Shown here: positions 1-64,000 of the stretch, one piece after another
Position numbering within the stretch: the first letter of the stretch is position 1
Layout: each line of letters starts with the position of its first letter
Source: Verrucomicrobiia bacterium
GTDB taxonomy: Bacteria > Verrucomicrobiota > Verrucomicrobiia > Verrucomicrobiales > DEV007
Assembly: GCA_030427505.1 (NCBI GenBank)
Contig: JAUICH010000007.1
Coordinates: 186,001-250,000, forward strand
Direction of reading: 5' to 3'
DNA: 64,000 bases
The notes under the pieces: model-generated
What the model was told of the DNA's origin: nothing
Seen by the model: the letters and a program-made list of their open reading frames with translations, nothing else
Database searches by the model: none
Program-made: the position numbers and the translations under genes

Positions 1-453
1 GCTGACGGGAACGCGGGTTCTGAAGCCCAGGGCGGAGAACTCGGCCTCGGCGGTTTCCACCTTTTCCGTGTCCATCTTGTTCACCAGGAGCAGAACGGGA
101 ATCTGCGTGCCGTGCAGGCGCTGGGCCAGATCCTGGTCCACGGGGGTGATGCCCTGGCGGCCGTCCACGGTGAAGAGAATGAGGTCCGCGGCGGCCATGG
201 CGATGTCCGCCTCCGCCCGCACCTGATCGGCGAATCCGTCTTCCAGGGGCGCGCCGATCCCGCCGGTATCGACCAGTTCGAAGGGCACGCGCCCGGGTTC
301 GCAGTCGGCGGACAGGCGGTCGCGCGTGACGCCGGGCTGGTCGTGGACGATGGCGATGCGGCGGTTGGCGAGCCGGTTGAAGATCGCGGACTTGCCGACG
401 TTCGGACGCCCTACGATGGCGACGATGGGTTTACTCTTTTTCGGGATGGGCAT
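1..453 (-). CDS. der: Ribosome biogenesis GTPase Der (EngA), N-terminal part
   Basis: About 151 residues of a GTPase are visible; the 3' end lies beyond the window start. The first domain has the P-loop GRPNVGKS at residues 15-22, the DTGG switch II motif, and NKMD for guanine recognition. Der is a tandem double GTPase that helps assemble the 50S ribosomal subunit. The ATG at 453 lies inside the end of the upstream phosphatidyltransferase gene (23 bp overlap), which suggests translational coupling. The second G domain and KH-like domain are not in view, so the assignment rests on G-domain sequence typical of Der. Confidence 0.92.
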   Translation of the reverse strand, partial: MPIPKKSKPIVAIVGRPNVGKSAIFNRLANRRIAIVHDQPGVTRDRLSADCEPGRVPFELVDTGGIGAPLEDGFADQVRAEADIAMAAADLILFTVDGRQGITPVDQDLAQRLHGTQIPVLLLVNKMDTEKVETAEAEFSALGFRTRVPVS

Positions 454-1018
454 GGCCGCTTTCAGTTAACTGCCGGACCCCCTCGACTAAATAGACCGCG
501 CCTGAAATGACGGTGAAGATGCCCGCCAGAATGACGGGGTAGATCGGGTCAGGAACGGAAATGTCGAGCATAACCCAGGCGACCGCAACCATTTGCAGAA
601 AGGTGCAGGTCTTGCTCGTCCAGTGCGGCTGAATGTGCACCGCGTGGTTCAGGTAATAGACGACGCCGATGCCGCCCACGATGGCGAGGTCCCGCCCGAT
701 GACGATGATGGGGAACCAGAGGGGAAAGCTCCAGTGCCAGTTGGTAAAGGTCAGGGTCAGGATGGCGGCCAGGAGAAGCAGCTTGTCCGCGATGGGGTCG
801 AGCACCCGGCCCAGCCTGCTCCGCTGGTTGAAGTGCCGCGCGATGTAGCCGTCCAGCCCGTCGCTGACCGAGGCCAGGATGAAGACCGCCACCGCGGCGA
901 TGCGCAGGCGCACGTCTTCCACCCCGGACTCCACGCTGGCCCCGTAGTAAACGGCCAGGATGATGAAGACCGGGATGAGGAGAATGCGGGTGATGGTGAT
1001 CTTGTTCGCGGTGGTCAT
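431..1018 (-). CDS. pgsA: CDP-alcohol phosphatidyltransferase (PgsA-like)
   Basis: This is an integral membrane enzyme of about 195 residues with several hydrophobic segments. It carries the family signature DG-x2-AR-x8-G-x3-D-x3-D (seen as DGYIAR, then GRVLDPIAD), which binds CDP-diacylglycerol and metal. The likely product is phosphatidylglycerophosphate, the precursor of anionic phospholipids. The open frame extends 30 residues upstream, but the ATG at 1018 directly precedes the family-like start MTTANKITITR, so it was preferred. The 3' end overlaps der. A phosphatidylserine or related synthase of the same family cannot be excluded. Confidence 0.85.
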   Translation of the reverse strand: MTTANKITITRILLIPVFIILAVYYGASVESGVEDVRLRIAAVAVFILASVSDGLDGYIARHFNQRSRLGRVLDPIADKLLLLAAILTLTFTNWHWSFPLWFPIIVIGRDLAIVGGIGVVYYLNHAVHIQPHWTSKTCTFLQMVAVAWVMLDISVPDPIYPVILAGIFTVISGAVYLVEGVRQLTESGHAHPEKE

Positions 1019-1124
1019 GACGGAACCGGGGAAGAGGGGGAGGGAGGAAGAGAGGCTTCGATTCTCGCGGACGGACTCTTTCTTGTCACGGGTCAGTGAC
1101 GGCTCCATAGGTTACGGTTTTTCC

Positions 1125-1598
1125 ATGGCGCAACAACCTCAACCCGGCAAGAAGGCCCCCGATTTTTCCGCTCCCGTCGCGGGCGGCAACTACGAGGACG
1201 GCGAAACGGTCCAGCTCTCCTCCCTGAAGGGCGAGAAAGTGGTGCTCTACTTTTACCCGAAAGACGACACCCCCGGCTGCACAAAACAAGCCTGCGGCCT
1301 GCGCGATGCCTGGGGCGAGATCTCGAAAAAGGCCAAGGTCTTCGGCGTGAGCATCGACCCGGTGAAGAAGCACCGGAAGTTCATCGACAAGTACGAGCTG
1401 CCCTTCCCGCTGATCAGCGACGAGGACAAGAAGATCGTCGAAGCCTACGGCGTGTGGGTGGAGAAAAAGCTCTACGGCAAGACCTACATGGGCACGGAAC
1501 GGACGACGTTCGTGATTGGGGAAGACAGCAAGGTGCTGGCGGTATTCCCCAAGGTGAAGCCCGGGGAGCATGTGGAGAAATTGTTGGAGGTGTTGTGA
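1125..1598 (+). CDS. bcp: Thiol peroxidase BCP / peroxiredoxin Q
   Basis: This 157-residue peroxiredoxin reduces hydrogen peroxide and organic hydroperoxides, normally with thioredoxin as reductant. The peroxidatic cysteine is C52 in the TPGCT motif, with a resolving cysteine five residues later (C57), the layout of atypical 2-Cys BCP proteins. Length is typical of the family. The frame stays open upstream to 960, but that stretch is antisense to the phosphatidyltransferase, and homology begins just after the ATG at 1125. It is divergent from pgsA. Confidence 0.93.
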   Translation: MAQQPQPGKKAPDFSAPVAGGNYEDGETVQLSSLKGEKVVLYFYPKDDTPGCTKQACGLRDAWGEISKKAKVFGVSIDPVKKHRKFIDKYELPFPLISDEDKKIVEAYGVWVEKKLYGKTYMGTERTTFVIGEDSKVLAVFPKVKPGEHVEKLLEVL

Positions 1599-2237
1599 GA
1601 GGGGGGGAGCGTGTTTGCGGTGTGACGTGACGGGAATGGAGAGACCGCAATCAGAGCGGAGCGGAGACGGACAACCGCCGGTAGCCGGAGTGCAGCAAAG
1701 GCAAAACGAAGTGAAGTCAAATGACACGGATGGCTCAGATCAGATTTTGAGTGTGGGAGGAGTGTTTGTTAGAGTTCGAAAACGAACCCGCCATAGGCAA
1801 TTGACGTTCCCAACGGCCTGAAAGGCCGGGGAGGCCGCCTTAGCGAATGGAGCGGCGTAGGCTGGTATGCGCGGGGCGTTTGGTCCTCGGGGTGCGGCTG
1901 CCGGGCGGGCTGGAAACTCGCGACCCGGACCAACGGTGCGTGGCGGCGAGGGATTCACGCTGCGTCTGAACGAACCAGATGGACCCCTGCTGGCGGAACC
2001 GACGTCCAAACAAAGGCGAAAGGTCTGCTGATTCTGCTTTCGAGAATCTGCCAGTCCGGCCCGGACCTCGGAGATCGCGTTCCACCTTAGCTTCGCAGTA
2101 CCGCCGAGTGAAACGTATTGGAGAGAAGCCCTGGCTCAAGCTTCGCCCGCTGTTTCCGGCTAGGGGAAATCCCTGGGGCTCGATTGCGCGGCAGTTTGGC
2201 ATTGACCATTGCGGCTGGAGTGCTTCGATCTTTGCCC
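1599..2237. other. Gene-free gap with dispersed repeat boxes
   Basis: No convincing gene lies in these 639 bases; open frames here are short and lack family character. The stretch holds a short palindrome (CGGCCT/AGGCCG) at 1814-1828 and two repeat boxes also found elsewhere in the window (1881-1905 and 2050-2077). The promoter of the following esterase should lie near the right end, but no clear -35/-10 pair was seen. Confidence 0.6.
1881..2077. repeat. Dispersed intergenic repeat, copy A
   Basis: Box 1 (1881-1905, 25 bp) is identical to 56691-56715. Box 2 (2050-2077, 28 bp) recurs with a few changes at 56753-56780 and 61817-61844. The boxes keep the same order in copies A and B but lie about 145 bp apart here and about 37 bp apart in B. 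No coding function is evident. It is probably a degenerate REP-like or mobile element remnant. Confidence 0.7.
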
Positions 2238-4025
2238 ATGAAATCCCTGTTCCGTTCCCACTTCCACCTCTGGTGTTTCCTGACCCTTTTCGCTTCACCG
2301 GCATTCCTTCATGCCGAACTGAAGATGTCTTCCATTTTCGGAGACAACATGGTGCTGCAGCGCGACATGCCCCTGAAGATCTGGGGTTGGGACAATCCCG
2401 GGCAGACCGTCACCGTGGCCATCGCGGACCAGAGCGTGCAGGGGCAGGCCGGGAAAGACGGCTATTGGGAAGTCACCCTGAAGCCTCTGTCTCTGAAACC
2501 GCACGCCCAGCGCTTCACGGTAAAGGGATCTTCCACCAAGCTGTTCTCCAATGTCCTGGTGGGGGAAGTCTGGCTTTGTTCCGGACAGTCGAACATGGAG
2601 TGGCCCACCGGTTCGGCCAACAACTCGGATCTCGAGGCGGCCGCCGCGAACTTCCCCGAGATCCGGCTCATCACCGTGCCGCATGTGGGCGTGCAGGAGC
2701 CGCGGACGGACTTCACCGGAGAGTGGGAACCCTGCACGCCGGAGACGGTGCGCGACTTCACCGCGGTGGGCTATTTCTTCGGACGCCAGCTGCGCCAGAC
2801 CCTCGGCGTGCCGATCGGATTGATTGACAACTCCTGGGGCGGCTCCGCCTGCGAGGCCTGGATCCGGCGGGATCTTTTGAAAGAGCACGGCTTTACGGAC
2901 ATCCTGACCCGCTGGGAACAAACCGAGGCCACCTACGATCATGACGTGGCCATGGAAAAGTACGCCGAGACCCGCGCCGCCTGGAATGAAGCGGCCAAGC
3001 GCGCCAAAGCCGAAGGCAAGCCCGTGCCGCAGCAGCCCCGGTTTCCGTCCGATCCCCTGAAAGGACAGCACCGGCCCGCCAACCTCTACAACGGAGTGCT
3101 CAAACCCATTCTCGGCTACGGAATTCGTGGCGCCATCTGGTACCAGGGCGAAACCAACGCGGGACGCGCCTACGAATACCGCAGCCTCTTTCCGCTCATG
3201 GTGAGCAGTTGGCGGAAAGAGTGGGGCATCGGAGATTTTCCCTTCTACTGGGTGCAATTGGCCGACTTCAAGGATGAGGTGGCCGAGCCGGGAGACAGCG
3301 ACTGGGCCGAACTGCGCGAAGCCCAGACCTTGGCCATGGAGGCGCTGCCCAACAGCGGCCAGGCCGTCATCTACGACTTGGGCGAGTCCCATGACATCCA
3401 TCCGCGGGACAAGCAGAACGTGGCCATGCGTCTCGCCCGCTGGGCCCTGGCCAAAGACTACGGCGCCAAGACCCTGGTCTACCGTAGCCCCCAATACAAA
3501 AGCATGGAGAAAAAAGGCGCGAAGATCGTGCTGACTTTCGACCACGTAGGCGGCGGTCTAGATACCTTTGACACCCGCGAACTGAAAGGCTTCGCGATCG
3601 CGGGCGAAGACCAGGTATTTCATAACGCGGACGCCAAGATCCTGCCCGCCGCTCAGGGCGCGCGTCCGGACCGGATCGAAGTATGGAGCGATGAGGTAAA
3701 AGCCCCCGTGGCCGTTCGCTACGCCTGGGCGAACAACCCCATCGCCAACGTGCAAAACCTGGAAGGCCTTCCCCTGACCCCCTTCCGGACTGACGACTTC
3801 CCCATGGTGACTAAACCGGAGGAACCGGCCCCGGCTCCAGCACCCGCTACCACCGCCCCCGCGCCTCCGAAGAAAGAGCCCGAACCCAAACCGGCGGAAC
3901 CCGCCGCCGCCGCTAAGCCCAACCCGGCGCCCGAACCGAAGAAGGCCGCCGAGCCCGCGCCACCCGCCGCCAAGAAACCCGAAGCGGCTCCCGAAAAGGA
4001 AGCGAAGCCCGAAGCGGCTCAGTAG
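2238..4025 (+). CDS. Secreted sialate O-acetylesterase-like SGNH hydrolase
   Basis: This 595-residue exported esterase probably removes O-acetyl groups from sialic acid or other acetylated glycans. Residues 1-26 form a signal peptide ending at HA. The catalytic serine lies in SGQSNME (S118). A WYQGETN block follows near residue 300, and the ESHDIHP block supplies the Asp/His. The last roughly 65 residues are a low-complexity Ala/Pro/Lys/Glu tail, suggesting an extended, wall- or matrix-facing linker. The longer upstream frame was rejected because the signal peptide starts at the ATG at 2238. Substrate is not determined by sequence. Confidence 0.88.
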   Translation: MKSLFRSHFHLWCFLTLFASPAFLHAELKMSSIFGDNMVLQRDMPLKIWGWDNPGQTVTVAIADQSVQGQAGKDGYWEVTLKPLSLKPHAQRFTVKGSSTKLFSNVLVGEVWLCSGQSNMEWPTGSANNSDLEAAAANFPEIRLITVPHVGVQEPRTDFTGEWEPCTPETVRDFTAVGYFFGRQLRQTLGVPIGLIDNSWGGSACEAWIRRDLLKEHGFTDILTRWEQTEATYDHDVAMEKYAETRAAWNEAAKRAKAEGKPVPQQPRFPSDPLKGQHRPANLYNGVLKPILGYGIRGAIWYQGETNAGRAYEYRSLFPLMVSSWRKEWGIGDFPFYWVQLADFKDEVAEPGDSDWAELREAQTLAMEALPNSGQAVIYDLGESHDIHPRDKQNVAMRLARWALAKDYGAKTLVYRSPQYKSMEKKGAKIVLTFDHVGGGLDTFDTRELKGFAIAGEDQVFHNADAKILPAAQGARPDRIEVWSDEVKAPVAVRYAWANNPIANVQNLEGLPLTPFRTDDFPMVTKPEEPAPAPAPATTAPAPPKKEPEPKPAEPAAAAKPNPAPEPKKAAEPAPPAAKKPEAAPEKEAKPEAAQ

Positions 4026-4065
4026 AGCCCCACGGGCGGGGAAACCATTCCGTGGCCGGGGAACG

Positions 4066-5379
4066 TCACAGGCTCCAGGTCAGGCGAATGCCAAACTCTC
4101 TCTCTATCAGAGCTTTCTCGCCGTCCAGCCACGCTGGCGGCGGGTCCTCTGAAGGGTAGGGGTTGGGACACCAGTGAAAGGGCAGAATGTCCTGGGTCCA
4201 GGGGCGCCCGTCCCGGAGGGCGTCCTCTTTCAAAAGGGTATTGAGCTTTTCGGAACTCTCTTTGGCCGAGATGCCATTTTCCAGACACCATTCCCTTGCG
4301 GAAAAATGACCGGCGTTGCGATGAAAGGCCTTCAGGTCTTCAGAGAAATGAGATTCCCGCAAAAACACTCCGGTCTTGGAATTGATGAATCTGGCTGAGC
4401 CAATTTGGGCTGATTCAACGAGACCCACCGGAGTATTCGCGAAAAGAGACTCCACCACCGCGACGCAAGAGCCTTCCCGCCGCGAACAGATCACGCTCGC
4501 TTTGGACCGGCACAAAAGCTCGGCCACGTCTTTGTGAGGAATTCTTTCACGCAACTCGAACCGGTCCAGCGCGCCGAAGGATTCCGCCTCGCGAAGCAAG
4601 GTCTTGGAGGTCCGGTCCCGCTCGGGCTGTCCGATCAGTAGAACCCTCCACTCCTGGGGAAGGTCCCGAAAAGCCCTGAACAGGATGTGGTGGCGTTTGA
4701 ACAGGCCGAAATTGGCCAGCATGATCAAGTCGATGTCTCTCGATGCGAACGCCTTCGGAGCAAAGGCATCTGCCTTTACCCAGTTTGAAGCGAGCAGGTT
4801 CACCATGCGGTACTTATCCGAAAGTCTGGGGATGGTCTCGAGATCCGCCTCGTTGCTGATCAGGCAATAGATGTGGTCGGGGTAGAACCGGGGGAACAGG
4901 CAGTTGATCAAGCCATGGGGAGGCGACCAGGTAGGGGAAACGATGAGTTGGTAGCGTTTCGAAAACTTCAGTAGCTGGTCTGAAGTCAGAGTCAGAAGCC
5001 TGGCCCATTGATCCTCAAACGAAATGAAGATCGCTCCGCGTTCTTGAGTGTCCGGAAGGAAAGGCTTCAGAATGAGCCCTTTTTGAATCTCGTTGGAAGC
5101 GGTCCCCTCCAGCAGTTCGGTGGGCTTGATTTGGGTAGTTCCCGTGGCGTGAATCTTTTCCTCGACCGACTTCAGTTGCTTGAAGTTCTGAGCAAGCCTT
5201 GCCGCGGAGCACAGATTTTGGACCCTGCTGGCAAGCTCTCGACTCGTCCGCGGATTGCCGATGGAGGAGTGAAAAGCCCGATACCGGAACAGCAGCCAAC
5301 GAGAGATTGGGGAGAACCGAATGCGATCGCCGCCGATTAGCTTCCAGCGGAGAACGCAATTCTGTATCTTACGAAACAC
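4066..5379 (-). CDS. GT-B glycosyltransferase, family 4-like (paralogue 1)
   Basis: This 437-residue protein is a probable retaining glycosyltransferase acting in surface polysaccharide assembly. The C-terminal half has a GT4-like nucleotide-sugar domain: an LIGQPERD strand, then SRREGSCVAVVES, which contains the E-x7-E pair. The N-terminal half lacks a recognised signature. It is strikingly similar along its whole length to the next gene upstream (5515-6834), including the shared phrases FISFEDQW and SPTW-PPH, so the two are tandem duplicates. The start is a GTG at 5379 with no obvious ribosome binding site. Acceptor and donor are unknown. Confidence 0.78.
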   Translation of the reverse strand: MFRKIQNCVLRWKLIGGDRIRFSPISRWLLFRYRAFHSSIGNPRTSRELASRVQNLCSAARLAQNFKQLKSVEEKIHATGTTQIKPTELLEGTASNEIQKGLILKPFLPDTQERGAIFISFEDQWARLLTLTSDQLLKFSKRYQLIVSPTWSPPHGLINCLFPRFYPDHIYCLISNEADLETIPRLSDKYRMVNLLASNWVKADAFAPKAFASRDIDLIMLANFGLFKRHHILFRAFRDLPQEWRVLLIGQPERDRTSKTLLREAESFGALDRFELRERIPHKDVAELLCRSKASVICSRREGSCVAVVESLFANTPVGLVESAQIGSARFINSKTGVFLRESHFSEDLKAFHRNAGHFSAREWCLENGISAKESSEKLNTLLKEDALRDGRPWTQDILPFHWCPNPYPSEDPPPAWLDGEKALIEREFGIRLTWSL

Positions 5380-5514
5380 GATGTGAGCAAAAAAGTGCAG
5401 TGGTTTAATTCACGCGAAGTAAACTTGCGGCTGACGAAGGGGGCAATGCCGGGGAAAAGACAGGTTTGCTTCCATGACTTCAACTGAACGAGGATTGTAT
5501 GGAAGCAGGGCACG

Positions 5515-6834
5515 TCAGGCCCGCGATCCCATTTTGATTCCAAATCTTGCTTCTATTTCCTTTGCTTCGGAAGAGATCCAATCCGGTGGATCGCTTTCCA
5601 GTGGGGCCGGGTTCGGGTGCCAATGAAATGGGAGGATATCGCGAGTCCACGGCAGCCCTCTCCGGAACGACTCGTTCTTTAGAAATTCATTGAGGCGCTG
5701 GCTGCTTTCGACGGCGGATATACCGTTCCTGAGGCACCATTCGCGAGGGGTAAACTGCTCGTGGCGGTCATGAAAGGCCTTCAGATCTTCCGCGAAATGG
5801 GACTCTCTTAAGAACGTGCCCGTTTCGGGGTTGATAAATTTGGCGGACCCGATCTGAGCGCCTTTCAACAAGCCGACGGGCGTTCCGGAAAACATGGACT
5901 CGACGACCGCGACACAGGAACCCTCTCTCCGGGAGCAGATGAGGCTTACCTTCGAACGGCGGATAAGCTGCTCCAACTCTATGTTGGGAATTCTCTGTTT
6001 CAGCTCGAACCGGCCGGCGACGCCAAAGGCATCTGCTTCCCGGAGCAGAGATTGGGCGTCCCGCTGTCCCTCGGGTTGGCCGACCACGATCACCTTCCAT
6101 TCCTTGGGAAGATGCGGGAGCGCCCTGAAGAGCACATGATGCCTCTTGTAGGTGCCGAAATTCGCCAGCATGAAGACATCTATGTCTCTCTGCTGATCCG
6201 GAGCGGGGCGGAAGACATTCGGGTTTACCCAATTGGAAGCGAACAGATCGACCATCCGGTACTTTTCCGAGAGCCTGGGGAAGGTATCGAGATCTGTCTC
6301 GTTTGAAATAAGCGTGTAGATGGGGCCCGGATAAAACTGGGGAAAGAGACAGTTTACCAAGCTGTGCGGGGGAGTCCACGTGGGCGAAACGACCAATAGA
6401 AAACGTTTTGCGAACTCATCCAACTGACCGGAAGACATGGACAGGAGCTTGACCCATTGGTCTTCGAAGGAGATGAACACCACTCCCGGTTCCCCGGTGC
6501 CGGGAGAGTAGGGCTTCAGAATCAGGCTCTTTCTGACCGGGTCGGCGGCCTGCTGGGCGCTGGAGAGAAGGTCTTTGTATTCCGGTGGTATCGGGTAGAG
6601 CGCTTTGATCCGGCTTTCCACCACCTCCATCTGAGCCTGGGTCTGGGCGAGCCGGGCCGCCGAACAAAGGCTGCGAATCTTACGAAAAATCTCTGAAGCG
6701 TTCCCGGCCTTGGTGCCGCCGGATTCGACTAATCTCCATTGGTAAAAAAACCAGTGGATGACGGGCGAAAACCTCAGAAAGTCGATCACCCCAATCTTCT
6801 TGCGAAGAAGAAAGCGCTGTAGTTTGGAGGGCAA
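5515..6834 (-). CDS. GT-B glycosyltransferase, family 4-like (paralogue 2)
   Basis: This 439-residue paralogue of the downstream gene is also a probable GT4-type transferase. It has the same VVGQPEGQ strand, the SRREGSCVAVVES block with E-x7-E, and the same C-terminal LPFHW-PNP ending region. The two proteins differ mainly in the first 80 residues and in surface loops, as expected after duplication and change of acceptor. The predicted start is a TTG 16 bases after the upstream methyltransferase stop, so it is probably in the same transcript. Start choice is uncertain. Confidence 0.77.
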   Translation of the reverse strand: MPSKLQRFLLRKKIGVIDFLRFSPVIHWFFYQWRLVESGGTKAGNASEIFRKIRSLCSAARLAQTQAQMEVVESRIKALYPIPPEYKDLLSSAQQAADPVRKSLILKPYSPGTGEPGVVFISFEDQWVKLLSMSSGQLDEFAKRFLLVVSPTWTPPHSLVNCLFPQFYPGPIYTLISNETDLDTFPRLSEKYRMVDLFASNWVNPNVFRPAPDQQRDIDVFMLANFGTYKRHHVLFRALPHLPKEWKVIVVGQPEGQRDAQSLLREADAFGVAGRFELKQRIPNIELEQLIRRSKVSLICSRREGSCVAVVESMFSGTPVGLLKGAQIGSAKFINPETGTFLRESHFAEDLKAFHDRHEQFTPREWCLRNGISAVESSQRLNEFLKNESFRRGLPWTRDILPFHWHPNPAPLESDPPDWISSEAKEIEARFGIKMGSRA

Positions 6835-6850
6835 ATTGATAAGAAGATTT

Positions 6851-7402
6851 CTATTTCTCTAGTTCCACCCGAAGGTTCTGCGCTGGAAACAAGTAGGCCA
6901 GTCCCGTGGCTTCGTAGTATTGCTGGAACAAGGGCGAACTGTTCACGGCCGGCTCCACGAGCCAGTTCCAAAAGAAAAACAATGTCTTGATAAAGACCAG
7001 ACGTTTAGACACCACTCGTTTGAAGGCGAAATCAAAATAGTAGCCGCGGTGTTGGTTCTCCCAGGTTTCCCGGCAAAAGAAGTTGAACGTTTTCACGGAA
7101 AACCGGTTCCGGTGCGTGGGGTCCACGAAATTGTTGTTTGAAGTAAAGTGTGGGACCTCCAAGACCACCTTTCCACCCGGCTTTAAGATCCGGAGGCATT
7201 CCTTCAGCAGGGGAGGGTAGTCCACGTGTTCGAGAACATCCAGGCACAAGACCTCTGAAAAAGAGCCGTCTTCGAAGGGAAGGGGCAGTTGATTCAAGTC
7301 GTGAACGACATCCACGCCTTCCAAGGCGGAGACATCCAGGTTCACATAGTCGGGACGGATGTCGGTACCACATCCCAGGTTTAGTTTGTCCTTCATTTCC
7401 AT
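6851..7402 (-). CDS. Class I SAM-dependent methyltransferase
   Basis: This 183-residue protein is built like Methyltransf_11 enzymes. It starts with LNLGCGTD (SAM-binding glycine loop), followed by LDVS for the ribose-binding acidic residue, the DVLEHV block and LKPGGKVVLEVPH. The probable target is a sugar or lipid intermediate of the polysaccharide made by this locus; no residue fixes the substrate. Its ATG lies only 1 bp from a 218-bp inverted-repeat element (7404-7621), which must therefore carry the whole upstream leader. The downstream glycosyltransferase follows after 16 bases. Confidence 0.83.
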   Translation of the reverse strand: MEMKDKLNLGCGTDIRPDYVNLDVSALEGVDVVHDLNQLPLPFEDGSFSEVLCLDVLEHVDYPPLLKECLRILKPGGKVVLEVPHFTSNNNFVDPTHRNRFSVKTFNFFCRETWENQHRGYYFDFAFKRVVSKRLVFIKTLFFFWNWLVEPAVNSSPLFQQYYEATGLAYLFPAQNLRVELEK

Positions 7403-7403
7403 A

Positions 7404-7621
7404 CTAGTGTGGTGTTTGCGAAATATCTAGACGAAATCAATTAAGTATTAGGGCCGGAAATTTGCTCGCTTCGCTCGGATATTTTTGTAATCGCGGTCTT
7501 CTTTTCTAATTTCCGCGTTGCTCGATCAGTCGTCGAGCTGGCTCGACTCCCTCCTCGCTCCTTGAACTTGAAAAAGATTCCTCGCGAATTTCGTCCACCT
7601 ATTTCGCAAACACCACACTAG
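7404..7621. mobile_element. Inverted-repeat element E1 (MITE-like, CTAG ends)
   Basis: This 218-bp non-coding element has about 34-bp terminal inverted repeats starting CTAGTGTGGTGTTTGCGAAA, with about four mismatches between the ends; CTAG is present at both borders. Read on the minus strand, its centre contains CAAGGAGC (7557-7564), a hairpin GTCGAGC/GCTCGAC, and GAGCAACG (7516-7523), flanked by a T-rich and an A-rich arm that can pair. The same architecture occurs in E2, E3 and E4. Its right border supplies the TAG stop codon of the SIS-domain gene. No transposase is encoded. Confidence 0.85.
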
Positions 7622-8205
7622 GCATTGACCTGGAGATCGGGGTTCATCATTCGACGCAGCGTGACCACGAGGAGGTGGTTGCAGATCAGGTGCAGATCCT
7701 CAACGGGTCCGTATTCCTCGCAGTCCACATGAAATCCGGAGGAGGCCAGCTCCCGGAGCTGACCACCCGAAAAGCCCGTAAACCCGATCACCGGCGAACC
7801 CAGCTCCCGGGCAAACTGGGCGGCCTTGATGACGTTGGGAGAGTTTCCGCTGGCGGAGATGGCCAGGAGCGCGTCTTTGGAAGTCATTAGATTGCGGAGC
7901 TGTTCCACAAACACGTCCGAGTAGTCGAGGTCGTTGGCGATAGCCGAAAAGTGCGCCACGTTGTCCGCCAGGCTGACGACTCGCAGCCGGTGATGTTGTG
8001 CATCCACCACATTCTTGGACAAGTCGCAGGCCATGTGCGACGCGCTTGAGGCACTGCCGCCGTTGCCGCAGATGAAGACCGTGCCGCCGGACTCGCAGAC
8101 GGTTTTCAAGGTTTCCGCCAGGGCCAGGACTGCTTCCTCGTCAATACTTTCGATGAGGGCCTTCACGCGTTCCAGGTACTGGGAAATACATAGCTGAGGA
8201 TTCAT
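7618..8205 (-). CDS. gmhA: SIS-domain phosphosugar isomerase, GmhA-like
   Basis: This 195-residue SIS protein matches the length of sedoheptulose-7-phosphate isomerase, the first step toward ADP- or GDP-heptose. It has the phosphate-binding GNGGSASSASHM block and the ISASGNSPNV loop. In classical GmhA the first loop reads GNGGSAADAQH, so this is a divergent member, and a role with another phosphosugar is possible. The ATG at 8205 was chosen because family similarity starts there; the longer frame is shadow sequence. Its TAG stop lies inside the CTAG end of element E1. Confidence 0.75.
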   Translation of the reverse strand: MNPQLCISQYLERVKALIESIDEEAVLALAETLKTVCESGGTVFICGNGGSASSASHMACDLSKNVVDAQHHRLRVVSLADNVAHFSAIANDLDYSDVFVEQLRNLMTSKDALLAISASGNSPNVIKAAQFARELGSPVIGFTGFSGGQLRELASSGFHVDCEEYGPVEDLHLICNHLLVVTLRRMMNPDLQVNA

Positions 8206-8261
8206 GCGGACGTTGGGTAAGGTGCGGAGCTTGAGGTTTTCAATTCGGGTGGAAAGTGGTT

Positions 8262-8855
8262 TCAGCCTATTTCCTGGCTTTGAGGCCAGACCAGATTGAT
8301 ATAGTCGGCGGAACCGCTCTGAGAGATAATCTTTGCGGGAACTCCGGCGGCGACAGCGCCCTCCGGCACGTCCTTGGTCACCACGGCGTTGGCTCCAATG
8401 GCCGCGCGGTTTCCGATCTTGATTCCTCCCAGGATGACGGCTCCAGGGCCGATGAACACTTCGTCGCCTATTTCGGGAAACCCTTTGTGCTCGCCGCGGT
8501 TGGAAACTCCCAGGGTAACGCTCTGCGAAATATTGCAGTTCCGGCCGATGGTCGCCTGGTCGTTGATGATGATCGCACAAGGATGAGAGAGATAGAAGCC
8601 GGGACCGACTTTGGTATGGATGTTGAGGTGAACCCCATACCGCACGCAGTTGCGGTTGTAGAGGTATGAAGCGGCCTGGTAGAGGCCCAGTTTGGCCAGG
8701 GGTTTGTCAGATAGATATTTGCAAAACCGAAATAGGAAGGAGATGCGAAAACCGGGCTCGTGACGCCAGTGGGAACGAAAGGCCCGCGAACTCAGTTCGC
8801 CACTGTAGCGATACAGATCTGAACAGACGTAGTCGCGGAATTGCCGGTAGTTCAT
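8262..8855 (-). CDS. Hexapeptide-repeat acyltransferase, CysE/serine acetyltransferase-like
   Basis: This 197-residue protein has a left-handed beta-helix made of hexapeptide repeats from about residue 75 to 175, with HPCAIIINDQATIG and AVVTKDVPEGAVAAGVPAK, both typical of CysE and related O-acetyltransferases. The helical N-terminal region of full-length CysE is short here. Placed among sugar genes, it more likely acetylates a sugar than serine. The active-site histidine is probably the one in LSHP. It lies 56 bp from the downstream gmhA-like gene. Confidence 0.8.
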   Translation of the reverse strand: MNYRQFRDYVCSDLYRYSGELSSRAFRSHWRHEPGFRISFLFRFCKYLSDKPLAKLGLYQAASYLYNRNCVRYGVHLNIHTKVGPGFYLSHPCAIIINDQATIGRNCNISQSVTLGVSNRGEHKGFPEIGDEVFIGPGAVILGGIKIGNRAAIGANAVVTKDVPEGAVAAGVPAKIISQSGSADYINLVWPQSQEIG

Positions 8856-8877
8856 CGGAGGTGGGGACGGAGGGCTC

Positions 8878-9798
8878 TTATACTTCGCGAAGGCACTCGG
8901 AAAGGGAATGAACCTGCTTCACACCCTTGGAAATTTCCCGCCGAGTGCGGCGGGAGATGTGAAACATGTCATAGTAATAGAGCAGGTTTTTGGGAATGGC
9001 GTTTCGCAGCCGGGACTTCCACGCATCCCCATTTCGAGGGGAAAAGCTCGCCGGAGCACCAGTGCCGGGAGACCCCGTTTCCCCGGATTGGCTGGACCAG
9101 GTCTGCGAATAGTCGCTCTGATAGGGGTACTCCTGTAGTACCGGCGCCACCTTGTCCCGGCGGGCGATCACGATGAGCTGTAGCAAACCGCTACCGTCAA
9201 AGAGAATGCGGTAGCCCAGGTCCTTTGGATCTTCGATCCGGAACAGGCGCCCGCGGTGCCGGGACTCGCCCATGGCCATCAGCATCAGCGAAAACCCGTT
9301 GGCCTTGTTGAAGAGGCGGAAGAAAAGCTCGGGACTGAATTGGTAAAAGCCATGGCCGCTGAAGTTGTTCGAGGGCGTGCAGGCCACGAAGTAACCTCCT
9401 TCGCGCACCAAGTTCATCGCGTTGGCAATGGCGTTGGGAAAGTGAAAGATGTGCTCGATCGTTCCGCCATCAAAGAGCAAGTCGTACCGCCCGTGCCAAT
9501 CCTGGGGAATTGGCTGGTTCATGTCATGAACCCGGGTGCAGTCCTCGTAGTCGGAAAAGTCGATCGACTCTATCTCGCAATCCCCCAGGTAGTGACGAAT
9601 GAGCGGCTCCGAATATCCGCCGGCTTGCTGCTTTAACTCGTCAATCGAGCTCTCCAGCCCAGCCAGATCGGGAATGAGGTTGAGCTCAAAGTCGCGCAGG
9701 GAAATCAGTTGCCGCCCCAGCATGCCGAATCGCTTGATCGGGATCTTTTGATCGCGAAAAAGGGCCAGGGTTTGCGTGCCGAACTTTTCTAGTGCCAT
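8878..9798 (-). CDS. Methyltransferase-like protein of polysaccharide locus
   Basis: This 306-residue protein has a Rossmann methyltransferase-like middle. YDLLFDGGTIEHIFHFPNAI resembles the acidic strand IV region of class I methyltransferases, and VREGGYFVACTP follows where LKPGG is usual. A clear GxGxG SAM loop is not seen, so activity is uncertain. The last 70 residues are polar and basic. It sits in a same-strand run, 22 bp upstream of the acyltransferase. It could be an inactive homologue or bind SAM in a divergent way. Confidence 0.6.
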   Translation of the reverse strand: MALEKFGTQTLALFRDQKIPIKRFGMLGRQLISLRDFELNLIPDLAGLESSIDELKQQAGGYSEPLIRHYLGDCEIESIDFSDYEDCTRVHDMNQPIPQDWHGRYDLLFDGGTIEHIFHFPNAIANAMNLVREGGYFVACTPSNNFSGHGFYQFSPELFFRLFNKANGFSLMLMAMGESRHRGRLFRIEDPKDLGYRILFDGSGLLQLIVIARRDKVAPVLQEYPYQSDYSQTWSSQSGETGSPGTGAPASFSPRNGDAWKSRLRNAIPKNLLYYYDMFHISRRTRREISKGVKQVHSLSECLREV

Positions 9799-9935
9799 GA
9801 GAGGGATGCCTGCAATGAAGGACGGAGAGAGACCAATTCTGAATTGCTGATCTAGAGGTCAGTGTTTCTTGGTAGGTAAAATAGAAAGTGGTGAGGGAAG
9901 GTCTCCGGGTTGATTCAGGGAAGGGTGTGGCCGTC

Positions 9936-10889
9936 TTAACCTTCTTCGTAGCGGGGAAGGGCGCGTCTGATGCGGTGGTATGAACCCAGAATGGCGGCAT
10001 AGGCAGATGGGCCGAACCAGTCCAATAGCCGTCTGGAAAAAGGAGAAAGGACATCCTGATTCCCGCTGGGCAACAGGTGGCGGACTTCGGCCAAAAATGG
10101 ACGGGCCGCCGAAGACTTCCCGTGCCGGATCAGGTTGATCGCGGTCTCCATGGCCAATTGCGCCAGAATGGCGCGATTTTCGTCGGAGTACAAGTTCTGT
10201 TCTTTCAGTAGCCCGGTGGTGTTCCGCACGATGTTCAAGGTGGCTTGACTGATGCGCACGGGCTTGGAGGTCATGCTTCCATGCTGTTTGCGGATGGTCG
10301 CCAGCGTTTGGGGAAGGGGAAGAAAGCGGTATCCCAAAACAGCCAGGCGTATCATCAGGTCCAGGTCCGCCGTGCAGGGGAGTTCCGTGCGGAGTCCCTC
10401 AGCTCTGGTCAGCTGACTTTTCCAGAAAAGGGGCATCGCGGTCTGGATGATGTCTCCACAGGCGCGCCGGAAGTCGGAGGCATTCTCGGAACAGAAGAAC
10501 TCATAGGACGGCTCCGTGTCGTCCCGGGAGATGACCCGCGCGCGCGCGATGGTCACCACGTCCTCACCCGATTTGATCGCGGCGGGAACCTGGGTTTCCA
10601 GTTTGTTGGGATCTATCAGGTCGTCCGAGTCCAGGCTTTGGATCAGCGTTCCCGAAGCCGCCTCAAAGCCCGCGTTTCGCGTGGCCGCCAGTCCGGAATG
10701 AGGTTTCGATACCAGGGTGACCCGGCTGCCGAACGAACGGACGACCTCTTTGCTGCCGTCTTCAGAGCCATCATCGACAACGATGACTTCGGTGGGGGAG
10801 TACGTTTGGCTTAAGGCGCTCTCGATGGAATTCCCAACCAAGCTTTCATGATTGTAGCAAGGGATGACGATGGAAACCAGCGGAGTCAT
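9936..10889 (-). CDS. Family 2 glycosyltransferase (GT-A)
   Basis: This 317-residue inverting glycosyltransferase starts directly with VSIVIPCYNHE, followed by VIVVDDGSEDGS and the metal-binding SLDSDD (DxD equivalent), in the usual order of GT2. ADLDLMIRLAVLG provides the downstream ED-like catalytic region. The C-terminal third is helical, with no membrane anchor. It probably adds one sugar to a lipid-linked oligosaccharide; the sugar cannot be read from sequence. Gaps of roughly 100 bp separate it from its neighbours on the same strand. Confidence 0.87.
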   Translation of the reverse strand: MTPLVSIVIPCYNHESLVGNSIESALSQTYSPTEVIVVDDGSEDGSKEVVRSFGSRVTLVSKPHSGLAATRNAGFEAASGTLIQSLDSDDLIDPNKLETQVPAAIKSGEDVVTIARARVISRDDTEPSYEFFCSENASDFRRACGDIIQTAMPLFWKSQLTRAEGLRTELPCTADLDLMIRLAVLGYRFLPLPQTLATIRKQHGSMTSKPVRISQATLNIVRNTTGLLKEQNLYSDENRAILAQLAMETAINLIRHGKSSAARPFLAEVRHLLPSGNQDVLSPFSRRLLDWFGPSAYAAILGSYHRIRRALPRYEEG

Positions 10890-10936
10890 TGCTTAACTAA
10901 GGCGTCTGTGTAGCCGAATGCGTTCTTCGAGTAGAG

Positions 10937-10949
10937 GTCAGAGCACTAG
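10937..10949. repeat. Solo end of E3-type element (remnant)
   Basis: The 13 bases GTCAGAGCACTAG are identical to the right end of element E3 (13466-13478). No matching left end or inner core is seen nearby, so this looks like a relic. Its CTAG supplies the TAG stop of the adjacent methyltransferase, as in E1 and E3. Confidence 0.5.
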
Positions 10950-11707
10950 CTGACAGGCGGCTTCCTCTGGGTCCGGTTTCTTAGTGATCTCTTGATGGCT
11001 AGTGTGAGCAGCCTCGCGCAACTCTTGATGGACGACATGTCTTCCACCTTACTCAAGTGAAGATTGGGATGGACCAAAGAGAGAGGCGGCGTTCTGAAGA
11101 AATCGCTCTCGGGGAACCGCACTTCCGGGAGCCTTTCCTTCTTCACATAGACCAGAAAATTTTGCCGGTAGTGAGTGGGGATGGAGCCGTCATCCCAGAT
11201 GATCCGCCGTATCCAGTCACAGGCAACAAAGCCGCGCTGGGCAAAGCGTTCCCACCAGTACTTCGGCCACTGCTCGTTCCGGTGATCGACCCCTCCCTGG
11301 TGAGGAATGGCGGCGGAAAAGGCGATGAAGTCCGAATAACTGGTGAGCGATTCCACAAAACTGTCCGCGCTTTCGGGGGAGAGGTGCTCGGCAACTTCGA
11401 GGGATATCGCCAGGTCGAACCTCTGTCCGTCACTGAACGGCGCGGACAGATCTTTCATTTCGAAGCTCTCCGCGGGAATCTCGAGCATGTGTTCCGACAC
11501 CCAGGGACCGTCAATGCCTTTGATGACGGGCACGGAAAAGTCATTCTTCAGCACGGATAACCACGTGCCGACACCACAGCCAACATCGATGACGGAGCGA
11601 ACCGGAGGAATGGCCGCCATCAGCGGAGTCAGAATAGTCTTGGCCCCCGACACGGTTCGATGGTGCCGCTCCTGATAGAAGTCGTTATCATAGATGGCAT
11701 TCGTCAT
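10946..11707 (-). CDS. Class I SAM-dependent methyltransferase
   Basis: This 253-residue protein has VIDVGCGVGTWLSVL (SAM glycine loop), GIDGPW as the acidic strand 2 end, and LAISLEVAEHLSPES, as in Methyltransf_23 family members. The HRNEQWPKYWWERF stretch recalls methyltransferases linked to nucleotide-sugar and antibiotic glycoside modification. The basic tail (about residues 230-253) is odd. Its TAG stop falls in a CACTAG sequence identical to the end of element E3, so the C-terminus may have been set by an insertion. Confidence 0.82.
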   Translation of the reverse strand: MTNAIYDNDFYQERHHRTVSGAKTILTPLMAAIPPVRSVIDVGCGVGTWLSVLKNDFSVPVIKGIDGPWVSEHMLEIPAESFEMKDLSAPFSDGQRFDLAISLEVAEHLSPESADSFVESLTSYSDFIAFSAAIPHQGGVDHRNEQWPKYWWERFAQRGFVACDWIRRIIWDDGSIPTHYRQNFLVYVKKERLPEVRFPESDFFRTPPLSLVHPNLHLSKVEDMSSIKSCARLLTLAIKRSLRNRTQRKPPVS

Positions 11708-11772
11708 AATAGTGTTGCGGCCAAGTATTGATAGGTTGGCGAAACGCGATATTCGGGTTGTGGCGAAAGCTG

Positions 11773-11985
11773 GGCAGTGTGGACAAATTGGGGGCGGAGC
11801 GGCGCGAGAGCATTTTTTGTCTGGCCAGGCGCCGCGAACGGCATTGGGCCAACCCCCAATAGAGTGAGCGGGAACGAAGCCAGGCGAATAATGGGCCGCG
11901 TCTCCAGGAATTCGCCGCTTTGCGGCGCTGAGTTCACTTTCCTTTTCTTCATTTCAGGTCCGTTATCCAATTTGTCCACGCTGCC
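11773..11985. mobile_element. Inverted-repeat element E2 (E4 subfamily)
   Basis: This 213-bp non-coding element has a 19-bp terminal inverted repeat with one mismatch, starting GGCAGTGTGGACAAATTGG. It is closely similar to E4 over its whole inner length. Inside are CCAGGCGC (11825-11832), a hairpin CATTGGG/CCCAAT, and GCGGGAACGAAG (11868-11879), flanked by pairing T-rich and A-rich arms. The right border touches the first base of the TAG stop of the ABC ATPase gene. It holds no open reading frame with family character. Confidence 0.85.
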
Positions 11986-13256
11986 TAATTGTCGATCCCC
12001 CAAGTCTGTTCGTAGATGGCGACTCCTTTGTGGCTGTGTTTTGTCTGCCGGGACAGGGCGGAGTTCACGATCTCAAAGGAGAACGCGTCGTCGATGGCGT
12101 CGTCTTCATACCCGGTGTTCAGACAGTCGAGTGCCACCTTTACCATATAGGTTCCCGGAACCAGGCTGACTTGGGACAGGCGGCATTCGAAACGAAGTTC
12201 GCCACTCGTTGACTTGGTGCTCGTTTGTTGGGTAGAGGAGTGAGCCGTGACGACCCGTTCGCCCATGCGGCTGTTGATGCCTAGCCCCAGGCAAACACTG
12301 CTCCCAACCGGCACGGAGCAGTGGATGGTGAAGACAAGATCGGAACCACAGGGAAAGTAGCCAGTTCCTTCCTGGCTGGGCGAAGTCACCCGGGCAAGAA
12401 CGATGTGCGCCTTGCCGGCCCGTTGAGCGGCTTTTTGCGCCGAGGGCCGGTACTCGCCAAACTGGCAGATCTGGTGATGCTCGGAGTATTGTTTCGTGGC
12501 CTCGTCAGCGGATCCGGAGAAGACCACTTGGCCTTGATCGATCACCACGCCCCGCTTACAGAGCGCATTGATGGCCGTCATGTTGTGACTCACAAACAGG
12601 ACCGTCCGTCCTGCTCCGGCCACGTTCTGCATTTTGCCCAGGCACTTCTTCTGGAAGGCGGCGTCGCCGACCGCCAGGACTTCGTCGACCACCAGGATCT
12701 CGGGTTCCAGGTGCGCGGCGACCGCAAAGGCCAGCCGGACATACATGCCGGAACTGTAGCGTTTGACCGGTGTGTCCAGAAACTGCTCCACCTCCGCGAA
12801 GGCGACAATCTCGTCGAACTTCCGCCGGATCTCGTTGCGGGACATGCCGAGAATGGCGCCGTTCAGGAAGATGTTCTCCCGCCCAGTCAGTTCGGGGTGA
12901 AAGCCGGTGCCGACCTCCAGCAGACTGGCCACCCGGCCGCGGATGGTGACCTTCCCCTCGGTGGGATCGGTAATGCGGCTGAGCACCTTAAGCAGGGTGG
13001 ATTTTCCCGCGCCGTTGCGGCCGATGATACCGACGACTTCTCCCGGCTGGACATCCAGATTGATGTGGCGCAGCGCCCAGAACTCCTCGGTGGAAGTACC
13101 GGACTGGCCGCGCAGGCCGCCCTTCAGCTTTGAAGCGATGCGGGACGGAAGCCCGGCGATGACATCGCGGAGGGCGACATAGGACTGCCCGGAAGCCTGG
13201 TGGCGGAGTTGATACCGCTTCCCCAAGTCTTCAAAGCTGATGATGGGTCGAGACAT
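11985..13256 (-). CDS. wzt: Polysaccharide export ABC transporter ATPase (Wzt-type)
   Basis: This 423-residue ATPase powers export of a lipid-linked glycan across the inner membrane. Walker A GRNGAGKS is at 79-86, the signature YSSGM at 167-171, and Walker B ILVVDE at 187-192, as in the KpsT/Wzt group. Residues from about 300 on form an extra domain like the Wzt C-terminal beta-sandwich that reads the modified non-reducing end of O-antigen. That implies a capped glycan, and several methyltransferases occur in the same locus. The partner permease lies just upstream at 13475-14344, separated by element E3. Confidence 0.9.
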   Translation of the reverse strand: MSRPIISFEDLGKRYQLRHQASGQSYVALRDVIAGLPSRIASKLKGGLRGQSGTSTEEFWALRHINLDVQPGEVVGIIGRNGAGKSTLLKVLSRITDPTEGKVTIRGRVASLLEVGTGFHPELTGRENIFLNGAILGMSRNEIRRKFDEIVAFAEVEQFLDTPVKRYSSGMYVRLAFAVAAHLEPEILVVDEVLAVGDAAFQKKCLGKMQNVAGAGRTVLFVSHNMTAINALCKRGVVIDQGQVVFSGSADEATKQYSEHHQICQFGEYRPSAQKAAQRAGKAHIVLARVTSPSQEGTGYFPCGSDLVFTIHCSVPVGSSVCLGLGINSRMGERVVTAHSSTQQTSTKSTSGELRFECRLSQVSLVPGTYMVKVALDCLNTGYEDDAIDDAFSFEIVNSALSRQTKHSHKGVAIYEQTWGIDN

Positions 13257-13276
13257 GAAAATGACGTCTGGCGGTC

Positions 13277-13478
13277 CTAGTGCTCTGACCGCCTTAAGAT
13301 GATGGGTGATTGGCGAGGGTTTTTGGCTGGGGGCAAGGCGCGATGAAGGAGGCTATGTGAATCATAACTGACTGAAGAGCAACGAAGACCCCAGCCAAAA
13401 AGACCGGGTCGCGTCCTTTTGCCAACGGCTCTTTGTTCAGACCAAGCGCTCATCATTTTAAGGCAGTCAGAGCACTAG
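13277..13478. mobile_element. Inverted-repeat element E3 (CTAG ends)
   Basis: This 202-bp element lies between the ABC ATPase and permease genes. Its ends start CTAGTGCTCTGAC and pair over about 29 bp with two or three mismatches. Inside, a perfect 13-bp stem (TTTTTGGCTGGGG at 13320-13332 with its complement at 13389-13401) encloses CAAGGCGC (13334-13341), a small TATG/CATA hairpin and GAGCAACG (13377-13384). It shares this plan but not its ends with E2/E4. The right CTAG provides the TAG stop of the permease. Confidence 0.87.
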
Positions 13479-14344
13479 ATAATGTCCGCGAATCCGCGTT
13501 CGACTCGCCGGAAGTAAGAAATGCCGATGAAGAGAGAGAGCAGCGCGGTGGCCAGAGAGATTGCGACGCTGGGCCAATGGAAGGGAGTGGTTTCGCCAAT
13601 GATGGCCCAGCGGAATCCGTCAATGACGCCCACCATGGGATTCAGCGAGTAGAGCATGAAGGCCGTCTCTCCGAACTTGTCGCGAATGACGGCGCTGCTG
13701 AACCCTACCGGGGACACATAGAGGCCGAACTGAACCAGGAAGGGAACCACATAGCGGAAGTCGCGATACTTCACATTCAGCGCCGTGATGAACAGGCCGG
13801 GACCGATGGCCGCGACAAACGCGAGCAGAATGAATAGGGGCAATGTCAGGATGCGCCAGCTGGGCACGAACTGAAACCACACCATGGTGCCGAGAAGGAT
13901 GACGAAGGAGATCAAGAAGTCGACCAGGCTGGTGATGACGGCGGAGGCCGGAATGATGAGCCGGGGAAAGTAGACCTTGGAAATGAGCTGGGCGTTTCCG
14001 ACCAGGCTGGCGCTGGAGGTGGTGAGTGAGGTGGCGAAAAACTGCCAGGGCAGCATGGCGCTGAGCACCATGACCGCGTAGGGGGCGCCCCCTTCAGAGG
14101 GCAGCCCGGCGACCTGGCCGAAAATGACCGTCATCACCAGCATGGAGAGCAGCGGCTGGATGACGGCCCACCCGATCCCGACAACGGTCTGCTTGTACCT
14201 GACGGAGATGTCCCGCCACGCCAGGATGTAAAAAAGCTCCCGGTAGCGCCAGAGATCCGCCCAGTAGTGGCGCTCGGATTTGCCCGGCTCCAGGCAAATC
14301 TCGAAATCCGGACGTTCGTCTATGTTGGAAGAAGTCGTGGTCAC
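13475..14344 (-). CDS. wzm: Polysaccharide export ABC transporter permease (Wzm-type)
   Basis: This 289-residue ABC-2 type permease has about six membrane spans. The first block WRYRELFYILAWRDISVRYKQ is the hallmark N-terminal amphipathic entry of Wzm/KpsM/TagG permeases. With the Wzt-type ATPase it should form the glycan exporter. An open frame runs upstream through element E4, but the protein similarity begins after a GTG at 14344, which was taken as start; no clear ribosome binding site supports it. The stop codon lies in the CTAG end of E3, so the pair is split by an insertion yet still collinear. Confidence 0.88.
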   Translation of the reverse strand: MTTTSSNIDERPDFEICLEPGKSERHYWADLWRYRELFYILAWRDISVRYKQTVVGIGWAVIQPLLSMLVMTVIFGQVAGLPSEGGAPYAVMVLSAMLPWQFFATSLTTSSASLVGNAQLISKVYFPRLIIPASAVITSLVDFLISFVILLGTMVWFQFVPSWRILTLPLFILLAFVAAIGPGLFITALNVKYRDFRYVVPFLVQFGLYVSPVGFSSAVIRDKFGETAFMLYSLNPMVGVIDGFRWAIIGETTPFHWPSVAISLATALLSLFIGISYFRRVERGFADII

Positions 14345-14446
14345 CGGGTGAAAGCGCTGGTCTTGAAACGGTTGAGCGGGTCCGCCGCCACCTTCGGACG
14401 GGCGTGGATGAAATGATGGGCGACAGAATGGTTCATCGGGGAAATT

Positions 14447-14662
14447 AGGGTGTATGGACAAATTGGGGGCGGACCGGCGCGAGAGCATTTTTTTGTCTGG
14501 CAAGGCGCCGTGAACGGCATTGGGCCGACCCCCAATAGAGTGAGCGGGAACGAAGTCAGGCGAAAAATGGGCCGCGTTTCCAGGTATTCGCCGCTTCGCG
14601 GCGCTGAGTTCTCTGTCCTTTTCATCATTTCCGGTCCGTTCTCCAATTTGTCCATACACCCT
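14447..14662. mobile_element. Inverted-repeat element E4
   Basis: This 216-bp non-coding element has a perfect 20-bp terminal inverted repeat (14447-14466 and 14643-14662) starting AGGGTGTATGGACAAATTGG. Its interior is nearly the same as E2. CAAGGCGC is at 14501-14508, a CATTGGG/CCCAAT hairpin follows, and GGGAACGAAG is at 14546-14555; the arms CATTTTTTT and AAAAATG can pair. A further hairpin GCCGC/GCGGC lies downstream. The right border abuts the TGA stop of the GbsR-like gene. The outer bases of the repeat differ from E2 but remain complementary within each copy. Confidence 0.88.
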
Positions 14663-15313
14663 TCAAGTCTGCGTCCGTTTCGGAGCTGTCACGCGGGCCA
14701 GCCAGGGCAGCAGCCGGGTGGCTTTGGAGTGCCAGGATTGCAGGCCCTGGATGCGCGTTGTCAGGACCTGATTCCGTTCCCGGTCCTCCGGCGACTGGTC
14801 CTTGGGTTGGCCGTTCAGGCTTTCCAGAATCGATTCCAGCCGTTGAGCGGAACTTTCCAGCTGAGGGCGGACGGATTGGTCCAGCAGGCCGGAAACCAGG
14901 CGCCTCAGGCTGATCTCCGCCTCATAGAACGTCCGCCGGTCCCCGGTGACGAAGACGGTTCGCACCGCGTTTAGATTTTGTAACATCCGAAGCCCCTGAC
15001 TGGCCGAGCCCTTGCTGATTTGCAGGAGGGTGACGATCTGGTCGAAGCAGAGCGGCTCGGTCGCGCCATACAGCAGGCCGAAAAGGCTCCCGACGGACTT
15101 GGGCAGGCTGAGGCTGGTGGCCGCGTGAGCGAAAAAATCCACGATCGACGCCTGGGTGGGGGACAGCGTGGCCGCGGTCTCACCGGTACCGGATTCGCTG
15201 GAGGGGGCGATTTCCGGAGAAGTGGAGTGGGTTGTGAGAGACACCTCGGAGTAGAGTGGGAGCCGGTTCTTATTGTTCAGAACAAAATGAACAACCCTTT
15301 GCGCCCCTGTCAA
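14663..15313 (-). CDS. GbsR/MarR-like transcriptional regulator
   Basis: This winged-helix regulator of up to 216 residues resembles the GbsR branch of the MarR superfamily. FFAHAATSLSLPKSVGSLFGLLYG is followed by LTFDQ-like LCFDQIVTLLQISKGSASQGLRML, the HTH. A dimerising helical tail follows. Such regulators often sit in polysaccharide loci of Verrucomicrobia and Planctomycetes. The first 23 codons contain an operator-like palindrome (15273-15285), so the true start may be the GTG at 15244 (193 residues), with the palindrome upstream. It probably controls the minus-strand glycan genes below it and its own transcription. Confidence 0.78.
   Translation of the reverse strand: MTGAQRVVHFVLNNKNRLPLYSEVSLTTHSTSPEIAPSSESGTGETAATLSPTQASIVDFFAHAATSLSLPKSVGSLFGLLYGATEPLCFDQIVTLLQISKGSASQGLRMLQNLNAVRTVFVTGDRRTFYEAEISLRRLVSGLLDQSVRPQLESSAQRLESILESLNGQPKDQSPEDRERNQVLTTRIQGLQSWHSKATRLLPWLARVTAPKRTQT
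15273..15285. promoter_or_regulatory. Candidate operator palindrome TTGTTCaGAACAA
   Basis: A perfect 6-1-6 inverted repeat lies at the 5' end of the GbsR-like gene, with another GAACAA half-site at 15289-15294. The size fits a dimeric winged-helix regulator. Its position suggests autoregulation if translation starts at 15244. Confidence 0.45.
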
Positions 15314-15377
15314 TGCTTTCGTCTCGCGCCGGGCTCCAAGTCAGAATCCGGGCGGTTCGGGAACGTAGCCCCGCACC

Positions 15378-16934
15378 TTAGCGCCCAGGGGTGGCGGCGG
15401 GAGGATTCCACCAGAGAATCGGCCGGTTCGCGTCGAAGTCCGTTTCGTCGAGGATCATGACGTGGGCCAGCCGGGGCTCGGCTTTCACGGCTTGGATCCA
15501 GGGCAGCAGGTCCATGGACATCGTTTCGTGTGTCTTGAGGTCCGGTGACAGCGCCCGTTTCCGATCCCGGATGGCCCAAGTGTAGAGGCGGATTGGCTGA
15601 GACTCGCCTCTGGGCAGGGTGATGCTGGCTTCCATGGCCACAATGGCATCCGGGTAGGGGCTGGTGGCGGGGTCCGGAATCTCTGGAATCTTGGAAACCG
15701 TCACCTCTCCCTCCAGGCGCTGCTCGTTCAGGCGGAAGGTCGTGGGATCCAGGTTGAAAGGGCGCCACGGCAGATTGTCATGAATCCAGAGGACCAGTTT
15801 CGGCGGGTGATTGCTTAGAGAGGTGTGGAGAAAGAATGCTTTCCGGATGTCCGTCGCCCCCGGCCGCCCCAGCCCGTAGGTGGCGCATCCCAGCCGGGCC
15901 CCGAGATGAGACGCGATCCCGGCCGCGTGACCGCTGGTCTGGGGAGACAGCTCTTGCACCATGCTGTCGCCCATGATCCAGAGGGTCGCCTCCGGACCGG
16001 AGAGAAAGGGGCGGCCGTCCAAGAGCGCTTCCCGAAAGAACATGGACCCCACCTCCGTGCCCTCCGGAGCGAGTGCCAGGTGGTAGTGAGGCGCGGGCGC
16101 CGTGACCCAGTGGTAGCCGATACGCCGGAAAATCTCCTCCCGCTTCGGCTGCTGGATTTCATAGCGCTTCTCGATTTCCGCCGCGAGAACGCCGGCGGCT
16201 TTCTCGATTGCCGTGGGGGTCCAGTGGTGGTCGAACGAGTGGTAGGGGGCTTTTCCGGAGAGAACCTCTCCGATCAGCACTCGCCGCAGGTCCACCACGT
16301 CCACCCCCATTTCCAGGAGCCTGGCCAGGAATTCCGCGTTTTCCCGTTGCGCCGGACGGGGCGGGTCCAGGCCCAGGAGGACGGGTAGGTAGGTGTCGAG
16401 CGTGGAGGGAACGGGGCAGTAGATCAGGTGAATGTCTTGAGATTCCAGATAGTGGGCGAAGCCGGAAATGGCCGCCAGCCGGGCCTCCGCGTTTGCCCAG
16501 GCATCGCGGCTGGAGTAGGCGTCCACTTCCAGATCGCGGAAGACGCGATGGTTCTGGAATTCCGCGGTGGCGACCGTACCCGACCTCCGGGCGTTCTTGA
16601 GTTGTTCGATGAGTTCCCGGGCCGCGGTTTCGGTCTCCGGGTTGGGCGGCTCGGCCAGCTCCGCTTGGAGCGTGTCGAGGGATTCCCTTTTTATCTGAGC
16701 CAGTTTGGCCTTTTGGAGGCGGATCTTGGCGGGAGGGCACCATTCGCCCGACAGGGTTCCGCTGCCCGATGCGGGGATGAATCCGTCCTCGGAAAGGCTG
16801 GCGGCGGCTTTCTCTTCACCGGGCTGGAGCAGGGCCAGAGCCTGGCGGAGATTCACATACCTGTGAACCGCCATCCCTGCCACGCCGCCTGCCAGAAAGA
16901 CTCCCAGGAGGGTCAGAGCCGAGGACGCTTTCAT
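15378..16934 (-). CDS. AlgX/AlgJ-like SGNH O-acetyltransferase
   Basis: This 518-residue membrane-anchored protein probably O-acetylates an exported glycan. One N-terminal membrane anchor spans about residues 5-26. The catalytic signatures of the AlgX/AlgJ branch are present: D235-x-H237-W in DHHWTP and the nucleophile S324 in GDSMV. AlgJ-type enzymes receive acetyl groups from an MBOAT protein (AlgI), which is not in this window. The start at 16934 was chosen because the longer frame overlaps the upstream flippase far more; with it, the two genes overlap by 4 bp (ATGA), implying coupling. Confidence 0.82.
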   Translation of the reverse strand: MKASSALTLLGVFLAGGVAGMAVHRYVNLRQALALLQPGEEKAAASLSEDGFIPASGSGTLSGEWCPPAKIRLQKAKLAQIKRESLDTLQAELAEPPNPETETAARELIEQLKNARRSGTVATAEFQNHRVFRDLEVDAYSSRDAWANAEARLAAISGFAHYLESQDIHLIYCPVPSTLDTYLPVLLGLDPPRPAQRENAEFLARLLEMGVDVVDLRRVLIGEVLSGKAPYHSFDHHWTPTAIEKAAGVLAAEIEKRYEIQQPKREEIFRRIGYHWVTAPAPHYHLALAPEGTEVGSMFFREALLDGRPFLSGPEATLWIMGDSMVQELSPQTSGHAAGIASHLGARLGCATYGLGRPGATDIRKAFFLHTSLSNHPPKLVLWIHDNLPWRPFNLDPTTFRLNEQRLEGEVTVSKIPEIPDPATSPYPDAIVAMEASITLPRGESQPIRLYTWAIRDRKRALSPDLKTHETMSMDLLPWIQAVKAEPRLAHVMILDETDFDANRPILWWNPPAATPGR

Positions 16935-18448
16935 GGTTTTCTCAGGCGGTCGAGTCCGGCGAAGTTCAGGAGCTTTTGTCTTTCTTCCTGGCGAAGAACC
17001 AGCATCCACAGAACAGGGGATAGCACAACCAGGTGGGCGGTTCCGAGGAGAAAGAGGCGGAAGTAGTCCGGGAGTATCCAGTGCCGCACGGCCAGGAAAT
17101 AGAGGGCGGACGGGATGAGTATCTTAATCGTGTTGATGAAGAGAATCCACAAGTACCGGCTCAGGGGTAGCTGAGTCATCTTCGCCACCAGGAGGGGCAC
17201 CACCAGACCGTAGGCCAGCGTCAGTTCCGTGGCGGTGCCCCAGACCACGCCGAAAAATCCGATTTTGGAGGCCAGCGCCAGACTCACTGTCAGATTGAAG
17301 AGACCGCCGGCAAACGTCATGATCGCCAGTTGGTGCTGTTTGCCGCTGCTGTAAAAGAGGCCCCAGACCGGGTACTGCATGAGCGAGAGCATGATGGGAA
17401 GCGCCAGGATCCAGAGAACCTGGGCCGAGTCCGAAAACTCCGGGCCGACCCATCGTTCGATGAAGGCGGCTCCGTAGATCAGGATGAACGCGCTGCCGGT
17501 GCAGGCGACGGCCACGCTCAGTTTGGTCACCTCCAGAAAGCGCTGCTTCAGCAGCGAGCCGTCATCGCGGCCCGCGAGTTGGCTGAAGGCGGCGACGAAG
17601 TTTCCCCCGAAAACAGCGTTGATCAGGTCCTGGAAGTAAGTGAAAAACCGCGTCCCAATGCTGTAAACCGGAACCGAGGCCAGCCCGGAGACGTGGCTCA
17701 CGATCAGTGGGTCGATCCCGTTTCGCAGGTTCTCGCCCACGATGGTTGCCGTGGTGGAAAGGTTATACTTCAGCAGCTCCGGTGTTTTCTCTGAGTTGTG
17801 ATGCTTGCCCGAGATCCGGACTTCGGGACTGACCTTCCTCGCGAACAGGATCAGCAGGGCATGCTCGATGAGATCCGTGCCGATGTGGATGCACAGCAGC
17901 GTTATCAGGCCGTGTCCCGCTTGGAGAAAGTAGATGATCAGTCCGCCCTGCACGGCCGTCTTCGTGATGGTGGCGATCCCGATCAGATCGTAGCGGACGT
18001 GGCTTTTCAGAATCAGTTGAAAGATGCGCGTCCAGAACCGGACCGCCGTGGCCAGGCCGAACCCCAGCACCAGCCAGCGGGCGGTGGCGGCGGACTCGCC
18101 CAGGCCGGGAATCCAGCGGAGGATCGCCATCAGCGCAAAAGTCGCGGCGGCCGCGATCAGGCCGATGCGATTGAAGATCCGGAAGAACGTGCTGACCAGA
18201 GACTGGAAATCCTTCGGATCGTTCGCGCCCAGCGCCCGGCCCAGGAAACGGCTCCCGGAAAGAGAGATCCCGATATCCAGAAGATAGAAGTAAGAGATGA
18301 TCGAGAGCGTCAGCAGCCACAGCCCGTAGTCCTGCTGACTCAGGTACTTCACCATCAGCGGCGTGACCACGAACATAAGCCCAAGCTTCAGGCCGTGCTC
18401 GATGAGGTTGACCGCGGACCCGCGGACCAGCCGGTGGAATAGCGACAT
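16931..18448 (-). CDS. wzx: Wzx-type polysaccharide flippase (MOP superfamily)
   Basis: This 505-residue membrane protein with about 12-14 spans begins with a loop and helix typical of oligosaccharide flippases (GSAVNLIEHGLKLGLMFVVTPLMVKYL). It should flip undecaprenyl-linked repeat units to the periplasm. A flippase and a separate Wzm/Wzt exporter in one region suggest two assembly routes or two adjacent glycan loci. No Wzy polymerase is recognised in the window. The downstream O-acetyltransferase gene overlaps by 4 bp. Confidence 0.85.
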   Translation of the reverse strand: MSLFHRLVRGSAVNLIEHGLKLGLMFVVTPLMVKYLSQQDYGLWLLTLSIISYFYLLDIGISLSGSRFLGRALGANDPKDFQSLVSTFFRIFNRIGLIAAAATFALMAILRWIPGLGESAATARWLVLGFGLATAVRFWTRIFQLILKSHVRYDLIGIATITKTAVQGGLIIYFLQAGHGLITLLCIHIGTDLIEHALLILFARKVSPEVRISGKHHNSEKTPELLKYNLSTTATIVGENLRNGIDPLIVSHVSGLASVPVYSIGTRFFTYFQDLINAVFGGNFVAAFSQLAGRDDGSLLKQRFLEVTKLSVAVACTGSAFILIYGAAFIERWVGPEFSDSAQVLWILALPIMLSLMQYPVWGLFYSSGKQHQLAIMTFAGGLFNLTVSLALASKIGFFGVVWGTATELTLAYGLVVPLLVAKMTQLPLSRYLWILFINTIKILIPSALYFLAVRHWILPDYFRLFLLGTAHLVVLSPVLWMLVLRQEERQKLLNFAGLDRLRKP

Positions 18449-18452
18449 GAGG

Positions 18453-19298
18453 TCAGGAAGTCTGGCTGCCGCCTCCCGTCTTCCGGGCGGCCAGGGTGAC
18501 GGCCTGGAAAAGACGTTGGCTGACCTTTTTCCGCAACGGCTTTGGCAGCAGCCCCGCGCAGAATTCCGCCGTGTCGTTCAGGGCATTGATGAGGGGAGAC
18601 TTGTGAGCGCGACCCTTCCGGTAGACAAAACTTTCGCCAAACCCATGCCGGGCCAGCAGCCGGCGCATCTGCCGCACCGTCCACTCCTGAAAGTGGAACC
18701 CCTCCAGCGTGTCGCCAAAGTGGCTGGAGACATCGTGCGGTCCGGAGTAGCGGTGGGGCGTGTCGAAAATGTAGAGGCCGCCCGGTTTCAGAATGCGGTG
18801 AATCGCCTCAAAGTGCGGGCCCACGTCGTCCGGGTGCAGGTGCTCCAGAAACTGGTAGCTGAAGGCGATGTCCGCCGAGGCGCTGGGCATCTTCAGGTCG
18901 TAGCCGTCGTAAACGATCAGCTCGAAATTCGGCGGCGGGGTATCGTCCTCGGCGCGTTGATCGGAAATGTCGATGCCGATGACCTTCGCGCACAGGCCGC
19001 AGGCCGCGTAGCTCAGGCGACAGTCGCCCGGCGCCACCTCCACCAGCGTCATGTCCGGCTTCAGGTGGGGGCGCAGCAGGTTCAGCTGGATCTCCACGTT
19101 CCGCCGGGACTCCTCCGGCGTTTCGCGGCGGGTGAGCCGGGGGTGATCCGGCACCCGCTCGAACAGCTCCGTGTAGAGCGTCTTGAAAAGCTCCGTCCGT
19201 TCCTCCCGGGTGGAGGCCCGCATGCGCGCCGCCAGTTCCCGTTCCACCTCAAAGTGGTGGCGGATGCGATCGGGCGTGCGCGGGTCTTGGGCGGGCAT
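18453..19298 (-). CDS. Class I SAM-dependent methyltransferase
   Basis: This 281-residue methyltransferase has a long charged helical N-terminus (about residues 1-80). It is followed by LVEVAPGDCRLSYAA in the SAM-loop position (APGDC replaces the usual GxGxG), IGIDIS, IAFSYQFLEHLHPDD and ILKPGGLYIFDTPH. The last motif group is typical of Methyltransf_11. It ends 4 bp before the flippase start and is thus likely cotranscribed with it. The substrate is probably a sugar residue or glycan terminus. Confidence 0.8.
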   Translation of the reverse strand: MPAQDPRTPDRIRHHFEVERELAARMRASTREERTELFKTLYTELFERVPDHPRLTRRETPEESRRNVEIQLNLLRPHLKPDMTLVEVAPGDCRLSYAACGLCAKVIGIDISDQRAEDDTPPPNFELIVYDGYDLKMPSASADIAFSYQFLEHLHPDDVGPHFEAIHRILKPGGLYIFDTPHRYSGPHDVSSHFGDTLEGFHFQEWTVRQMRRLLARHGFGESFVYRKGRAHKSPLINALNDTAEFCAGLLPKPLRKKVSQRLFQAVTLAARKTGGGSQTS

Positions 19299-19354
19299 GG
19301 GTGTGTCTCGGTAAACGGGAAAACCAGGGGCTGCAAACGCTCAGCGGCGGAGAC

Positions 19355-20623
19355 TCACTTTTCCTTTCGGCTGGCGGGAGGGCTCGCCGCCGCCGCCAAC
19401 ACCTCGTGGCAGTAGCCGATGAAGCCGGATGCCGCATGTTTCCACGTCCGGCTTTCTTCGACAAGGTTTCTTGCCTCTTTCGAAAGACGCTGGCGCAGGG
19501 CGCCGTCCTCCAGCAGGCGCTTCGTCTGCCGGGCAAACGCCTCCGGCGAGTCCGCGAGCAGAAAGTGGGTCTCCGGCTCCAGGCCCAGCCCTTCCGCGCC
19601 GATGGCCGTGGATATCACCGGCACGCCCAGGGCCATGGCTTCCAGAATTTTGATGCGCGTGCCGCCCCCGGTCTTCAGGGGCACCACCATGGCCGAGCAC
19701 TCCGCCAGGTGCGGGCGCACGTCCGGCACCCGCCCGGAGAGCCAGACATCGCTCCGTCCCGACGCCAGCGCCTGAAGGGAAGCGCCCGGGTTCCGGCCGA
19801 TGACGGAGAGGATGAGGTCCGGCAGTTCCTCCTTCATCAGGGGCAGACAGGCGTCAATGAACCACGTCACCGCCTCGATGTTCGGCATCCAGTCCATCGA
19901 TCCCAGAAAGGCGATGCGGTGCCGCTCCGGCTTCTGGTTCGCCACCTGTTGGGGAGAAAAGTAGTCCGTGTCCACTCCCGTGGGCACGTCGCCCAGCACG
20001 TTCGTCAACCCGTAGCGCCGCCGCGCATACTCCGAATCCTCCGGGGACACCGTGATGATGCCGTCAAACTTCCGGGACAGCCGCTCTTCCCAGTCAAACA
20101 TGCGGCGGAACTGGTCCCTCAGGTAGTGCTTGGCGAGCGGGTTCCGCTGGTTCGCCGCCATCCGTTCCCAGATGAGGGACTCCATGTTGTGCTGAAACAG
20201 CACCGTGGGCGTTTTCGGCTCCACATCCAGGACATTCAGCGCCGGTGTCAGGAAGTCGCAGACGATGAGGTCAAACTCGCCGCTGGCGTCCAGCTCCCGG
20301 ATCTTCCGCGTGTAGGTCCGGCTTTGGTAAGCCTGCAACACATAGGGCAGGGTGGACAGCAGCAGATTCGACAGGAGCTTCCGCGCCATCCGGACCGATT
20401 TCCGGGCGGGCACGCTGGTGGAGATCCAGATCTTCTTCTCCGCGTAGGGCGCCTCCATCTCCTCCGGCAGAAATTCCGAGCCCGCGTCCTTCAGCGCCAG
20501 GTAGGTCACCCGGTGTTCTCGGCTGATCTGGCACAGCATCTCATGCGTCCGGATGCGGCCCCCCGTGTTCGCCGGAAGCAGCGGACCGGATTTGAGCCAG
20601 AGAATGGAGAGACCGTCAGACAT
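19355..20623 (-). CDS. GT-B glycosyltransferase, family 4
   Basis: This 422-residue retaining glycosyltransferase has ILWLKSGPLLPANTGGRIRTHEML at its start (glycine-rich acceptor loop). VSPEDSEYARR precedes the C-terminal donor domain with IAFLGSMDWMPNIEA, then PLKTGGGTRIKILEAMALGVPVIST, a variant of the E-x7-E region. This arrangement resembles mannosyl/TuaC-like transferases that act on lipid-linked sugars. The ATG at 20623 matches the family start; the upstream frame is spurious. Confidence 0.87.
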   Translation of the reverse strand: MSDGLSILWLKSGPLLPANTGGRIRTHEMLCQISREHRVTYLALKDAGSEFLPEEMEAPYAEKKIWISTSVPARKSVRMARKLLSNLLLSTLPYVLQAYQSRTYTRKIRELDASGEFDLIVCDFLTPALNVLDVEPKTPTVLFQHNMESLIWERMAANQRNPLAKHYLRDQFRRMFDWEERLSRKFDGIITVSPEDSEYARRRYGLTNVLGDVPTGVDTDYFSPQQVANQKPERHRIAFLGSMDWMPNIEAVTWFIDACLPLMKEELPDLILSVIGRNPGASLQALASGRSDVWLSGRVPDVRPHLAECSAMVVPLKTGGGTRIKILEAMALGVPVISTAIGAEGLGLEPETHFLLADSPEAFARQTKRLLEDGALRQRLSKEARNLVEESRTWKHAASGFIGYCHEVLAAAASPPASRKEK

Positions 20624-20709
20624 GGAAAAAGGAATTCGGTGGCGTGGGCAAATGGGAAAAGGGCGGACGGATCGGAAATGGAGAAAAGGGAAGACCGGTT
20701 GCCTGCCGC

Positions 20710-21321
20710 CTACCGCACCCGGCCCGTCCCGCCGCAATCCGTGCAAGGCACCTGCTCCCCGGAAAAGTCGTTGTCCATCCGCAGGACATAGCCCTTTCCG
20801 TTGCACCGGTAGCAGACTTTGCCGGCATTCACCGGAGGCGCCAGTGGTGGCGAAGACGGAGCGCTGGCCGTCTGAGGCGCAGAGACTGGCGCGGCCTCCC
20901 GGGAGGCGCCGGTCTCATTTTCTTGAGGCAACGTCACGGCAGCGGAGGTCATCGGATCAGCCCCAGCCGCTTCCGGCTTCTTCCGTGCGCCGAAAGCCGG
21001 TTTCGCGCCGGGCGAGTCCACCGGTGGGGACTGACCAAAGTAGCGGGGCCGGGGAGATTCGTCCGGTCCATAGTAGTAAGGAGAGGCATCGTCCGCGGCG
21101 CTCCCGCCTTCCGCGTCGTACACGTCCTCGCCGTTTTCCCTGGCCAGTTTCTTCGCCTTCCGGTCCGCCTGCCGGCTGGCCATCAGCCCCTGTAGCTCCG
21201 ACGCCTGATCCTTCAGCGGATTCTTCACCCGCACAAAGCCATTGGCGCAGCCCCCCAGCACCAGCAGGCCGGAAACGGCCACCATCAGGCGAAAGACAGG
21301 ACTGGAAAGGCAGCAACTCAT
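20710..21321 (-). CDS. Predicted lipoprotein with DnaJ-type zinc-finger motifs
   Basis: This 203-residue protein of unknown function has a lipoprotein signal: a hydrophobic segment, then LGGC. A low-complexity Pro/Ala/Ser middle follows. The C-terminus holds two CxxCxGxG-type motifs, CYRCNGKGY and CTDCGGTGR, the zinc-binding repeat of DnaJ, which is unusual on an exported lipoprotein. It lies downstream of no recognised partner and may close the polysaccharide locus. The start at 21321 was chosen because the signal peptide begins there. Confidence 0.6.
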   Translation of the reverse strand: MSCCLSSPVFRLMVAVSGLLVLGGCANGFVRVKNPLKDQASELQGLMASRQADRKAKKLARENGEDVYDAEGGSAADDASPYYYGPDESPRPRYFGQSPPVDSPGAKPAFGARKKPEAAGADPMTSAAVTLPQENETGASREAAPVSAPQTASAPSSPPLAPPVNAGKVCYRCNGKGYVLRMDNDFSGEQVPCTDCGGTGRVR

Positions 21322-21638
21322 GAGGCCAGGAAATTCCGGGCAAAGCACCCCGGTACCCGGAATCGCGGCATCAGCGGACCCCGGAACGCGTTTCTCCGGG
21401 GAAATAGCCCAGAAAAGCAGGGGATTCAACGCCTACTTCCGCCCGGCCCCCGTCCGCGCGGCCCCCCCGGGGCCGGGGAACCCCTCCTGACACCCGGTCC
21501 TCGCCGTCGTAGTCCCCAGCCGTTCCGGGCTGGCCGGACAGACCCAGGTTCATGGAAAACCGTGCTTGCAGTTTCCGGAGATTGAGAGGCGATGAAATCT
21601 TGAGCCACTGGAGTGGCCCAGCTTGTCAAGCGGGCGAG
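21322..21638. other. Gap at island boundary
   Basis: No gene is supported in these 317 bases. The left part is extremely GC-rich; the right part drops in GC toward the defence island, so one island edge probably lies here. No direct repeat, tRNA or integrase was found that would define an attachment site. Confidence 0.5.
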
Positions 21639-22370
21639 CTAGTCTGCCGGTTTATCAAGCGAAATACCACGGTATAACATGGGGTGTGAGCCGGAAACGG
21701 CTTCTCTGAGCTTGGAGTCTTCGGCAGACTTGTGAAGAGCATACAATTTGCATACTCGCTTTTCGTCATCGGTCGAGTGGACCAATATATGCTTAAAATA
21801 CAACTCCTCCTTTTCGAAGCCCGATTCGTATATGTGCCAGATTAGTAGCTCAAGCATTCGAATATGTTGCCCCAAAACAGGCTTTAGGGTGCTCGGCCAA
21901 ATTTTCCTGAATTGCGCTTCCAGATTCTTTTCGTATTCTGGCCCCTCATTCAAATGTCTTACTGTGCCTGCCTGAGATATATTGTACCAAGCGCTTCCGT
22001 AAGCCTCCCGCCCCGAACTCTCGCCGAAATATAGTTTAGCAGAGTGATCATTCCAAGTTTTGAGCAATTGGTAAAACACCTCCTCAAACCGTTGCCTTTC
22101 GGCCCGCTCCGTTAACTCGGAAATTTCCTTGCTCTGCGCTTGGAGTTGCTGGTGTTGAAGATAAATCGCGACAACAACACCGACTGCTCCGAGCCCGGCA
22201 AAAAAGGCATTGAAGGCTCCCCACGAATCGCCGATGTGCCCGGCAAACTCGGAATCTTGAGAAAGAAAGCCACTGATTACCACGTAATAGATTGCGGCGG
22301 CAACTACATAGCCAACGACTCCAAGCAGGGCTAGATGCCCAAGAGAAATTCCCCCTTTTTGATTGCTCAT
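21639..22370 (-). CDS. Putative phage abortive infection protein (putAbiC-like)
   Basis: This 243-residue protein has two membrane helices (about 14-34 and 53-71), the motif HIGDSWGAFNAFFAGLGAVG, and then a coiled coil (about 73-95). This start pattern is typical of the putative AbiC family (PF16872), membrane proteins linked with phage defence. The remaining 150 residues are helical, with YFKHILVHSTDDEK near the end. Its start overlaps the stop of the upstream TPR gene by 4 bp, so they form one operon. Its context beside a restriction system supports a defence role. Base composition is lower in GC than in flanking genes. Confidence 0.68.
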   Translation of the reverse strand: MSNQKGGISLGHLALLGVVGYVVAAAIYYVVISGFLSQDSEFAGHIGDSWGAFNAFFAGLGAVGVVVAIYLQHQQLQAQSKEISELTERAERQRFEEVFYQLLKTWNDHSAKLYFGESSGREAYGSAWYNISQAGTVRHLNEGPEYEKNLEAQFRKIWPSTLKPVLGQHIRMLELLIWHIYESGFEKEELYFKHILVHSTDDEKRVCKLYALHKSAEDSKLREAVSGSHPMLYRGISLDKPAD

Positions 22371-22855
22371 AAACTTGAAGAGAGCCTCTCCCATAGCGGC
22401 TCGAGGTCGGTGTCGTCGAGTGCGAGCCGCTTGTATTCCGCTTCCATAGCGCAAGCCTTGCCGACGTATTCGCCCGCCCGGTCAAGGTCGCCTAGCTGGC
22501 ATTCGTAGCAGCCGAGATTATACCAGTAAAGCGCTTCGCCCTCTAGGTAGTCGCTGCCTAGCTCGAGGAAAAGCTTTGCCGCCTCAAGGCATTCCGCTCG
22601 GCGAATACAGTATGCCCCGGTAAGGTAGAGGTCGGGTGATTCGGGATATAGCCGAATCGCTCCTCGAGCGATGGTCGCGCCCATCTCCCACCGCTCCATG
22701 GCTTGAAGGACGGCGAGCCGCATGACGAGGACGGGCTCGTCGGTTTTGCGCTCGGGCGGCAATTCTTCGAGCGCGTCCCAAGCGGCCTGGTGCATTCCTA
22801 GCTCGAGGTAGCCGGAAGCTTCGACAAGTTGGTGGGGCGGGTCGCTCTGGGTCAC
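22367..22855 (-). CDS. Small TPR protein
   Basis: This 162-residue soluble protein is made almost only of helical repeats. ASGYLELGMHQAAWDALEEL, GAYCIRRAECLEAAKLFLEL and NLGCYECQLGDLDRAGEYV fit the TPR consensus. No signal peptide or enzymatic motif is visible. It probably mediates protein contact. Its 4-bp overlap with the AbiC-like gene suggests a two-gene defence unit, but standalone TPR proteins also occur in many other contexts. Confidence 0.7.
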   Translation of the reverse strand: MTQSDPPHQLVEASGYLELGMHQAAWDALEELPPERKTDEPVLVMRLAVLQAMERWEMGATIARGAIRLYPESPDLYLTGAYCIRRAECLEAAKLFLELGSDYLEGEALYWYNLGCYECQLGDLDRAGEYVGKACAMEAEYKRLALDDTDLEPLWERLSSSL

Positions 22856-22920
22856 GAAACGCTATCATACCCCAAAGAAAACGCTTGTCCACGTAAGGGG
22901 TTAGCTATTCAAATAGCTCG

Positions 22921-24093
22921 ATGGGATTCCGTTTCCGCCACCGTAGAAAGGGCAAGCGTTCAACTGGCCTATCGGGGTGCATTGCGATTTGCGGGCTAGG
23001 AAGCTTGGCCTTCTTCGCTTTCCTCTCCGCCGTCGTGAATCCCGCACTGGAGCAGGCGGAAAACGAATCGAAGCAGGAGGTTAGCGAGCGCCGGGAGGAG
23101 GATACGCGGCGATTCCGGCAAGAGGCTAAAGACGACCGGCAGGCCCTTGTTGCGCTCGAGACGGACGGCACGCCCGACAATGCCGGTGAGAGCCCGCAGA
23201 GTCGAGCCGCCGTGTTGAACCCATTTGCCGATGTCGAGCCGCTAGCGGCGGAACCAGAGCCCGCCGAGTCAGCGCAAGCCGTCAATCTCTTCCCGACAAA
23301 TTCGCAAACATGGCACTCGGCCACCGGGCAAGCCGTGCTCGGTCAGATTCTCGCTTTTGACCAAGCCGCCCAAACGGTGGTGCTCAAGCGCGCGGACGGC
23401 GAAATATTTGAGGGCTATGCCTTAGACAAGCTCTCCGAACCTGACCGGCAATACCTCGAGCAACTTGCCAAGGCAGCGCTAACGGGGAAGGTCATCGGCA
23501 TCTCGGACGGCGACACGTTTACGCTTTTGACCGTCAATAATCAGCAGGAGCGAATCCGGCTTCAAGGCATTGATTGTCCGGAAGACGGCCAGGAGTTCTC
23601 TAACAACGCGAAGCAGGGGCTCGGCCAGAAGATTTTCGGCCAAGAAGTTTCCGTGCGGGTAACGGGCCGAGACGTATACAAGCGCACGCTGGGCGTCGTT
23701 TTCGTCGGGCGGGAAAACGTTAACCTCTGGCTTGTGCAAGAAGGGCTCGCGTGGCACTTCACGAAGTATTCGGATGACGAAGACCTAGCCGCCGCAGAGA
23801 AGCAGGCGAGGAGCGCCAAGAGGGGCCTTTGGAGCGCTTACAAGCCCATGCCGCCGTGGGATTTTCGGGAACTTGGCAGCGCGGCACAGAATCGCGCTCA
23901 GACGCTCACAAGCTCGCCCGGTAAGCCATCATCGCCCGAGCCGGAGGTAAGGAGCCAGCCAGCGGCTAGCTACTGGCTTAACACGAGTAGTTATACGAGG
24001 CACAATAGCCGTTGCCGGTGGTTTGCCAACACCAAGAGCGGGCGATATTGCACGAAGGACGAGGGTAGGGCTTGCGGAATTTGTGGGGGGTAA
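22921..24093 (+). CDS. Membrane-anchored SHD1-thermonuclease protein
   Basis: This 390-residue protein has a basic start, one membrane segment (about 20-40), a charged coiled stretch, an SHD1-like module (about 130-183, GQILAFDQAAQTVVLKRADG ... LSEPDRQYLEQ) and a staphylococcal-nuclease domain (about 188-310). The nuclease has IRLQGIDCPE and RVTGRDVYKR, carrying the R/E/R catalytic set near R213, E221 or E225, and R255. The C-terminal 35 residues bear a Cys/His cluster (HNSRCRWF ... C ... CGICGG) that may bind metal. It is probably a surface-exposed DNase. It converges on the methyltransferase gene, 9 bp away. Confidence 0.75.
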   Translation: MGFRFRHRRKGKRSTGLSGCIAICGLGSLAFFAFLSAVVNPALEQAENESKQEVSERREEDTRRFRQEAKDDRQALVALETDGTPDNAGESPQSRAAVLNPFADVEPLAAEPEPAESAQAVNLFPTNSQTWHSATGQAVLGQILAFDQAAQTVVLKRADGEIFEGYALDKLSEPDRQYLEQLAKAALTGKVIGISDGDTFTLLTVNNQQERIRLQGIDCPEDGQEFSNNAKQGLGQKIFGQEVSVRVTGRDVYKRTLGVVFVGRENVNLWLVQEGLAWHFTKYSDDEDLAAAEKQARSAKRGLWSAYKPMPPWDFRELGSAAQNRAQTLTSSPGKPSSPEPEVRSQPAASYWLNTSSYTRHNSRCRWFANTKSGRYCTKDEGRACGICGG

Positions 24094-24102
24094 GGAATGC
24101 TC

Positions 24103-25314
24103 CTAGTTTTCGAAAAGCTCCAACGTTCCGTTTGAGTGCGATCCGTTTGCCTTCTCTCGCACGCTTTCACAAGTCCACAATTTCCGCCGTACCCTTTCGA
24201 CCTTGGTCTTGGGAGGGAATAGACTGTTGTAATTGGATCGGTATTTTTCGATGAACACTTTCTCTTCGTCGAGGCCGTCCATTCTTTGCTTGATCCCGTC
24301 CACCGGGCCGATCTCGCAACCCTCCCACCTCCGTCCTTTAATCTCCGCTGCGGCGTAGGTTGTCCCGGAACCGCCGAAAGGGTCGAATACGAGATCGCCT
24401 TTTTTCGAAGCCATCTCGACTATCCTATCGAGAAGCTTAATTGACAGCTCGTTGGCCTCTTTGCGCCTCTTGTATTTGGAGTGCCTTACCGGCGGAATAT
24501 CCATCCAAATATCGGTCAAGTTTACCCCTTCGGGATTCATTTTTGCCTTATAACCACCATAGTCGCGAAGATCCCCGAAACACTTCGGGCAAACTTCCAT
24601 GGGCATTCGGTCAGGGGTGAAGGTTGTGGGTTTTGGTCCCTTGGTAAAATAAAGCAGAGAGTAATGGGAAGGGTAAAGGCGTCCTGCGATAGGTAGGGAA
24701 TACTTGAGGTCGATAGCTATCCAGTGCCGAAAAGTTAGGCGTTTCGTCAGGAATTCACCGATAGGAATATTCCATTTCGGCAAATTGTAGACGAAAAAGC
24801 TTCCGCCGTATTTCAGGGTTCGAACGCACTCGTCAAGCCATTCTAGGCACCACTCGGCATATTCATCTTCGGCAAGCGAATCGTCGATTTTTGATGCGTA
24901 AGTCTTATTGAGGTTGAAGGGCGGATCGGCAAAAATAAGGTCATAGCGCTCTGACTCCACCGTCTTCAAATATTCGACGCAGTCGGCTCGAAATAACTTG
25001 CCCGCCTCGGTGGAGAGGTCGGGCTTGAAACGATTTGTGCCTTTTTTGGGGCTGTTTGGCGGTATTGGCTCGCGACCGTCCAATCGAGCAATTACGGATT
25101 CGTCGACCAGTCCGAGTCGGATTTTCGTGCTGACTAAATCCTTGTCGGTTGCTTGGCAAAGGTTCTCAAGATCCTTGACGCTCGGCAGCTTCTTGGAGCG
25201 ATGCAAATAAGCGAGAGTTTCTCGAGAGATTCCGCATTCGTCGGCAAGCCGAGAGACCTCTTTTTGTGATCGTGAATTTACGCCTAATGCGTCTAAAATG
25301 CTCTGAACCGCCAT
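24103..25314 (-). CDS. Type II DNA methyltransferase with N-terminal HTH
   Basis: This 403-residue methyltransferase protects host DNA from the BamHI-like endonuclease encoded divergently. The catalytic motif IV is ADPPF (D130-F133) and the SAM motif I DPFGGSGTT lies at 311-319. This IV-before-I order fits the beta class; it could methylate N6-adenine or N4-cytosine. Residues about 15-55 resemble a helix-turn-helix, so it may also regulate its own promoter. The start codon lies 2 bp from the C-box. The target is inferred as GGATCC from the neighbour. Confidence 0.85.
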   Translation of the reverse strand: MAVQSILDALGVNSRSQKEVSRLADECGISRETLAYLHRSKKLPSVKDLENLCQATDKDLVSTKIRLGLVDESVIARLDGREPIPPNSPKKGTNRFKPDLSTEAGKLFRADCVEYLKTVESERYDLIFADPPFNLNKTYASKIDDSLAEDEYAEWCLEWLDECVRTLKYGGSFFVYNLPKWNIPIGEFLTKRLTFRHWIAIDLKYSLPIAGRLYPSHYSLLYFTKGPKPTTFTPDRMPMEVCPKCFGDLRDYGGYKAKMNPEGVNLTDIWMDIPPVRHSKYKRRKEANELSIKLLDRIVEMASKKGDLVFDPFGGSGTTYAAAEIKGRRWEGCEIGPVDGIKQRMDGLDEEKVFIEKYRSNYNSLFPPKTKVERVRRKLWTCESVREKANGSHSNGTLELFEN

Positions 25315-25315
25315 A

Positions 25316-25348
25316 TGTGACTGTAGACTATAGTCCGTAGATTGTCCA
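25316..25348. promoter_or_regulatory. C-box operator of the restriction-modification system
   Basis: The 58-bp gap between the divergent methyltransferase and controller genes holds TGTGACT, the palindrome GACTATAGTC, then CGTAGATTGTC. This resembles C-protein operators, in which GACT/AGTC half-sites flank a central TATAGTCCGT core. Controller binding here would activate C and R and limit M. Confidence 0.65.
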
Positions 25349-25372
25349 TTGGCGAAGACTTAGCATCGGCGA

Positions 25373-25606
25373 TTGAACCCGAGTGAAGCCTTCGCGAAGG
25401 TGATCCGTGAGCTTCGGACATCTCGCAACATGTCGCAAGAGAAGCTCGCAGAATTGAGCGGATTGGATCGCACGTTCGTTTCCATGTTGGAGCGTGGGCG
25501 GCGGCAACCGTCAATCACTACGTTATTCGCTTTGGCCAAGGCTCTTTCGATGGAGCCGTCTCGGATCGTTAGAATGATCGAGAAAGAGGCCGATGAAGGT
25601 AGTTAG
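25373..25606 (+). CDS. Restriction controller (C) protein, XRE family
   Basis: This 77-residue HTH protein has the XRE pattern FAKVIRELRTSRNMSQEKLAELSGLDRTFVS followed by LERGRRQPSITTLFALAKAL, as in C.BamHI/C.PvuII-type controllers. It delays endonuclease expression after entry into a new host. The start is TTG, because the frame has a stop 12 bases upstream and no ATG. Its 3' end overlaps the endonuclease gene by 14 bp, so both are co-translated. Confidence 0.83.
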   Translation: MNPSEAFAKVIRELRTSRNMSQEKLAELSGLDRTFVSMLERGRRQPSITTLFALAKALSMEPSRIVRMIEKEADEGS

Positions 25607-26195
25607 GAAAGAAATTCTCTTTGACCACGCGGGGGCGGCTTCCAACGAATGGTTTCGCGCAGCAATAGCGGAGGTCGAGAAAGCAATTGAGTCCGTGAAG
25701 TGGCCTCATGGCTCCGGCGATTTCGCAATCAATCCAATCAATAAGGGAAATGGTGTAAAACCGATCAAGAATACTTTCATTGCGAGCCTTGCTCAAAAGG
25801 GGTGGCAACCTGAACTCCGACTCAAGGTGTATGGTGAACGTCGGCCCGGACCGATTGATGCTGCAAAGTGGATAAAATCCGAAAGTCGGTATTTTGCCGC
25901 CGAGTGGGAAACGGGCAATATCTCCTCGAGTCATCGTGCCCTGAATAAGCTGACGATGGGAATCTTACGCGACACTCTGCTTGGCGGGGTGCTCGTGCTT
26001 CCTTCTCGGGCGTTTTATCGTTTCCTCACAGATCGAATTGGAAACTTTCAAGAGCTAGAGCCCTATTTTCCCGTCTGGAAGAGTCTCGACACCGCCAAGA
26101 AGGGCGTTTTAGCCGTCATTGAAGTCGAGCATGACCGCACTTCTTCGGACGTTCCCCAAATCGAGAAGGGGACCGACGGTCGGGCGCTCTTGTGA
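25593..26195 (+). CDS. Type II restriction endonuclease, BamHI family
   Basis: This 200-residue protein matches BamHI in remembered key blocks: FAINPINKGNGVKPIK, GPIDAAK, AEWETGNISSSHRALNKL, LTDRIGNFQELEPYF and IEKGTDG. The catalytic residues correspond to D89, E104 and E106. The DNA-reading positions N109, S111, R115, D147 and R148 match those that contact GGATCC in BamHI. It should cut GGATCC. It overlaps the controller gene. The length is near that of BamHI (213), so it appears intact. Confidence 0.85.
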   Translation: MKVVRKEILFDHAGAASNEWFRAAIAEVEKAIESVKWPHGSGDFAINPINKGNGVKPIKNTFIASLAQKGWQPELRLKVYGERRPGPIDAAKWIKSESRYFAAEWETGNISSSHRALNKLTMGILRDTLLGGVLVLPSRAFYRFLTDRIGNFQELEPYFPVWKSLDTAKKGVLAVIEVEHDRTSSDVPQIEKGTDGRALL

Positions 26196-26404
26196 AATAA
26201 TCTCCCCTTAAAATCGTGTCACTGGTCGTGTCACTTTTGGTGCATTTTGACCGATTTTCGGTTCATTTCCCTGCACTTTACCGCCCCGGCACACGGACAC
26301 GAAAAAACCCGTAAGTCGTTAAATCTACAGGCTTTAAAGTGGTTGAAGGGACCGGAGCTGAACCGCCTAACCGGATACGGGAACGGAGAGACCCGGAAAA
26401 AAAT

Positions 26405-28507
26405 TCAGACTCGCCGTTTGGCGCAGTTGGATAGCACGGTTTCGACCCGGTGGGGATCGATGGGGAGGAAGATTTTGCGGTTGTCCGCGACTTGGGGGAG
26501 GGCTTCGGTGGCATCTCCGATCAGGGTCACGAGGCGGTCCAGGTCTTCGCTCCGGAGGGGGCCTTCCGTTTCTTCGAATGAGGGGAGGGCTTCGGCATCG
26601 GCGATGATGGCGTCGTAGCCATGGTCGTCTAGCGCTTGCCGGAGGTCCTGGCCTTCCTCCGCCTGGTGGCCTGCTTTTTCGGCGAAGGCGACCAACAGCT
26701 GGCGGTTGATGCCGTTCCGTGCCACGACCGCGATGCGCAGGCTTTGGTGGGAGGGTGAGGCGCCGTGGTTGCGGATCGGGATGGTAAACCAAAAGCGGCT
26801 GCCTTTGCCGGGGGTGCTCTCGCATCTGATGATGCCGCCCATCATTTCCACGAGCGACTTGCAGATGGCCAGGCCCAGGCCGGCGCCCTCGCGGCGCTCG
26901 CGTCCTTCGCCAAACTGGGTAAAGGGCTGAAAGAGCCGGTCCCGGTCGGCGGCGGAAATGCCGACGCCGGTATCTTCGATCTCGAAACGAAGCTGGTCTT
27001 CCGGGGCCCTGGGGTCGCGATCCAGCCGGACGGTCACGCCTCCTTCCTCGGTAAACTTGAGGGCATTGTTGATCAGATTCAGGAGCACCTGGCGGAGCCG
27101 GTTGGCGTCGCCCCGAATCTCGGCGGGCACGTCTGGACTGATTTCGGCGGTCAGTTTCAGTTTTTCCTCGCCGGCCTTGGCCATCAGGATTGCGGCGGAT
27201 TCGGTGACGCAGGCCGCCGGTGAAAAGACGTCGTCGTTCAGTTCGATGCGTCCGCGCTCGATCCGGGACAGGTCCAGAGTGTCGTTGATGATGTGGAGCA
27301 GCACCTCGCCGCTGGCGCGGATAGTGTTCAGGAAGTTCCGCTGTTTCTCGTTCATGCCGGTCTCGGCCAGCACGTCGGCGAAGCCGATGATGCCATTGAG
27401 CGGGGTGCGGATCTCGTGACTGAGGTTGGCCATGAAGACCGACTTGGCGGCATTGGCCCGCTCGGCCTCATCCTTGGCCCGGGCCAGGTCGCGGGCGGAC
27501 TCTTCCCGCTCGTTTTCGAGCCGCCGTTTCTCGGTGATGTCCCGGATGATGCCCTGGACCAGCTTCTGGTTTCCCAGTTCGAAGGAACTGGCGGAGATCT
27601 CCGCGAGAAAGGTGCTTCCGTCGTGGCGAAGAAACTCGGCTTCGAACCGGTGGGCACCCGAGGTGGTGACCTTTTCCATGGCGGTCTTGCACACCGGCAG
27701 CCATTCCCGGGGATGAAGATCCGGCAAGGTCATGCCGATGATGTCGCGTATTCTGAAGCCAAAGAGACGGGCGGCGGTGCGGTTGACGTCGATGATCTGC
27801 CCGTTGATATCGTGGATGATGATCCCATCCATCGATCGCTGGAAGACTTCCGTAAATCGTCGTTCCTTTTCCGCCAGTTCCTGCTGGGTGATGTCCCGGG
27901 CCAGTTCGCTTCCCAAGGCGGTGGCGATGATCTCAAGGATCTGTTCGCAGAAAGGGTCGAGAACGATGTGAGTTTTGAAGAATGCCGTGAGGACACCGCG
28001 AAGCTCGCCGCGATACACCACCGGGTACCCTGCCCCGAGCCGGTAGTTGCCAGAGTCCTGGCCCAGCTCGCTGGTAATGCAGAGGCCCTTGTCGGGGCCG
28101 CGCATGGCGATGGTGCGGCACATGTCCACCGCCATGGGTGGTTGGGCGGATACGTCCGCCAGCCAGACTTTGGCCAGCCGCAGGTCGAAGCCGTCTGCGA
28201 TGCAAAAGCGGACCGCGTCCGCTCTGAGGACGTCTCCACAAACGTGGGTCAGTCTTTCGATGTTGTCCTCAAAATCGCCGCGCAGCCCGATCAGCACCCG
28301 GTTTAATTCGACGAGCCCCGACTCGTTGTCGGCGAGCCGGCGGGTCCTCTCCGCCACCAGGATCTCGAGGTCGCGGGCCTGTTGCAGCAGGTTGCGGTTT
28401 GCCTGATAAAGCTCCCGGCTCTTTTCTTCGAGAAAACGTTCGGCTTCCTGCCGGGCGATGCGTTCGCGCCGAAGCCGCTTTTCCCACTTGCTGTCCACGG
28501 ATTCCAT
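26405..28507 (-). CDS. H-NOX-associated hybrid histidine kinase
   Basis: This 700-residue soluble kinase has a coiled coil (about 10-60), a GAF-like domain (75-205), a PAS domain (215-330), HisKA with phospho-acceptor H364 (NLSHEIRTPLNG), HATPase (465-580) and a C-terminal receiver-like domain (595-690). The receiver is degenerate: its expected acidic pair is VARN, although an Asp remains in IIADAEALP. The H-NOX gene ends 6 bp upstream, the usual layout in which H-NOX controls kinase activity according to bound nitric oxide. Output probably goes to the divergent REC-HPt protein. Confidence 0.87.
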   Translation of the reverse strand: MESVDSKWEKRLRRERIARQEAERFLEEKSRELYQANRNLLQQARDLEILVAERTRRLADNESGLVELNRVLIGLRGDFEDNIERLTHVCGDVLRADAVRFCIADGFDLRLAKVWLADVSAQPPMAVDMCRTIAMRGPDKGLCITSELGQDSGNYRLGAGYPVVYRGELRGVLTAFFKTHIVLDPFCEQILEIIATALGSELARDITQQELAEKERRFTEVFQRSMDGIIIHDINGQIIDVNRTAARLFGFRIRDIIGMTLPDLHPREWLPVCKTAMEKVTTSGAHRFEAEFLRHDGSTFLAEISASSFELGNQKLVQGIIRDITEKRRLENEREESARDLARAKDEAERANAAKSVFMANLSHEIRTPLNGIIGFADVLAETGMNEKQRNFLNTIRASGEVLLHIINDTLDLSRIERGRIELNDDVFSPAACVTESAAILMAKAGEEKLKLTAEISPDVPAEIRGDANRLRQVLLNLINNALKFTEEGGVTVRLDRDPRAPEDQLRFEIEDTGVGISAADRDRLFQPFTQFGEGRERREGAGLGLAICKSLVEMMGGIIRCESTPGKGSRFWFTIPIRNHGASPSHQSLRIAVVARNGINRQLLVAFAEKAGHQAEEGQDLRQALDDHGYDAIIADAEALPSFEETEGPLRSEDLDRLVTLIGDATEALPQVADNRKIFLPIDPHRVETVLSNCAKRRV

Positions 28508-28513
28508 GACGGC

Positions 28514-29056
28514 TTAGCCGGTTCGTTTCACATGAAAAGATACGCCTTCCTCCGGGCGTTCGGGGTTCTTCCGGGTAACCGTGGCGGTTTCTCCAAAATG
28601 AGCAAGACACCCCTCGATCAGACCGCCGGCCAAGTCTTCGAAGTGTTTCCCTGAGTGATAGACCATCACCAACTCGTTGGAATTTGGCCGGGTACAATCG
28701 AAGCGGGGAAGATCCGCGTTAGGGTAGAGTTTCCGCACCTCCACGTGAATGTAGTTCTCCACGCCCTCCAGGAAGTCGAGCGCGTTCTCGGCGGTATTCA
28801 CCATCTCCGGGTAAAGGGCGGCGAAGCGGGAAAACAGATACGCGCCAAAATGGGCGAGCAATTCCTGTACGGGTTTGCCAGTCACCTCACTCAGCTGAGT
28901 CACGAGGGAAACGATTTCCCGGTGGTCGTAGGTGCCGACGGCGGTGTAGGCTCCCCCCGAGGGCAAATCGGAGCGTTCAATGATCTCATCGACCGTGTCG
29001 AACCCGAAGGCGGACTCGACCAAGCCCATGAATTCGGTAAAAATGACACCTTTCAT
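28514..29056 (-). CDS. H-NOX heme nitric-oxide/oxygen sensor
   Basis: This 180-residue stand-alone H-NOX (HNOB) protein has the proximal heme histidine H104 in IHVEVRKLYPNADLPRF. The Y-x-S-x-R motif that holds the heme propionates appears as Y133-H-S135-G-K137, a conservative Arg to Lys change. It would bind nitric oxide and modulate the partner kinase just downstream. The gene is divergent from the REC-HPt gene, with a 54-bp shared promoter region. Confidence 0.9.
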   Translation of the reverse strand: MKGVIFTEFMGLVESAFGFDTVDEIIERSDLPSGGAYTAVGTYDHREIVSLVTQLSEVTGKPVQELLAHFGAYLFSRFAALYPEMVNTAENALDFLEGVENYIHVEVRKLYPNADLPRFDCTRPNSNELVMVYHSGKHFEDLAGGLIEGCLAHFGETATVTRKNPERPEEGVSFHVKRTG

Positions 29057-29110
29057 AAGGAGCGGGGAAGAATGTTGTGCAATGTTTGGTGGGTTTGATT
29101 AGGTAGGATC

Positions 29111-29926
29111 ATGGAAGAAAAACGAAGCCTCGGGACGACACCTTCCATTACGGGCCTCCGGGTATTGGTAGCCGAAGACAACGAGATTAACCTCGAACTC
29201 TGCCTCCAGTATCTGGACGACTTGGGGCTCGAAGAGGTCCAGTCCGCGGGAGACGGCGAGGAGGTGCTCAGAATGCTGGAGGCGGAGCCGGGCCGCTTCG
29301 ACGTCATCCTGATGGATGTCCGCATGCCGCGGCTGGACGGGCTCGCCACGACTCGCGAGATTTTGAAACGCTGGCCCGAATCGGACGCGCGTCCCGGCAT
29401 TGTGGCCATCACGGCCCAGGCTTTTGAGGAGGAGCGGCGGAACTGCCTGCGTGCCGGCATGGATTTCTGCCTGTCCAAACCCCTGCGCTTGAGAGACCTG
29501 GAGTCCGCGCTGGGCGCATGGATCACTCGCGGGAGATCGGCGGAGTTCTCCGCGGCTCCAGAAGCTGAAGAAACCACCTCCGGGAACATTGACTGGTCCC
29601 AGTTCGAGAAAGTCGTGGAGGACGCCTTCTCTCCCTGCGTGGCTATCTTCCACCGGTTTTGCGAGACCGTGCCCGAGTTGCTGGAAAAGATCCGCGCCGC
29701 CGCGGCGGCGGGAGACGCCGGAGAGGCCGGGTCCGTCGCGCACCAGTTAAAGGGGTCTTCCTCTTCATTTGGATTAACCAGAATCGCTGGCGCCATGGCG
29801 GAAATAGAGGCGGCCGCCAGGACGGGCGGCGATGTGTCCCGGTTTTCCTCTCCCCAGTGGGAAGCCGAAATGAAAGCTGCCTTCGCCCGGGATCGCGCGA
29901 ACATTCGTGACAGGCGCGGCATCTGA
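29111..29926 (+). CDS. Response regulator receiver-HPt phosphorelay protein
   Basis: This 271-residue protein has a CheY-like receiver (phospho-Asp D69 in ILMDVRMPRLDG, with AEDNE for metal binding) and a C-terminal HPt domain whose histidine is H211 in AHQLKGSSSSFG. It has no DNA-binding or enzyme output, so it probably relays phosphate from the H-NOX-associated kinase to a further response regulator, possibly the adjacent NtrC-type protein. It is transcribed away from the H-NOX gene and converges on the regulator gene. Confidence 0.87.
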   Translation: MEEKRSLGTTPSITGLRVLVAEDNEINLELCLQYLDDLGLEEVQSAGDGEEVLRMLEAEPGRFDVILMDVRMPRLDGLATTREILKRWPESDARPGIVAITAQAFEEERRNCLRAGMDFCLSKPLRLRDLESALGAWITRGRSAEFSAAPEAEETTSGNIDWSQFEKVVEDAFSPCVAIFHRFCETVPELLEKIRAAAAAGDAGEAGSVAHQLKGSSSSFGLTRIAGAMAEIEAAARTGGDVSRFSSPQWEAEMKAAFARDRANIRDRRGI

Positions 29927-29967
29927 GTCTTGCGGGCGGCGGCCATGCGGACAGGGGAGGGGGCTTG

Positions 29968-31338
29968 TTAGACTAAGCCAAAGCGGCGCAGTTTGTTGTA
30001 GACGGACTTTTCGGTAATCCCGAGCCGGCGGGCCGCCTCCGCTTTATTCCCGCCGCTGGCTCTCAGCGTCTGGACGAGGGCGGCTCTCTCGATGTCGCGG
30101 AGAGGGAGGTTGGCGAGGTTCAGGTGCTCGCTTTCGCCATCCAGATCGGGCTCCTGGCTTACCTCGGCAGGCAGGTCGGCTACCTGGATGGTGTTGTCTT
30201 CACAAAAGGCCGAGGAACGTTCCAGGGCATTTTCCAGTTGGCGGATGTTTCCCGGCCAGTCGTGGCGTTGCAGAGTCTTCAGTGCGCTGGCCGAAAGCCG
30301 GAGACCGCTGGAAATGCCACGGTCCCGGGCGATGCGGGCGAGAAAGAACTCGCACAGGATGGAGATGTCTTCCACCCGCTCGCGCAGGGGCGGAATCTCC
30401 AGGGGAATCACGTTCAGGCGATAGAACAAATCCTCGCGAAATTCGCGGCGTTCCACCAGGTCTTCCAGGCCCACATTGGTCGCGGCAATCACCCGGATGT
30501 TCGCGGGCAGGGTATCGGTTCCGCCCACGCGTTGAAATTCGCGGTCCTGCAGGACGTTGAGCAGCTTTGGCTGAAGATCGAGCGGCAGGTCGCCTATCTC
30601 ATCCAGGAACAGGGTGCCGCCGGCGGCCATTTCGATTTTGCCGATGCGCCGCTGGTGGGCCCCGGTGAAAGCGCCCTTTTCGTGGCCGAAGAGTTCGGAC
30701 TCCAGCAGTTCCCGGGGCAGGGCGGGGCAACTCACCGTCACGAAGGGCTGGCCGGACCGGCCGCTGGCGTAGTGAATGGTCCTCGCGACCAGCCCTTTGC
30801 CCACCCCGCTCTCGCCCCGCAAGAGCACGGTGGAGTCGAGACCGCTGATCTTCTCGATCTGGGCGATCATCTTCTTCGTTACCTCGCTGTCGCCCACGAT
30901 TCCGGTGACCGGCCGGGACTCGCTGACCGATTGCCGCAGTTCGCGGTTTTCCCGGCGCAGCCGGGACAGCTCAAAGGCCTGCCGGAGCACCAGAAATACT
31001 TCGTCCAGGTCAAAGGGCTTGGTCAGGTAGTCGACCGCGCCCGCCTTCATCGCGGCGACCGCGTCCTCGATCTCGTCCGCCGACGACAAGATGACCGCCG
31101 GTAGATCGGGAAACTTGGCGCCCAGGAACTTGAGACAGTCGAAGCCATTCCCGTTGGGCATGTTCAGGTCCAGCAGGGCGACATCCGCCTCGTCGTCCAC
31201 TAGTTCCATGAAGTCCTCCCCGCATTCCGCCAGGACGGGTTCGAATCCCCGCTTCTGCGAATGGTATTCTAACAAATTCCGGACGGTTTCGTCGTCGTCC
31301 GCAATGAGGAGACGGAGTCGCTGGGAGGGCTTTGCCAT
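29968..31338 (-). CDS. Sigma-54-dependent response regulator (NtrC family)
   Basis: This 456-residue activator has a receiver domain (phospho-Asp D57 in [11 protein letters not shown]), an AAA+ domain with Walker A GESGVGKG, the sigma-54 contact loop GAFTGA and Walker [12 protein letters not shown]. It ends with a Fis-type HTH ([24 protein letters not shown]). It is the last gene of the exopolysaccharide run, only 40 bp after the GT26 gene, and a sigma-54-like promoter precedes the first gene of that run. It is likely the terminal regulator of the nearby phosphorelay and of glycan production. Confidence 0.92.
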
Positions 31339-31378
31339 CTATAAAAACTATAACTGAAAAGCTTAAGAAATGGAAAGT

Positions 31379-32761
31379 TTATTCGATGAATTGCCGTCCC
31401 CCGAAGAGTATCAACTGATCGGCCACGGGTGGGCTGGCATGTTCGACCTTCAGCGCGATGCCCCGTCTGCTGAAGGTCTGGTCCATCTGTTTCAGCCAGT
31501 CGAAGCGGCGGCGGCACAGCCGGGGCACTCCGCCCATGTCCAGGCGGATGGGGCTAGAGCCGGGGAAAGCCGCCGCGCCCGCCACCTCGAGGGCGGCGGC
31601 TTCCACGGTGGCCATCTGCCGCGAAACGCAGGAGTGCGGCACGGGTAAGGCCCGGCGCTGTTCCCCGAACAGGGCCTTCAGGGCGAGCGGCGACTCGACC
31701 ACGGGAAAGAGTTCTCCCAATCCCGACCCCCGCAGCCAGAAGCGGAGCCGGGCGGAGGGGCTGAAGAAAGCCAGCGGTTTGCCTTCGCGAAGGGCGCGAG
31801 CCGCGAGATTCACCAGGGAATCCGTCACCTCCGGTCCGGCGGTTTCGATGCCGGAGAGATCGCAGACGAACGCCCCGGCGTCCTCCCGTCCAGTCTCACT
31901 TATCCGGCCATCGCAGCCAAAGGTGACGGTGCGGGCCCCGTTCAGCCTCAGCCCGTTGAGCAGGGCGGTGCGGCTCTCGCGGCGGGGAAAGAGGACCGGA
32001 AGACGCCGGACGATTTCCCAGGCGGCCTGCCGGGCCGTGGCGCGGCCCAGGGCGCCGAAGTCCCGCCAGTAGCGGCCCGCCAGCCGCCGCGGATCGGTCG
32101 CCAGACGCCAGAGCCATTCCAGGCCGGTCCGCTGCATCCAGCGGGGGGAACGGCGCTGCTTCCCGGCAATGAAATCCAAGCTCGCGCCGATGCCGATGGA
32201 CAGCGGAACGCCGAGACGGTCCCGGAACCGGCGGATCCAGGCGTCCTGCTTCGGGAAACCGAGGGCGACGAGCAGCACGTCGGGGCGCGCCTCGCGAATG
32301 CTTTTCACAAAGGCCTCGTTGTCCCAGTCCTCCATCTGGCCCACCGGCGGGCTGGCGGTCCCGGCGACTTTCAGAGAGGGAAACTGGCTGGCGAGCCGGG
32401 TCTGGACCGTGTCCAGCGTCTCCGGATCGGAACCGAAAAAGTAGACCGAGAGCCCGCGCGCCGCGCAGCGCTCCAGGAGCCGGGGGACGAGATCCGACCC
32501 TGCCACCCGTTCGGGGAGCGGCCGGCTGCCGAAGAGTCGCGACGCCCAGACCAGCGGCATGCCGTCGCAGAACACGCCGTCTCCGCCCAGGATCAGCCGC
32601 CGCTGTTCCGGGTCGCGTTCACAACAATCGAGAAAATCGACGTTCGCGGTCAGGAGATGGCGGGGCGTCCGTTCGGAAACTAGGGCTTCACAGTGGTCGA
32701 CCGCTTCTTCCAGGGTCAGGTTGGCAAAAGGAATGCCGAATACAGGGATCGTGTTTTTCAT
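31379..32761 (-). CDS. WecG/TagA/CpsF glycosyltransferase fused to two STAS-like domains
   Basis: This 460-residue protein starts with a complete GT26 enzyme (about 1-240; TANVDFLDCCERDP, LGGDGVFCDGMPLVW, VYFFGSDPETL, VALGFPKQDAWIR, LEWLWRLATDPRRLAGRYWRD), which adds an N-acetyl sugar to a lipid-linked acceptor. The remaining 220 residues contain one STAS-like module (AFVCDLSGIETAGPEVTDSLV ...) and a second weaker one (ATVEAAALEVAGA ... IRLDMGGVPRL ...). STAS domains usually bind partners or are phosphorylated, so regulation of the transferase is plausible. Confidence 0.82.
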   Translation of the reverse strand: MKNTIPVFGIPFANLTLEEAVDHCEALVSERTPRHLLTANVDFLDCCERDPEQRRLILGGDGVFCDGMPLVWASRLFGSRPLPERVAGSDLVPRLLERCAARGLSVYFFGSDPETLDTVQTRLASQFPSLKVAGTASPPVGQMEDWDNEAFVKSIREARPDVLLVALGFPKQDAWIRRFRDRLGVPLSIGIGASLDFIAGKQRRSPRWMQRTGLEWLWRLATDPRRLAGRYWRDFGALGRATARQAAWEIVRRLPVLFPRRESRTALLNGLRLNGARTVTFGCDGRISETGREDAGAFVCDLSGIETAGPEVTDSLVNLAARALREGKPLAFFSPSARLRFWLRGSGLGELFPVVESPLALKALFGEQRRALPVPHSCVSRQMATVEAAALEVAGAAAFPGSSPIRLDMGGVPRLCRRRFDWLKQMDQTFSRRGIALKVEHASPPVADQLILFGGRQFIE

Positions 32762-32821
32762 GCCGGTAAGGAGGTGTTTGAGATTTGATAGAGTTGGAGA
32801 GGCCGCTTCCTTGTGATGGAA

Positions 32822-33538
32822 TCAGGCGGCCATGGCGGGTTTCAGGAAGTCCGGGACGACGGCCTGGCGGTGCAGGATCTGCTGCTGGTGGTTGAAGATG
32901 AGTTCGGAGGTGACGGTGTGATTTTCGAAGTGCGTGGCGGACAGCACTTCAACGCCGGAAGCGATCTGGCTGTTGACCACGGACCCTCCGGCGCCGATCC
33001 GGGCGCGGTTGCCGACGCAGGCGCCGGGACCGATGCGGACCCCCGCCTCAATGCGGACGCCTTCGCCAATCCAGTAGGGGGCCTCCAGGGCGGCGCTGGG
33101 ATGCACCGTGGTGCGGTGGCCGCGGATCAGGTAGGGATATTGCGGTACCAGGATGTCCCACAGGTGGTTTAAACGGCGGCGGGTGAGGCTGGCGTGCCAG
33201 CTAAGCCAGTCGATCTCGCTCGCCAGGTTCCCCGGCGCGGGCTCGCTTCCGGGCAGATGATCCACGGTGAAATCAGCCGGACCGTTTTCGTGGCCCTCCG
33301 AAACTTCGAAGGACTGCTGGATGGGCCACAGCGTGGCTCCGGCGATGGCGTCTTCGATGGCGGAACGGTGCCGGGCCGGGCCATGGAGGCACACGGCTTC
33401 AAACCGGCCGTCCACCGCGAAGTCCAGCCAGTGGTAGAGCAGCGGCTGGTCGGCCACTTCCCAAAGGGCGAAGGGCGGCGCCGAAAGCTCGGCCTCCAGC
33501 GCGGCGTGGCTGGGAATACGAAGATGAAGCGTTTTCAT
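32822..33538 (-). CDS. Hexapeptide-repeat transferase-like protein
   Basis: This 238-residue protein has an N-terminal region like a reduced nucleotidyltransferase fold. From about residue 140 follows a left-handed beta-helix (VHPSAALEAPYWIGEGVRIEAGVRIGPGACVG ...), as in bifunctional sugar-nucleotide enzymes. No G-x-G-T-R-x-x-P motif of active nucleotidyltransferases is visible, so it may act as an acyltransferase or scaffold. It sits between the GT26 and sugar-phosphotransferase genes on the same strand and is probably cotranscribed with them. Confidence 0.65.
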   Translation of the reverse strand: MKTLHLRIPSHAALEAELSAPPFALWEVADQPLLYHWLDFAVDGRFEAVCLHGPARHRSAIEDAIAGATLWPIQQSFEVSEGHENGPADFTVDHLPGSEPAPGNLASEIDWLSWHASLTRRRLNHLWDILVPQYPYLIRGHRTTVHPSAALEAPYWIGEGVRIEAGVRIGPGACVGNRARIGAGGSVVNSQIASGVEVLSATHFENHTVTSELIFNHQQQILHRQAVVPDFLKPAMAA

Positions 33539-33591
33539 GTGGGTGAGAGGTAGGTGGTGAGTGGGTATTTGGAGGTTGGCGGTTCAGCCGG

Positions 33592-35433
33592 TCAGTAAGC
33601 GCCGCGGGCGGTTAGCACGGCGGGCACGGTCCGGAACAGAATGGAGAGATCCTTGAGAAAGGTGGCTGAGTGGATGTATTCGAGGTCGAGCTTCACCTGA
33701 CCGTCGAAGTCGATGTCGGCGCGGCCTTCGATCTGCCACAGGCAGGAAAGCCCCGGCTTTACCGTCAGACGGCGCAGTTCCAGGCTGCGGTACTCGGCCA
33801 CCTCGCCCGGCACCGGCGGACGGGGGCCGACCAGCGACATGTCGCCGAGCAGCACATTGAAAAACTGGGGCATCTCATCGATGGAGAACTTGCGGATGAC
33901 GCGCCCCACCCGCGTAATGCGGGGATCGTTCTTCATCTTGAAAGTCACCCCGGCGGCGTGCTGGTTCCGCGCCTGGAGAGCGGCCTTGCGGGCCTCTGCA
34001 TCGGTGTACATGGACCGGAATTTCCACATCCCGAAACGGCGTCCGTTTTCCCCGATGCGGGTCTGTTTGAAGAAGACCGGGCCATTGTCCTCCAGCTTGA
34101 TAAGCATGGCGGTCACGGCGAACAGCGGCGTCAGGAGGACCAGCGCGGAAAAGCTGCCCACGATGTCCAGCAGGCGCTTCAGGGAAAGCCGGGCCCGGGC
34201 CCGGCCCCTGGCGGGGGTCCGGGTGGTCTGGATGCCGGCTTCGTGGTCGCGGGTGGTGCGCAGCCAGAGGATCTTGGTCCGGGGATCGAACAGGCGGGCG
34301 ATGACGGCGAGTTTCCAGAGAGCGAACTTCGGGAACTCAAGCAGGGACAGCCAGCAGCGCTTCGGCGCGCCACGCATCAGCATGGCCTGGAGGGTCATGG
34401 CGACCATGGCGCAAAGCGCTCCGGCGGCAATCGCGGCGGGCAGCCACAGGCCCAAGGCGGCAGTCACCAGCGCGGCCAGGCCGAGACTCGTGACATAGGC
34501 CACCAGCGGCGGCGTCACGAGGTCGAGCATCGTCTCAAAGGCTTGACCACCCCGGCGGGTGAACAGCATCCGGGTCAGGCGGCGGCCATATTTCCAGATC
34601 AGCTCGATGCGGCCGCCTTCCCAGCGGAGCCGCTGCTTGGTGGCGCCTTCCGCGTCGCTGGCCATCTCCGCCCGGATGCGCGCCTCGGGGAGGTAGCGAA
34701 CGCGGATGCCTTGCTCCAAAAGGATCAGGCTCAGCTCCAGGTCCTCATCCAGCGCTTCGGCGGGCCAGCCGTTCTTCAGCAGGACGCCGCTGCGGAAGGC
34801 CATGCCATTGCCCTTCAGGCCGGCGGTGGATCCGATGGCGTTGCGGCCCAGCGTGCGGAGGTGGTGCGAAACACACAGAGCGACTTCGCTCAGCGCGGCG
34901 CGCCAACTGGCCTCCACATTGGAGGTGCCGTAGTAGCCCTGGACCACCTGGACCTCCGGGTCGGTCATGGCGCCCGCAATGGCATCGAAGAAGACGGGAT
35001 CGACCTCCGTGTCCGCATCGACGATGGCGATGACGTCGTAGCCTTCCAGGGATTCCCGGTGGTTCTCGAGGAACCATTTCAGGGCAAAGGGCTTGCCGCG
35101 TCCCTCCTCCGGACCGGCGAAACGTTCCGTCACCCGCGCGCCCCGGCCGCGCGCGATGGCGGCGGTGCGGTCCGTGCAGTTGTCGGCAATGACAAAAGCT
35201 TGCAGGCGGTCTTCGGGATACCCGGTTTCCCGGATGCGGTCGAGCGTGCCTCCGAGAAGCCCTTCCTCATTGTGCGCGGGAATGATGACCGCGATGCTGG
35301 GCCGCTCGGCTCCGCTTGGGGGGGCGGTTTTCCGGCGCGGCATCAGGGAGGCGATCGAGAGGACGATCAGGTAGGCCGCGGGGACGGTCAGGGCGATCGT
35401 GGTGGAGAGGGCGAGAGTTTCCATGGCATTCAT
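33592..35433 (-). CDS. GT2 glycosyltransferase fused to polyprenyl sugar phosphotransferase
   Basis: This 613-residue fusion has one membrane helix (about 8-30), a GT2 domain (about 45-290; VIIPAHNEE, VDADTE, LDEDLE and QRLRWEGG) and membrane helices near 320-375. From about 415 follows a complete bacterial sugar transferase (LKRLLDIVGS, GPVFFKQTRIGENGRRFGMWKFRSM, DEMPQFFNVLLGDMSLVGPRPP). The C-terminal part loads the first sugar phosphate onto undecaprenyl phosphate; the GT2 part would add a later sugar. Having initiation and extension in one chain is unusual. The start is at 35433, with a second ATG at 35424. Confidence 0.85.
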   Translation of the reverse strand: MNAMETLALSTTIALTVPAAYLIVLSIASLMPRRKTAPPSGAERPSIAVIIPAHNEEGLLGGTLDRIRETGYPEDRLQAFVIADNCTDRTAAIARGRGARVTERFAGPEEGRGKPFALKWFLENHRESLEGYDVIAIVDADTEVDPVFFDAIAGAMTDPEVQVVQGYYGTSNVEASWRAALSEVALCVSHHLRTLGRNAIGSTAGLKGNGMAFRSGVLLKNGWPAEALDEDLELSLILLEQGIRVRYLPEARIRAEMASDAEGATKQRLRWEGGRIELIWKYGRRLTRMLFTRRGGQAFETMLDLVTPPLVAYVTSLGLAALVTAALGLWLPAAIAAGALCAMVAMTLQAMLMRGAPKRCWLSLLEFPKFALWKLAVIARLFDPRTKILWLRTTRDHEAGIQTTRTPARGRARARLSLKRLLDIVGSFSALVLLTPLFAVTAMLIKLEDNGPVFFKQTRIGENGRRFGMWKFRSMYTDAEARKAALQARNQHAAGVTFKMKNDPRITRVGRVIRKFSIDEMPQFFNVLLGDMSLVGPRPPVPGEVAEYRSLELRRLTVKPGLSCLWQIEGRADIDFDGQVKLDLEYIHSATFLKDLSILFRTVPAVLTARGAY

Positions 35434-35506
35434 GTCAGTGGGGTGGGTTAGTTGGTTTTGGTATTGGTTTTCCTTTGTTGTTTTGGGTTGGTGGTTTGGT
35501 TGTCTT

Positions 35507-36565
35507 TCAGAATTGCTGGCACTGGCGCAGGTAGGCTTTGCCGTCTCGCCGGCGGCGGGCGCGGACGAGCCGGGAATGAAGGCGGCGAAAGAGAGGCCGG
35601 CCGTCAGCCAGGGGACCCATCGAGCGGAGCCAACTGGCGACATCGGGCCGCACGCTGTTGAACCGGCCCACGAACTCGTCAAAGCTGTCGGGCCAGAGCG
35701 ATCCGAAATAGTGGACGATGCGCGCCTGCCGTAGCTCTCCCCAACCGGGCGCAAGCCCTTCGGCCAGGGGATTGATCATCAGGTTGTGCGACGCCGGCAG
35801 CACCCGGTGGCGCAGGCGCTTTTCGTGAACCGCCAGCGCCAGAGAGGTCTGCTCGGAGAAGTAAGCCCCGGAGTGGCGGGAGGCGATCCGGCTCCGAATC
35901 TGGCTGAGGCTGCGGGAGAGATGAGTCTCGCCCAGGCCGGAGGACCTCCGGTAGGCAAAAACGCCGCCCTGCCAGTACATCCGGATGGGGCCTGTCTCTC
36001 CCGTCTGGGCCGGGATGAAGGGGTAGCTCGATGGATCGAACCCGTGCCACTCTAGCATGGCCCGCCAGAAAGGTTCGTGCTCGTTCTTGCCGTCCGAGGC
36101 CACATCCAGGCGGCGGCTGGAGGGAATGGCGGCGAAGTCCGCGTCTCTGCCCAGTTCCAACTGTTCGGGCTCGCCAACGACCAGGGTGTCGGAGTCCATC
36201 CACACCACCGTTCCGGTGGTGGCCAGTTCCTCGCCATGAGCGAGAGCGACCGGCTTGTTCATGGGACCGTACCAATCCGCCTCATGCTGGTAGTCGAAGG
36301 AGATCCAGGCGACCCCCAGCCGGTCGAAGGCTTCGCGGGTATCGGGCCGGAGCGGCGCGCCTTTTCGGGGGGTGATTGCCAGGACGGGGCACTCGGCAAA
36401 ACGCCCGCCCCAGCGGCGCAGGCTTTCGGCCATCAGAACGGTCTGGGTTTCCAGGGGGCCGGATTCGACGCAGGCGATGAAGGTCACATCGGCGGCCTGA
36501 GTCCGGGCAACGGACTGTCTGGTGAAATCTTCAGAGTGAAAGACAGGATGAGTGGTCATGATCAT
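35507..36565 (-). CDS. Predicted glycosyltransferase-like protein of EPS operon
   Basis: This 352-residue soluble protein has a GT-A-like pattern: VTFIACVESGPLETQTVLMAESL at the start, then TGTVVWMDSDTLVVGEP, in which DSD could be the metal-binding DxD, and YWQGGVFAYRRSSG further on. This resembles GT8-like proteins but no family is certain. The C-terminus is rich in arginine. It lies 22 bp from the upstream GT4 gene and precedes the fused sugar transferase, all on one strand. Confidence 0.6.
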   Translation of the reverse strand: MIMTTHPVFHSEDFTRQSVARTQAADVTFIACVESGPLETQTVLMAESLRRWGGRFAECPVLAITPRKGAPLRPDTREAFDRLGVAWISFDYQHEADWYGPMNKPVALAHGEELATTGTVVWMDSDTLVVGEPEQLELGRDADFAAIPSSRRLDVASDGKNEHEPFWRAMLEWHGFDPSSYPFIPAQTGETGPIRMYWQGGVFAYRRSSGLGETHLSRSLSQIRSRIASRHSGAYFSEQTSLALAVHEKRLRHRVLPASHNLMINPLAEGLAPGWGELRQARIVHYFGSLWPDSFDEFVGRFNSVRPDVASWLRSMGPLADGRPLFRRLHSRLVRARRRRDGKAYLRQCQQF

Positions 36566-36587
36566 GGTTCCAGGTGGGTTTTGGGTT

Positions 36588-37877
36588 TCAGGCGGGCAGG
36601 CGCTTTTCGAACAGGCGGACCATGGCGGCGCCGTTTCGGATCTGGTGGTAGTCTTTCAAAACACGCTCGCGGCCCGCCCGCGCGAGGGGCTGCCACTCGT
36701 CGGGCTGAACCAGGAAGTCACCGATCGCGCAGGCGAGGGATTCCACGCAGCCGGGAGCGGTCAAACGCCCCGTCCGGCCGTCTTCGATCAACTCCGGAAT
36801 ACCGGCGATAGTGGTGGAGATCACGGGAATCTCCATGGCCATGGCTTCCATCAGGACGACCGGAACGCCCTCGGCGAAGCTGGGGAGGACAAAGAGATCG
36901 GCGCCCTGGAAGCGGGCATGAACTTCACTGGGGGGCAGGCCGCCGGTGAAGGTCACATGCTCGGAGATGGCAAACCGGCTGGCGGCCACCTGGAGGGAGT
37001 CCTGGTCCGGTCCCGCCCCAACGAAAGTAAGCTGGTGAGCCAGCCCCCGGCGGTGGAGCAGGGCCGAGGCCTGGAGCAGGATGTGTTGCCCCTTGGCGGG
37101 CACCAGCCGGCCGACGCAGAGAATCTCCGGCGTGCCGCTCCGTTCGGCTTTGGGAAAGCGGACCGCCGGGTGAAAGCGCGACGGATCGACCCCGCAGCGG
37201 ACAATCTCGAAGCGGTCCCAGACGGCGGGATCGGTAATGAGGCAAAGCTGGCTGCGGCAGAAATCGCTGATGCAGCGGGTGAAAGCCGCGCGGCTTACTT
37301 TCTCCGCCAGCATCTCCCGGTCCACCTGGTAGAAGACGTCCGGACCGTGGATGCTCAGGCTGTAGGTCAGGTCACCCGATTCGGCGGCGATCATGGCCGG
37401 AAAAGCGGCGGCATTGCCGAAGTGGTTGTGGACGTGGTCGAGTTCGTTTTCCAGCATCCGGTCGCGCAGCACCACGGCCTCGGCGAAGTAAGCCAGGGCC
37501 CGGAGCACGGAAGCCCGGGCTTTCGCGCGGATCTTCGCGGCCATGCGGAGCATGCGGCCCAGCCCGCGCGGGTTCCGGAACGCCAGGCGGGCCAGCGCGG
37601 GAAGGAAGCTGGCCGGAACGGCATCCAGCAGGAACAGCGTCTGGCTCGCTTCCCGGCTGAGCTCCACGGAAAAGCTCACCGCGCTGGCCGGACGGCGGAT
37701 CGAGACGCGAAAGATGTCGTGCCCGCGCTGCTCCAGCTCGGCAATTTCGTTCGCGATGAACGTATGAGACAGAGCCGGGTACTCGCTGATGAGGTAAGCG
37801 ATCCGTAGTTGCTTAACTGGCTGGGAATGCCGGACGAACTTGGATTGAGGAATAACGGTGGTTTTCACGGGAAGCAT
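36588..37877 (-). CDS. GT-B glycosyltransferase, family 4 (WcaL-like)
   Basis: This 429-residue GT4 enzyme has YLISEYPALSHTFIANEI at the start, as in colanic-acid-type transferases, HNHFGNAAAFPA and SIHGPDVF in the acceptor domain, ILCVGRLVPAKGQHILLQA in the donor domain, and PSFAEGVPVVLMEAMAMEIPVIST with the E-x7-E pair. It is the first gene of the minus-strand exopolysaccharide run and lies just downstream of a sigma-54-like promoter. The family is confident, the sugar unknown. Confidence 0.9.
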   Translation of the reverse strand: MLPVKTTVIPQSKFVRHSQPVKQLRIAYLISEYPALSHTFIANEIAELEQRGHDIFRVSIRRPASAVSFSVELSREASQTLFLLDAVPASFLPALARLAFRNPRGLGRMLRMAAKIRAKARASVLRALAYFAEAVVLRDRMLENELDHVHNHFGNAAAFPAMIAAESGDLTYSLSIHGPDVFYQVDREMLAEKVSRAAFTRCISDFCRSQLCLITDPAVWDRFEIVRCGVDPSRFHPAVRFPKAERSGTPEILCVGRLVPAKGQHILLQASALLHRRGLAHQLTFVGAGPDQDSLQVAASRFAISEHVTFTGGLPPSEVHARFQGADLFVLPSFAEGVPVVLMEAMAMEIPVISTTIAGIPELIEDGRTGRLTAPGCVESLACAIGDFLVQPDEWQPLARAGRERVLKDYHQIRNGAAMVRLFEKRLPA

Positions 37878-37903
37878 GAGATTGAAGTTGTGCCCCGTAT
37901 AAG

Positions 37904-37920
37904 GGCATTCCCCATGCCAA
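37904..37920 (-). promoter_or_regulatory. Candidate sigma-54 (-24/-12) promoter of EPS operon
   Basis: On the minus strand the site reads TTGGCATG-GGGA-ATGCC against the consensus YTGGCACG-N4-TTGCW. The essential GG and GC pairs have correct spacing; three other consensus positions differ. The start codon at 37877 would lie about 15 nt after the predicted transcript start. The operon itself ends with a sigma-54 activator gene. Confidence 0.55.
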
Positions 37921-38885
37921 CCTGTTTCTTATGGATTTAATCTGTTTATTTACAATGAGTTATGGATTTTACCCAAATAGGAGAGACTGCGTATTTCCGG
38001 AAGTTTTTCCGGTTCTTCGTTGGCGAAGACGGTAAGATTTACCGGTTCAGCCCGGGGCCCCGCCGGGGCGTGCCTGTTTCTATGAGGCTTCTTCCCGGCC
38101 TTTTGAATCACTCCGGACTACCTATCAGTGCGGCGAACCTTCCTGATCTTTACCCATAAGTCATCAATACCCCGGATCTCATTTCGCCGGAGCGTTTTTG
38201 AAGATTTAGGAAAATCCTTTGTCATCCGTGCCGTCAGACCCGGCTGACACCCAAGGGCTGAAGGCCCGAGAGCACAAAGCCCAGGCCTTCAGGCCTGGGA
38301 ACAATGCCCCCTTGGAATAGCGGGCTGAAAGTCCGCTAGCGAGCCTACGGATTTGTTTGCCGCCTCCGCTTGTAGTCAGGGCGAAACGAACGGGATCTGG
38401 GATAGCGAAGGCCCGCGCGCGACCCTACGGGCCGCTTTTTCTTAAGAGGAGCGTTACCCAGGCCTGAAGGCCTGGGCCTTGCGCGACAAGGGCTTGCAGC
38501 CCTCTGAGGATCAGCCGGTTCAGACCATCCGGAAGGGGCGAAAAGTCAGGAGCGGTCGCGGGTATCGGGACGAAGTTGAGGGAAGCGGACGGCGGTTCTC
38601 CCTACCTCGCCCCCGGCTGCCTGCCGCAAAGCGCCGATTCCGATTGGAGGTCCGAGCCTGACTGGCAGTTTTCAAAGAAGCTGCGCTTCCCCGGAAAAAA
38701 TGGGATTCCGCGGACAGTTTCGACTCGGTTGGGCTTCCTTATAGAGTTATGCGACTTGTGGGTGAAGTTCAGGAAGGATCGTCCCACTCCAAGAAAGCTT
38801 CGCTTCGCTACCGGTGGAGATCCCTTCCCGGCGAAACGGTAGCCCATTTGTATGACTCAAACAAAAGGCCGCGCTCCCCGGGGAG
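37921..38885. other. Gene-free gap between EPS operon and glnA
   Basis: No supported gene lies in this almost 1-kb stretch. A 65-codon frame at 37962-38159 has no family character. It lies between imperfect inverted repeats (GAGTTATGG near 37957 and CCATAAGTC near 38154). A palindrome cluster lies at 38250-38505. The rest shows hairpins only, possibly the remains of old insertions. Confidence 0.6.
38250..38505. repeat. Cluster of CTGAAGG-type palindromes
   Basis: The stretch holds GGGCTGAAGGCCC near 38256, a 20-bp hairpin CCCAGGCC/GGCCTGGG at 38280-38299, GCGGGCTGAAAGTCCGC near 38320, a second 20-bp hairpin at 38457-38476 that is the reverse complement of the first, and AGGGCTTGCAGCCCT near 38489. 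These look like REP-type repeats. A related single palindrome occurs at 1814-1828. Confidence 0.7.
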
Positions 38886-38931
38886 GCAAAAACAAAAAGG
38901 GCCGGCTGCCCCAATCGGCAACCGGCCCTTT
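38886..38931 (-). terminator. Intrinsic terminator of glnA
   Basis: An inverted repeat AAAGGGCCGG/CCGGCCCTTT with a 16-nt loop (38896-38931) is followed on the minus strand by TTTTTGTTTTTG. It lies 54 bp after the glnA stop. Confidence 0.85.
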
Positions 38932-38985
38932 GAGAGTTAGGGGAAACTAACCACGGAGCTGGATTTTCTCCAGCGTGTCCTTGGA

Positions 38986-40395
38986 TTAGATGTCGTAATA
39001 CATCACGAACTCGTGCGGGTGCGTCCGCAGGCGGATCTCGTCGTACTCGCCCATCTTCAGGTCGATGTAGTTGTCGACGAAGTCCTTGGTGAACACGTCG
39101 CCCTTGAGCAGGAACTCGTGATCCGCGGCGAGCGCTTCGCAGGCGCCCTTCAGGGATTCCGGAACCGTCTTCAGGTTCGCGGCTTCCTCCGCCGGCAGAT
39201 CGTAGAGATTCTTGTCGATGGCCTCGCCCGGGTCGATCTGGTTTTCGATGCCGTCCAAGCCCGCCATGAGCAGGGCGGAGAAGGCCAGGTAGGGGTTCGC
39301 GGCCGGGTCGGGGCAGCGGAACTCCACGCGCTTGGCTTTCGGGCTCGGGCTGTAGGTCGGGATACGGCAGATGGCCGAACGGTTCCGGGCGGAGTAAGCC
39401 AGGATGACCGGCGCCTCGAAGCCAGGCACCAGACGCTTGTAGCTGTTGTTGATGGGGTTCGTAATGGCGCACAGGGCCGGGGCGTGAGCCAGGATGCCGC
39501 CGATGTACCACAGACCCTCCTGGGACAGGCCGGCGTAGAGATCGCCCGCGAAGGTCGGGCTACCGTCTTTCCAGATGGAGGAGTGCGTGTGCATGCCGGA
39601 GCCGTTGTCCATGAACAGCGGCTTAGGCATAAAGGTGGCGGAGTGCCCGGCGCGGAAGGCGACGTTCTTCACGATGTACTTGTAGAGGCACATCTTGTCC
39701 GCCATGCGCAGCAGGGAGTCGAAGCGCAGGTCGATCTCCGCCTGGCCGGCGGTGGCCACTTCGTGGTGCTGGCGCTCCACTTCAATGCCGCAGGCGCGCA
39801 TCACTTCCACCATCTCATTGCGCAGGTCCTGGAACTGATCCATTGGCGCCACCGGCAGGTAGCCTTCCTTGTGCGGGATCTTATAACCCAGGTTCGGCTC
39901 TTCTTCCGCGCCCGTGTTCCAGATGGCCTCCATGGAGTCCACGAAGTGATAGCTGGTGTTCGCGGACGTGTCGTAGCGCACATCGTCAAAGATGAAGAAC
40001 TCTGCTTCCGGACCGAAGTAAGCCGTGTCGCCAATGCCGGTGGACTTCAGGTAGTCCTCCGCCTTTTTCGCGATGCCGCGGGGGGAGCGTGGGTAGGGCT
40101 CGCGGGAGAGCGGATCTTCCACGTCGCACACCATGCTGAGGGTTGGCAGCTCGATGAAGGGATCGATGATGGCCGTGGCGGGATCCGGCATCACAAGCAT
40201 GTCGGAGGCTTCGATGCCCTGCCAGCCGCGGATGGAGGAGCCGTCAAATCCCAGACCTTCCGAGAAAATGTCCTCGTTCAGTTCGGTGATCGGCACGGTG
40301 AAATGTTGCCAGCGTCCGTGGATGTCGCAGAACTTAAAGTCCACGGACTTGACGTTTTTCTCTTCCGAGAGGGTGATTACTTCTTTGGGTGTCAT
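38986..40395 (-). CDS. glnA: Glutamine synthetase, type I
   Basis: This 469-residue GSI enzyme makes glutamine from glutamate, ammonia and ATP. It has DGSSIRGW, the metal-binding GPEAEFF block, [10 protein letters not shown] and NRSAICRIP. The adenylylation tyrosine Y398 lies in NLYDLP, so it is the GSI-beta form regulated by covalent AMP addition. The enzyme that does this, GlnE, is encoded just upstream on the same strand. A TTGACA box lies at 40460-40465 on the minus strand, but its -10 partner is poor. A strong terminator follows the gene. Confidence 0.97.
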
Positions 40396-40518
40396 GGGTT
40401 TGCTTTGTGGGGTTTTGTTTGCCCAGCGTGTCTAAATTCTGGGGCAAGCCTGATGGGGCTGTCAAACGAAAGCCCTGTTTCAAAGGGCCGCCCCGGCGCG
40501 AGGCGGGTTCTGGGGGGA

Positions 40519-43329
40519 TCAGTCAGGAAATTCCGGAACCTCGATCCACTGCCGGACGAGGCGGCGGGTGGTGTCCATGACGGCGCGCAGGCGTTCCGCG
40601 AAGGCCCCGGCATCCGGTTCGCCCAGCCACACGGCCAGGCGGCCGTAGAGTGCCGGGTCCAGGACGGAAGCGCTGGTGTTCCGGTAGCGGCGCAGGGTGT
40701 GCTCCACGTCGCGGAGAAAGCGGTGGCAGCCGGATAAGTCCGCCACGGCTTCCCGGGGCAGGATCTCCAGCTCGCCCAGCCGCTCCAGGAGTTCCCGGGT
40801 AGTGCCGTGGCGCAGTTCGGAATGTTGAGCGCCATGGGTGAGCTGGTAGCGCTGCGCCAGAAATTCCAGGTCCACCAGTCCGCCGCGCCCCGCCTTGAAG
40901 GCGCGTTCCGGGGGCGTGACCTTACCCTTTTCGGTCTCGATCCGTTGCCGCATCCGGCCGATCTCCGCCAGGTCTTCTTCCGACACCGGAGCGTTGAAGA
41001 TCCGCTCCTCGCGAAAGGACTCGAAGGCCTCGCGCAGCGGGGCCGGGCCCGTCACCAGGCGCGAACGGGTTTGCGCCATGCGCTCCCAAAACCGCGCGCC
41101 GCCGCCGGAGAAATAGGCCCTCAGCGAATGGGGCGTGACGATCAAGGGGCCGTCCTGACCGTGGGGCCGCAGCCGCAGGTCCACCTCGTAGGTGCGGCCC
41201 AGGGGACCGCCGTGGCCGAGCAGCTTCGTCCACTGGGTGACGTGACGGGTCAGGCCGGGGTCCGTGGCGGTCTCGCCCAGGACGATCAGGTCCAGGTCCG
41301 AGCCAAAGGTCAGTTCGCCGCTGCCGAACTTGCCCAGCGCCACCACGCACAGGCGGTCCTCCAGCCCCAGGTGCCGCAGGCTGGCGATGACGGCGGCGTC
41401 CGCCAGCCGGCCCAGTTCCTGTCCCCGGCACCGCTCGCGGCCCGCGGCGCCGCTCAGCAGGTCCCGGACCGTCAGCCGCACCTGCTCCGCCTTCACATAC
41501 AGCCAGAGCCAGCCGGGAAACGCTTCGTCCGACTGCGGCAGCAGCGCGATCTCGTTCAGGTGCTCCGCCACGCTCTTGTCGGTTTCGAAACGCGGGCCCA
41601 GCACTTCCTCGATGATCTCAGGGCGGTGCCGCAGCAGTTGGAAAACGAAGTCGCTGCGGTCGAACAGGAGGGTGAGGGAGCGGAACATCCGGGGATTGTC
41701 CGCGCAGGTTTTGAAGAACTGCCGGGGCGCGCCGTAGGCTTTTCCGAACTGCGCCACTTTCTCCAGCGTTTCGAGAGGCGTCGCCAACTCCGGGAGCAAC
41801 TCGTCAAAGGACTGGGAAAGGTTCAGGAACAGGGTGACTTGCTCGCGGGACAGGATGCCCCGCCGATCACCCAGCACGAAGTTCCGCAAGGCATCGGGAG
41901 CCTTCCCGGTAGCCTCTCCGCCAAACCAGCGTTCGAGGGACTGGTGAATGGCTTCGCTGGCGTTCTGACCGGTCAGCAGCAGGGTCCAGTCCTGAATCTG
42001 CCGCTCGGTGTCGCTTTCTTTAAAAAGCTCCTCGTAGTTCCGGCGGACGCCCTCCCGCAGCTCGTCCAGCCAGGCCCGCAAGTTACCGGGCTCGCCGTGG
42101 CCCCAGATCCGGGCCCACAGTTCCCAAGCCTTCTTGTCAGAATCCGGTGGCAGGACGTGGGTCTGCTGCTCCCGCCGCATCTGAAGCTGGTTTTCCAGCC
42201 GCCGGAGGCTCAGGTAGGATCTGCGTAAAAAACTGGCTTGCTCGTTGCCCAGCAATTGATAGCGCTCCAACTGATCGATGGCCGACAGGGTGTTGGGCGT
42301 GTGAACGAAGGGGTTCTTTCCGCCATTGATCATTTGCAGCGCCTGGACGAAAAACTCGATCTCCCGGATGCCGCCGTAGCCGGATTTCAAGTGATCTCGC
42401 AGCGCGTTCTGGCCGACGACTTCCTTTTCGATCCGGATCTTCACGCCCGCGATGCCTTCCAGCAGGAAGGGTGGGGGATGACGGGGGTAGCGGAAGGGAT
42501 TGATGCGTTCGAAAAGCTCGTCCCCCAGGCCCAGGTCGCCCGCCACGGCCCGCGCCTTGATCAATGCCAGCCGTTCCCAGACCTGGCCGGACACGTAATA
42601 ATAGTTCTCCAAGCCTTGCAGCGAAGGCACCAGCGGACCCGAATCTCCTTGGGGCCGCAGGCGGAGATCCGCATTGTAGAGAAAGCCGTGCTCGTCCCGT
42701 TCCTGGAGCCGGGCCGTCAGTTCCTGGCACACCCGGACGAAACACTCCTGGTTCGTCCGGCCTGTTTCCTGGCCGTTTTTCCGGCAACGCCCTTCGCCAT
42801 CGAAAAAGAAGATCAGGTCGATGTCCGAGCAGAAGTTCAGTTCGCCCCCGCCGAACTTCCCCAAGGCCAGCACGCAGAGGCGGGCGGGGCGTTCCCCTTC
42901 CTCGTCCCAGGGGAGGCCCATCTTGTTTTCCCAATAGCCCTGGCAACTCCGCAGGAGGGTTTCCAGGCAGAACTCCGCCAGCAACGACAGCTCGCTGAGT
43001 GACTCGGGGACGGTGGAGAGTCCGTTCAGGTCCCGGTAGGCAATGCGGAGGGACATCCGCCGGCGAAAGCGCCGCAGCACCTTGGCCAGGGCGGCGGGCT
43101 CCGCCGGAGTGGTACCGCTGGAAAAGTCGCTCGCCCAGGCGGACTGGAAGTCCCGCCGGGTGTAGGCCCGGTCTGGCGCTCCTTCTGCGGACTCCAGCCA
43201 GTCCGCCAGGGCCGGGTTCTGTTTCAGTAGATTCGCATACAGAGGGGACCAGGCCGATAGCCGTTCGATCCGTTCCGGGTGAGCCGGACCTGGGTGGTCG
43301 GTGCCGTGGGTTTCGTCCGCTGGGGGCAT
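40519..43329 (-). CDS. glnE: Glutamine synthetase adenylyltransferase/adenylyl-removing enzyme
   Basis: This 936-residue bifunctional enzyme has two nucleotidyltransferase domains with matching cores: ALGKFGGGELNFCSDIDLIF (about residue 155) and ALGKFGSGELTFGSDLDLIV (about 665). They are the adenylyl-removing and adenylyl-adding halves. A linker with GGIREIEFFVQ separates them, and GGLVDLEFLAQ sits near the end, as in other GlnE proteins. It switches glutamine synthetase off and on by (de)adenylylation, normally under PII control. It ends 123 bp upstream of glnA and is divergent from aguB. Confidence 0.95.
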   Translation of the reverse strand: MPPADETHGTDHPGPAHPERIERLSAWSPLYANLLKQNPALADWLESAEGAPDRAYTRRDFQSAWASDFSSGTTPAEPAALAKVLRRFRRRMSLRIAYRDLNGLSTVPESLSELSLLAEFCLETLLRSCQGYWENKMGLPWDEEGERPARLCVLALGKFGGGELNFCSDIDLIFFFDGEGRCRKNGQETGRTNQECFVRVCQELTARLQERDEHGFLYNADLRLRPQGDSGPLVPSLQGLENYYYVSGQVWERLALIKARAVAGDLGLGDELFERINPFRYPRHPPPFLLEGIAGVKIRIEKEVVGQNALRDHLKSGYGGIREIEFFVQALQMINGGKNPFVHTPNTLSAIDQLERYQLLGNEQASFLRRSYLSLRRLENQLQMRREQQTHVLPPDSDKKAWELWARIWGHGEPGNLRAWLDELREGVRRNYEELFKESDTERQIQDWTLLLTGQNASEAIHQSLERWFGGEATGKAPDALRNFVLGDRRGILSREQVTLFLNLSQSFDELLPELATPLETLEKVAQFGKAYGAPRQFFKTCADNPRMFRSLTLLFDRSDFVFQLLRHRPEIIEEVLGPRFETDKSVAEHLNEIALLPQSDEAFPGWLWLYVKAEQVRLTVRDLLSGAAGRERCRGQELGRLADAAVIASLRHLGLEDRLCVVALGKFGSGELTFGSDLDLIVLGETATDPGLTRHVTQWTKLLGHGGPLGRTYEVDLRLRPHGQDGPLIVTPHSLRAYFSGGGARFWERMAQTRSRLVTGPAPLREAFESFREERIFNAPVSEEDLAEIGRMRQRIETEKGKVTPPERAFKAGRGGLVDLEFLAQRYQLTHGAQHSELRHGTTRELLERLGELEILPREAVADLSGCHRFLRDVEHTLRRYRNTSASVLDPALYGRLAVWLGEPDAGAFAERLRAVMDTTRRLVRQWIEVPEFPD

Positions 43330-43444
43330 GACGGGGAAGGGGTTTAAGGGGTTCGAGGGGGCGGGGGCGCCCCCTTCACTTTAAGGCCGGGAAGACGGAT
43401 AAATCCATGGCGGACTGAGGGAAGCCGTCCTAAGATGGCCGCGT

Positions 43445-44353
43445 ATGTCACTCATGGAGAACGCAGGAAAAGCCCGCCTCGGACTGGTGCAGATGAGCTG
43501 TGTCGCCGACCCGGTCGCGAACTTGGAAAAGGCGGTTGGCTTTATTCTTGAAGCAGCGGAAAAAGGCGCGGACCTGATTTGCCTTCAGGAACTTTTTAAT
43601 ACGCTCTACTTCTGTCAGGAGGAGGATTTCGAGCGATTTTCACTGGCGCAGTCCATTCCGGGCCCCGCCACGGAACGGCTCGGTCAAATCGCCAAGGACA
43701 AGAAGCTGACCATCGTGGCGCCCCTGTTCGAACGGGCCGCGCCAGGCGTGTTTTTCAATTCGGCCGCCATCATTCACCCGGATGGAAAGGTCGCGGGCGT
43801 GTACCGGAAAATGCACATCCCGGACGACCCGCAGTTCTACGAGAAGTTCTATTTCACGCCCGGAGACGGGGGCTTCAAGTCCTGGGAGATTCCCGCCGGG
43901 CGCATCGGCGTCTGCATCTGCTGGGACCAATGGTTCCCGGAAGCGGCGCGGATGACCGCGCTCCAGGGCGCGAACGCCTTGTTCTATCCCACCGCCATTG
44001 GCTGGCTGCCTTCGGATAAAGAGAAAGGGCTCGGCCCCGCCCAGCACAATGCTTGGGAAACCATCCAGCGCAGCCACGCCATCGCCAACGGCTGCTTCGT
44101 CGTGGCGGTCAACCGCGTCGGCCTGGAGCAGGACGCCAGCGGCGAGGGCATCGAGTTCTGGGGCCAGAGTTTCGTGGCCAACCCCGCCGGCGAGATCATC
44201 GCCAAGGCCAGTGTCTCTGATGAAGAGGTGCTGATCGTGGACGTGGACTTTGGCGACATTGAGAAACAGCGGGTCATGTGGCCCTTCTTCCGCGACCGCC
44301 GGATCGACGCCTATCAGGGGCTGACGAAACGGTGGGGCGGCAGCGCGGAATGA
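43445..44353 (+). CDS. aguB: N-carbamoylputrescine amidase
   Basis: This 302-residue nitrilase-fold enzyme converts N-carbamoylputrescine to putrescine, ammonia and CO2. The catalytic triad is E49 (LQELF), K122 (YRKMHIPDD) and C159 (CICWDQWFPE); the tryptophan-rich context and HIPDDPQFYEKFYFTPGD are specific for this branch. The next gene, agmatine deiminase, overlaps by 4 bp. The two steps form the agmatine route of putrescine synthesis, and arginine decarboxylase is 2-3 kb away. Confidence 0.95.
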   Translation: MSLMENAGKARLGLVQMSCVADPVANLEKAVGFILEAAEKGADLICLQELFNTLYFCQEEDFERFSLAQSIPGPATERLGQIAKDKKLTIVAPLFERAAPGVFFNSAAIIHPDGKVAGVYRKMHIPDDPQFYEKFYFTPGDGGFKSWEIPAGRIGVCICWDQWFPEAARMTALQGANALFYPTAIGWLPSDKEKGLGPAQHNAWETIQRSHAIANGCFVVAVNRVGLEQDASGEGIEFWGQSFVANPAGEIIAKASVSDEEVLIVDVDFGDIEKQRVMWPFFRDRRIDAYQGLTKRWGGSAE

Positions 44354-45477
44354 GCCAGACACCTCAACTCGATTCCGGGCCCTACAGTCCCCGGGCCCTG
44401 GGGTTTCGCGCCCCCGCGGAATGGGAACCCCAAGAAGCCACCTGGCTCTCTTGGCCGAACCTGACCGGGGAATCCTATTCCCACATGCTGGAAGAGGTTC
44501 GCCCCGCCTTCCTGCGGCTGATCGAAGAGATCGCCGAAGTCGAAAGCGTTTACCTGAACGTCCGCTCGGATGAGGAGCGGGACTTCGTGGAGTCGAACCT
44601 CAGCCAGTCCGCGCTGGAACGGACGCGCTTCTTCCTCATTCCCACCCGGGAACCCTGGTGCCGCGATCACGGGCCTACCTTTTTAGTTAAGCCGGAAAGC
44701 AAAGATGGTGGCGGCGCGGAGCTGGGCGCGGTGGATTGGGTTTACAACGGCTGGGGCGGCAAGTACCCGCCCTACTGGCTGGACAACCGGGCGGCGGGTT
44801 GGATGACCCGCGCCGTGGGGGCTCAGCCCTTTCCGGCGGGCGTCGTGTTTGAAGGCGGCTCCGTCGAAGTCAACGGCACGGGCTCTCTCATCACCTCGCG
44901 CAGCTGCATCCTGAACGAGAACCGGAATCCGGGCCTGACGGAAGAGGAGGCCACGCGGTTGCTCAAGGAATACCTGAACGTGACGAACGTCATCTGGGTG
45001 GACGGCGCCCATGTGGAAGGAGACGACACCGACGCGCATGTGGACGTCACCACACGCTTCGCGGGCCGGAACGTGGTCATCGCCGCCTGCGACGAAAGCG
45101 GCGAAGGCGAGAATCATCGTTACCTGGACTTGAACATCCTGGAACTGGAAAACTCGGCCGACGAAACCGGCAAAGCGCTGGAAGTCGTCCGCCTGCCCAT
45201 GCCCCAGGAGCGGGTCTTCTGCGACACCTGGAAAACCGCGCTGCCCCTGGGCTACGCGAACTTCTACATCCTGAACGAGAAAATCCTGATGCCCGCTTTC
45301 TACACCAAGGGAGAAGCGGAAGACCCGGAGTATCTCCGCATAGAAGAACGCGCCGCGAAGATCCTCGCGGAAATGTATCCCGACAGGAAAGTGGTGCCGG
45401 TGGACTGCCGCTCGATCATCTACGGGCAGGGCGCCATCCACTGCCTGACCCAGCAGGTGCCCAAACTGCCGGCCTGA
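44350..45477 (+). CDS. aguA: Agmatine deiminase
   Basis: This 375-residue guanidino-modifying enzyme hydrolyses agmatine to N-carbamoylputrescine and ammonia. It has WLSWP near the start, TREPWCRDHGP, the VFEGGSVEVNG block with the acidic catalytic residue, DTDAHVD with the histidine, and the nucleophilic cysteine C365 in GQGAIHCLTQQ. The start was set at the ATG that overlaps the aguB stop (ATGA); the longer frame is aguB sequence in another frame. Confidence 0.95.
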   Translation: MSQTPQLDSGPYSPRALGFRAPAEWEPQEATWLSWPNLTGESYSHMLEEVRPAFLRLIEEIAEVESVYLNVRSDEERDFVESNLSQSALERTRFFLIPTREPWCRDHGPTFLVKPESKDGGGAELGAVDWVYNGWGGKYPPYWLDNRAAGWMTRAVGAQPFPAGVVFEGGSVEVNGTGSLITSRSCILNENRNPGLTEEEATRLLKEYLNVTNVIWVDGAHVEGDDTDAHVDVTTRFAGRNVVIAACDESGEGENHRYLDLNILELENSADETGKALEVVRLPMPQERVFCDTWKTALPLGYANFYILNEKILMPAFYTKGEAEDPEYLRIEERAAKILAEMYPDRKVVPVDCRSIIYGQGAIHCLTQQVPKLPA

Positions 45478-45495
45478 AAAACCGGCGCGCGCCGG
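45477..45495 (-). terminator. Terminator of the speA-speY-like operon
   Basis: A perfect GC palindrome CCGGCGCGCGCCGG (45482-45495) directly follows the DHS-like gene stop and is followed on the minus strand by five T residues. It lies between convergent genes and overlaps the end of aguA. Confidence 0.6.
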
Positions 45496-45497
45496 AC

Positions 45498-46469
45498 TTA
45501 CCAGCCTAACAAGTAGGCGAAAATCAGCGGCGCCACGATGGTGGCGTCCGACTCGATGACGAACTTCGGCGTGTCCATGCCCAGCTTGCCCCAGGTGATT
45601 TTTTCATTCGGCACGGCGCCGGAGTAGGAGCCGTAGCTGGTGGTGGAGTCGCTGATCTGGCAGAAGTAAGACCACAGCGGCACTTCTGGCCGTTGCAGGT
45701 CCTGGTGCAGCATCGGCACCACGCAGATGGGGAAGTCGCCCGCGATGCCGCCGCCGATCTGGAAGAAGCCCAGGGGCTGGGAAGCGGTCACTTCGGTGTA
45801 CCATTCCGCCAGGCGGATCATGTAGTTGATCCCGCTCTTGATGGTGTGGACTTCCTTGATGTCTCCGCTGATGCAATGGCCCGCGTACATGTTACCCAGG
45901 GTGCTGTCCTCCCAACCGGGAACGAACATCGGCAGATTCTTCTCCATGGCGGCAATGAGCCAACTGTTCTTGGGATCGATCTGGTAGCTTTCCTTCAGGC
46001 CGCCTTTCCGCAGGATGGCGTAGAAATATTCGTGGGGCAGGTACTGCTCGCCCGCTTTATCCGCCGCCATCCATTCTTCCAGGATGACGGACTCGATGCG
46101 GCGCATCGCTTCCTCTTCTGGAATGCAGGTATCCGTCACCCGGTTCAGGTGCCGGTCCAGCAGGGCCTGTTCGTCACCCGGCGTCAAGTCGCGGTAGTGG
46201 GGGATGCGCTCGTAGTGATCGTGCGCCACCAGGTTGAAAACGTCTTCCTCCAGGTTCGCGCCCGTGCAGCAGATGCCGTGCACCTTGTCCTGCCGGATCA
46301 TTTCCGCCAGGGACAGGCCCAGCTCCGCCGTGCTCATCGCGCCGGCCAGGGTGACCAGCATCTTCCCGCCGTCGTCCAGGATCTTTTCGTAGCCTTTCGC
46401 CGCGTCCACCAGGGAGGCGGCGTTGAAGTGGCGGTAGTGGTGTTGGATGAAATCGGAGACCGTGCCCAT
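45498..46469 (-). CDS. Deoxyhypusine synthase-like protein (probable polyamine synthase)
   Basis: This 323-residue member of the DHS fold has NAD-site motifs such as MLVTLAGAMSTAELG, ICCTGANLEEDVFN, FFQIGGGIAGDF, and the catalytic lysine K295 in EKITWGKLG. Bacteria lack the eIF5A target, and their DHS-like enzymes are thought to transfer an aminobutyl group to small amines, giving homospermidine or related polyamines. The neighbours (arginine decarboxylase 28 bp upstream, agmatine genes downstream) support this. The start at 46469 avoids overlap with speA. The product has not been shown from sequence. Confidence 0.85.
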   Translation of the reverse strand: MGTVSDFIQHHYRHFNAASLVDAAKGYEKILDDGGKMLVTLAGAMSTAELGLSLAEMIRQDKVHGICCTGANLEEDVFNLVAHDHYERIPHYRDLTPGDEQALLDRHLNRVTDTCIPEEEAMRRIESVILEEWMAADKAGEQYLPHEYFYAILRKGGLKESYQIDPKNSWLIAAMEKNLPMFVPGWEDSTLGNMYAGHCISGDIKEVHTIKSGINYMIRLAEWYTEVTASQPLGFFQIGGGIAGDFPICVVPMLHQDLQRPEVPLWSYFCQISDSTTSYGSYSGAVPNEKITWGKLGMDTPKFVIESDATIVAPLIFAYLLGW

Positions 46470-46497
46470 GAGACGATGTGTGCGCTTGGTGTTGTTG

Positions 46498-48447
46498 TTA
46501 GGAAGAAATGTAAGTATAGGAAGCCATGCCCGCCTTGTAGGCGTCCAGCGCCCGCTTGCGTTCCGCCGGGCTGACGCGGCCTTCATTCACGGCCGCTTCC
46601 GCCAGGCGGCGGAAGTCGCGGATCAGTTGCTTGGGGTCGTGCTCCACGTAGGACAGCACGTCCGCCACGGTGTCGCCTTCGACCTCGCTGGTAAACTCCA
46701 GTTTGCCGTCCACCACTTCCACGCTGATGGCGTTGGCATCCCCAAACAAGTTGTGCAAATCACTCAGGGTCTCCTGGTAGGCGCCCACCAGGAACGCGCC
46801 CAGGTAGTAGTCCTCGTTCTTGGAAATGGAATGCAGCGGCAGGTTCCCCCGGATCGCGCCGTCGTAGGGGTAGTGCTTGATCATTCCGTCGCAGTCGCAG
46901 GTCAGGTCGTGCACCACGCCGTAGCGGGTGAGGGGCTCGTTCAGCCGCTGGATCGGCAGCACGGGGAAGATCTGGTCGATGGCCCAGGAGTCCGCCAGGG
47001 ACTGGAAGATACTGAAGTTTCCGTAGCACTGGTCGGCCAACTGCCTCTCCAGGGGCTCCAGGAAGTCCGGTGACGTTTCGGCGGGGTCCAGATTCCGGTA
47101 CACGGAGGTCACCGCCTGCCAATACAGTTTCTCGATCCCGGCCTGGTCCTTCAGGCTGATCTCGCCCTGGATGAACCGTTCCCGGTGCCGGGAGCGCGCT
47201 TTGGCCGCTTCCAGAGTCGCTTCTTCCGGCTTTAGGCCTGACTTGCCCGCCGCGATCTGCCGCAGCAGCTCGATCTCGGGATTGGCCGAGTCCGCCGTGC
47301 CGTTCGGGCCGTGGTCGGAAAAGACTTCTTCGAAGCGGTCCACGTCGATCAGTTTGATGATCAGCACGGAGTAGTGCGCCGTGGTCGCCCGGCCGGACTC
47401 AGTCACGATGGTCGGTTCTTCCACGCCCGCTTCGCGGGCCACTTCCTGCACCACCTGGGTGACTTTCAAACTGTAGTCGTTCAGCGAATAGGCCGCGCTG
47501 TGGTGACTGCCCGAGTTACAGGTTCCCATGTAGTCCACCGCCAGGCCGCCGCCCAGGTTCAGGTAGCGCATGGAGGCGCCTTCTTTCTGGAGTTCCACAA
47601 AGATCCGGGCCGCTTCCCGCGTGGCGGACTCGATGGTTTCCAGGTTGGGAATCTGGGAGCCCTGGTGGCAGTGCAGCATGTTCAACCAATGCAGCTTGTC
47701 CTCGGAACGGAGACGTTCCAGGGTTTCGAACAGCTGGGCGTAGGTCAGGCCAAAGGGGCTGTGTTCTCCGCCGGACTTGGCCCAGTAGCCTTCGCCCTCG
47801 GAAGTCAGCTTCACGCGGATGCCCACGGAAGCCTCCACGTTCAGGGCCTTGGCCCGGTCGAACACGATCTGTAGTTCGTGCGCCGTTTCGATTACGATGA
47901 TTACGTTCAGCCCCATCTTCCGGGCCAGCAGCGCAAGGTCCACAAACTGCCGGTCTTTGTAACCGTTGCAGACGATCAGCGCGTTCGGGTCCTTCAGGTA
48001 GGCGATGGCCGCCATCAGTTCCGGCTTGCTGCCGGCTTCCAGGCCGAAATGGAACTGAGATCCGAAAATCGTGACCTCCTCGATCACCCGCTGCTGCTGG
48101 TTGACCTTGATCGGGAAGACGCCGCGGTATTCCCCTTTATAATTGGTCTTCTCAAAGGCATTGCGGAACCCCTCATGCAGTCCGCGAATGCGCGACTCCA
48201 GGATGGAGGGGAACCGGAGCAGCAAGGGATCTTCCAGGCCGCGCGCCCGGAGCTGCTCCACGATGTGGGGCAGGCTGAAGGCCTTGGGGGGATCGGTAAC
48301 TTCTTCCTGGAGGTATACCAGGATCTCGCCGGAATCGGAAATTCCAAAGAAACCTCCGCTCCATCCCTGAACGTTGAAGGCATCGGCGGCGGTTTGAGAA
48401 TTCCAGTCACCAGTCGTGACGGGGGAGGGATGTTCGGTCAATGACAC
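46498..48447 (-). CDS. speA: Biosynthetic arginine decarboxylase
   Basis: This 649-residue PLP enzyme of the alanine-racemase fold turns arginine into agmatine. The PLP lysine is K114 in FPIKVNQQ; VASVGIRVKL-like EASVGIRVKL, HCHQGSQI, LGGGLAVDY and the C-terminal TCDCDGMIKHY (partner-subunit cysteine motif) all fit SpeA. Length is typical. It is the first gene of a short minus-strand run followed by the DHS-like gene, and it supplies agmatine to the aguA/aguB pathway. Confidence 0.96.
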   Translation of the reverse strand: MSLTEHPSPVTTGDWNSQTAADAFNVQGWSGGFFGISDSGEILVYLQEEVTDPPKAFSLPHIVEQLRARGLEDPLLLRFPSILESRIRGLHEGFRNAFEKTNYKGEYRGVFPIKVNQQQRVIEEVTIFGSQFHFGLEAGSKPELMAAIAYLKDPNALIVCNGYKDRQFVDLALLARKMGLNVIIVIETAHELQIVFDRAKALNVEASVGIRVKLTSEGEGYWAKSGGEHSPFGLTYAQLFETLERLRSEDKLHWLNMLHCHQGSQIPNLETIESATREAARIFVELQKEGASMRYLNLGGGLAVDYMGTCNSGSHHSAAYSLNDYSLKVTQVVQEVAREAGVEEPTIVTESGRATTAHYSVLIIKLIDVDRFEEVFSDHGPNGTADSANPEIELLRQIAAGKSGLKPEEATLEAAKARSRHRERFIQGEISLKDQAGIEKLYWQAVTSVYRNLDPAETSPDFLEPLERQLADQCYGNFSIFQSLADSWAIDQIFPVLPIQRLNEPLTRYGVVHDLTCDCDGMIKHYPYDGAIRGNLPLHSISKNEDYYLGAFLVGAYQETLSDLHNLFGDANAISVEVVDGKLEFTSEVEGDTVADVLSYVEHDPKQLIRDFRRLAEAAVNEGRVSPAERKRALDAYKAGMASYTYISS

Positions 48448-48553
48448 TGATGGAGAGCTAGGGGTGAAATACGCCCGAATCTGAGCCGTCCCATCCGGCC
48501 CGTCAATGGGCCAATCTTCGTTGGTGGGAGAAAAATGACCGCGCCAATGCCGG

Positions 48554-49042
48554 TCAGGCCACGGCCCGGTTGTCCGTGCTGAAGATCTCCCGCAAGATGA
48601 ACTGCTGAACGACTCCCAGATCGATGTATTTGCGCTGCAGGTCTTTGGGAAGATGGTCGAAATCCGTGATGACTTTGCGGCAGTTCGGGGACCCGCAGCC
48701 GCATTTCATCGTCCAGTCGCGCTCCAGCATGGAGGTGGAGTAGTCGAAGCAGACCTCCGTGTCCGCCGGAATGTCCCGCAGGGCGATGAAGCAAAGGTCG
48801 TCGCGAATCCCCGCGTTCGGATCGCAATTGTGATTGATGTAGGTGGCCGGAAAAAGCGGGCTGATGTAGGCGTGGCGGTCCACCTGGATGGTCCGGTGGC
48901 CGAGGCCGGGAAGTTTGAGGACTTCGTCGTAAGTAAGGTACTTCCCCGTCAGGAAGAAGATGGGCTCTCCTTTCCGGATGTCTTCCCGGGCAAAGACTCC
49001 TTTGCCTATCTTGGAGTCGGCTATGTAGACTTTCCGATTCAC
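48554..49042 (-). CDS. SET-domain protein lysine methyltransferase-like (paralogue 1)
   Basis: This 162-residue protein consists almost only of a SET domain: KGVFAREDIRKGEPIF at the start, INHNCDPNAG (SAM-binding N-H-x-C-x-P-N pseudoknot), CFDYST with the catalytic tyrosine, and a post-SET-like CGCGSPNC. It should methylate a protein lysine. It is paralogous to the gene at 49280-49768, with both ending ...RAVA. It lies between speA and that paralogue, on the same strand. The target is unknown. Confidence 0.85.
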   Translation of the reverse strand: MNRKVYIADSKIGKGVFAREDIRKGEPIFFLTGKYLTYDEVLKLPGLGHRTIQVDRHAYISPLFPATYINHNCDPNAGIRDDLCFIALRDIPADTEVCFDYSTSMLERDWTMKCGCGSPNCRKVITDFDHLPKDLQRKYIDLGVVQQFILREIFSTDNRAVA

Positions 49043-49279
49043 TTCTCAGTTGGATTGGTCTGGATACGAGTTGGTGCTTCCGGCTGGGTACGCTAAATGG
49101 TAGGAATCAGTAAGATATTGGAGGTAACCCAGATACGAATATTTTTACCAGTATAGCCGGTGTGGTATTGTTGGGTTTTTGTGAAGATTCCAAAGGTTGC
49201 TGGACCCTGTTCGGAAGAGGCGGCTGAGGTGTGGAATCGGGTGTGGGTGAGAAACGGCCATCTTGGGTGGTTCCAGCCT

Positions 49280-49768
49280 TCAGGCCACGGCCCGGTGTTC
49301 CGACCCGAACAGTTCCCGGAGGATGAAGTCCTGAACCACGCCCAAATCGATGTAGTATTTTTGGAGACTGGCGGGCAGTTGATCGAAGTCAGCGATCTCG
49401 CCCCGGCACTTGGGGGCATTGCAGTCGCAGGCCAGAGTCCATTCTCGCTCCAGCATGCAGGTGGAGTAGTCGAAGCAAATTTCGTCTCCGGGCTGGATGT
49501 CCTTGATGGCGATGAGCCGGAGATCTCCCGTCACCCCGGCATTGGGCTGGCAGGAGTGGTTTAGAAAGCGGGTCGGCGGGCTGGGGTCCAGGTAGGCGCT
49601 GGTATCGATCTGGATGGAGTAAGTGCCGCCGTGCTCCAGCAGCGCGTTTTCCTGGTAGGTCACGTACTTGCCGTTCACGAAGCAGATTAGCTCGCCCGCC
49701 TTCACCGGCCGTTGGGCAAACAACCCTTTCCCGAACTTGCTGGATCTGACGGCTACCTTGTTGTTCAT
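49280..49768 (-). CDS. SET-domain protein lysine methyltransferase-like (paralogue 2)
   Basis: This is a second 162-residue SET protein of the same length, with KGLFAQRPVKAGELIC, LNHSCQPNAG, CFDYSTCML and a cysteine-rich CDCNAPKC tail motif. Identity to its neighbour is moderate inside the domain, and the C-terminal YIDLGVVQ-FILREL segment is shared. A 237-bp gap separates the two. It is preceded by a small transporter gene 8 bp upstream, so those two are probably cotranscribed. Confidence 0.85.
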   Translation of the reverse strand: MNNKVAVRSSKFGKGLFAQRPVKAGELICFVNGKYVTYQENALLEHGGTYSIQIDTSAYLDPSPPTRFLNHSCQPNAGVTGDLRLIAIKDIQPGDEICFDYSTCMLEREWTLACDCNAPKCRGEIADFDQLPASLQKYYIDLGVVQDFILRELFGSEHRAVA

Positions 49769-49776
49769 CGGTTTAG

Positions 49777-50121
49777 TTACTCCGCGGCGATTCTGGAGAG
49801 GAGGAGCAGGGAACAGATGGCCATGCCGACCCCGACCATCTCCATGGGTCTCAAGGTCTCCTTAAAGAAGATCCAGCCGGTCAGGGCCAGCAGCAGCACG
49901 AAGGAGAGGCTGTAGAACACGCCGATGTAGGCGAGCTTCAGGTGCTGCATGACGAAGACCCAGCCAAACGCGGTGGACGAGTAGACAAGAAATCCAATGT
50001 AGAAATGGCGGGTGGCCAGGGGATTGGAGGCCTCACTGGCGATCTTCAGGAAGTAGTCACCCACCACACCCACCACGCAAAGGACGATGGTTACTAAGAT
50101 CGCGTAAACCTGAGGCATCAT
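49777..50121 (-). CDS. Small multidrug/EamA-type transporter (four spans)
   Basis: This 114-residue very hydrophobic protein has four predicted membrane helices. VGVVGDYFLKIAS contains an acidic residue in the first helix region, and the FLVYSSTAFGWVFVMQHLKLAYIGVFYSLSFVLLLALTGWIFFKE pattern is like SMR/EamA halves. Such dimers can export cations or polyamines (compare MdtIJ), which fits the surrounding polyamine genes, but substrate is not proven. A 26-bp palindrome lies about 53 bp upstream of its start. Confidence 0.72.
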   Translation of the reverse strand: MMPQVYAILVTIVLCVVGVVGDYFLKIASEASNPLATRHFYIGFLVYSSTAFGWVFVMQHLKLAYIGVFYSLSFVLLLALTGWIFFKETLRPMEMVGVGMAICSLLLLSRIAAE

Positions 50122-50173
50122 GCTTGAATGTCTTAAATATCAGAATTGAGCCGTAAAAGCAAGAAGTATTATG

Positions 50174-50199
50174 ATTTCTTCTCAATATTGAGAAGAAAT
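50174..50199. promoter_or_regulatory. Perfect 26-bp palindrome, candidate operator
   Basis: The half-site ATTTCTTCTCAAT is followed directly by its exact complement, with no loop. It lies in the AT-rich 294-bp gap between the divergent transporter gene and the polyamine-binding lipoprotein gene, where a regulator could control both. No T-tract follows, so a terminator is less likely. Confidence 0.5.
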
Positions 50200-50415
50200 T
50201 GTGCAGTTTTAGCCGTTTTTTGACCTTAAATCGGCTCCTGAAGCTTCAGATCGCTTAATTAATTGGAAACTGCGCCGCTCCAGGGGCCGTCCCTCTTTCT
50301 GTGGAGACGAGCCCGGAGTCCTTTTTCTTCAGGGACAGCGAGACATCGCTGAGCATTAAATGTTTGATTAATTTAGTATTTATGGTATTTATAACCGGAA
50401 TGCGTGTTTGAAATC

Positions 50416-51570
50416 ATGAAGAACAAAGCTCAAACCATCTCACCGGTTCGTTTTTGGACCGTGCTCGTAGCGCAGTTTGCGCTTGTGTTTCTGGCCTCCT
50501 GCGACCAGTCAGCTCAGGTTGACCCGGTGCCCAAGAAGGAGCCGGAGGAAGCCGTGGCGCCCGCGGAACAACGCAAGGTCGTTGTTCTTACATGGGAAGA
50601 ATATTTCGCTCCCGAAGTCATCGAACAGTTCGAGAAGGAGACCGGCATTCTGGTTCAGTTCGAACACTACGAAAGCACCCTGGAAATGAAGGCCCTGGTG
50701 CAGTCCTCTCCGGATGCCTACGACCTGGTGGTAACGGACGGCGGGTCGGTCATGGAGTTGCGCCAGTTGCAACTGGTGGGGGAACTGAACAAGGCCAAGA
50801 TTCCTCACTTCGAGAATCTGGACTCCCGCTACCTGGACCTCGATTTCGATCCCGGGAACAAGCATTCCGTTCCCTATATGTGGGGCACGACGCTGCTTGC
50901 CTACCGCTCTGACAAGATCGATTCGCCGGAAAGATCCTGGAACGTTCTCTGGAATGAAGACGTGAAGGGGCACGTGGTCATGCTCAATGAAGAGAACGAC
51001 ACCTACAGCCTGGCTTTGCTCGCCATGGGACTGCCCATGAATACGAGCGATCCGGAACACCTGAACGCGGCGACGGAAAAACTGCTGACTCAGGTTCGCG
51101 ATCTGGACGCCACCTATGACGACATCATTTCCGCCCGCCACCTCATTCAGGAAGGCGAGTGCTGGATCTTCGTCGCCTACAGCGGAGACGCCGCCATCAT
51201 CGCCGCCGACGACGAGAACATCGACTACTTCATTCCCCGGGAGGGCGCGCCGCTCTGGGTGGACAGCTTTGTCTTTACCCGGGAATCTCAGAACCGCGAG
51301 GAAGCCCACGCGTTTCTGGACTTCATGGCCAAAGCGGAAGTCGCGGCGGAAAACTCCAACTACCTCTGGTACGCCACCGCCAACAAGGCCGCGCTGCCCC
51401 TGCTGAACGAAGAACTGATTTCTGACGAACGGATCTACCCGCCGGCGGACATCCTGGAAAAATGCCAGTTCATCAAGTGGTTCGATCCGGTGAGAAGCCG
51501 CATCATCAACCTCGGAATGAAGCAGATCCTGGATGAGGACCGCGCCCAGCAGGCGCAGGCGGCCAAGTAG
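50416..51570 (+). CDS. Spermidine/putrescine-type substrate-binding lipoprotein (PotD-like)
   Basis: This 384-residue periplasmic-binding-type protein has a lipoprotein signal (LVFLASC). VVVLTWEEYFAPEVIEQFEKETG is the typical start of PotD/PotF, followed by DLVVTDGGSVMELRQ, VPYMWGTTLLAYRSDK, and a C-terminal LWVDSFVFT. It should capture polyamines outside the cell. No PotABC permease or ATPase genes lie nearby, so the partner transporter must be elsewhere or it acts as a sensor. The next gene is a histidine kinase with an extracellular domain. An in-frame GTG at 50404 is an alternative start. Confidence 0.87.
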   Translation: MKNKAQTISPVRFWTVLVAQFALVFLASCDQSAQVDPVPKKEPEEAVAPAEQRKVVVLTWEEYFAPEVIEQFEKETGILVQFEHYESTLEMKALVQSSPDAYDLVVTDGGSVMELRQLQLVGELNKAKIPHFENLDSRYLDLDFDPGNKHSVPYMWGTTLLAYRSDKIDSPERSWNVLWNEDVKGHVVMLNEENDTYSLALLAMGLPMNTSDPEHLNAATEKLLTQVRDLDATYDDIISARHLIQEGECWIFVAYSGDAAIIAADDENIDYFIPREGAPLWVDSFVFTRESQNREEAHAFLDFMAKAEVAAENSNYLWYATANKAALPLLNEELISDERIYPPADILEKCQFIKWFDPVRSRIINLGMKQILDEDRAQQAQAAK

Positions 51571-51785
51571 CCGCCTGCCGGGAAGAGAGGGCAAATCACA
51601 CAACCTGGGGAACTCAAACACGTAGCGGCGTACCACTCGCCTCCGTCAGCACACAGTATGCGGACAAGAACGATCGGATCCGATGGGTCTCTGAGCTTCA
51701 AAGGACGGCACGGAGTGGCGGTCCCGCGGGGGCTTCAAATTCATCGGCGGGGCAGTTTCCCTAGATTCCAAGCTGATCTCTTTGG

Positions 51786-54464
51786 ATGAATTCGATCAGG
51801 AACAGACTGCTCTTAGCGATCGTTATATCGGGTCTGCTTCCGATCGCGATTGTCTTCGTACTGACGAGGACGATCATTGAATCCTCGCACCTCAAGTCTC
51901 AGGAAGAAAGCCTTTCGGAGATCAATCACGAGTTGGCGAACCAGGTGGCGGCTTCCATGGAGTCGGCCGCCACGGACCTCAGGTCGCTGACGAACAATCC
52001 GTTCTTTACGAACTACAAAGACAACGTTTCCGCCGTCCGGGAGGAAATGCAGCGCCTGGTATCCGTTTACGACCGCTTTCTGGACATCAGCGTGTATGAC
52101 GCGGATGGGTACCTCATCTGTGTTACCTCTGACGCGGAAGTGAGCGAGCCGCTCTATAAAGACTACTCGGCTTCGTTCAAGCAGGCGCTGGCGGGGCGTA
52201 CCTCTATTTCTCCGCCCAAGATCATCCTGGGGCAGAACGGGCTTTATCTCACGGTCTATCTTCCCATGCTGGTGGACGACAAGCCGGGAAGCGGCGTCAT
52301 CAAAGCCCGTCTGTCTTTCGACCGGGTGCTCGGGGTGTTGGGTAATTCACAAATCGGGCAGAATGGGTTTACCATCATGCTCGACAAGTGGGGGAACATC
52401 ATCAGCGGTCCGGATGAGAAGTCGCTCTTTCAGAAGTTTGACGACCGTTATCCCATAGACCACTGGCAGGAAAACGGCGCGGGGGAGTACTTTAACCCGG
52501 CCGGCATGGGCTACATCTACACCTCGGAGATCCTCTCCGACCAGGAGACCATGGTGGGGTCCGCGTGGACCTTGATTGCCTTCAAGCCTCTGGAGGAGGT
52601 GAATGCCTTTCTGGATCAGACGCGGCTGCTTCTGCTGCTCACCATCTCGCTGACCATGGGCCTGGCGTTGATCCTGACCTTCGTGACCTCCAAGGTTTTT
52701 GCCTCGCCCATCGAACGGGCCAGCGCGGCGTCCCAGGCTCTGGCGGCCGGTCAGATGACCGCGCGGTTGCCGATCAGCGGGCCGGTGGAAATGCGCAAGC
52801 TGGCCCGGTCGTTCAACCAGATGGCGGCGGAGCTTTCCCAGCACCGTTCGGAACTGGAAAACCTGGTGACGGCCCGGACCGAAAGCCTGCGCCGCTCTCA
52901 GAAGGAACTGGAAAGAACCACCGCCCAACTGCGCGCGTCTTTCGAGTCGTCGCGGGATGGCGTCTTGATCGTGGGCGGAAACCGCCGGGTGATCGCGGCC
53001 AACCAGCTCTTCCAGGAATACTTCGGCCTGGAGGAGCGAGATGCCCGCGGCGTCAGCCTGGACTACCTGGTGGAGCGGGTCAGCCACTGCTTTGTCAGTG
53101 ACGACGAGTGCGATGAAGTGTTCGGCCGGAAGATCCACTCCGGGGATGTCTCCATGTCCGAGCTCGAGTTCGACATTCTGTCTCCCAAGTCGCGGAACCT
53201 TTCCGTCTACGACGCGCCGGTCATTACCCCGGGCGGGGAAATGGTGGGCCGCATCTGGATGTTCCGGGATCTGACGGAACGCCGGGCGCTGGAAGAGAAC
53301 CTCCGCCATGCTCAGAAGATGGAGGCCGTGGGCCAACTGGCCGGCGGCGTGGCGCATGACTTCAATAACCTCCTAACCGGCATCATGGGGAACCTGGCCC
53401 TGGTGGAAATGGACCTGGAAGGCGCCCAGTCCGACGCGCAGAGACGCTACCTGAGACTGGCCGCCCAGGCTGGCCAGCGGGCCGCCGAACTCATCAAGCA
53501 GCTGCTCGGTTTCTCCCGGCGGTCTCACCTGCGCCTGGAACCCTGCAATGCCAACCTGGTCCTGGAGCAGGCTACCGACCTCCTCGAAGCCACCATCGAT
53601 CCGAAAGTCCGGCTCGAACTCGACCTGGATCCCGAACCGTTCACGGTCGTGGTGGATCCCAACCAGCTCGAACAGGTGGTCATGAACATGTGTGTCAACG
53701 CGAAGGACGCCATGCCCATGGGAGGCAGGATCACGCTGCGGACCCGGAACATCACCATCGACGAAACCAAGGCCCGCACCCTGGCCGAAGGCAAGATGGG
53801 CGACTACCTGTGCGTGTCCGTCATCGACACCGGCGCGGGCATGTCCGCCGAAGTGAAGGCCAAGATTTTCGAGCCCTTCTTTACCACCAAGGAACAGGGC
53901 AAAGGCACCGGTCTGGGGCTGGCGACCTCTTACGGCATCGTGCGGCAGTTGGACGGCTGGATCGAGTGCGAGTCCGAGCCCGGCAAAGGCACGGAGTTCA
54001 GGATCTTCCTGCCCCGCCGCAGCATGGCCCTGCCGCAGCCGAAGGAGGAGAAAAAGACCGTCATGGCCCAGTCGGAATGTCATGAAACCGTTCTCCTGGT
54101 GGATGACGAAGTCATTGTCCGGAACGTCGCCGAAAGCCTGCTGACGCGCCTGGGGTACAAGGTGCTGACCGCTGGAGATGGAAATGAAGCGCTCCAGATA
54201 TACAATCGGGCGCCATCCATCATCGACCTCGTCATGCTGGACCTCACCATGCCGAACCTGTCGGGTAAAGAGACCTTCCGCATCCTAAGGGAGAAGAATC
54301 CCGACATCCGGGTCCTGATCTGCAGCGGTTACCTGGTGGACCTGAATGCCTTCCAGGAAGAGACTGGCTCGCGGCCGGACGGTTTCGTCCAGAAGCCATA
54401 CAACCTGGACGCCATGGCCGAAGCCGTGCGCGAGGTGCTGGATACCCGGTCCGCCGCCGCCTGA
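51786..54464 (+). CDS. Membrane-bound hybrid sensor histidine kinase
   Basis: This 892-residue kinase has an N-terminal membrane helix (about 8-28), a large periplasmic Cache-like sensor domain to about 275, a second helix (about 280-305), HAMP, PAS and a HisKA_3-like or NtrB-type HisKA domain with H524 (GGVAHDFNN). A catalytic ATPase domain and a C-terminal receiver with phospho-Asp D819 ([12 protein letters not shown]) follow. The upstream polyamine-binding lipoprotein raises the possibility that it is a ligand-presenting partner. No cognate DNA-binding regulator is adjacent. Confidence 0.88.
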
Positions 54465-54572
54465 GTTTGCCGTTAGGCCTGCCGGCGGAAGAGAGAGGAG
54501 GGATGGGGACGGCAGGCTCAGCCGCGTTCGCGGGAAGTGACAAATCTTTTCCGCTCGTCTATCGTCGCTGCC

Positions 54573-55235
54573 ATGACCTCCAAAAATTCCCTGGCGTTTC
54601 GTGCGCTCCTCCTCCTTCCGGCCATTGCCCTTGCCCTGGTGTCTCCTCTGGCCCGGGGAGAGGAGGGCTGGATCTCTCTCTTTGACGGAAAGACCCTGAA
54701 AGGCTGGACCGCCGACAAGACGGACACCATCGAAAACTGGGAAGTCCAGGACGGCTGTATCCATTGGACGGGCAAGGGCGCCAACCTGAATTCCACGCAG
54801 GACTTCCTGAACTTCGAACTGGAGTTCGAGTGGAAAGTCGCCCCGGGAACCAACAGCGGCCTGAAGTACCGCTATTCTGGCGGGATCGGTCCGGAGTATC
54901 AGATTCTGGACGATGAAGGCGGACACGCCGGTGGGAAGGAAAAAGGCGTGACCGCCTCTCTCTATGAGATCAAGGCGCCCACCGGAAAAGTGCTGAAACC
55001 GGTGGGAGAGTTCAACCAGTCGCGGGTTGTCGCGCGCGGCAATCACCTGGAACACTGGCTGAACGGCGTGAAAGTGGTCGAGATCGACATCGATACCCCC
55101 GAGTGGGCGGAGGCCAAGGCGGGAAGTAAGTTTAAAGACAAGGAAGGTTTTGCTACCAAGCCCGGCCCCATCCATCTCCAGGATCACGGCGGGGAAGTGT
55201 GGTTCCGGAATCTGCGGATCAAACCGCTCGACTGA
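54573..55235 (+). CDS. Secreted DUF1080 (3-keto-disaccharide hydrolase-like) protein
   Basis: This 220-residue exported protein has a signal peptide (about residues 1-26). EEGWISLFDGKTLKGW is the DUF1080 opening; NFELEFEWKVAPGTNSGLKYR and PGPIHLQDHGGEVWFRNLRIK complete the concanavalin-like fold. These proteins are common in Verrucomicrobia and Planctomycetes; some hydrolyse 3-keto-glycosides. The ATG at 54573 was chosen for its signal peptide over an upstream GTG. Confidence 0.9.
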   Translation: MTSKNSLAFRALLLLPAIALALVSPLARGEEGWISLFDGKTLKGWTADKTDTIENWEVQDGCIHWTGKGANLNSTQDFLNFELEFEWKVAPGTNSGLKYRYSGGIGPEYQILDDEGGHAGGKEKGVTASLYEIKAPTGKVLKPVGEFNQSRVVARGNHLEHWLNGVKVVEIDIDTPEWAEAKAGSKFKDKEGFATKPGPIHLQDHGGEVWFRNLRIKPLD

Positions 55236-55323
55236 GAAGCCCACGTTACCAGGGTAGGGGATGGATGTATTTCGAATCGTCCGGCACGGAGCCGGTGGCG
55301 GGCGGGAAGCGTAGCCAAGTAGC

Positions 55324-55845
55324 ATGAGTACCAGCGCACGCGCCCTCCTCTCACGGTGGATCTTCCCCGCCATCGTGGGCACCGCCGTCTCCTGTTCCTC
55401 CGTGAGCGGCCCCTACGGAGAGGCCGAGGTGCGGGAGTCCCCGGCGGTCCTGGGCCTCCGCGCCAGCATGACCAGGCTTCCGGTGTTCGATTTCGGTTAC
55501 ACCGGCACCTATGACTTCGAGGTTTCCGGCCTGCCGGAGCCGTCCTATCCCTACAAGCTGCGTTTCCAGTCCCGCCTGACCAATCCCTCGGGATGGCCCG
55601 TGCACCGCCCCTGGGAAAAGGCGCTCATCTCCGTGTCCATCCTGCCGCCCGACAAGTCCCGCGTCCTGGCCTCCACCACCTTCGAGCCGCGGATCGACTT
55701 CACGGTGGGCAGGGGAGAGTACGACTGCATCTTCTGGCCGAAAGGACAGCCCAAGCTGCCTCCCATGCGGGACTACGTGGTGCGCGTGCGGGTCCTGGAG
55801 CCCTCCTTCCGGAAGTGGGATGAAGGCTACCTGCTGCTGCGCTGA
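55324..55845 (+). CDS. Hypothetical small lipoprotein
   Basis: This 173-residue protein has a signal segment followed by a lipobox-like GTAVSC. It has a beta-rich body (YTGTYDFEVSGL, RLTNPSGWPVHRPWEKALISVSILPPDK) with no recognised domain. It may be an outer-surface or periplasmic binding protein. It follows the DUF1080 gene on the same strand after about 90 bp, but no functional link is evident. Confidence 0.6.
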   Translation: MSTSARALLSRWIFPAIVGTAVSCSSVSGPYGEAEVRESPAVLGLRASMTRLPVFDFGYTGTYDFEVSGLPEPSYPYKLRFQSRLTNPSGWPVHRPWEKALISVSILPPDKSRVLASTTFEPRIDFTVGRGEYDCIFWPKGQPKLPPMRDYVVRVRVLEPSFRKWDEGYLLLR

Positions 55846-56041
55846 TTCGCCACGGTTCGGAGCGGATTTCCCCCCCCTTGGGGGCTCTTGTTTTTCCGGC
55901 GCGAAAGACCGGTTTTGGAAGGACGAGTTTCGGGCGGGTCTTGCCCGCACTTTCCCTATCCCCTTTGCCGCCGTAGTTTGGCAGCCTGAGGGTCCGTCCG
56001 TACGGTCTCTTTGATGGACAACCCGCCAACCAGGCCCCGTC

Positions 56042-56671
56042 ATGAATCTTCTCTCCCACCTGCACCTTTCGGAGGGGCTGCCGGCTCAGGCGGCCGCGGG
56101 CAATGTGCTCGCCGACTACCTGCGGCGGGCCGGGGTGGTCCTGACAGAGACCCCACCCTCCTTTCAGAAAGGGGTGCGGCTGCACCGGGCCATCGATACG
56201 TTTACGGATACGCACCCCGTGGTCCTGGAGGCCCGGACGCTCGTTTCTCCGGCCCGGCGGCGCTTGGCGGGGATCGTCCTGGACATTGCCTTCGATCTTT
56301 TCCTGACGCGCCATTGGGAACGGTTCTGCGGCGCGAAGCGGGACCGGCAGGCGTTCATCCGTGAAAGCTACGGCGTCTTGCACGCGGCGGCTGAGCCGGT
56401 TAGTTCCCAGCTGGCCGGGTATGTCCGCTGGATGCGGGAGGTGGATCTGCTAGGGTCCTACACGGGGATGGACGGCCTGGCGCTGGCCTACCAGCGGGTC
56501 TCCCGGCGTTCGCCGGTAGCCGCGCCCCTGGCGGGAGCGGAGGAAGAAGTCGCCCGGCACCACGCGGCTTTCGAACAGGCGTTCCTGGATTTCTACCCGC
56601 GGCTGATGGAGACCGTGGCGGACTTTCTCGCGGAACCGGCGAGGTCCGGGACAGCACGGCGGCACGCCTGA
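56042..56671 (+). CDS. ACP phosphodiesterase-like (AcpH family) protein
   Basis: This 209-residue helical protein has MNLLSHLHLSEG, GNVLADYLRR, KGVRLHRAIDTFTDTHPVV and GIVLDIAFDLFLTRHW, the pattern of the AcpH family (PF04336). AcpH removes the 4'-phosphopantetheine group from acyl carrier protein; the HD-superfamily-like metal residues D/H are in the shown blocks. Length is typical. It is convergent with the CysJ-like reductase gene, and repeat copy B fills the gap. Confidence 0.85.
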   Translation: MNLLSHLHLSEGLPAQAAAGNVLADYLRRAGVVLTETPPSFQKGVRLHRAIDTFTDTHPVVLEARTLVSPARRRLAGIVLDIAFDLFLTRHWERFCGAKRDRQAFIRESYGVLHAAAEPVSSQLAGYVRWMREVDLLGSYTGMDGLALAYQRVSRRSPVAAPLAGAEEEVARHHAAFEQAFLDFYPRLMETVADFLAEPARSGTARRHA

Positions 56672-56690
56672 AGCATGAGTTGCTGGAAGG

Positions 56691-56780
56691 TGGTCCTCGG
56701 GGTGCGGCTGCCGGGTCTTAGGTTTACTGAAAAGGTAAGACGTGAATTTCCCGCCAGTCCGGCGCGGACCCCGGAGGTCG
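56691..56780. repeat. Dispersed intergenic repeat, copy B
   Basis: Box 1 (56691-56715) is identical to 1881-1905. Box 2 (56753-56780) is nearly identical to 61817-61844. It lies between convergent genes and is followed by a GGTCC/GGACC hairpin near 56782. Confidence 0.72.
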
Positions 56781-56829
56781 AGGTCCGCGGTGGTGGTGGA
56801 CCCCCTTTCGCCGCGCAGCGGGTCACCCC

Positions 56830-58005
56830 TCAATACACGTCCCGCCGGTAGCGCTTGTCTTTCTTCATCTGGTTGACGTAGTCCGCCGCTTCTTCTTCGG
56901 TCTTTCCGCCGTGTTGGGAAATGAGGTCGTGGAGGGCCTGGTCCACGTCTCCGGCCATGCGTTGGGCGTCGCCGCAGACGTAGAAGATAGCGCCGCGTTC
57001 CAGCCATTGCCAGAACTCCGCGCCGTTTTCGGCGATGCGGTGCTGGACGTAGATCTTGTGGTCCTGGTCGCGGGAGAAGGCGGTGTCCAGCTTCGTCAGG
57101 GTGCCGTCCGCGAGCCAGGCTTCGAATTCGTCGCGGTAGAAGAAATCGCTCTTTTCGTGCTGCTCGCCAAAGAAGAGCCAGGCGTCGCCCTTGGCATTGG
57201 TGACTTTTCGTTCCTGGAGAAAGGCGCGGAAGGGCGCGATGCCCGTGCCGGGGCCGCACATGATGATGGGCGTGTCTTCCTCCGGGGCGGGCAGGCGGAA
57301 GCCTTTTCCGGGGGAGATAAAACAGGGCAGGGGCGTGCTCTCGTCCACCCGCTGGGCGAGGAAGGTGGAGCACACGCCCTTCCGGTCGCGGCCGTAGCTG
57401 TGAAAGGTGACCGTCGCCACCGTCAGGTGCACCTCGTCCGGGCAGGCCTTCAGGCTGGAGGCGATGGAGTAGAGCCGCACGACCAGTTTCTTGAGGAAGC
57501 CCACGAACTCCTGAGGCTCGAACTTCGCCTCCGGGTGGGCGAGCAGGAAGTCGATGACCTCCCGGCCCCAGAGGTAGTCCTGGAGTTGTTCTTTCCGCTC
57601 CGGCAGCAGCAGGGTTTCCAGGTTCTTCGCCCCGGCTTTTTCGGCGATGGCGGCCAGCAGTTTCTTGTCCGGCTGGGTGATGGAGTAGGACTCCGTCAGG
57701 GCCTGGCGGAGGGGCACCTCCGCGCCGTCCGGGTTCGTCACCGTCTCGCCGCCCGTGAAGCCCAGGGCTTCCAGGACATCCGTCACCAGTTCCGGACAGT
57801 TCTGGGGAAAGAGCGCCAGGGAATCGCCCGGCTCATACTCCAGGCCAGATCCCATGAGACTGATTTCGAAATGGCGCGTATCCTTTTCGGACCCTTCACC
57901 GGTCAGCACGCGAGCCTTTTTAAGCTGGGCGACCAGGGGGTTTTTGCGGTTGAACTGGGGTTTTGCCGCCGAAGAGGCCGTTTGGGTTGCGTTGGTGGCG
58001 CTCAC
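56830..58005 (-). CDS. CysJ-like FAD/NADPH reductase lacking the flavodoxin domain
   Basis: This 391-residue flavoprotein has the FAD-binding RLYS motif (177-180), GVCSTFL for the FAD pyrophosphate, the NADPH-binding GPGTGIAPFR (251-260), YVCGDAQRM, and the C-terminal aromatic Y391 in RYRRDVY, as in sulfite reductase alpha. The usual N-terminal flavodoxin (FMN) domain is absent; only a short polar leader precedes the reductase core. It might pair with a separate flavodoxin or ferredoxin. No sulfite reductase hemoprotein gene is seen nearby. Confidence 0.85.
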   Translation of the reverse strand: MSATNATQTASSAAKPQFNRKNPLVAQLKKARVLTGEGSEKDTRHFEISLMGSGLEYEPGDSLALFPQNCPELVTDVLEALGFTGGETVTNPDGAEVPLRQALTESYSITQPDKKLLAAIAEKAGAKNLETLLLPERKEQLQDYLWGREVIDFLLAHPEAKFEPQEFVGFLKKLVVRLYSIASSLKACPDEVHLTVATVTFHSYGRDRKGVCSTFLAQRVDESTPLPCFISPGKGFRLPAPEEDTPIIMCGPGTGIAPFRAFLQERKVTNAKGDAWLFFGEQHEKSDFFYRDEFEAWLADGTLTKLDTAFSRDQDHKIYVQHRIAENGAEFWQWLERGAIFYVCGDAQRMAGDVDQALHDLISQHGGKTEEEAADYVNQMKKDKRYRRDVY

Positions 58006-58081
58006 GGTGGCAAAGTAAAAATTGGAAAGTTTTAGTCAAGCAATCACGGCTTTCACCCGTCCTTCTTTCACCCCTTCTTAG

Positions 58082-58879
58082 ATGCCGCTCCGTCTGCTTC
58101 AGATCTTCATCGTGGTGTTTTGGTTAGGCTCCACCGCCTGGCTGCTGCACACCGCGTGGTTCGCGGATGAGTCCCGCTTCGCGGAGGTGGAGCCCGAGCG
58201 GGTCGTCAGGCTGATCTTCGACTGGAAAGACCTCTCCGACCTGGCGGTCATCGAGTCCGGCGAGCGGATTGGGAAGATGACCCTCGCCGCCCTTTACATC
58301 CGGGAGCCCGCCGTCAATGCGAAACGGGAGTTCTCCACCGCGGGCGATCTCTACCGCGAGGCCCTGCCGGACCTGAACAGTAACCTCAGCTGGCGGGGCA
58401 CCATCCGCGTCACCGAGCGGATGAAGCTCCGGGCCCTGGACATCCTCATTACCGCCCGGGCGCAGAACCTGAGCATCAGCACCATCTACAACGCGGAGAA
58501 AGAATCGCTGAAGTTCAAGGTCATGAAGGGCCAGGAGACCCTGGCGCTCTTCGATGGCGCGCCGGGCGACCTGAAAGGGCTGAGCGCGCCCGGGGCGGCG
58601 ACGCCGCCGATGCTGCCGATGCTGCCTTTCCCGGGCGGCATGGGTGGCCTGGACGGCGCTTCCCTGCAGAATGAGATCTCGCTCCGCGCCAGCTTCGGGC
58701 AGACCTACATCGGCACCCGGAAGATGCCGGTCTACCTCCTGGCCGTCCAGGCAGGCGAGCAGGACCTCTTGAAGTTTTACGTCAGTGAAGCCGGCGAAAT
58801 TCTGAAGATCTCCACCGGGCTGGGGATCGAAGCCGTTGCGGAAATCCTGACTCCCCCCGACCTTCCCCGCCGCAAATGA
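58082..58879 (+). CDS. Hypothetical membrane-anchored protein
   Basis: This 265-residue protein has one N-terminal membrane helix (about 5-25) and a long, probably periplasmic part (FDWKDLSDLAVIESGERIGKM ...), with a Pro/Met/Gly-rich loop near 175-200. No known family was recognised. Its last codons overlap the following ABC ATPase gene by 4 bp (ATGA), so the two probably work together, perhaps as an export or maturation pair. The function is not assigned. Confidence 0.6.
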   Translation: MPLRLLQIFIVVFWLGSTAWLLHTAWFADESRFAEVEPERVVRLIFDWKDLSDLAVIESGERIGKMTLAALYIREPAVNAKREFSTAGDLYREALPDLNSNLSWRGTIRVTERMKLRALDILITARAQNLSISTIYNAEKESLKFKVMKGQETLALFDGAPGDLKGLSAPGAATPPMLPMLPFPGGMGGLDGASLQNEISLRASFGQTYIGTRKMPVYLLAVQAGEQDLLKFYVSEAGEILKISTGLGIEAVAEILTPPDLPRRK

Positions 58880-59613
58880 TCGAGATAGAAGACCTTTCCA
58901 TGCGGTATGGGCCGCTCCAGGCCCTGGACCGGCTGAACTTGAAGATCCACCAGGGGGAATTTTTCGCCTTCCTGGGCCCGAACGCGGCGGGAAAGACCAC
59001 CACCATCAAGCTGCTGACCGGCCTCATCAAACCCACCGCGGGCCGGGCGCTCATCTGCGGGCACGACATCCAGCAGGACCCCATCGCGGCGAAGCAGCGC
59101 ATCGGCTACGTGCCGGACGTGGCGGACTTTTACGACAAGCTGACGCCCCTGGAGTTCATGGAATTCATTGGCGACCTCTTCGGCCTGAGCCGGAAAGAGG
59201 GCGCGAAACGCACCGCCGCGTTGTTCGAGCAGTTTTCCCTGGCCGGGGTCAGCCGGCAGCAGATTGAAAATTTAAGTCATGGCACCCGGCAGCGTCTGGC
59301 CATCTCTTCCGCCCTGTTGCACAACCCGGAGGTTATCGTGATCGACGAGCCCATGGTGGGGCTCGACCCGCGCCACTCCCGCGTGGTGAAAGAAGAGCTG
59401 AAAGCGCGGAGCCGCGCGGGCACTACCGTGTTCATGTCCACGCACTTACTGAACATCGCGGAGGAGCTGGCCGACCGCATCGGCATCATCAATCACGGCC
59501 GTCTTCTGGAGTTGGGCACGCTGGAAGAACTGCGCCAGAAGCGGAATTCCGAAGCCAATGGCGGGCGCCTTGAAGAGATTTTTCTTGAGCTGACGGAAAG
59601 CGAGACGCTCTGA
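58876..59613 (+). CDS. ABC transporter ATP-binding protein
   Basis: This 245-residue ATPase has Walker A GPNAAGKT (34-41), a signature LSHGTRQ at 133-139 (variant of LSGGQ) and Walker B VIVIDEP (153-159), close to the YhaQ/CcmA-type ABC-2 exporters. The matching permease is not next to it, since the following gene is ExbB-like; the anchored protein encoded upstream overlaps it by 4 bp. Substrate unknown. Confidence 0.88.
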   Translation: MIEIEDLSMRYGPLQALDRLNLKIHQGEFFAFLGPNAAGKTTTIKLLTGLIKPTAGRALICGHDIQQDPIAAKQRIGYVPDVADFYDKLTPLEFMEFIGDLFGLSRKEGAKRTAALFEQFSLAGVSRQQIENLSHGTRQRLAISSALLHNPEVIVIDEPMVGLDPRHSRVVKEELKARSRAGTTVFMSTHLLNIAEELADRIGIINHGRLLELGTLEELRQKRNSEANGGRLEEIFLELTESETL

Positions 59614-59618
59614 AAAAT

Positions 59619-59641
59619 CCTTTCCCTTCCAGCCGGAAAGG
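59619..59641 (+). terminator. Weak hairpin after the ABC ATPase gene
   Basis: CCTTTCC and GGAAAGG pair around a 9-nt loop, starting 6 bp after the stop. Only a short pyrimidine run follows, so termination is uncertain. Confidence 0.35.
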
Positions 59642-59774
59642 CCCATTCTATGGGTGTTCCACGGGATTTTCCATTCCTGGCGAATCCTTTTGTCCTTTAC
59701 ACTTTCCCCGGAATCGGGGAGAAAAATCCTCCGTTAAGAAAACGTCACCAACCCCCCACTTTAACCTCTGACTT

Positions 59775-60584
59775 ATGTTTTCGCATCGCTGTTTTCGCTC
59801 AAGACTTCCCTGGGCCTGCCTGGGGGTTTTCTCACTGCTGGCGGTCAACGCGCCAGACCTGTTCGCCCAGGACGGCGCCGGGGCGGGTGAGGCGGCTGGA
59901 AAGGGGCAGACGCTCCTGGATCTCATTCAGGCCGGCGGCTGGGCCATGTGGCCGCTCGGCGCGCTGTCCGTCGCCATGATCACGCTGATCGTGTACAACA
60001 TGATGCAACTGACCCGCGGCAAGTTCGCGCCCAAGGCCCTGAAACGGAATTTCCTGGCGAACATGGAAGGAGTCCTCGTCCGCAGCGCCATCGAGGAATG
60101 CGCCGCGAGCCCTTCCTACCTGGGCCGGATGGCGGCCACCTCGCTGCCCTTTGTCGATGCCACGGAACCCGAAACCCTGGGCCGCGACCGGGTAGAGGAC
60201 GAGATGGCGGAGTTCATCGTCCGGGAAAATCCGAACTACATGTCCTGGGTGGGCTACTTCTCCATCATCGCCCAGGCCTCGCCCATGATCGGTCTGCTCG
60301 GCACCGTATCCGGGATGATCAAGGCCTTCCAGACCATGGGCGTGGACGGGTCCAACCCCGAGAAGCTGGCGGCCGCCATTTCCGAGGCCCTCATGACCAC
60401 GGCCTCCGGCCTGGTGGTGGCCATTCCCTGCCTCTTTTTCTTTTACTTCTTTAAGAACAAATTCCAGCGCCTCGTTTCGGAATGCCAGGACACCATGTCC
60501 GAGGCCATGGACCTGGCGATCACCGCCGTGAACGCGGACCAGCAACTGGCCAAGGTGCCGGAAGGCTTGGCCGAGCACGCCTGA
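59775..60584 (+). CDS. exbB: MotA/TolQ/ExbB proton channel family protein
   Basis: This 269-residue inner-membrane protein has a signal-like start, a helix near 55-75 and two C-terminal helices within ISIIAQASPMIGLLGTVSGM-like SIIAQASPMIGLLGTVSGMI and TTASGLVVAIPCLFFFYFF. These are the conserved proton-channel helices of ExbB/TolQ. With two ExbD-like partners downstream it should form a pmf-driven motor energising outer-membrane transport or envelope integrity. A TonB-like or PAL partner is not seen. Confidence 0.88.
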   Translation: MFSHRCFRSRLPWACLGVFSLLAVNAPDLFAQDGAGAGEAAGKGQTLLDLIQAGGWAMWPLGALSVAMITLIVYNMMQLTRGKFAPKALKRNFLANMEGVLVRSAIEECAASPSYLGRMAATSLPFVDATEPETLGRDRVEDEMAEFIVRENPNYMSWVGYFSIIAQASPMIGLLGTVSGMIKAFQTMGVDGSNPEKLAAAISEALMTTASGLVVAIPCLFFFYFFKNKFQRLVSECQDTMSEAMDLAITAVNADQQLAKVPEGLAEHA

Positions 60585-60693
60585 GCCGCCGGGTGGGAGA
60601 CGGCGGCCCGGCAACTCCGCGAGGAGTCCACGCCGCGCCGCGCCGCTCCCGCGGAACTGACAGAAACCCTCAAGACTCCACCAGCGGAAACAT

Positions 60694-61149
60694 ATGGCTT
60701 CCCCCAAGCTGCTGCACACCCTCGCCGAAGAAGGCGAAGAGTTGAAAATGGACATGTCGCCCATGATCGACCTGGTGTTCCTGCTGCTCATCTTCTTCAT
60801 GGTCAGTTCGCACCTGATCATCGTGAAGATCGACAAGTCCGTGGACCCGCCGGTGGCGGAGGCCGCCAAGGCGCCCGAGAACGCGGAAGGCCGCATCGTG
60901 GTGAACATCCACGCGGACGGCAGCACCTACACGGAGAACGGGCGGCCCCTCGAAGGCCGGGAGGACATCCGCGAATACGTGGACGAAATCCGCCGCAAGA
61001 ACCTGGACGAAGGCGTGGCCAGCAAGCTGCATGTGCGGGCCCACAAAGACACGGATACCCGCCACATCAAGAGAGTCGTTTCCTCAGCCGCGGAAGCGGA
61101 AGTGATCGACGTCATCTTCGCCGCCTACGTGGTCGAGAAGAAGCGTTAG
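60694..61149 (+). CDS. exbD: ExbD/TolR family protein (first copy)
   Basis: This 151-residue protein has an N-terminal cytosolic tail, the transmembrane helix MSPMIDLVFLLLIFFMVSSHL containing the essential aspartate of ExbD proton channels, and a periplasmic domain of about 100 residues. It follows the ExbB-like gene by about 110 bp and precedes a second ExbD. It acts with ExbB as the stator of a pmf-driven motor. Confidence 0.87.
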   Translation: MASPKLLHTLAEEGEELKMDMSPMIDLVFLLLIFFMVSSHLIIVKIDKSVDPPVAEAAKAPENAEGRIVVNIHADGSTYTENGRPLEGREDIREYVDEIRRKNLDEGVASKLHVRAHKDTDTRHIKRVVSSAAEAEVIDVIFAAYVVEKKR

Positions 61150-61218
61150 GCGAAAAGCCAGGCGGGACGCCACCGCCACCCCCTAAGAGTTTTCCCCCTT
61201 TTTATCGTTTAGAACCGG

Positions 61219-61671
61219 ATGCGCAAAAACCTCCGCAAGGCTCCCAAGGAAGAAGAACCGGGCTTGGACATGTCGTCGCTGATCGACGTCAGTTTCCTGC
61301 TCCTCATCTACTTCCTGGTCACGTCCACCCTGGACCCGAAAGAAGCCGACCTGGGCATGACCCTTCCCACCACGGACCCGTCCTCCTCGGCGGACGTGGA
61401 GGTGGACCAGATGACCATCGTCGTAAACGGCGAAGGCGCCATCGTGGTGAATGACGAAACGCTGGACGCAGACGTGGGCGAGCGGAATCTGCCCCAGCTC
61501 ATGGACCGCCTGGAGCAGTACAAGAGCGCGGCGGACCTGACGAATTCCCAGCCCATCGTCGTCATCGCGGCGGACGACTCGTCCAAGAGCCAGCGTTTCG
61601 TGGACGTGCTGAACGCCCTGGCCAGCGTCGGCATCAAGAACGTGACCATCACCGGGTTCACGGAGGAGTAG
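61219..61671 (+). CDS. exbD: ExbD/TolR family protein (second copy)
   Basis: This 150-residue ExbD-type protein has DMSSLIDVSFLLLIYFLVTST with the membrane aspartate, then a periplasmic part with MTIVVNGEGAIVVNDETL. It is only distantly similar to the first copy, so the two likely form a heteromeric pair. It is followed by a TPR protein after a 347-bp gap, an arrangement often seen in this phylum. Confidence 0.87.
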   Translation: MRKNLRKAPKEEEPGLDMSSLIDVSFLLLIYFLVTSTLDPKEADLGMTLPTTDPSSSADVEVDQMTIVVNGEGAIVVNDETLDADVGERNLPQLMDRLEQYKSAADLTNSQPIVVIAADDSSKSQRFVDVLNALASVGIKNVTITGFTEE

Positions 61672-62018
61672 GGGTAGGGGAGAGAGAAATCCGCGGCGGG
61701 CAGGCAGACAGAGGAGGGTAGTTTTTTTGACTCTGTTAGGACATAGGTCGCGTTCTGAGGGGTTCCGCAAGGCTCCCGCCTGTCACCAATCGCGCGCCCG
61801 GTTCGCGAGTTCCTTTGCCAGTCCGGCCCGGACCCCGGAGGTCGAGGGCTACCTTTGGCGGCGGACGCCTTTGTCCCTTGATCCGCCGCGAAGGGCCGCA
61901 AAACCGGCAAAAACGGGCTCCCGAAGAAAGAACAGCCTAGTCATCCGCCGCCGGACTTTTTACTATCTGTAAACAAAACCCACCGAAACATCCCGCTTCG
62001 ATAGATAGGAGTCAGTAC
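61672..62018. repeat. Gap with dispersed intergenic repeat, copy C
   Basis: These 347 bases have no gene. Box 2 of the dispersed repeat is at 61817-61844, without box 1. It is followed by a hairpin GGCGGCGGA/TCCGCCGC near 61857-61889. An AT-richer stretch after 61940 may hold the promoter of the TPR gene, but no clear box was seen. Confidence 0.6.
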
Positions 62019-64000
62019 ATGAAGAAGACGAGCGACCACTCCCCCTGGCGCGCCGCCGCCGCCCTTTTGCTTAGCTGTTGTGTTATTTTGGCCTGCCTGC
62101 CGGGCCAGGTCCGGGCACAGGCCGAGGGCGGGTCAGAAGAAAGCGACGACCTGGAGACCCTTTACTACAAGGCCAACGACCTGGTCCAGGAACAGAATTG
62201 GGGCGCCGCCCTGGAGGTATACGAAAAGATCTTCGCCGTGCACGGCGGCGTGGGCATGGAGAACTTCGGCCCGGGCTTCGGCGGCATTTACTTCGACTAC
62301 GGCGTGGCCCTCATGCAGACCGGCCAGTGGGAGGCCGCGCGGGACGCGTTCAAGACCTGCCACGAAGACTACGCCAACCCGAAGCCCGGCGAGGAAAAGA
62401 AGTCCACCATCGACTCCGAGAACCGCCGCGAGAAGATCGCCCTATTTCAGTGGGGGTTCTGCGAGCACCAGCTGGGCAACGCGGAGAAAGCGCTGGAGCT
62501 CTACCAAAGGTACCTGGACGCCAAGCCCGCGCAGGCGGAGCTGGACAGCATCCGCAATGCCTACTACCTGCGCCGCGGCATGGCGGAAGTAGCCGCCGGA
62601 AAGCTGGAGGAAGGCTCCGCCTCCATCACCAAACTCTTCGACAACCGCAACGAGTGGCAGGTCACGCCCCAGTTCCTCATGCAGGGCCTGCTGGACCTGG
62701 GCATGGGCTGGGTGGAACAGGCGGAGACCAACAAAGACGGCGTGAACCAAGTGGCGCACGCCTTTCTCGACCAGCACGGCCCGGCGCTCCAGGTGCAGCC
62801 CTATGACAAGCTTCGCTTCGGCTTCATCGAGCGGCTGAAGAAGCTGGGCTTCGAGTCTTTCGGTTCCGGCCTGTATGCGCTGTCCCTGCGCTTCTACTCC
62901 ATGGTGCCGACCACGGAAGAAATCGTGAACGACCTGGAACTGCGCTCCGTGGCCTATGGCAACCGCGTGCCGGAGGCCCTGACCGCCGCCCTGGAGGCAG
63001 AGCGGGCCAAGATGGCGCAGGACGATCCGCCGAACGTGGAAATGCTGGGCCTGATGGCCAGTTCCTACGAACGCATGGGCAGCCTGCGCGCGCCGCGTGC
63101 CATCTACGACCACTTGGTGGCGGGCTACCCGAAGGCGGAAAAGCGCCCCATCTCTCTGCACGAAGCCGCCCGCTTTTCCACCATGCTGGGGGACTACTCC
63201 GCGGCACAGTACTATGGGGAGATCTTCATGAAAGAGTTTCCGGACCACGAACTCCGGAACAACGTCGCTTCCTTCATGCTCCAGTCCCTGTTCTCCAGCG
63301 GCGACTACCAGCAGGTCATCGGAATCTGCGAATCCGTCCGCGAACGTCACGAGCCCGGCGCCCAGGAGAGGGAACTGGCCGATCACCTCTACGGCATCAG
63401 CCTGTACTACGTGAAGCGCTATGACGAGGCGGAGGACGCGCTGGACCTCTTCGTTAAACACTACCCCAAGAGCGACAACCTGGAACCCACCCGCTATTTC
63501 CAGGCCAGCAACCAGGTCATCCTGACAAAGTTCCGCACCGGCGGAGAACTGCTGGATGCCTTCCTGGCCGACTACCCGGACTCCCGCTACCTGGACCTGG
63601 CGCTGTCCGACCGCGCCATCTGCTACTACAACCTGGAAGAGTACGACAAGTGCGTGGCCACCGTGGATAAGCTGGCCGCCGCGCGGCCCGACTCCCGCGT
63701 GCTGGACCGCGCCCTGAACCTGAAGGGCGACGCCCTGTCCAACAGCGAAGACATCGAAGGGGCGAAGGCCGCCTACCTGGCCGCCGCCAGCGCGGCGAAG
63801 ACGCGGGAGAACAAGGAGACCGCCGCCGAAGGGCTGGCCCGCGCCACGGACATGGCCACCCGGCTGGAGCAGTATGAGGAAGCCGCCGGCATCTACGACA
63901 CCTTTTTCCCGGACTACGCGGGGACCTATTGGGAACCCCAGATTTCCGTCTTCGGCATGGATGCCCTGGAGAAGGTGGACCGGGCGGAGGACGGCCTGAC
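62019..64000 (+). CDS. Secreted TPR protein, N-terminal part
   Basis: At least 660 residues are visible; the gene continues beyond the window. A signal peptide (about 1-35, ending VRAQA) is followed by tandem helical TPR-like repeats (YKANDLVQEQNWGAALEVYEKIF, DYGVALMQTGQWEAARDAFKTCHEDY, GISLYYVKRYDEAEDALDLFVKHYP and more). The ATG at 62019 has a good ribosome binding site AGGAG at 62007-62011. It is probably a periplasmic scaffold working with the ExbB/ExbD proteins encoded upstream. No enzymatic domain is visible in the part present. Confidence 0.85.
   Translation, partial: MKKTSDHSPWRAAAALLLSCCVILACLPGQVRAQAEGGSEESDDLETLYYKANDLVQEQNWGAALEVYEKIFAVHGGVGMENFGPGFGGIYFDYGVALMQTGQWEAARDAFKTCHEDYANPKPGEEKKSTIDSENRREKIALFQWGFCEHQLGNAEKALELYQRYLDAKPAQAELDSIRNAYYLRRGMAEVAAGKLEEGSASITKLFDNRNEWQVTPQFLMQGLLDLGMGWVEQAETNKDGVNQVAHAFLDQHGPALQVQPYDKLRFGFIERLKKLGFESFGSGLYALSLRFYSMVPTTEEIVNDLELRSVAYGNRVPEALTAALEAERAKMAQDDPPNVEMLGLMASSYERMGSLRAPRAIYDHLVAGYPKAEKRPISLHEAARFSTMLGDYSAAQYYGEIFMKEFPDHELRNNVASFMLQSLFSSGDYQQVIGICESVRERHEPGAQERELADHLYGISLYYVKRYDEAEDALDLFVKHYPKSDNLEPTRYFQASNQVILTKFRTGGELLDAFLADYPDSRYLDLALSDRAICYYNLEEYDKCVATVDKLAAARPDSRVLDRALNLKGDALSNSEDIEGAKAAYLAAASAAKTRENKETAAEGLARATDMATRLEQYEEAAGIYDTFFPDYAGTYWEPQISVFGMDALEKVDRAEDGL

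Follow-up and report, generated by a model that had tools for sequence, protein, structure and literature searches.

A mostly ordinary stretch of a verrucomicrobial genome holding a predicted OkrAI/BamHI-kind restriction-modification system and one candidate abortive-infection protein

Introduction

Restriction-modification systems of the OkrAI/BamHI kind form a well-known family, in which OkrAI is described as an isoschizomer of BamHI (PMC9416302). Among proteins associated with abortive infection (Abi), the closest described counterparts of the membrane protein treated below are the putAbiC family (PF16872) and lactococcal AbiP; our literature search found nothing under the names 'putAbiC' or 'PF16872'.

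Here, we analyse positions 21639-26195 of a 64,000-nucleotide stretch of a Verrucomicrobiia bacterium contig (JAUICH010000007.1), referred to as the window, which belongs to an assembly of 6.41 Mb and 56 contigs. A sequence-only reading had described this segment as a compact defence island in which an AbiC-like/TPR gene pair and an SHD1-nuclease were candidate new defence modules. Our analysis finds little here that is out of the ordinary, apart from a single candidate Abi protein. The explanation that we prefer, held tentatively and at slightly less than an even chance, is an accessory patch with three components that have nothing to do with one another, namely an OkrAI/BamHI system, a putAbiC/AbiP-type phage blocker, and bystander TPR and SNase genes.

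Results

The segment holds six genes (Table 1), and all the open frames of the sequence-only reading were recovered at or close to their coordinates. A glycosyltransferase and polysaccharide-export cluster forms the left flank and a cluster of haem-NO-binding, histidine-kinase and response-regulator genes the right one, the names of neighbour genes matching no model being assigned by eye. The restriction genes adjoin the nuclease gene P0003 and not, as had been proposed, the AbiC-like gene P0001, from which they are separated by the nuclease and TPR genes.

Table 1 Features of the segment, in order of position within the window
Feature	Position	Strand	Evidence
P0001, membrane protein, 243 aa, putative divergent putAbiC/AbiP type	21639-22370	-	Profile of 23 relatives
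P0002, small TPR protein, 162 aa, GTG start	22367-22855	-	NCBIfam TPR_END_plus, E 4e-9
P0003, membrane-anchored SNase-type nuclease, SHD1-like segment, Cys/His tail	22921-24093	+	PF00565, E 8e-23
M, DNA methyltransferase	24103-25314	-	PF01555, E 1.7e-39; PADLOC MTase_II, E 1e-122
GACTATAGTC, C-box-like operator core in the M-C gap	25326-25335	.	Single copy in the window
C, controller protein, TTG start	25373-25606	+	HTH_3, E 6e-17; PADLOC Control_protein, E 1e-16
R, BamHI/OkrAI-type restriction endonuclease	25593-26195	+	PF02923; OkrAI match

The GC content of the region had been said to fall below that of its flanks, which holds for P0001 (0.484), M (0.500), R (0.519) and C (0.534) but not for the TPR gene P0002 (0.607) or the SNase gene P0003 (0.598), whose values are close to or inside the span of 0.598-0.651 measured for six flanking genes. 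GC across the six genes is a patchwork rather than a single low-GC block, and the difference between the membrane protein and restriction genes on the one hand and the TPR and SNase genes on the other argues for separate origins. A tRNA or some other trace of integration was sought around 26200-26450 without success: ARAGORN detected no tRNA in the window, Rfam models matched nothing between 21300 and 26700 at E <= 1, and the 301-base right border is present as a single copy in the genome. Direct repeats considered as element ends came only as short and weak pairs. As for a clean empty site, G299 is syntenic from 36565 to the kinase and then carries a different gene (an oxidoreductase by eye), and this break in synteny leaves the left border not definable.

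The restriction system reported for the segment is present with all of its parts, as supported by Pfam, PADLOC and the match to OkrAI. R matched PF02923 at E 2.3e-57 and 193.6 bits (cut-off 22.8), OkrAI (3odh) at E 1.1e-63 over residues 1-199 of 200, and BamHI at E 1.7e-24. PADLOC likewise matched the restriction genes, but assigned no family to P0001 at E <= 0.1. M combines an N-terminal HTH-like part with a DPPF motif that is kept in all 15 M relatives found. By these homologies, M, C and R are predicted to make up a full OkrAI/BamHI-kind restriction-modification system of type II, an ordinary one by which the well-known family gains one more member.

A contig scan for relatives of R yielded 16 loci, carrying bacterial names from several phyla and including two (L010 and L011) that are near-identical at the restriction locus. 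Identity to R was 49-58% in 15 of them and 33% in the remaining one. By tblastn, a related M was found in 15 of the 16 and a related C in 12; M is absent from L021, but that locus begins near a contig end. The M(-) C(+) R(+) order seen here recurs in 11 of the 16 loci, and the M-C-R order also in two annotated plasmids. In L019 and L020, M and R are divergent with C undetected by tblastn, and two further loci, L017 and L023, carry M on the downstream side of R. The operator core GACTATAGTC, a 10-mer that we take to be the C-box, was present in the M-C gap of 9 of the 16 related loci and of a Desulfocapsa plasmid, variants of it standing in the same gap of L016 and L022. Four plasmid records contain relatives of R, and none was found in the phage and viral collections.

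The site GGATCC occurs in 1377 copies in the genome. Strong avoidance of it was considered and rejected, as the depletion is only moderate both in 478 kb (87 seen against 146 expected, a ratio of 0.59 that ranks 11th among 64 palindromes) and in the window (11 seen against 24 expected); depletion of this degree does not demonstrate that the system is active. In operation, R is predicted to cut unmethylated GGATCC and M would protect the host DNA from it, while C may bind the operator between M and C and so set when C and R are expressed once the system has reached a new host. The parts of the system rest on homology, and we infer the specificity of R and the timing by C.

The description of P0001 as an AbiC-like membrane protein stands in part. 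It has two hydrophobic segments (14-32 and 53-71) and scored 87.7 bits over residues 13-212 against a profile of 23 putAbiC/AbiP-type relatives, which excludes P0001 itself and includes 12 of 24 viral loci, but it matched neither Pfam PF16872 nor the PADLOC AbiC and AbiP models at E <= 0.1. Against a profile of 11 putAbiC-type proteins it scored 77.8 bits, and its sole significant phrog match was phrog_8999 (function unknown; E 8.5e-13). P0001 was matched in 7 of 288 phylum genomes, its own included, with PF16872 in two of the six others; PF16872 itself was found in 2 of the 288 and not in P0001's own genome. A profile of these seven proteins found matches in 38 of 386 order genomes, again counting its own, and PADLOC AbiP matched five of eight P0001 relatives at E < 0.01, one of the five weakly. 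Identity between P0001 and its relatives is 16-28%, and a single-sequence search of viral contigs, plasmids and phages found no close relative.

Neighbourhoods were compared across 44 loci, comprising 38 order regions (5.4-13 kb) and 6 phylum loci. The order search itself had returned 44 places, from which G000, G024, G111 and G234 (already in the set) and G463 (a 58-codon frame) were left out, two places in G346 being one gene. One of the order regions, L161, encodes a 794 aa kinase and is probably a coiled-coil false positive; L168, L169 and L171 carry a near-identical AbiP-type protein. Relatives were also found in 24 viral contigs, which lean towards P0001 because the alignment used to find them contains it, as well as in an inovirus and, by a short match, in an Akkermansia phage. 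Others lie on Vibrio plasmids amid small genes, a setting that may be read as cassette-like.

A structural model predicted from P0001 with 18 of the 24 viral loci (alignment A2) is all helical, with a mean pLDDT of 84.8 (50.3 for P0001 modelled alone), a helix at 10-32, a long helix at 43-111 and further helices to 226. Foldseek searches with this model against BFVD (viral) and the PDB returned nothing at E <= 0.001, and the model contains no OB-like part as in PdpSau, a protein likened to AbiP.

PADLOC-model defence genes stand beside P0001 relatives in at least 8 of the 44 loci, a lower bound since the loci were picked by eye and then scanned, and a count that comes without a background rate. 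They comprise type I restriction genes (L061, L127, L139), type II methylase and endonuclease genes (L134, L146), IIG, PDC-S06 and SIR2-like genes (L062), a TIR gene (L066) and a TmtA/DrmD-like gene (L143). As the family is both carried by phages and found near PADLOC defence genes, the label of candidate defence gene given by the sequence-only reading is fair for P0001 taken alone.

P0001 may instead have no part in defence and belong to a broad family of membrane proteins whose functions are different or unknown. Most order relatives match chiefly over the N-terminal module, and the first 115 residues of P0001 alone account for 76.5 of its 87.7 bits. A profile restricted to the C-terminal part of putAbiC did not place P0001 above shuffles and was passed by only 1 of the 38 order relatives; P0001 matched no Abi model, and most neighbourhoods read by eye hold no recognised defence gene. 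However, the profile match continues to residue 212, only 1 of 500 shuffles of the remainder past residue 115 equals the real score, and relatives are carried by viral records and adjoin restriction, TIR and PD-T7-4-like genes. We consider a non-defensive role a serious possibility, though on balance a doubtful one. As judged from these profiles, P0001 is linked firmly to the putAbiC/AbiP family by its membrane half, and the remainder of the protein adds modest support. P0001 is a plausible candidate Abi protein, and we put the chance that it acts in phage defence at about even.

P0002 and P0001 lie on the same strand, and the TPR stop and the membrane-protein start share the 4 bp ATGA at 22367-22370, exactly as had been noted. 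The ATG at 22370 is most likely the start of P0001, since a longer TTG frame extends back over the TPR gene. The overlap suggests translational coupling, and P0002 is probably co-transcribed with P0001. Both features are consistent with a two-gene abortive-infection module in which the TPR protein would sense or restrain and the membrane protein would be the effector. So is the finding that 17 of the 44 P0001 relatives are preceded by a frame on their own strand at a spacing of -60 to +150 bp. TIR, SIR2-like and PD-T7-4-like genes are among these frames, the PD-T7-4-like one (L139) overlapping its P0001 relative by 4 bp, and upstream partners may thus be interchangeable.

The distribution of P0002 argues against such a module. 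None of the 38 order regions, 6 phylum loci and 24 viral contigs contained a P0002-like gene, as searched with a query that works, since it recovered the second copy in L060, and that would miss an unrelated TPR gene. Conversely, no AbiC-like gene lies within ~1.5 kb at 14 other TPR-family loci, which encode proteins 30-38% identical to P0002; by eye, the genes around these loci encode hydrolases, sugar-nucleotide enzymes, DsbA-like proteins and others. The family matched in 40 of 288 phylum genomes (its own included, some matches partial) and has a second place in its own genome. The GC values of the two genes also disagree. The pair thus failed to recur as the module it had been taken for and, by homology searches, appears unique to the present locus among all loci examined; P0002 is probably not a conserved partner of P0001, and we judge the two-gene module unlikely. 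In a broader version, P0001-type proteins would be a common downstream effector with TIR, SIR2-like or PD-T7-4-like genes as interchangeable upstream partners, which here recruited a lineage-typical TPR sensor or restraint through the 4 bp overlap; this, too, seems improbable to us.

P0003 had been described as a membrane-anchored SHD1-nuclease with a Cys/His tail. The SNase domain, a single hydrophobic segment (21-39) and the tail were all recovered, but Pfam SHD1 gave no match at E <= 0.1. A segment resembling SHD1 (~124-188) is nevertheless shared with two proteins of relatives (L048, L049) that are different in other respects. Any part of P0003 was matched in 14 of 37 genomes and its SNase part in 9, its own included, the other matching genomes having the SHD1-like segment or the tail only; in G313, a P0003-like Cys/His tail ends a shorter SNase. 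No defence gene was recognised near P0003 relatives in the loci read by eye.

The adjacency of all six genes, together with the match of PADLOC SNc+LTD to the P0003 SNase domain (E 4e-8, 31 bits), would agree with one co-inherited defence island in which the SNase serves as nuclease effector. The same domain is nevertheless fitted better by Pfam SNase (81 bits), the 16 BamHI-type loci contain no SNase, AbiC-like or TPR relative, and the 38 AbiC-like regions contain no SNase relative. We hold a single island to be very improbable. Under the accessory-patch explanation, the TPR and membrane-anchored SNase genes would be bystanders whose families are found elsewhere with no defence genes around them.

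Discussion

Several observations count against the accessory-patch explanation that we prefer: the position of M downstream of R in 2 of the 16 restriction loci, the merely moderate depletion of GGATCC, the P0002 overlap, the failure of P0001 to match Abi models, the low identity of its relatives, the poor results with the C-terminal profile, the lack of a fold match or an OB-like part, and a count of 8 of 44 loci that has no background rate. Within this explanation, P0001 is predicted to have a hairpin in the membrane that leads through a long helical stalk to a helical bundle in the cytoplasm, and most likely acts from the membrane to stop phages developing after entry. The hydrophobic segments, the family link and the helical model are observed, and the membrane-tethered block of the phage is what we infer from its relatives.

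These findings spare follow-up effort on the AbiC-TPR module, which did not recur in the loci examined. P0001 also indicates that the putAbiC/AbiP-type family extends beyond the reach of curated models, and the several kinds of defence genes that this family adjoins could be used by annotators.

Compared with known systems, P0003 shares its SNase domain with proteins in 8 other genomes of 36 and its kind of Cys/His tail with those of G297, G313, G289 and G005, while having in addition an anchor at its N terminus and a long part that contains the SHD1-like segment. The restriction system differs from OkrAI/BamHI systems in the N-terminal HTH-like part and DPPF motif of M, and agrees with them in an R of family PF02923 that matches OkrAI over nearly its full length, in an M divergent from C-R, and in the presence of a C protein and an operator core. 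P0001, in turn, falls below the PF16872 and PADLOC AbiP/AbiC models and has a strongly diverged C-terminal part; its model has no OB-like part and lends no support to the nucleic-acid-binding step of AbiP. What P0001 has in common with putAbiC and lactococcal AbiP is the predicted membrane hairpin, the GD..G..N motif, the helical stalk, the QRFE..F..LL motif and a weak continuation into the C-terminal part.

Methylation type of the restriction-modification system

Every OkrAI-type methyltransferase found, including that of the window, carries DPPF, a motif usually read in methyltransferases as indicating m6A. BamHI, by contrast, is insensitive to m6A within GGATCC. Either the OkrAI-type methyltransferases would produce m4C, or the lineage of the window's endonuclease would be m6A-sensitive.

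Coordinates of the features discussed
Feature	Location	Position	Strand
OkrAI-type methyltransferase	window	24103-25314	-
BamHI/OkrAI-type endonuclease	window	25593-26195	+
Signalling cluster	window	26405-31338	
TPR-family gene neighbourhood	L060	5808-9587	
AbiC-like and PD-T7-4-like genes	L139	5181-10205	
TIR and AbiC-like genes	L066	7031-9047	
putAbiC neighbourhood	L062	308-10503	

Genomic neighbourhoods

The signalling cluster groups a PAS histidine kinase, a haem-NO-binding protein, a receiver-Hpt protein and a sigma-54 activator, and the gene order from the kinase through 36565 is also kept in a related genome (G299).

Relatives of the small TPR protein often adjoin a serine-hydrolase-like gene (loci L060, L029, L035 and L038), with a nucleotidyltransferase-like gene also alongside in three of these four, both names being assigned by eye. 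Such neighbours may represent a conserved non-defence context for the TPR family.

Among relatives of the AbiC-like membrane protein is a 523 aa putAbiC protein (L062), close to which lie a restriction gene of the IIG type, an ATPase resembling PDC-S06 and a SIR2-like protein. In L139, the gene for an AbiC-like membrane protein shares a 4 bp overlap with a PD-T7-4-like gene, and a type I restriction gene lies beside them. In L066, a region of prophage-like appearance by eye, an AbiC-like gene follows 49 bp after a TIR gene that matches PADLOC TIR-TM (E 4e-31).
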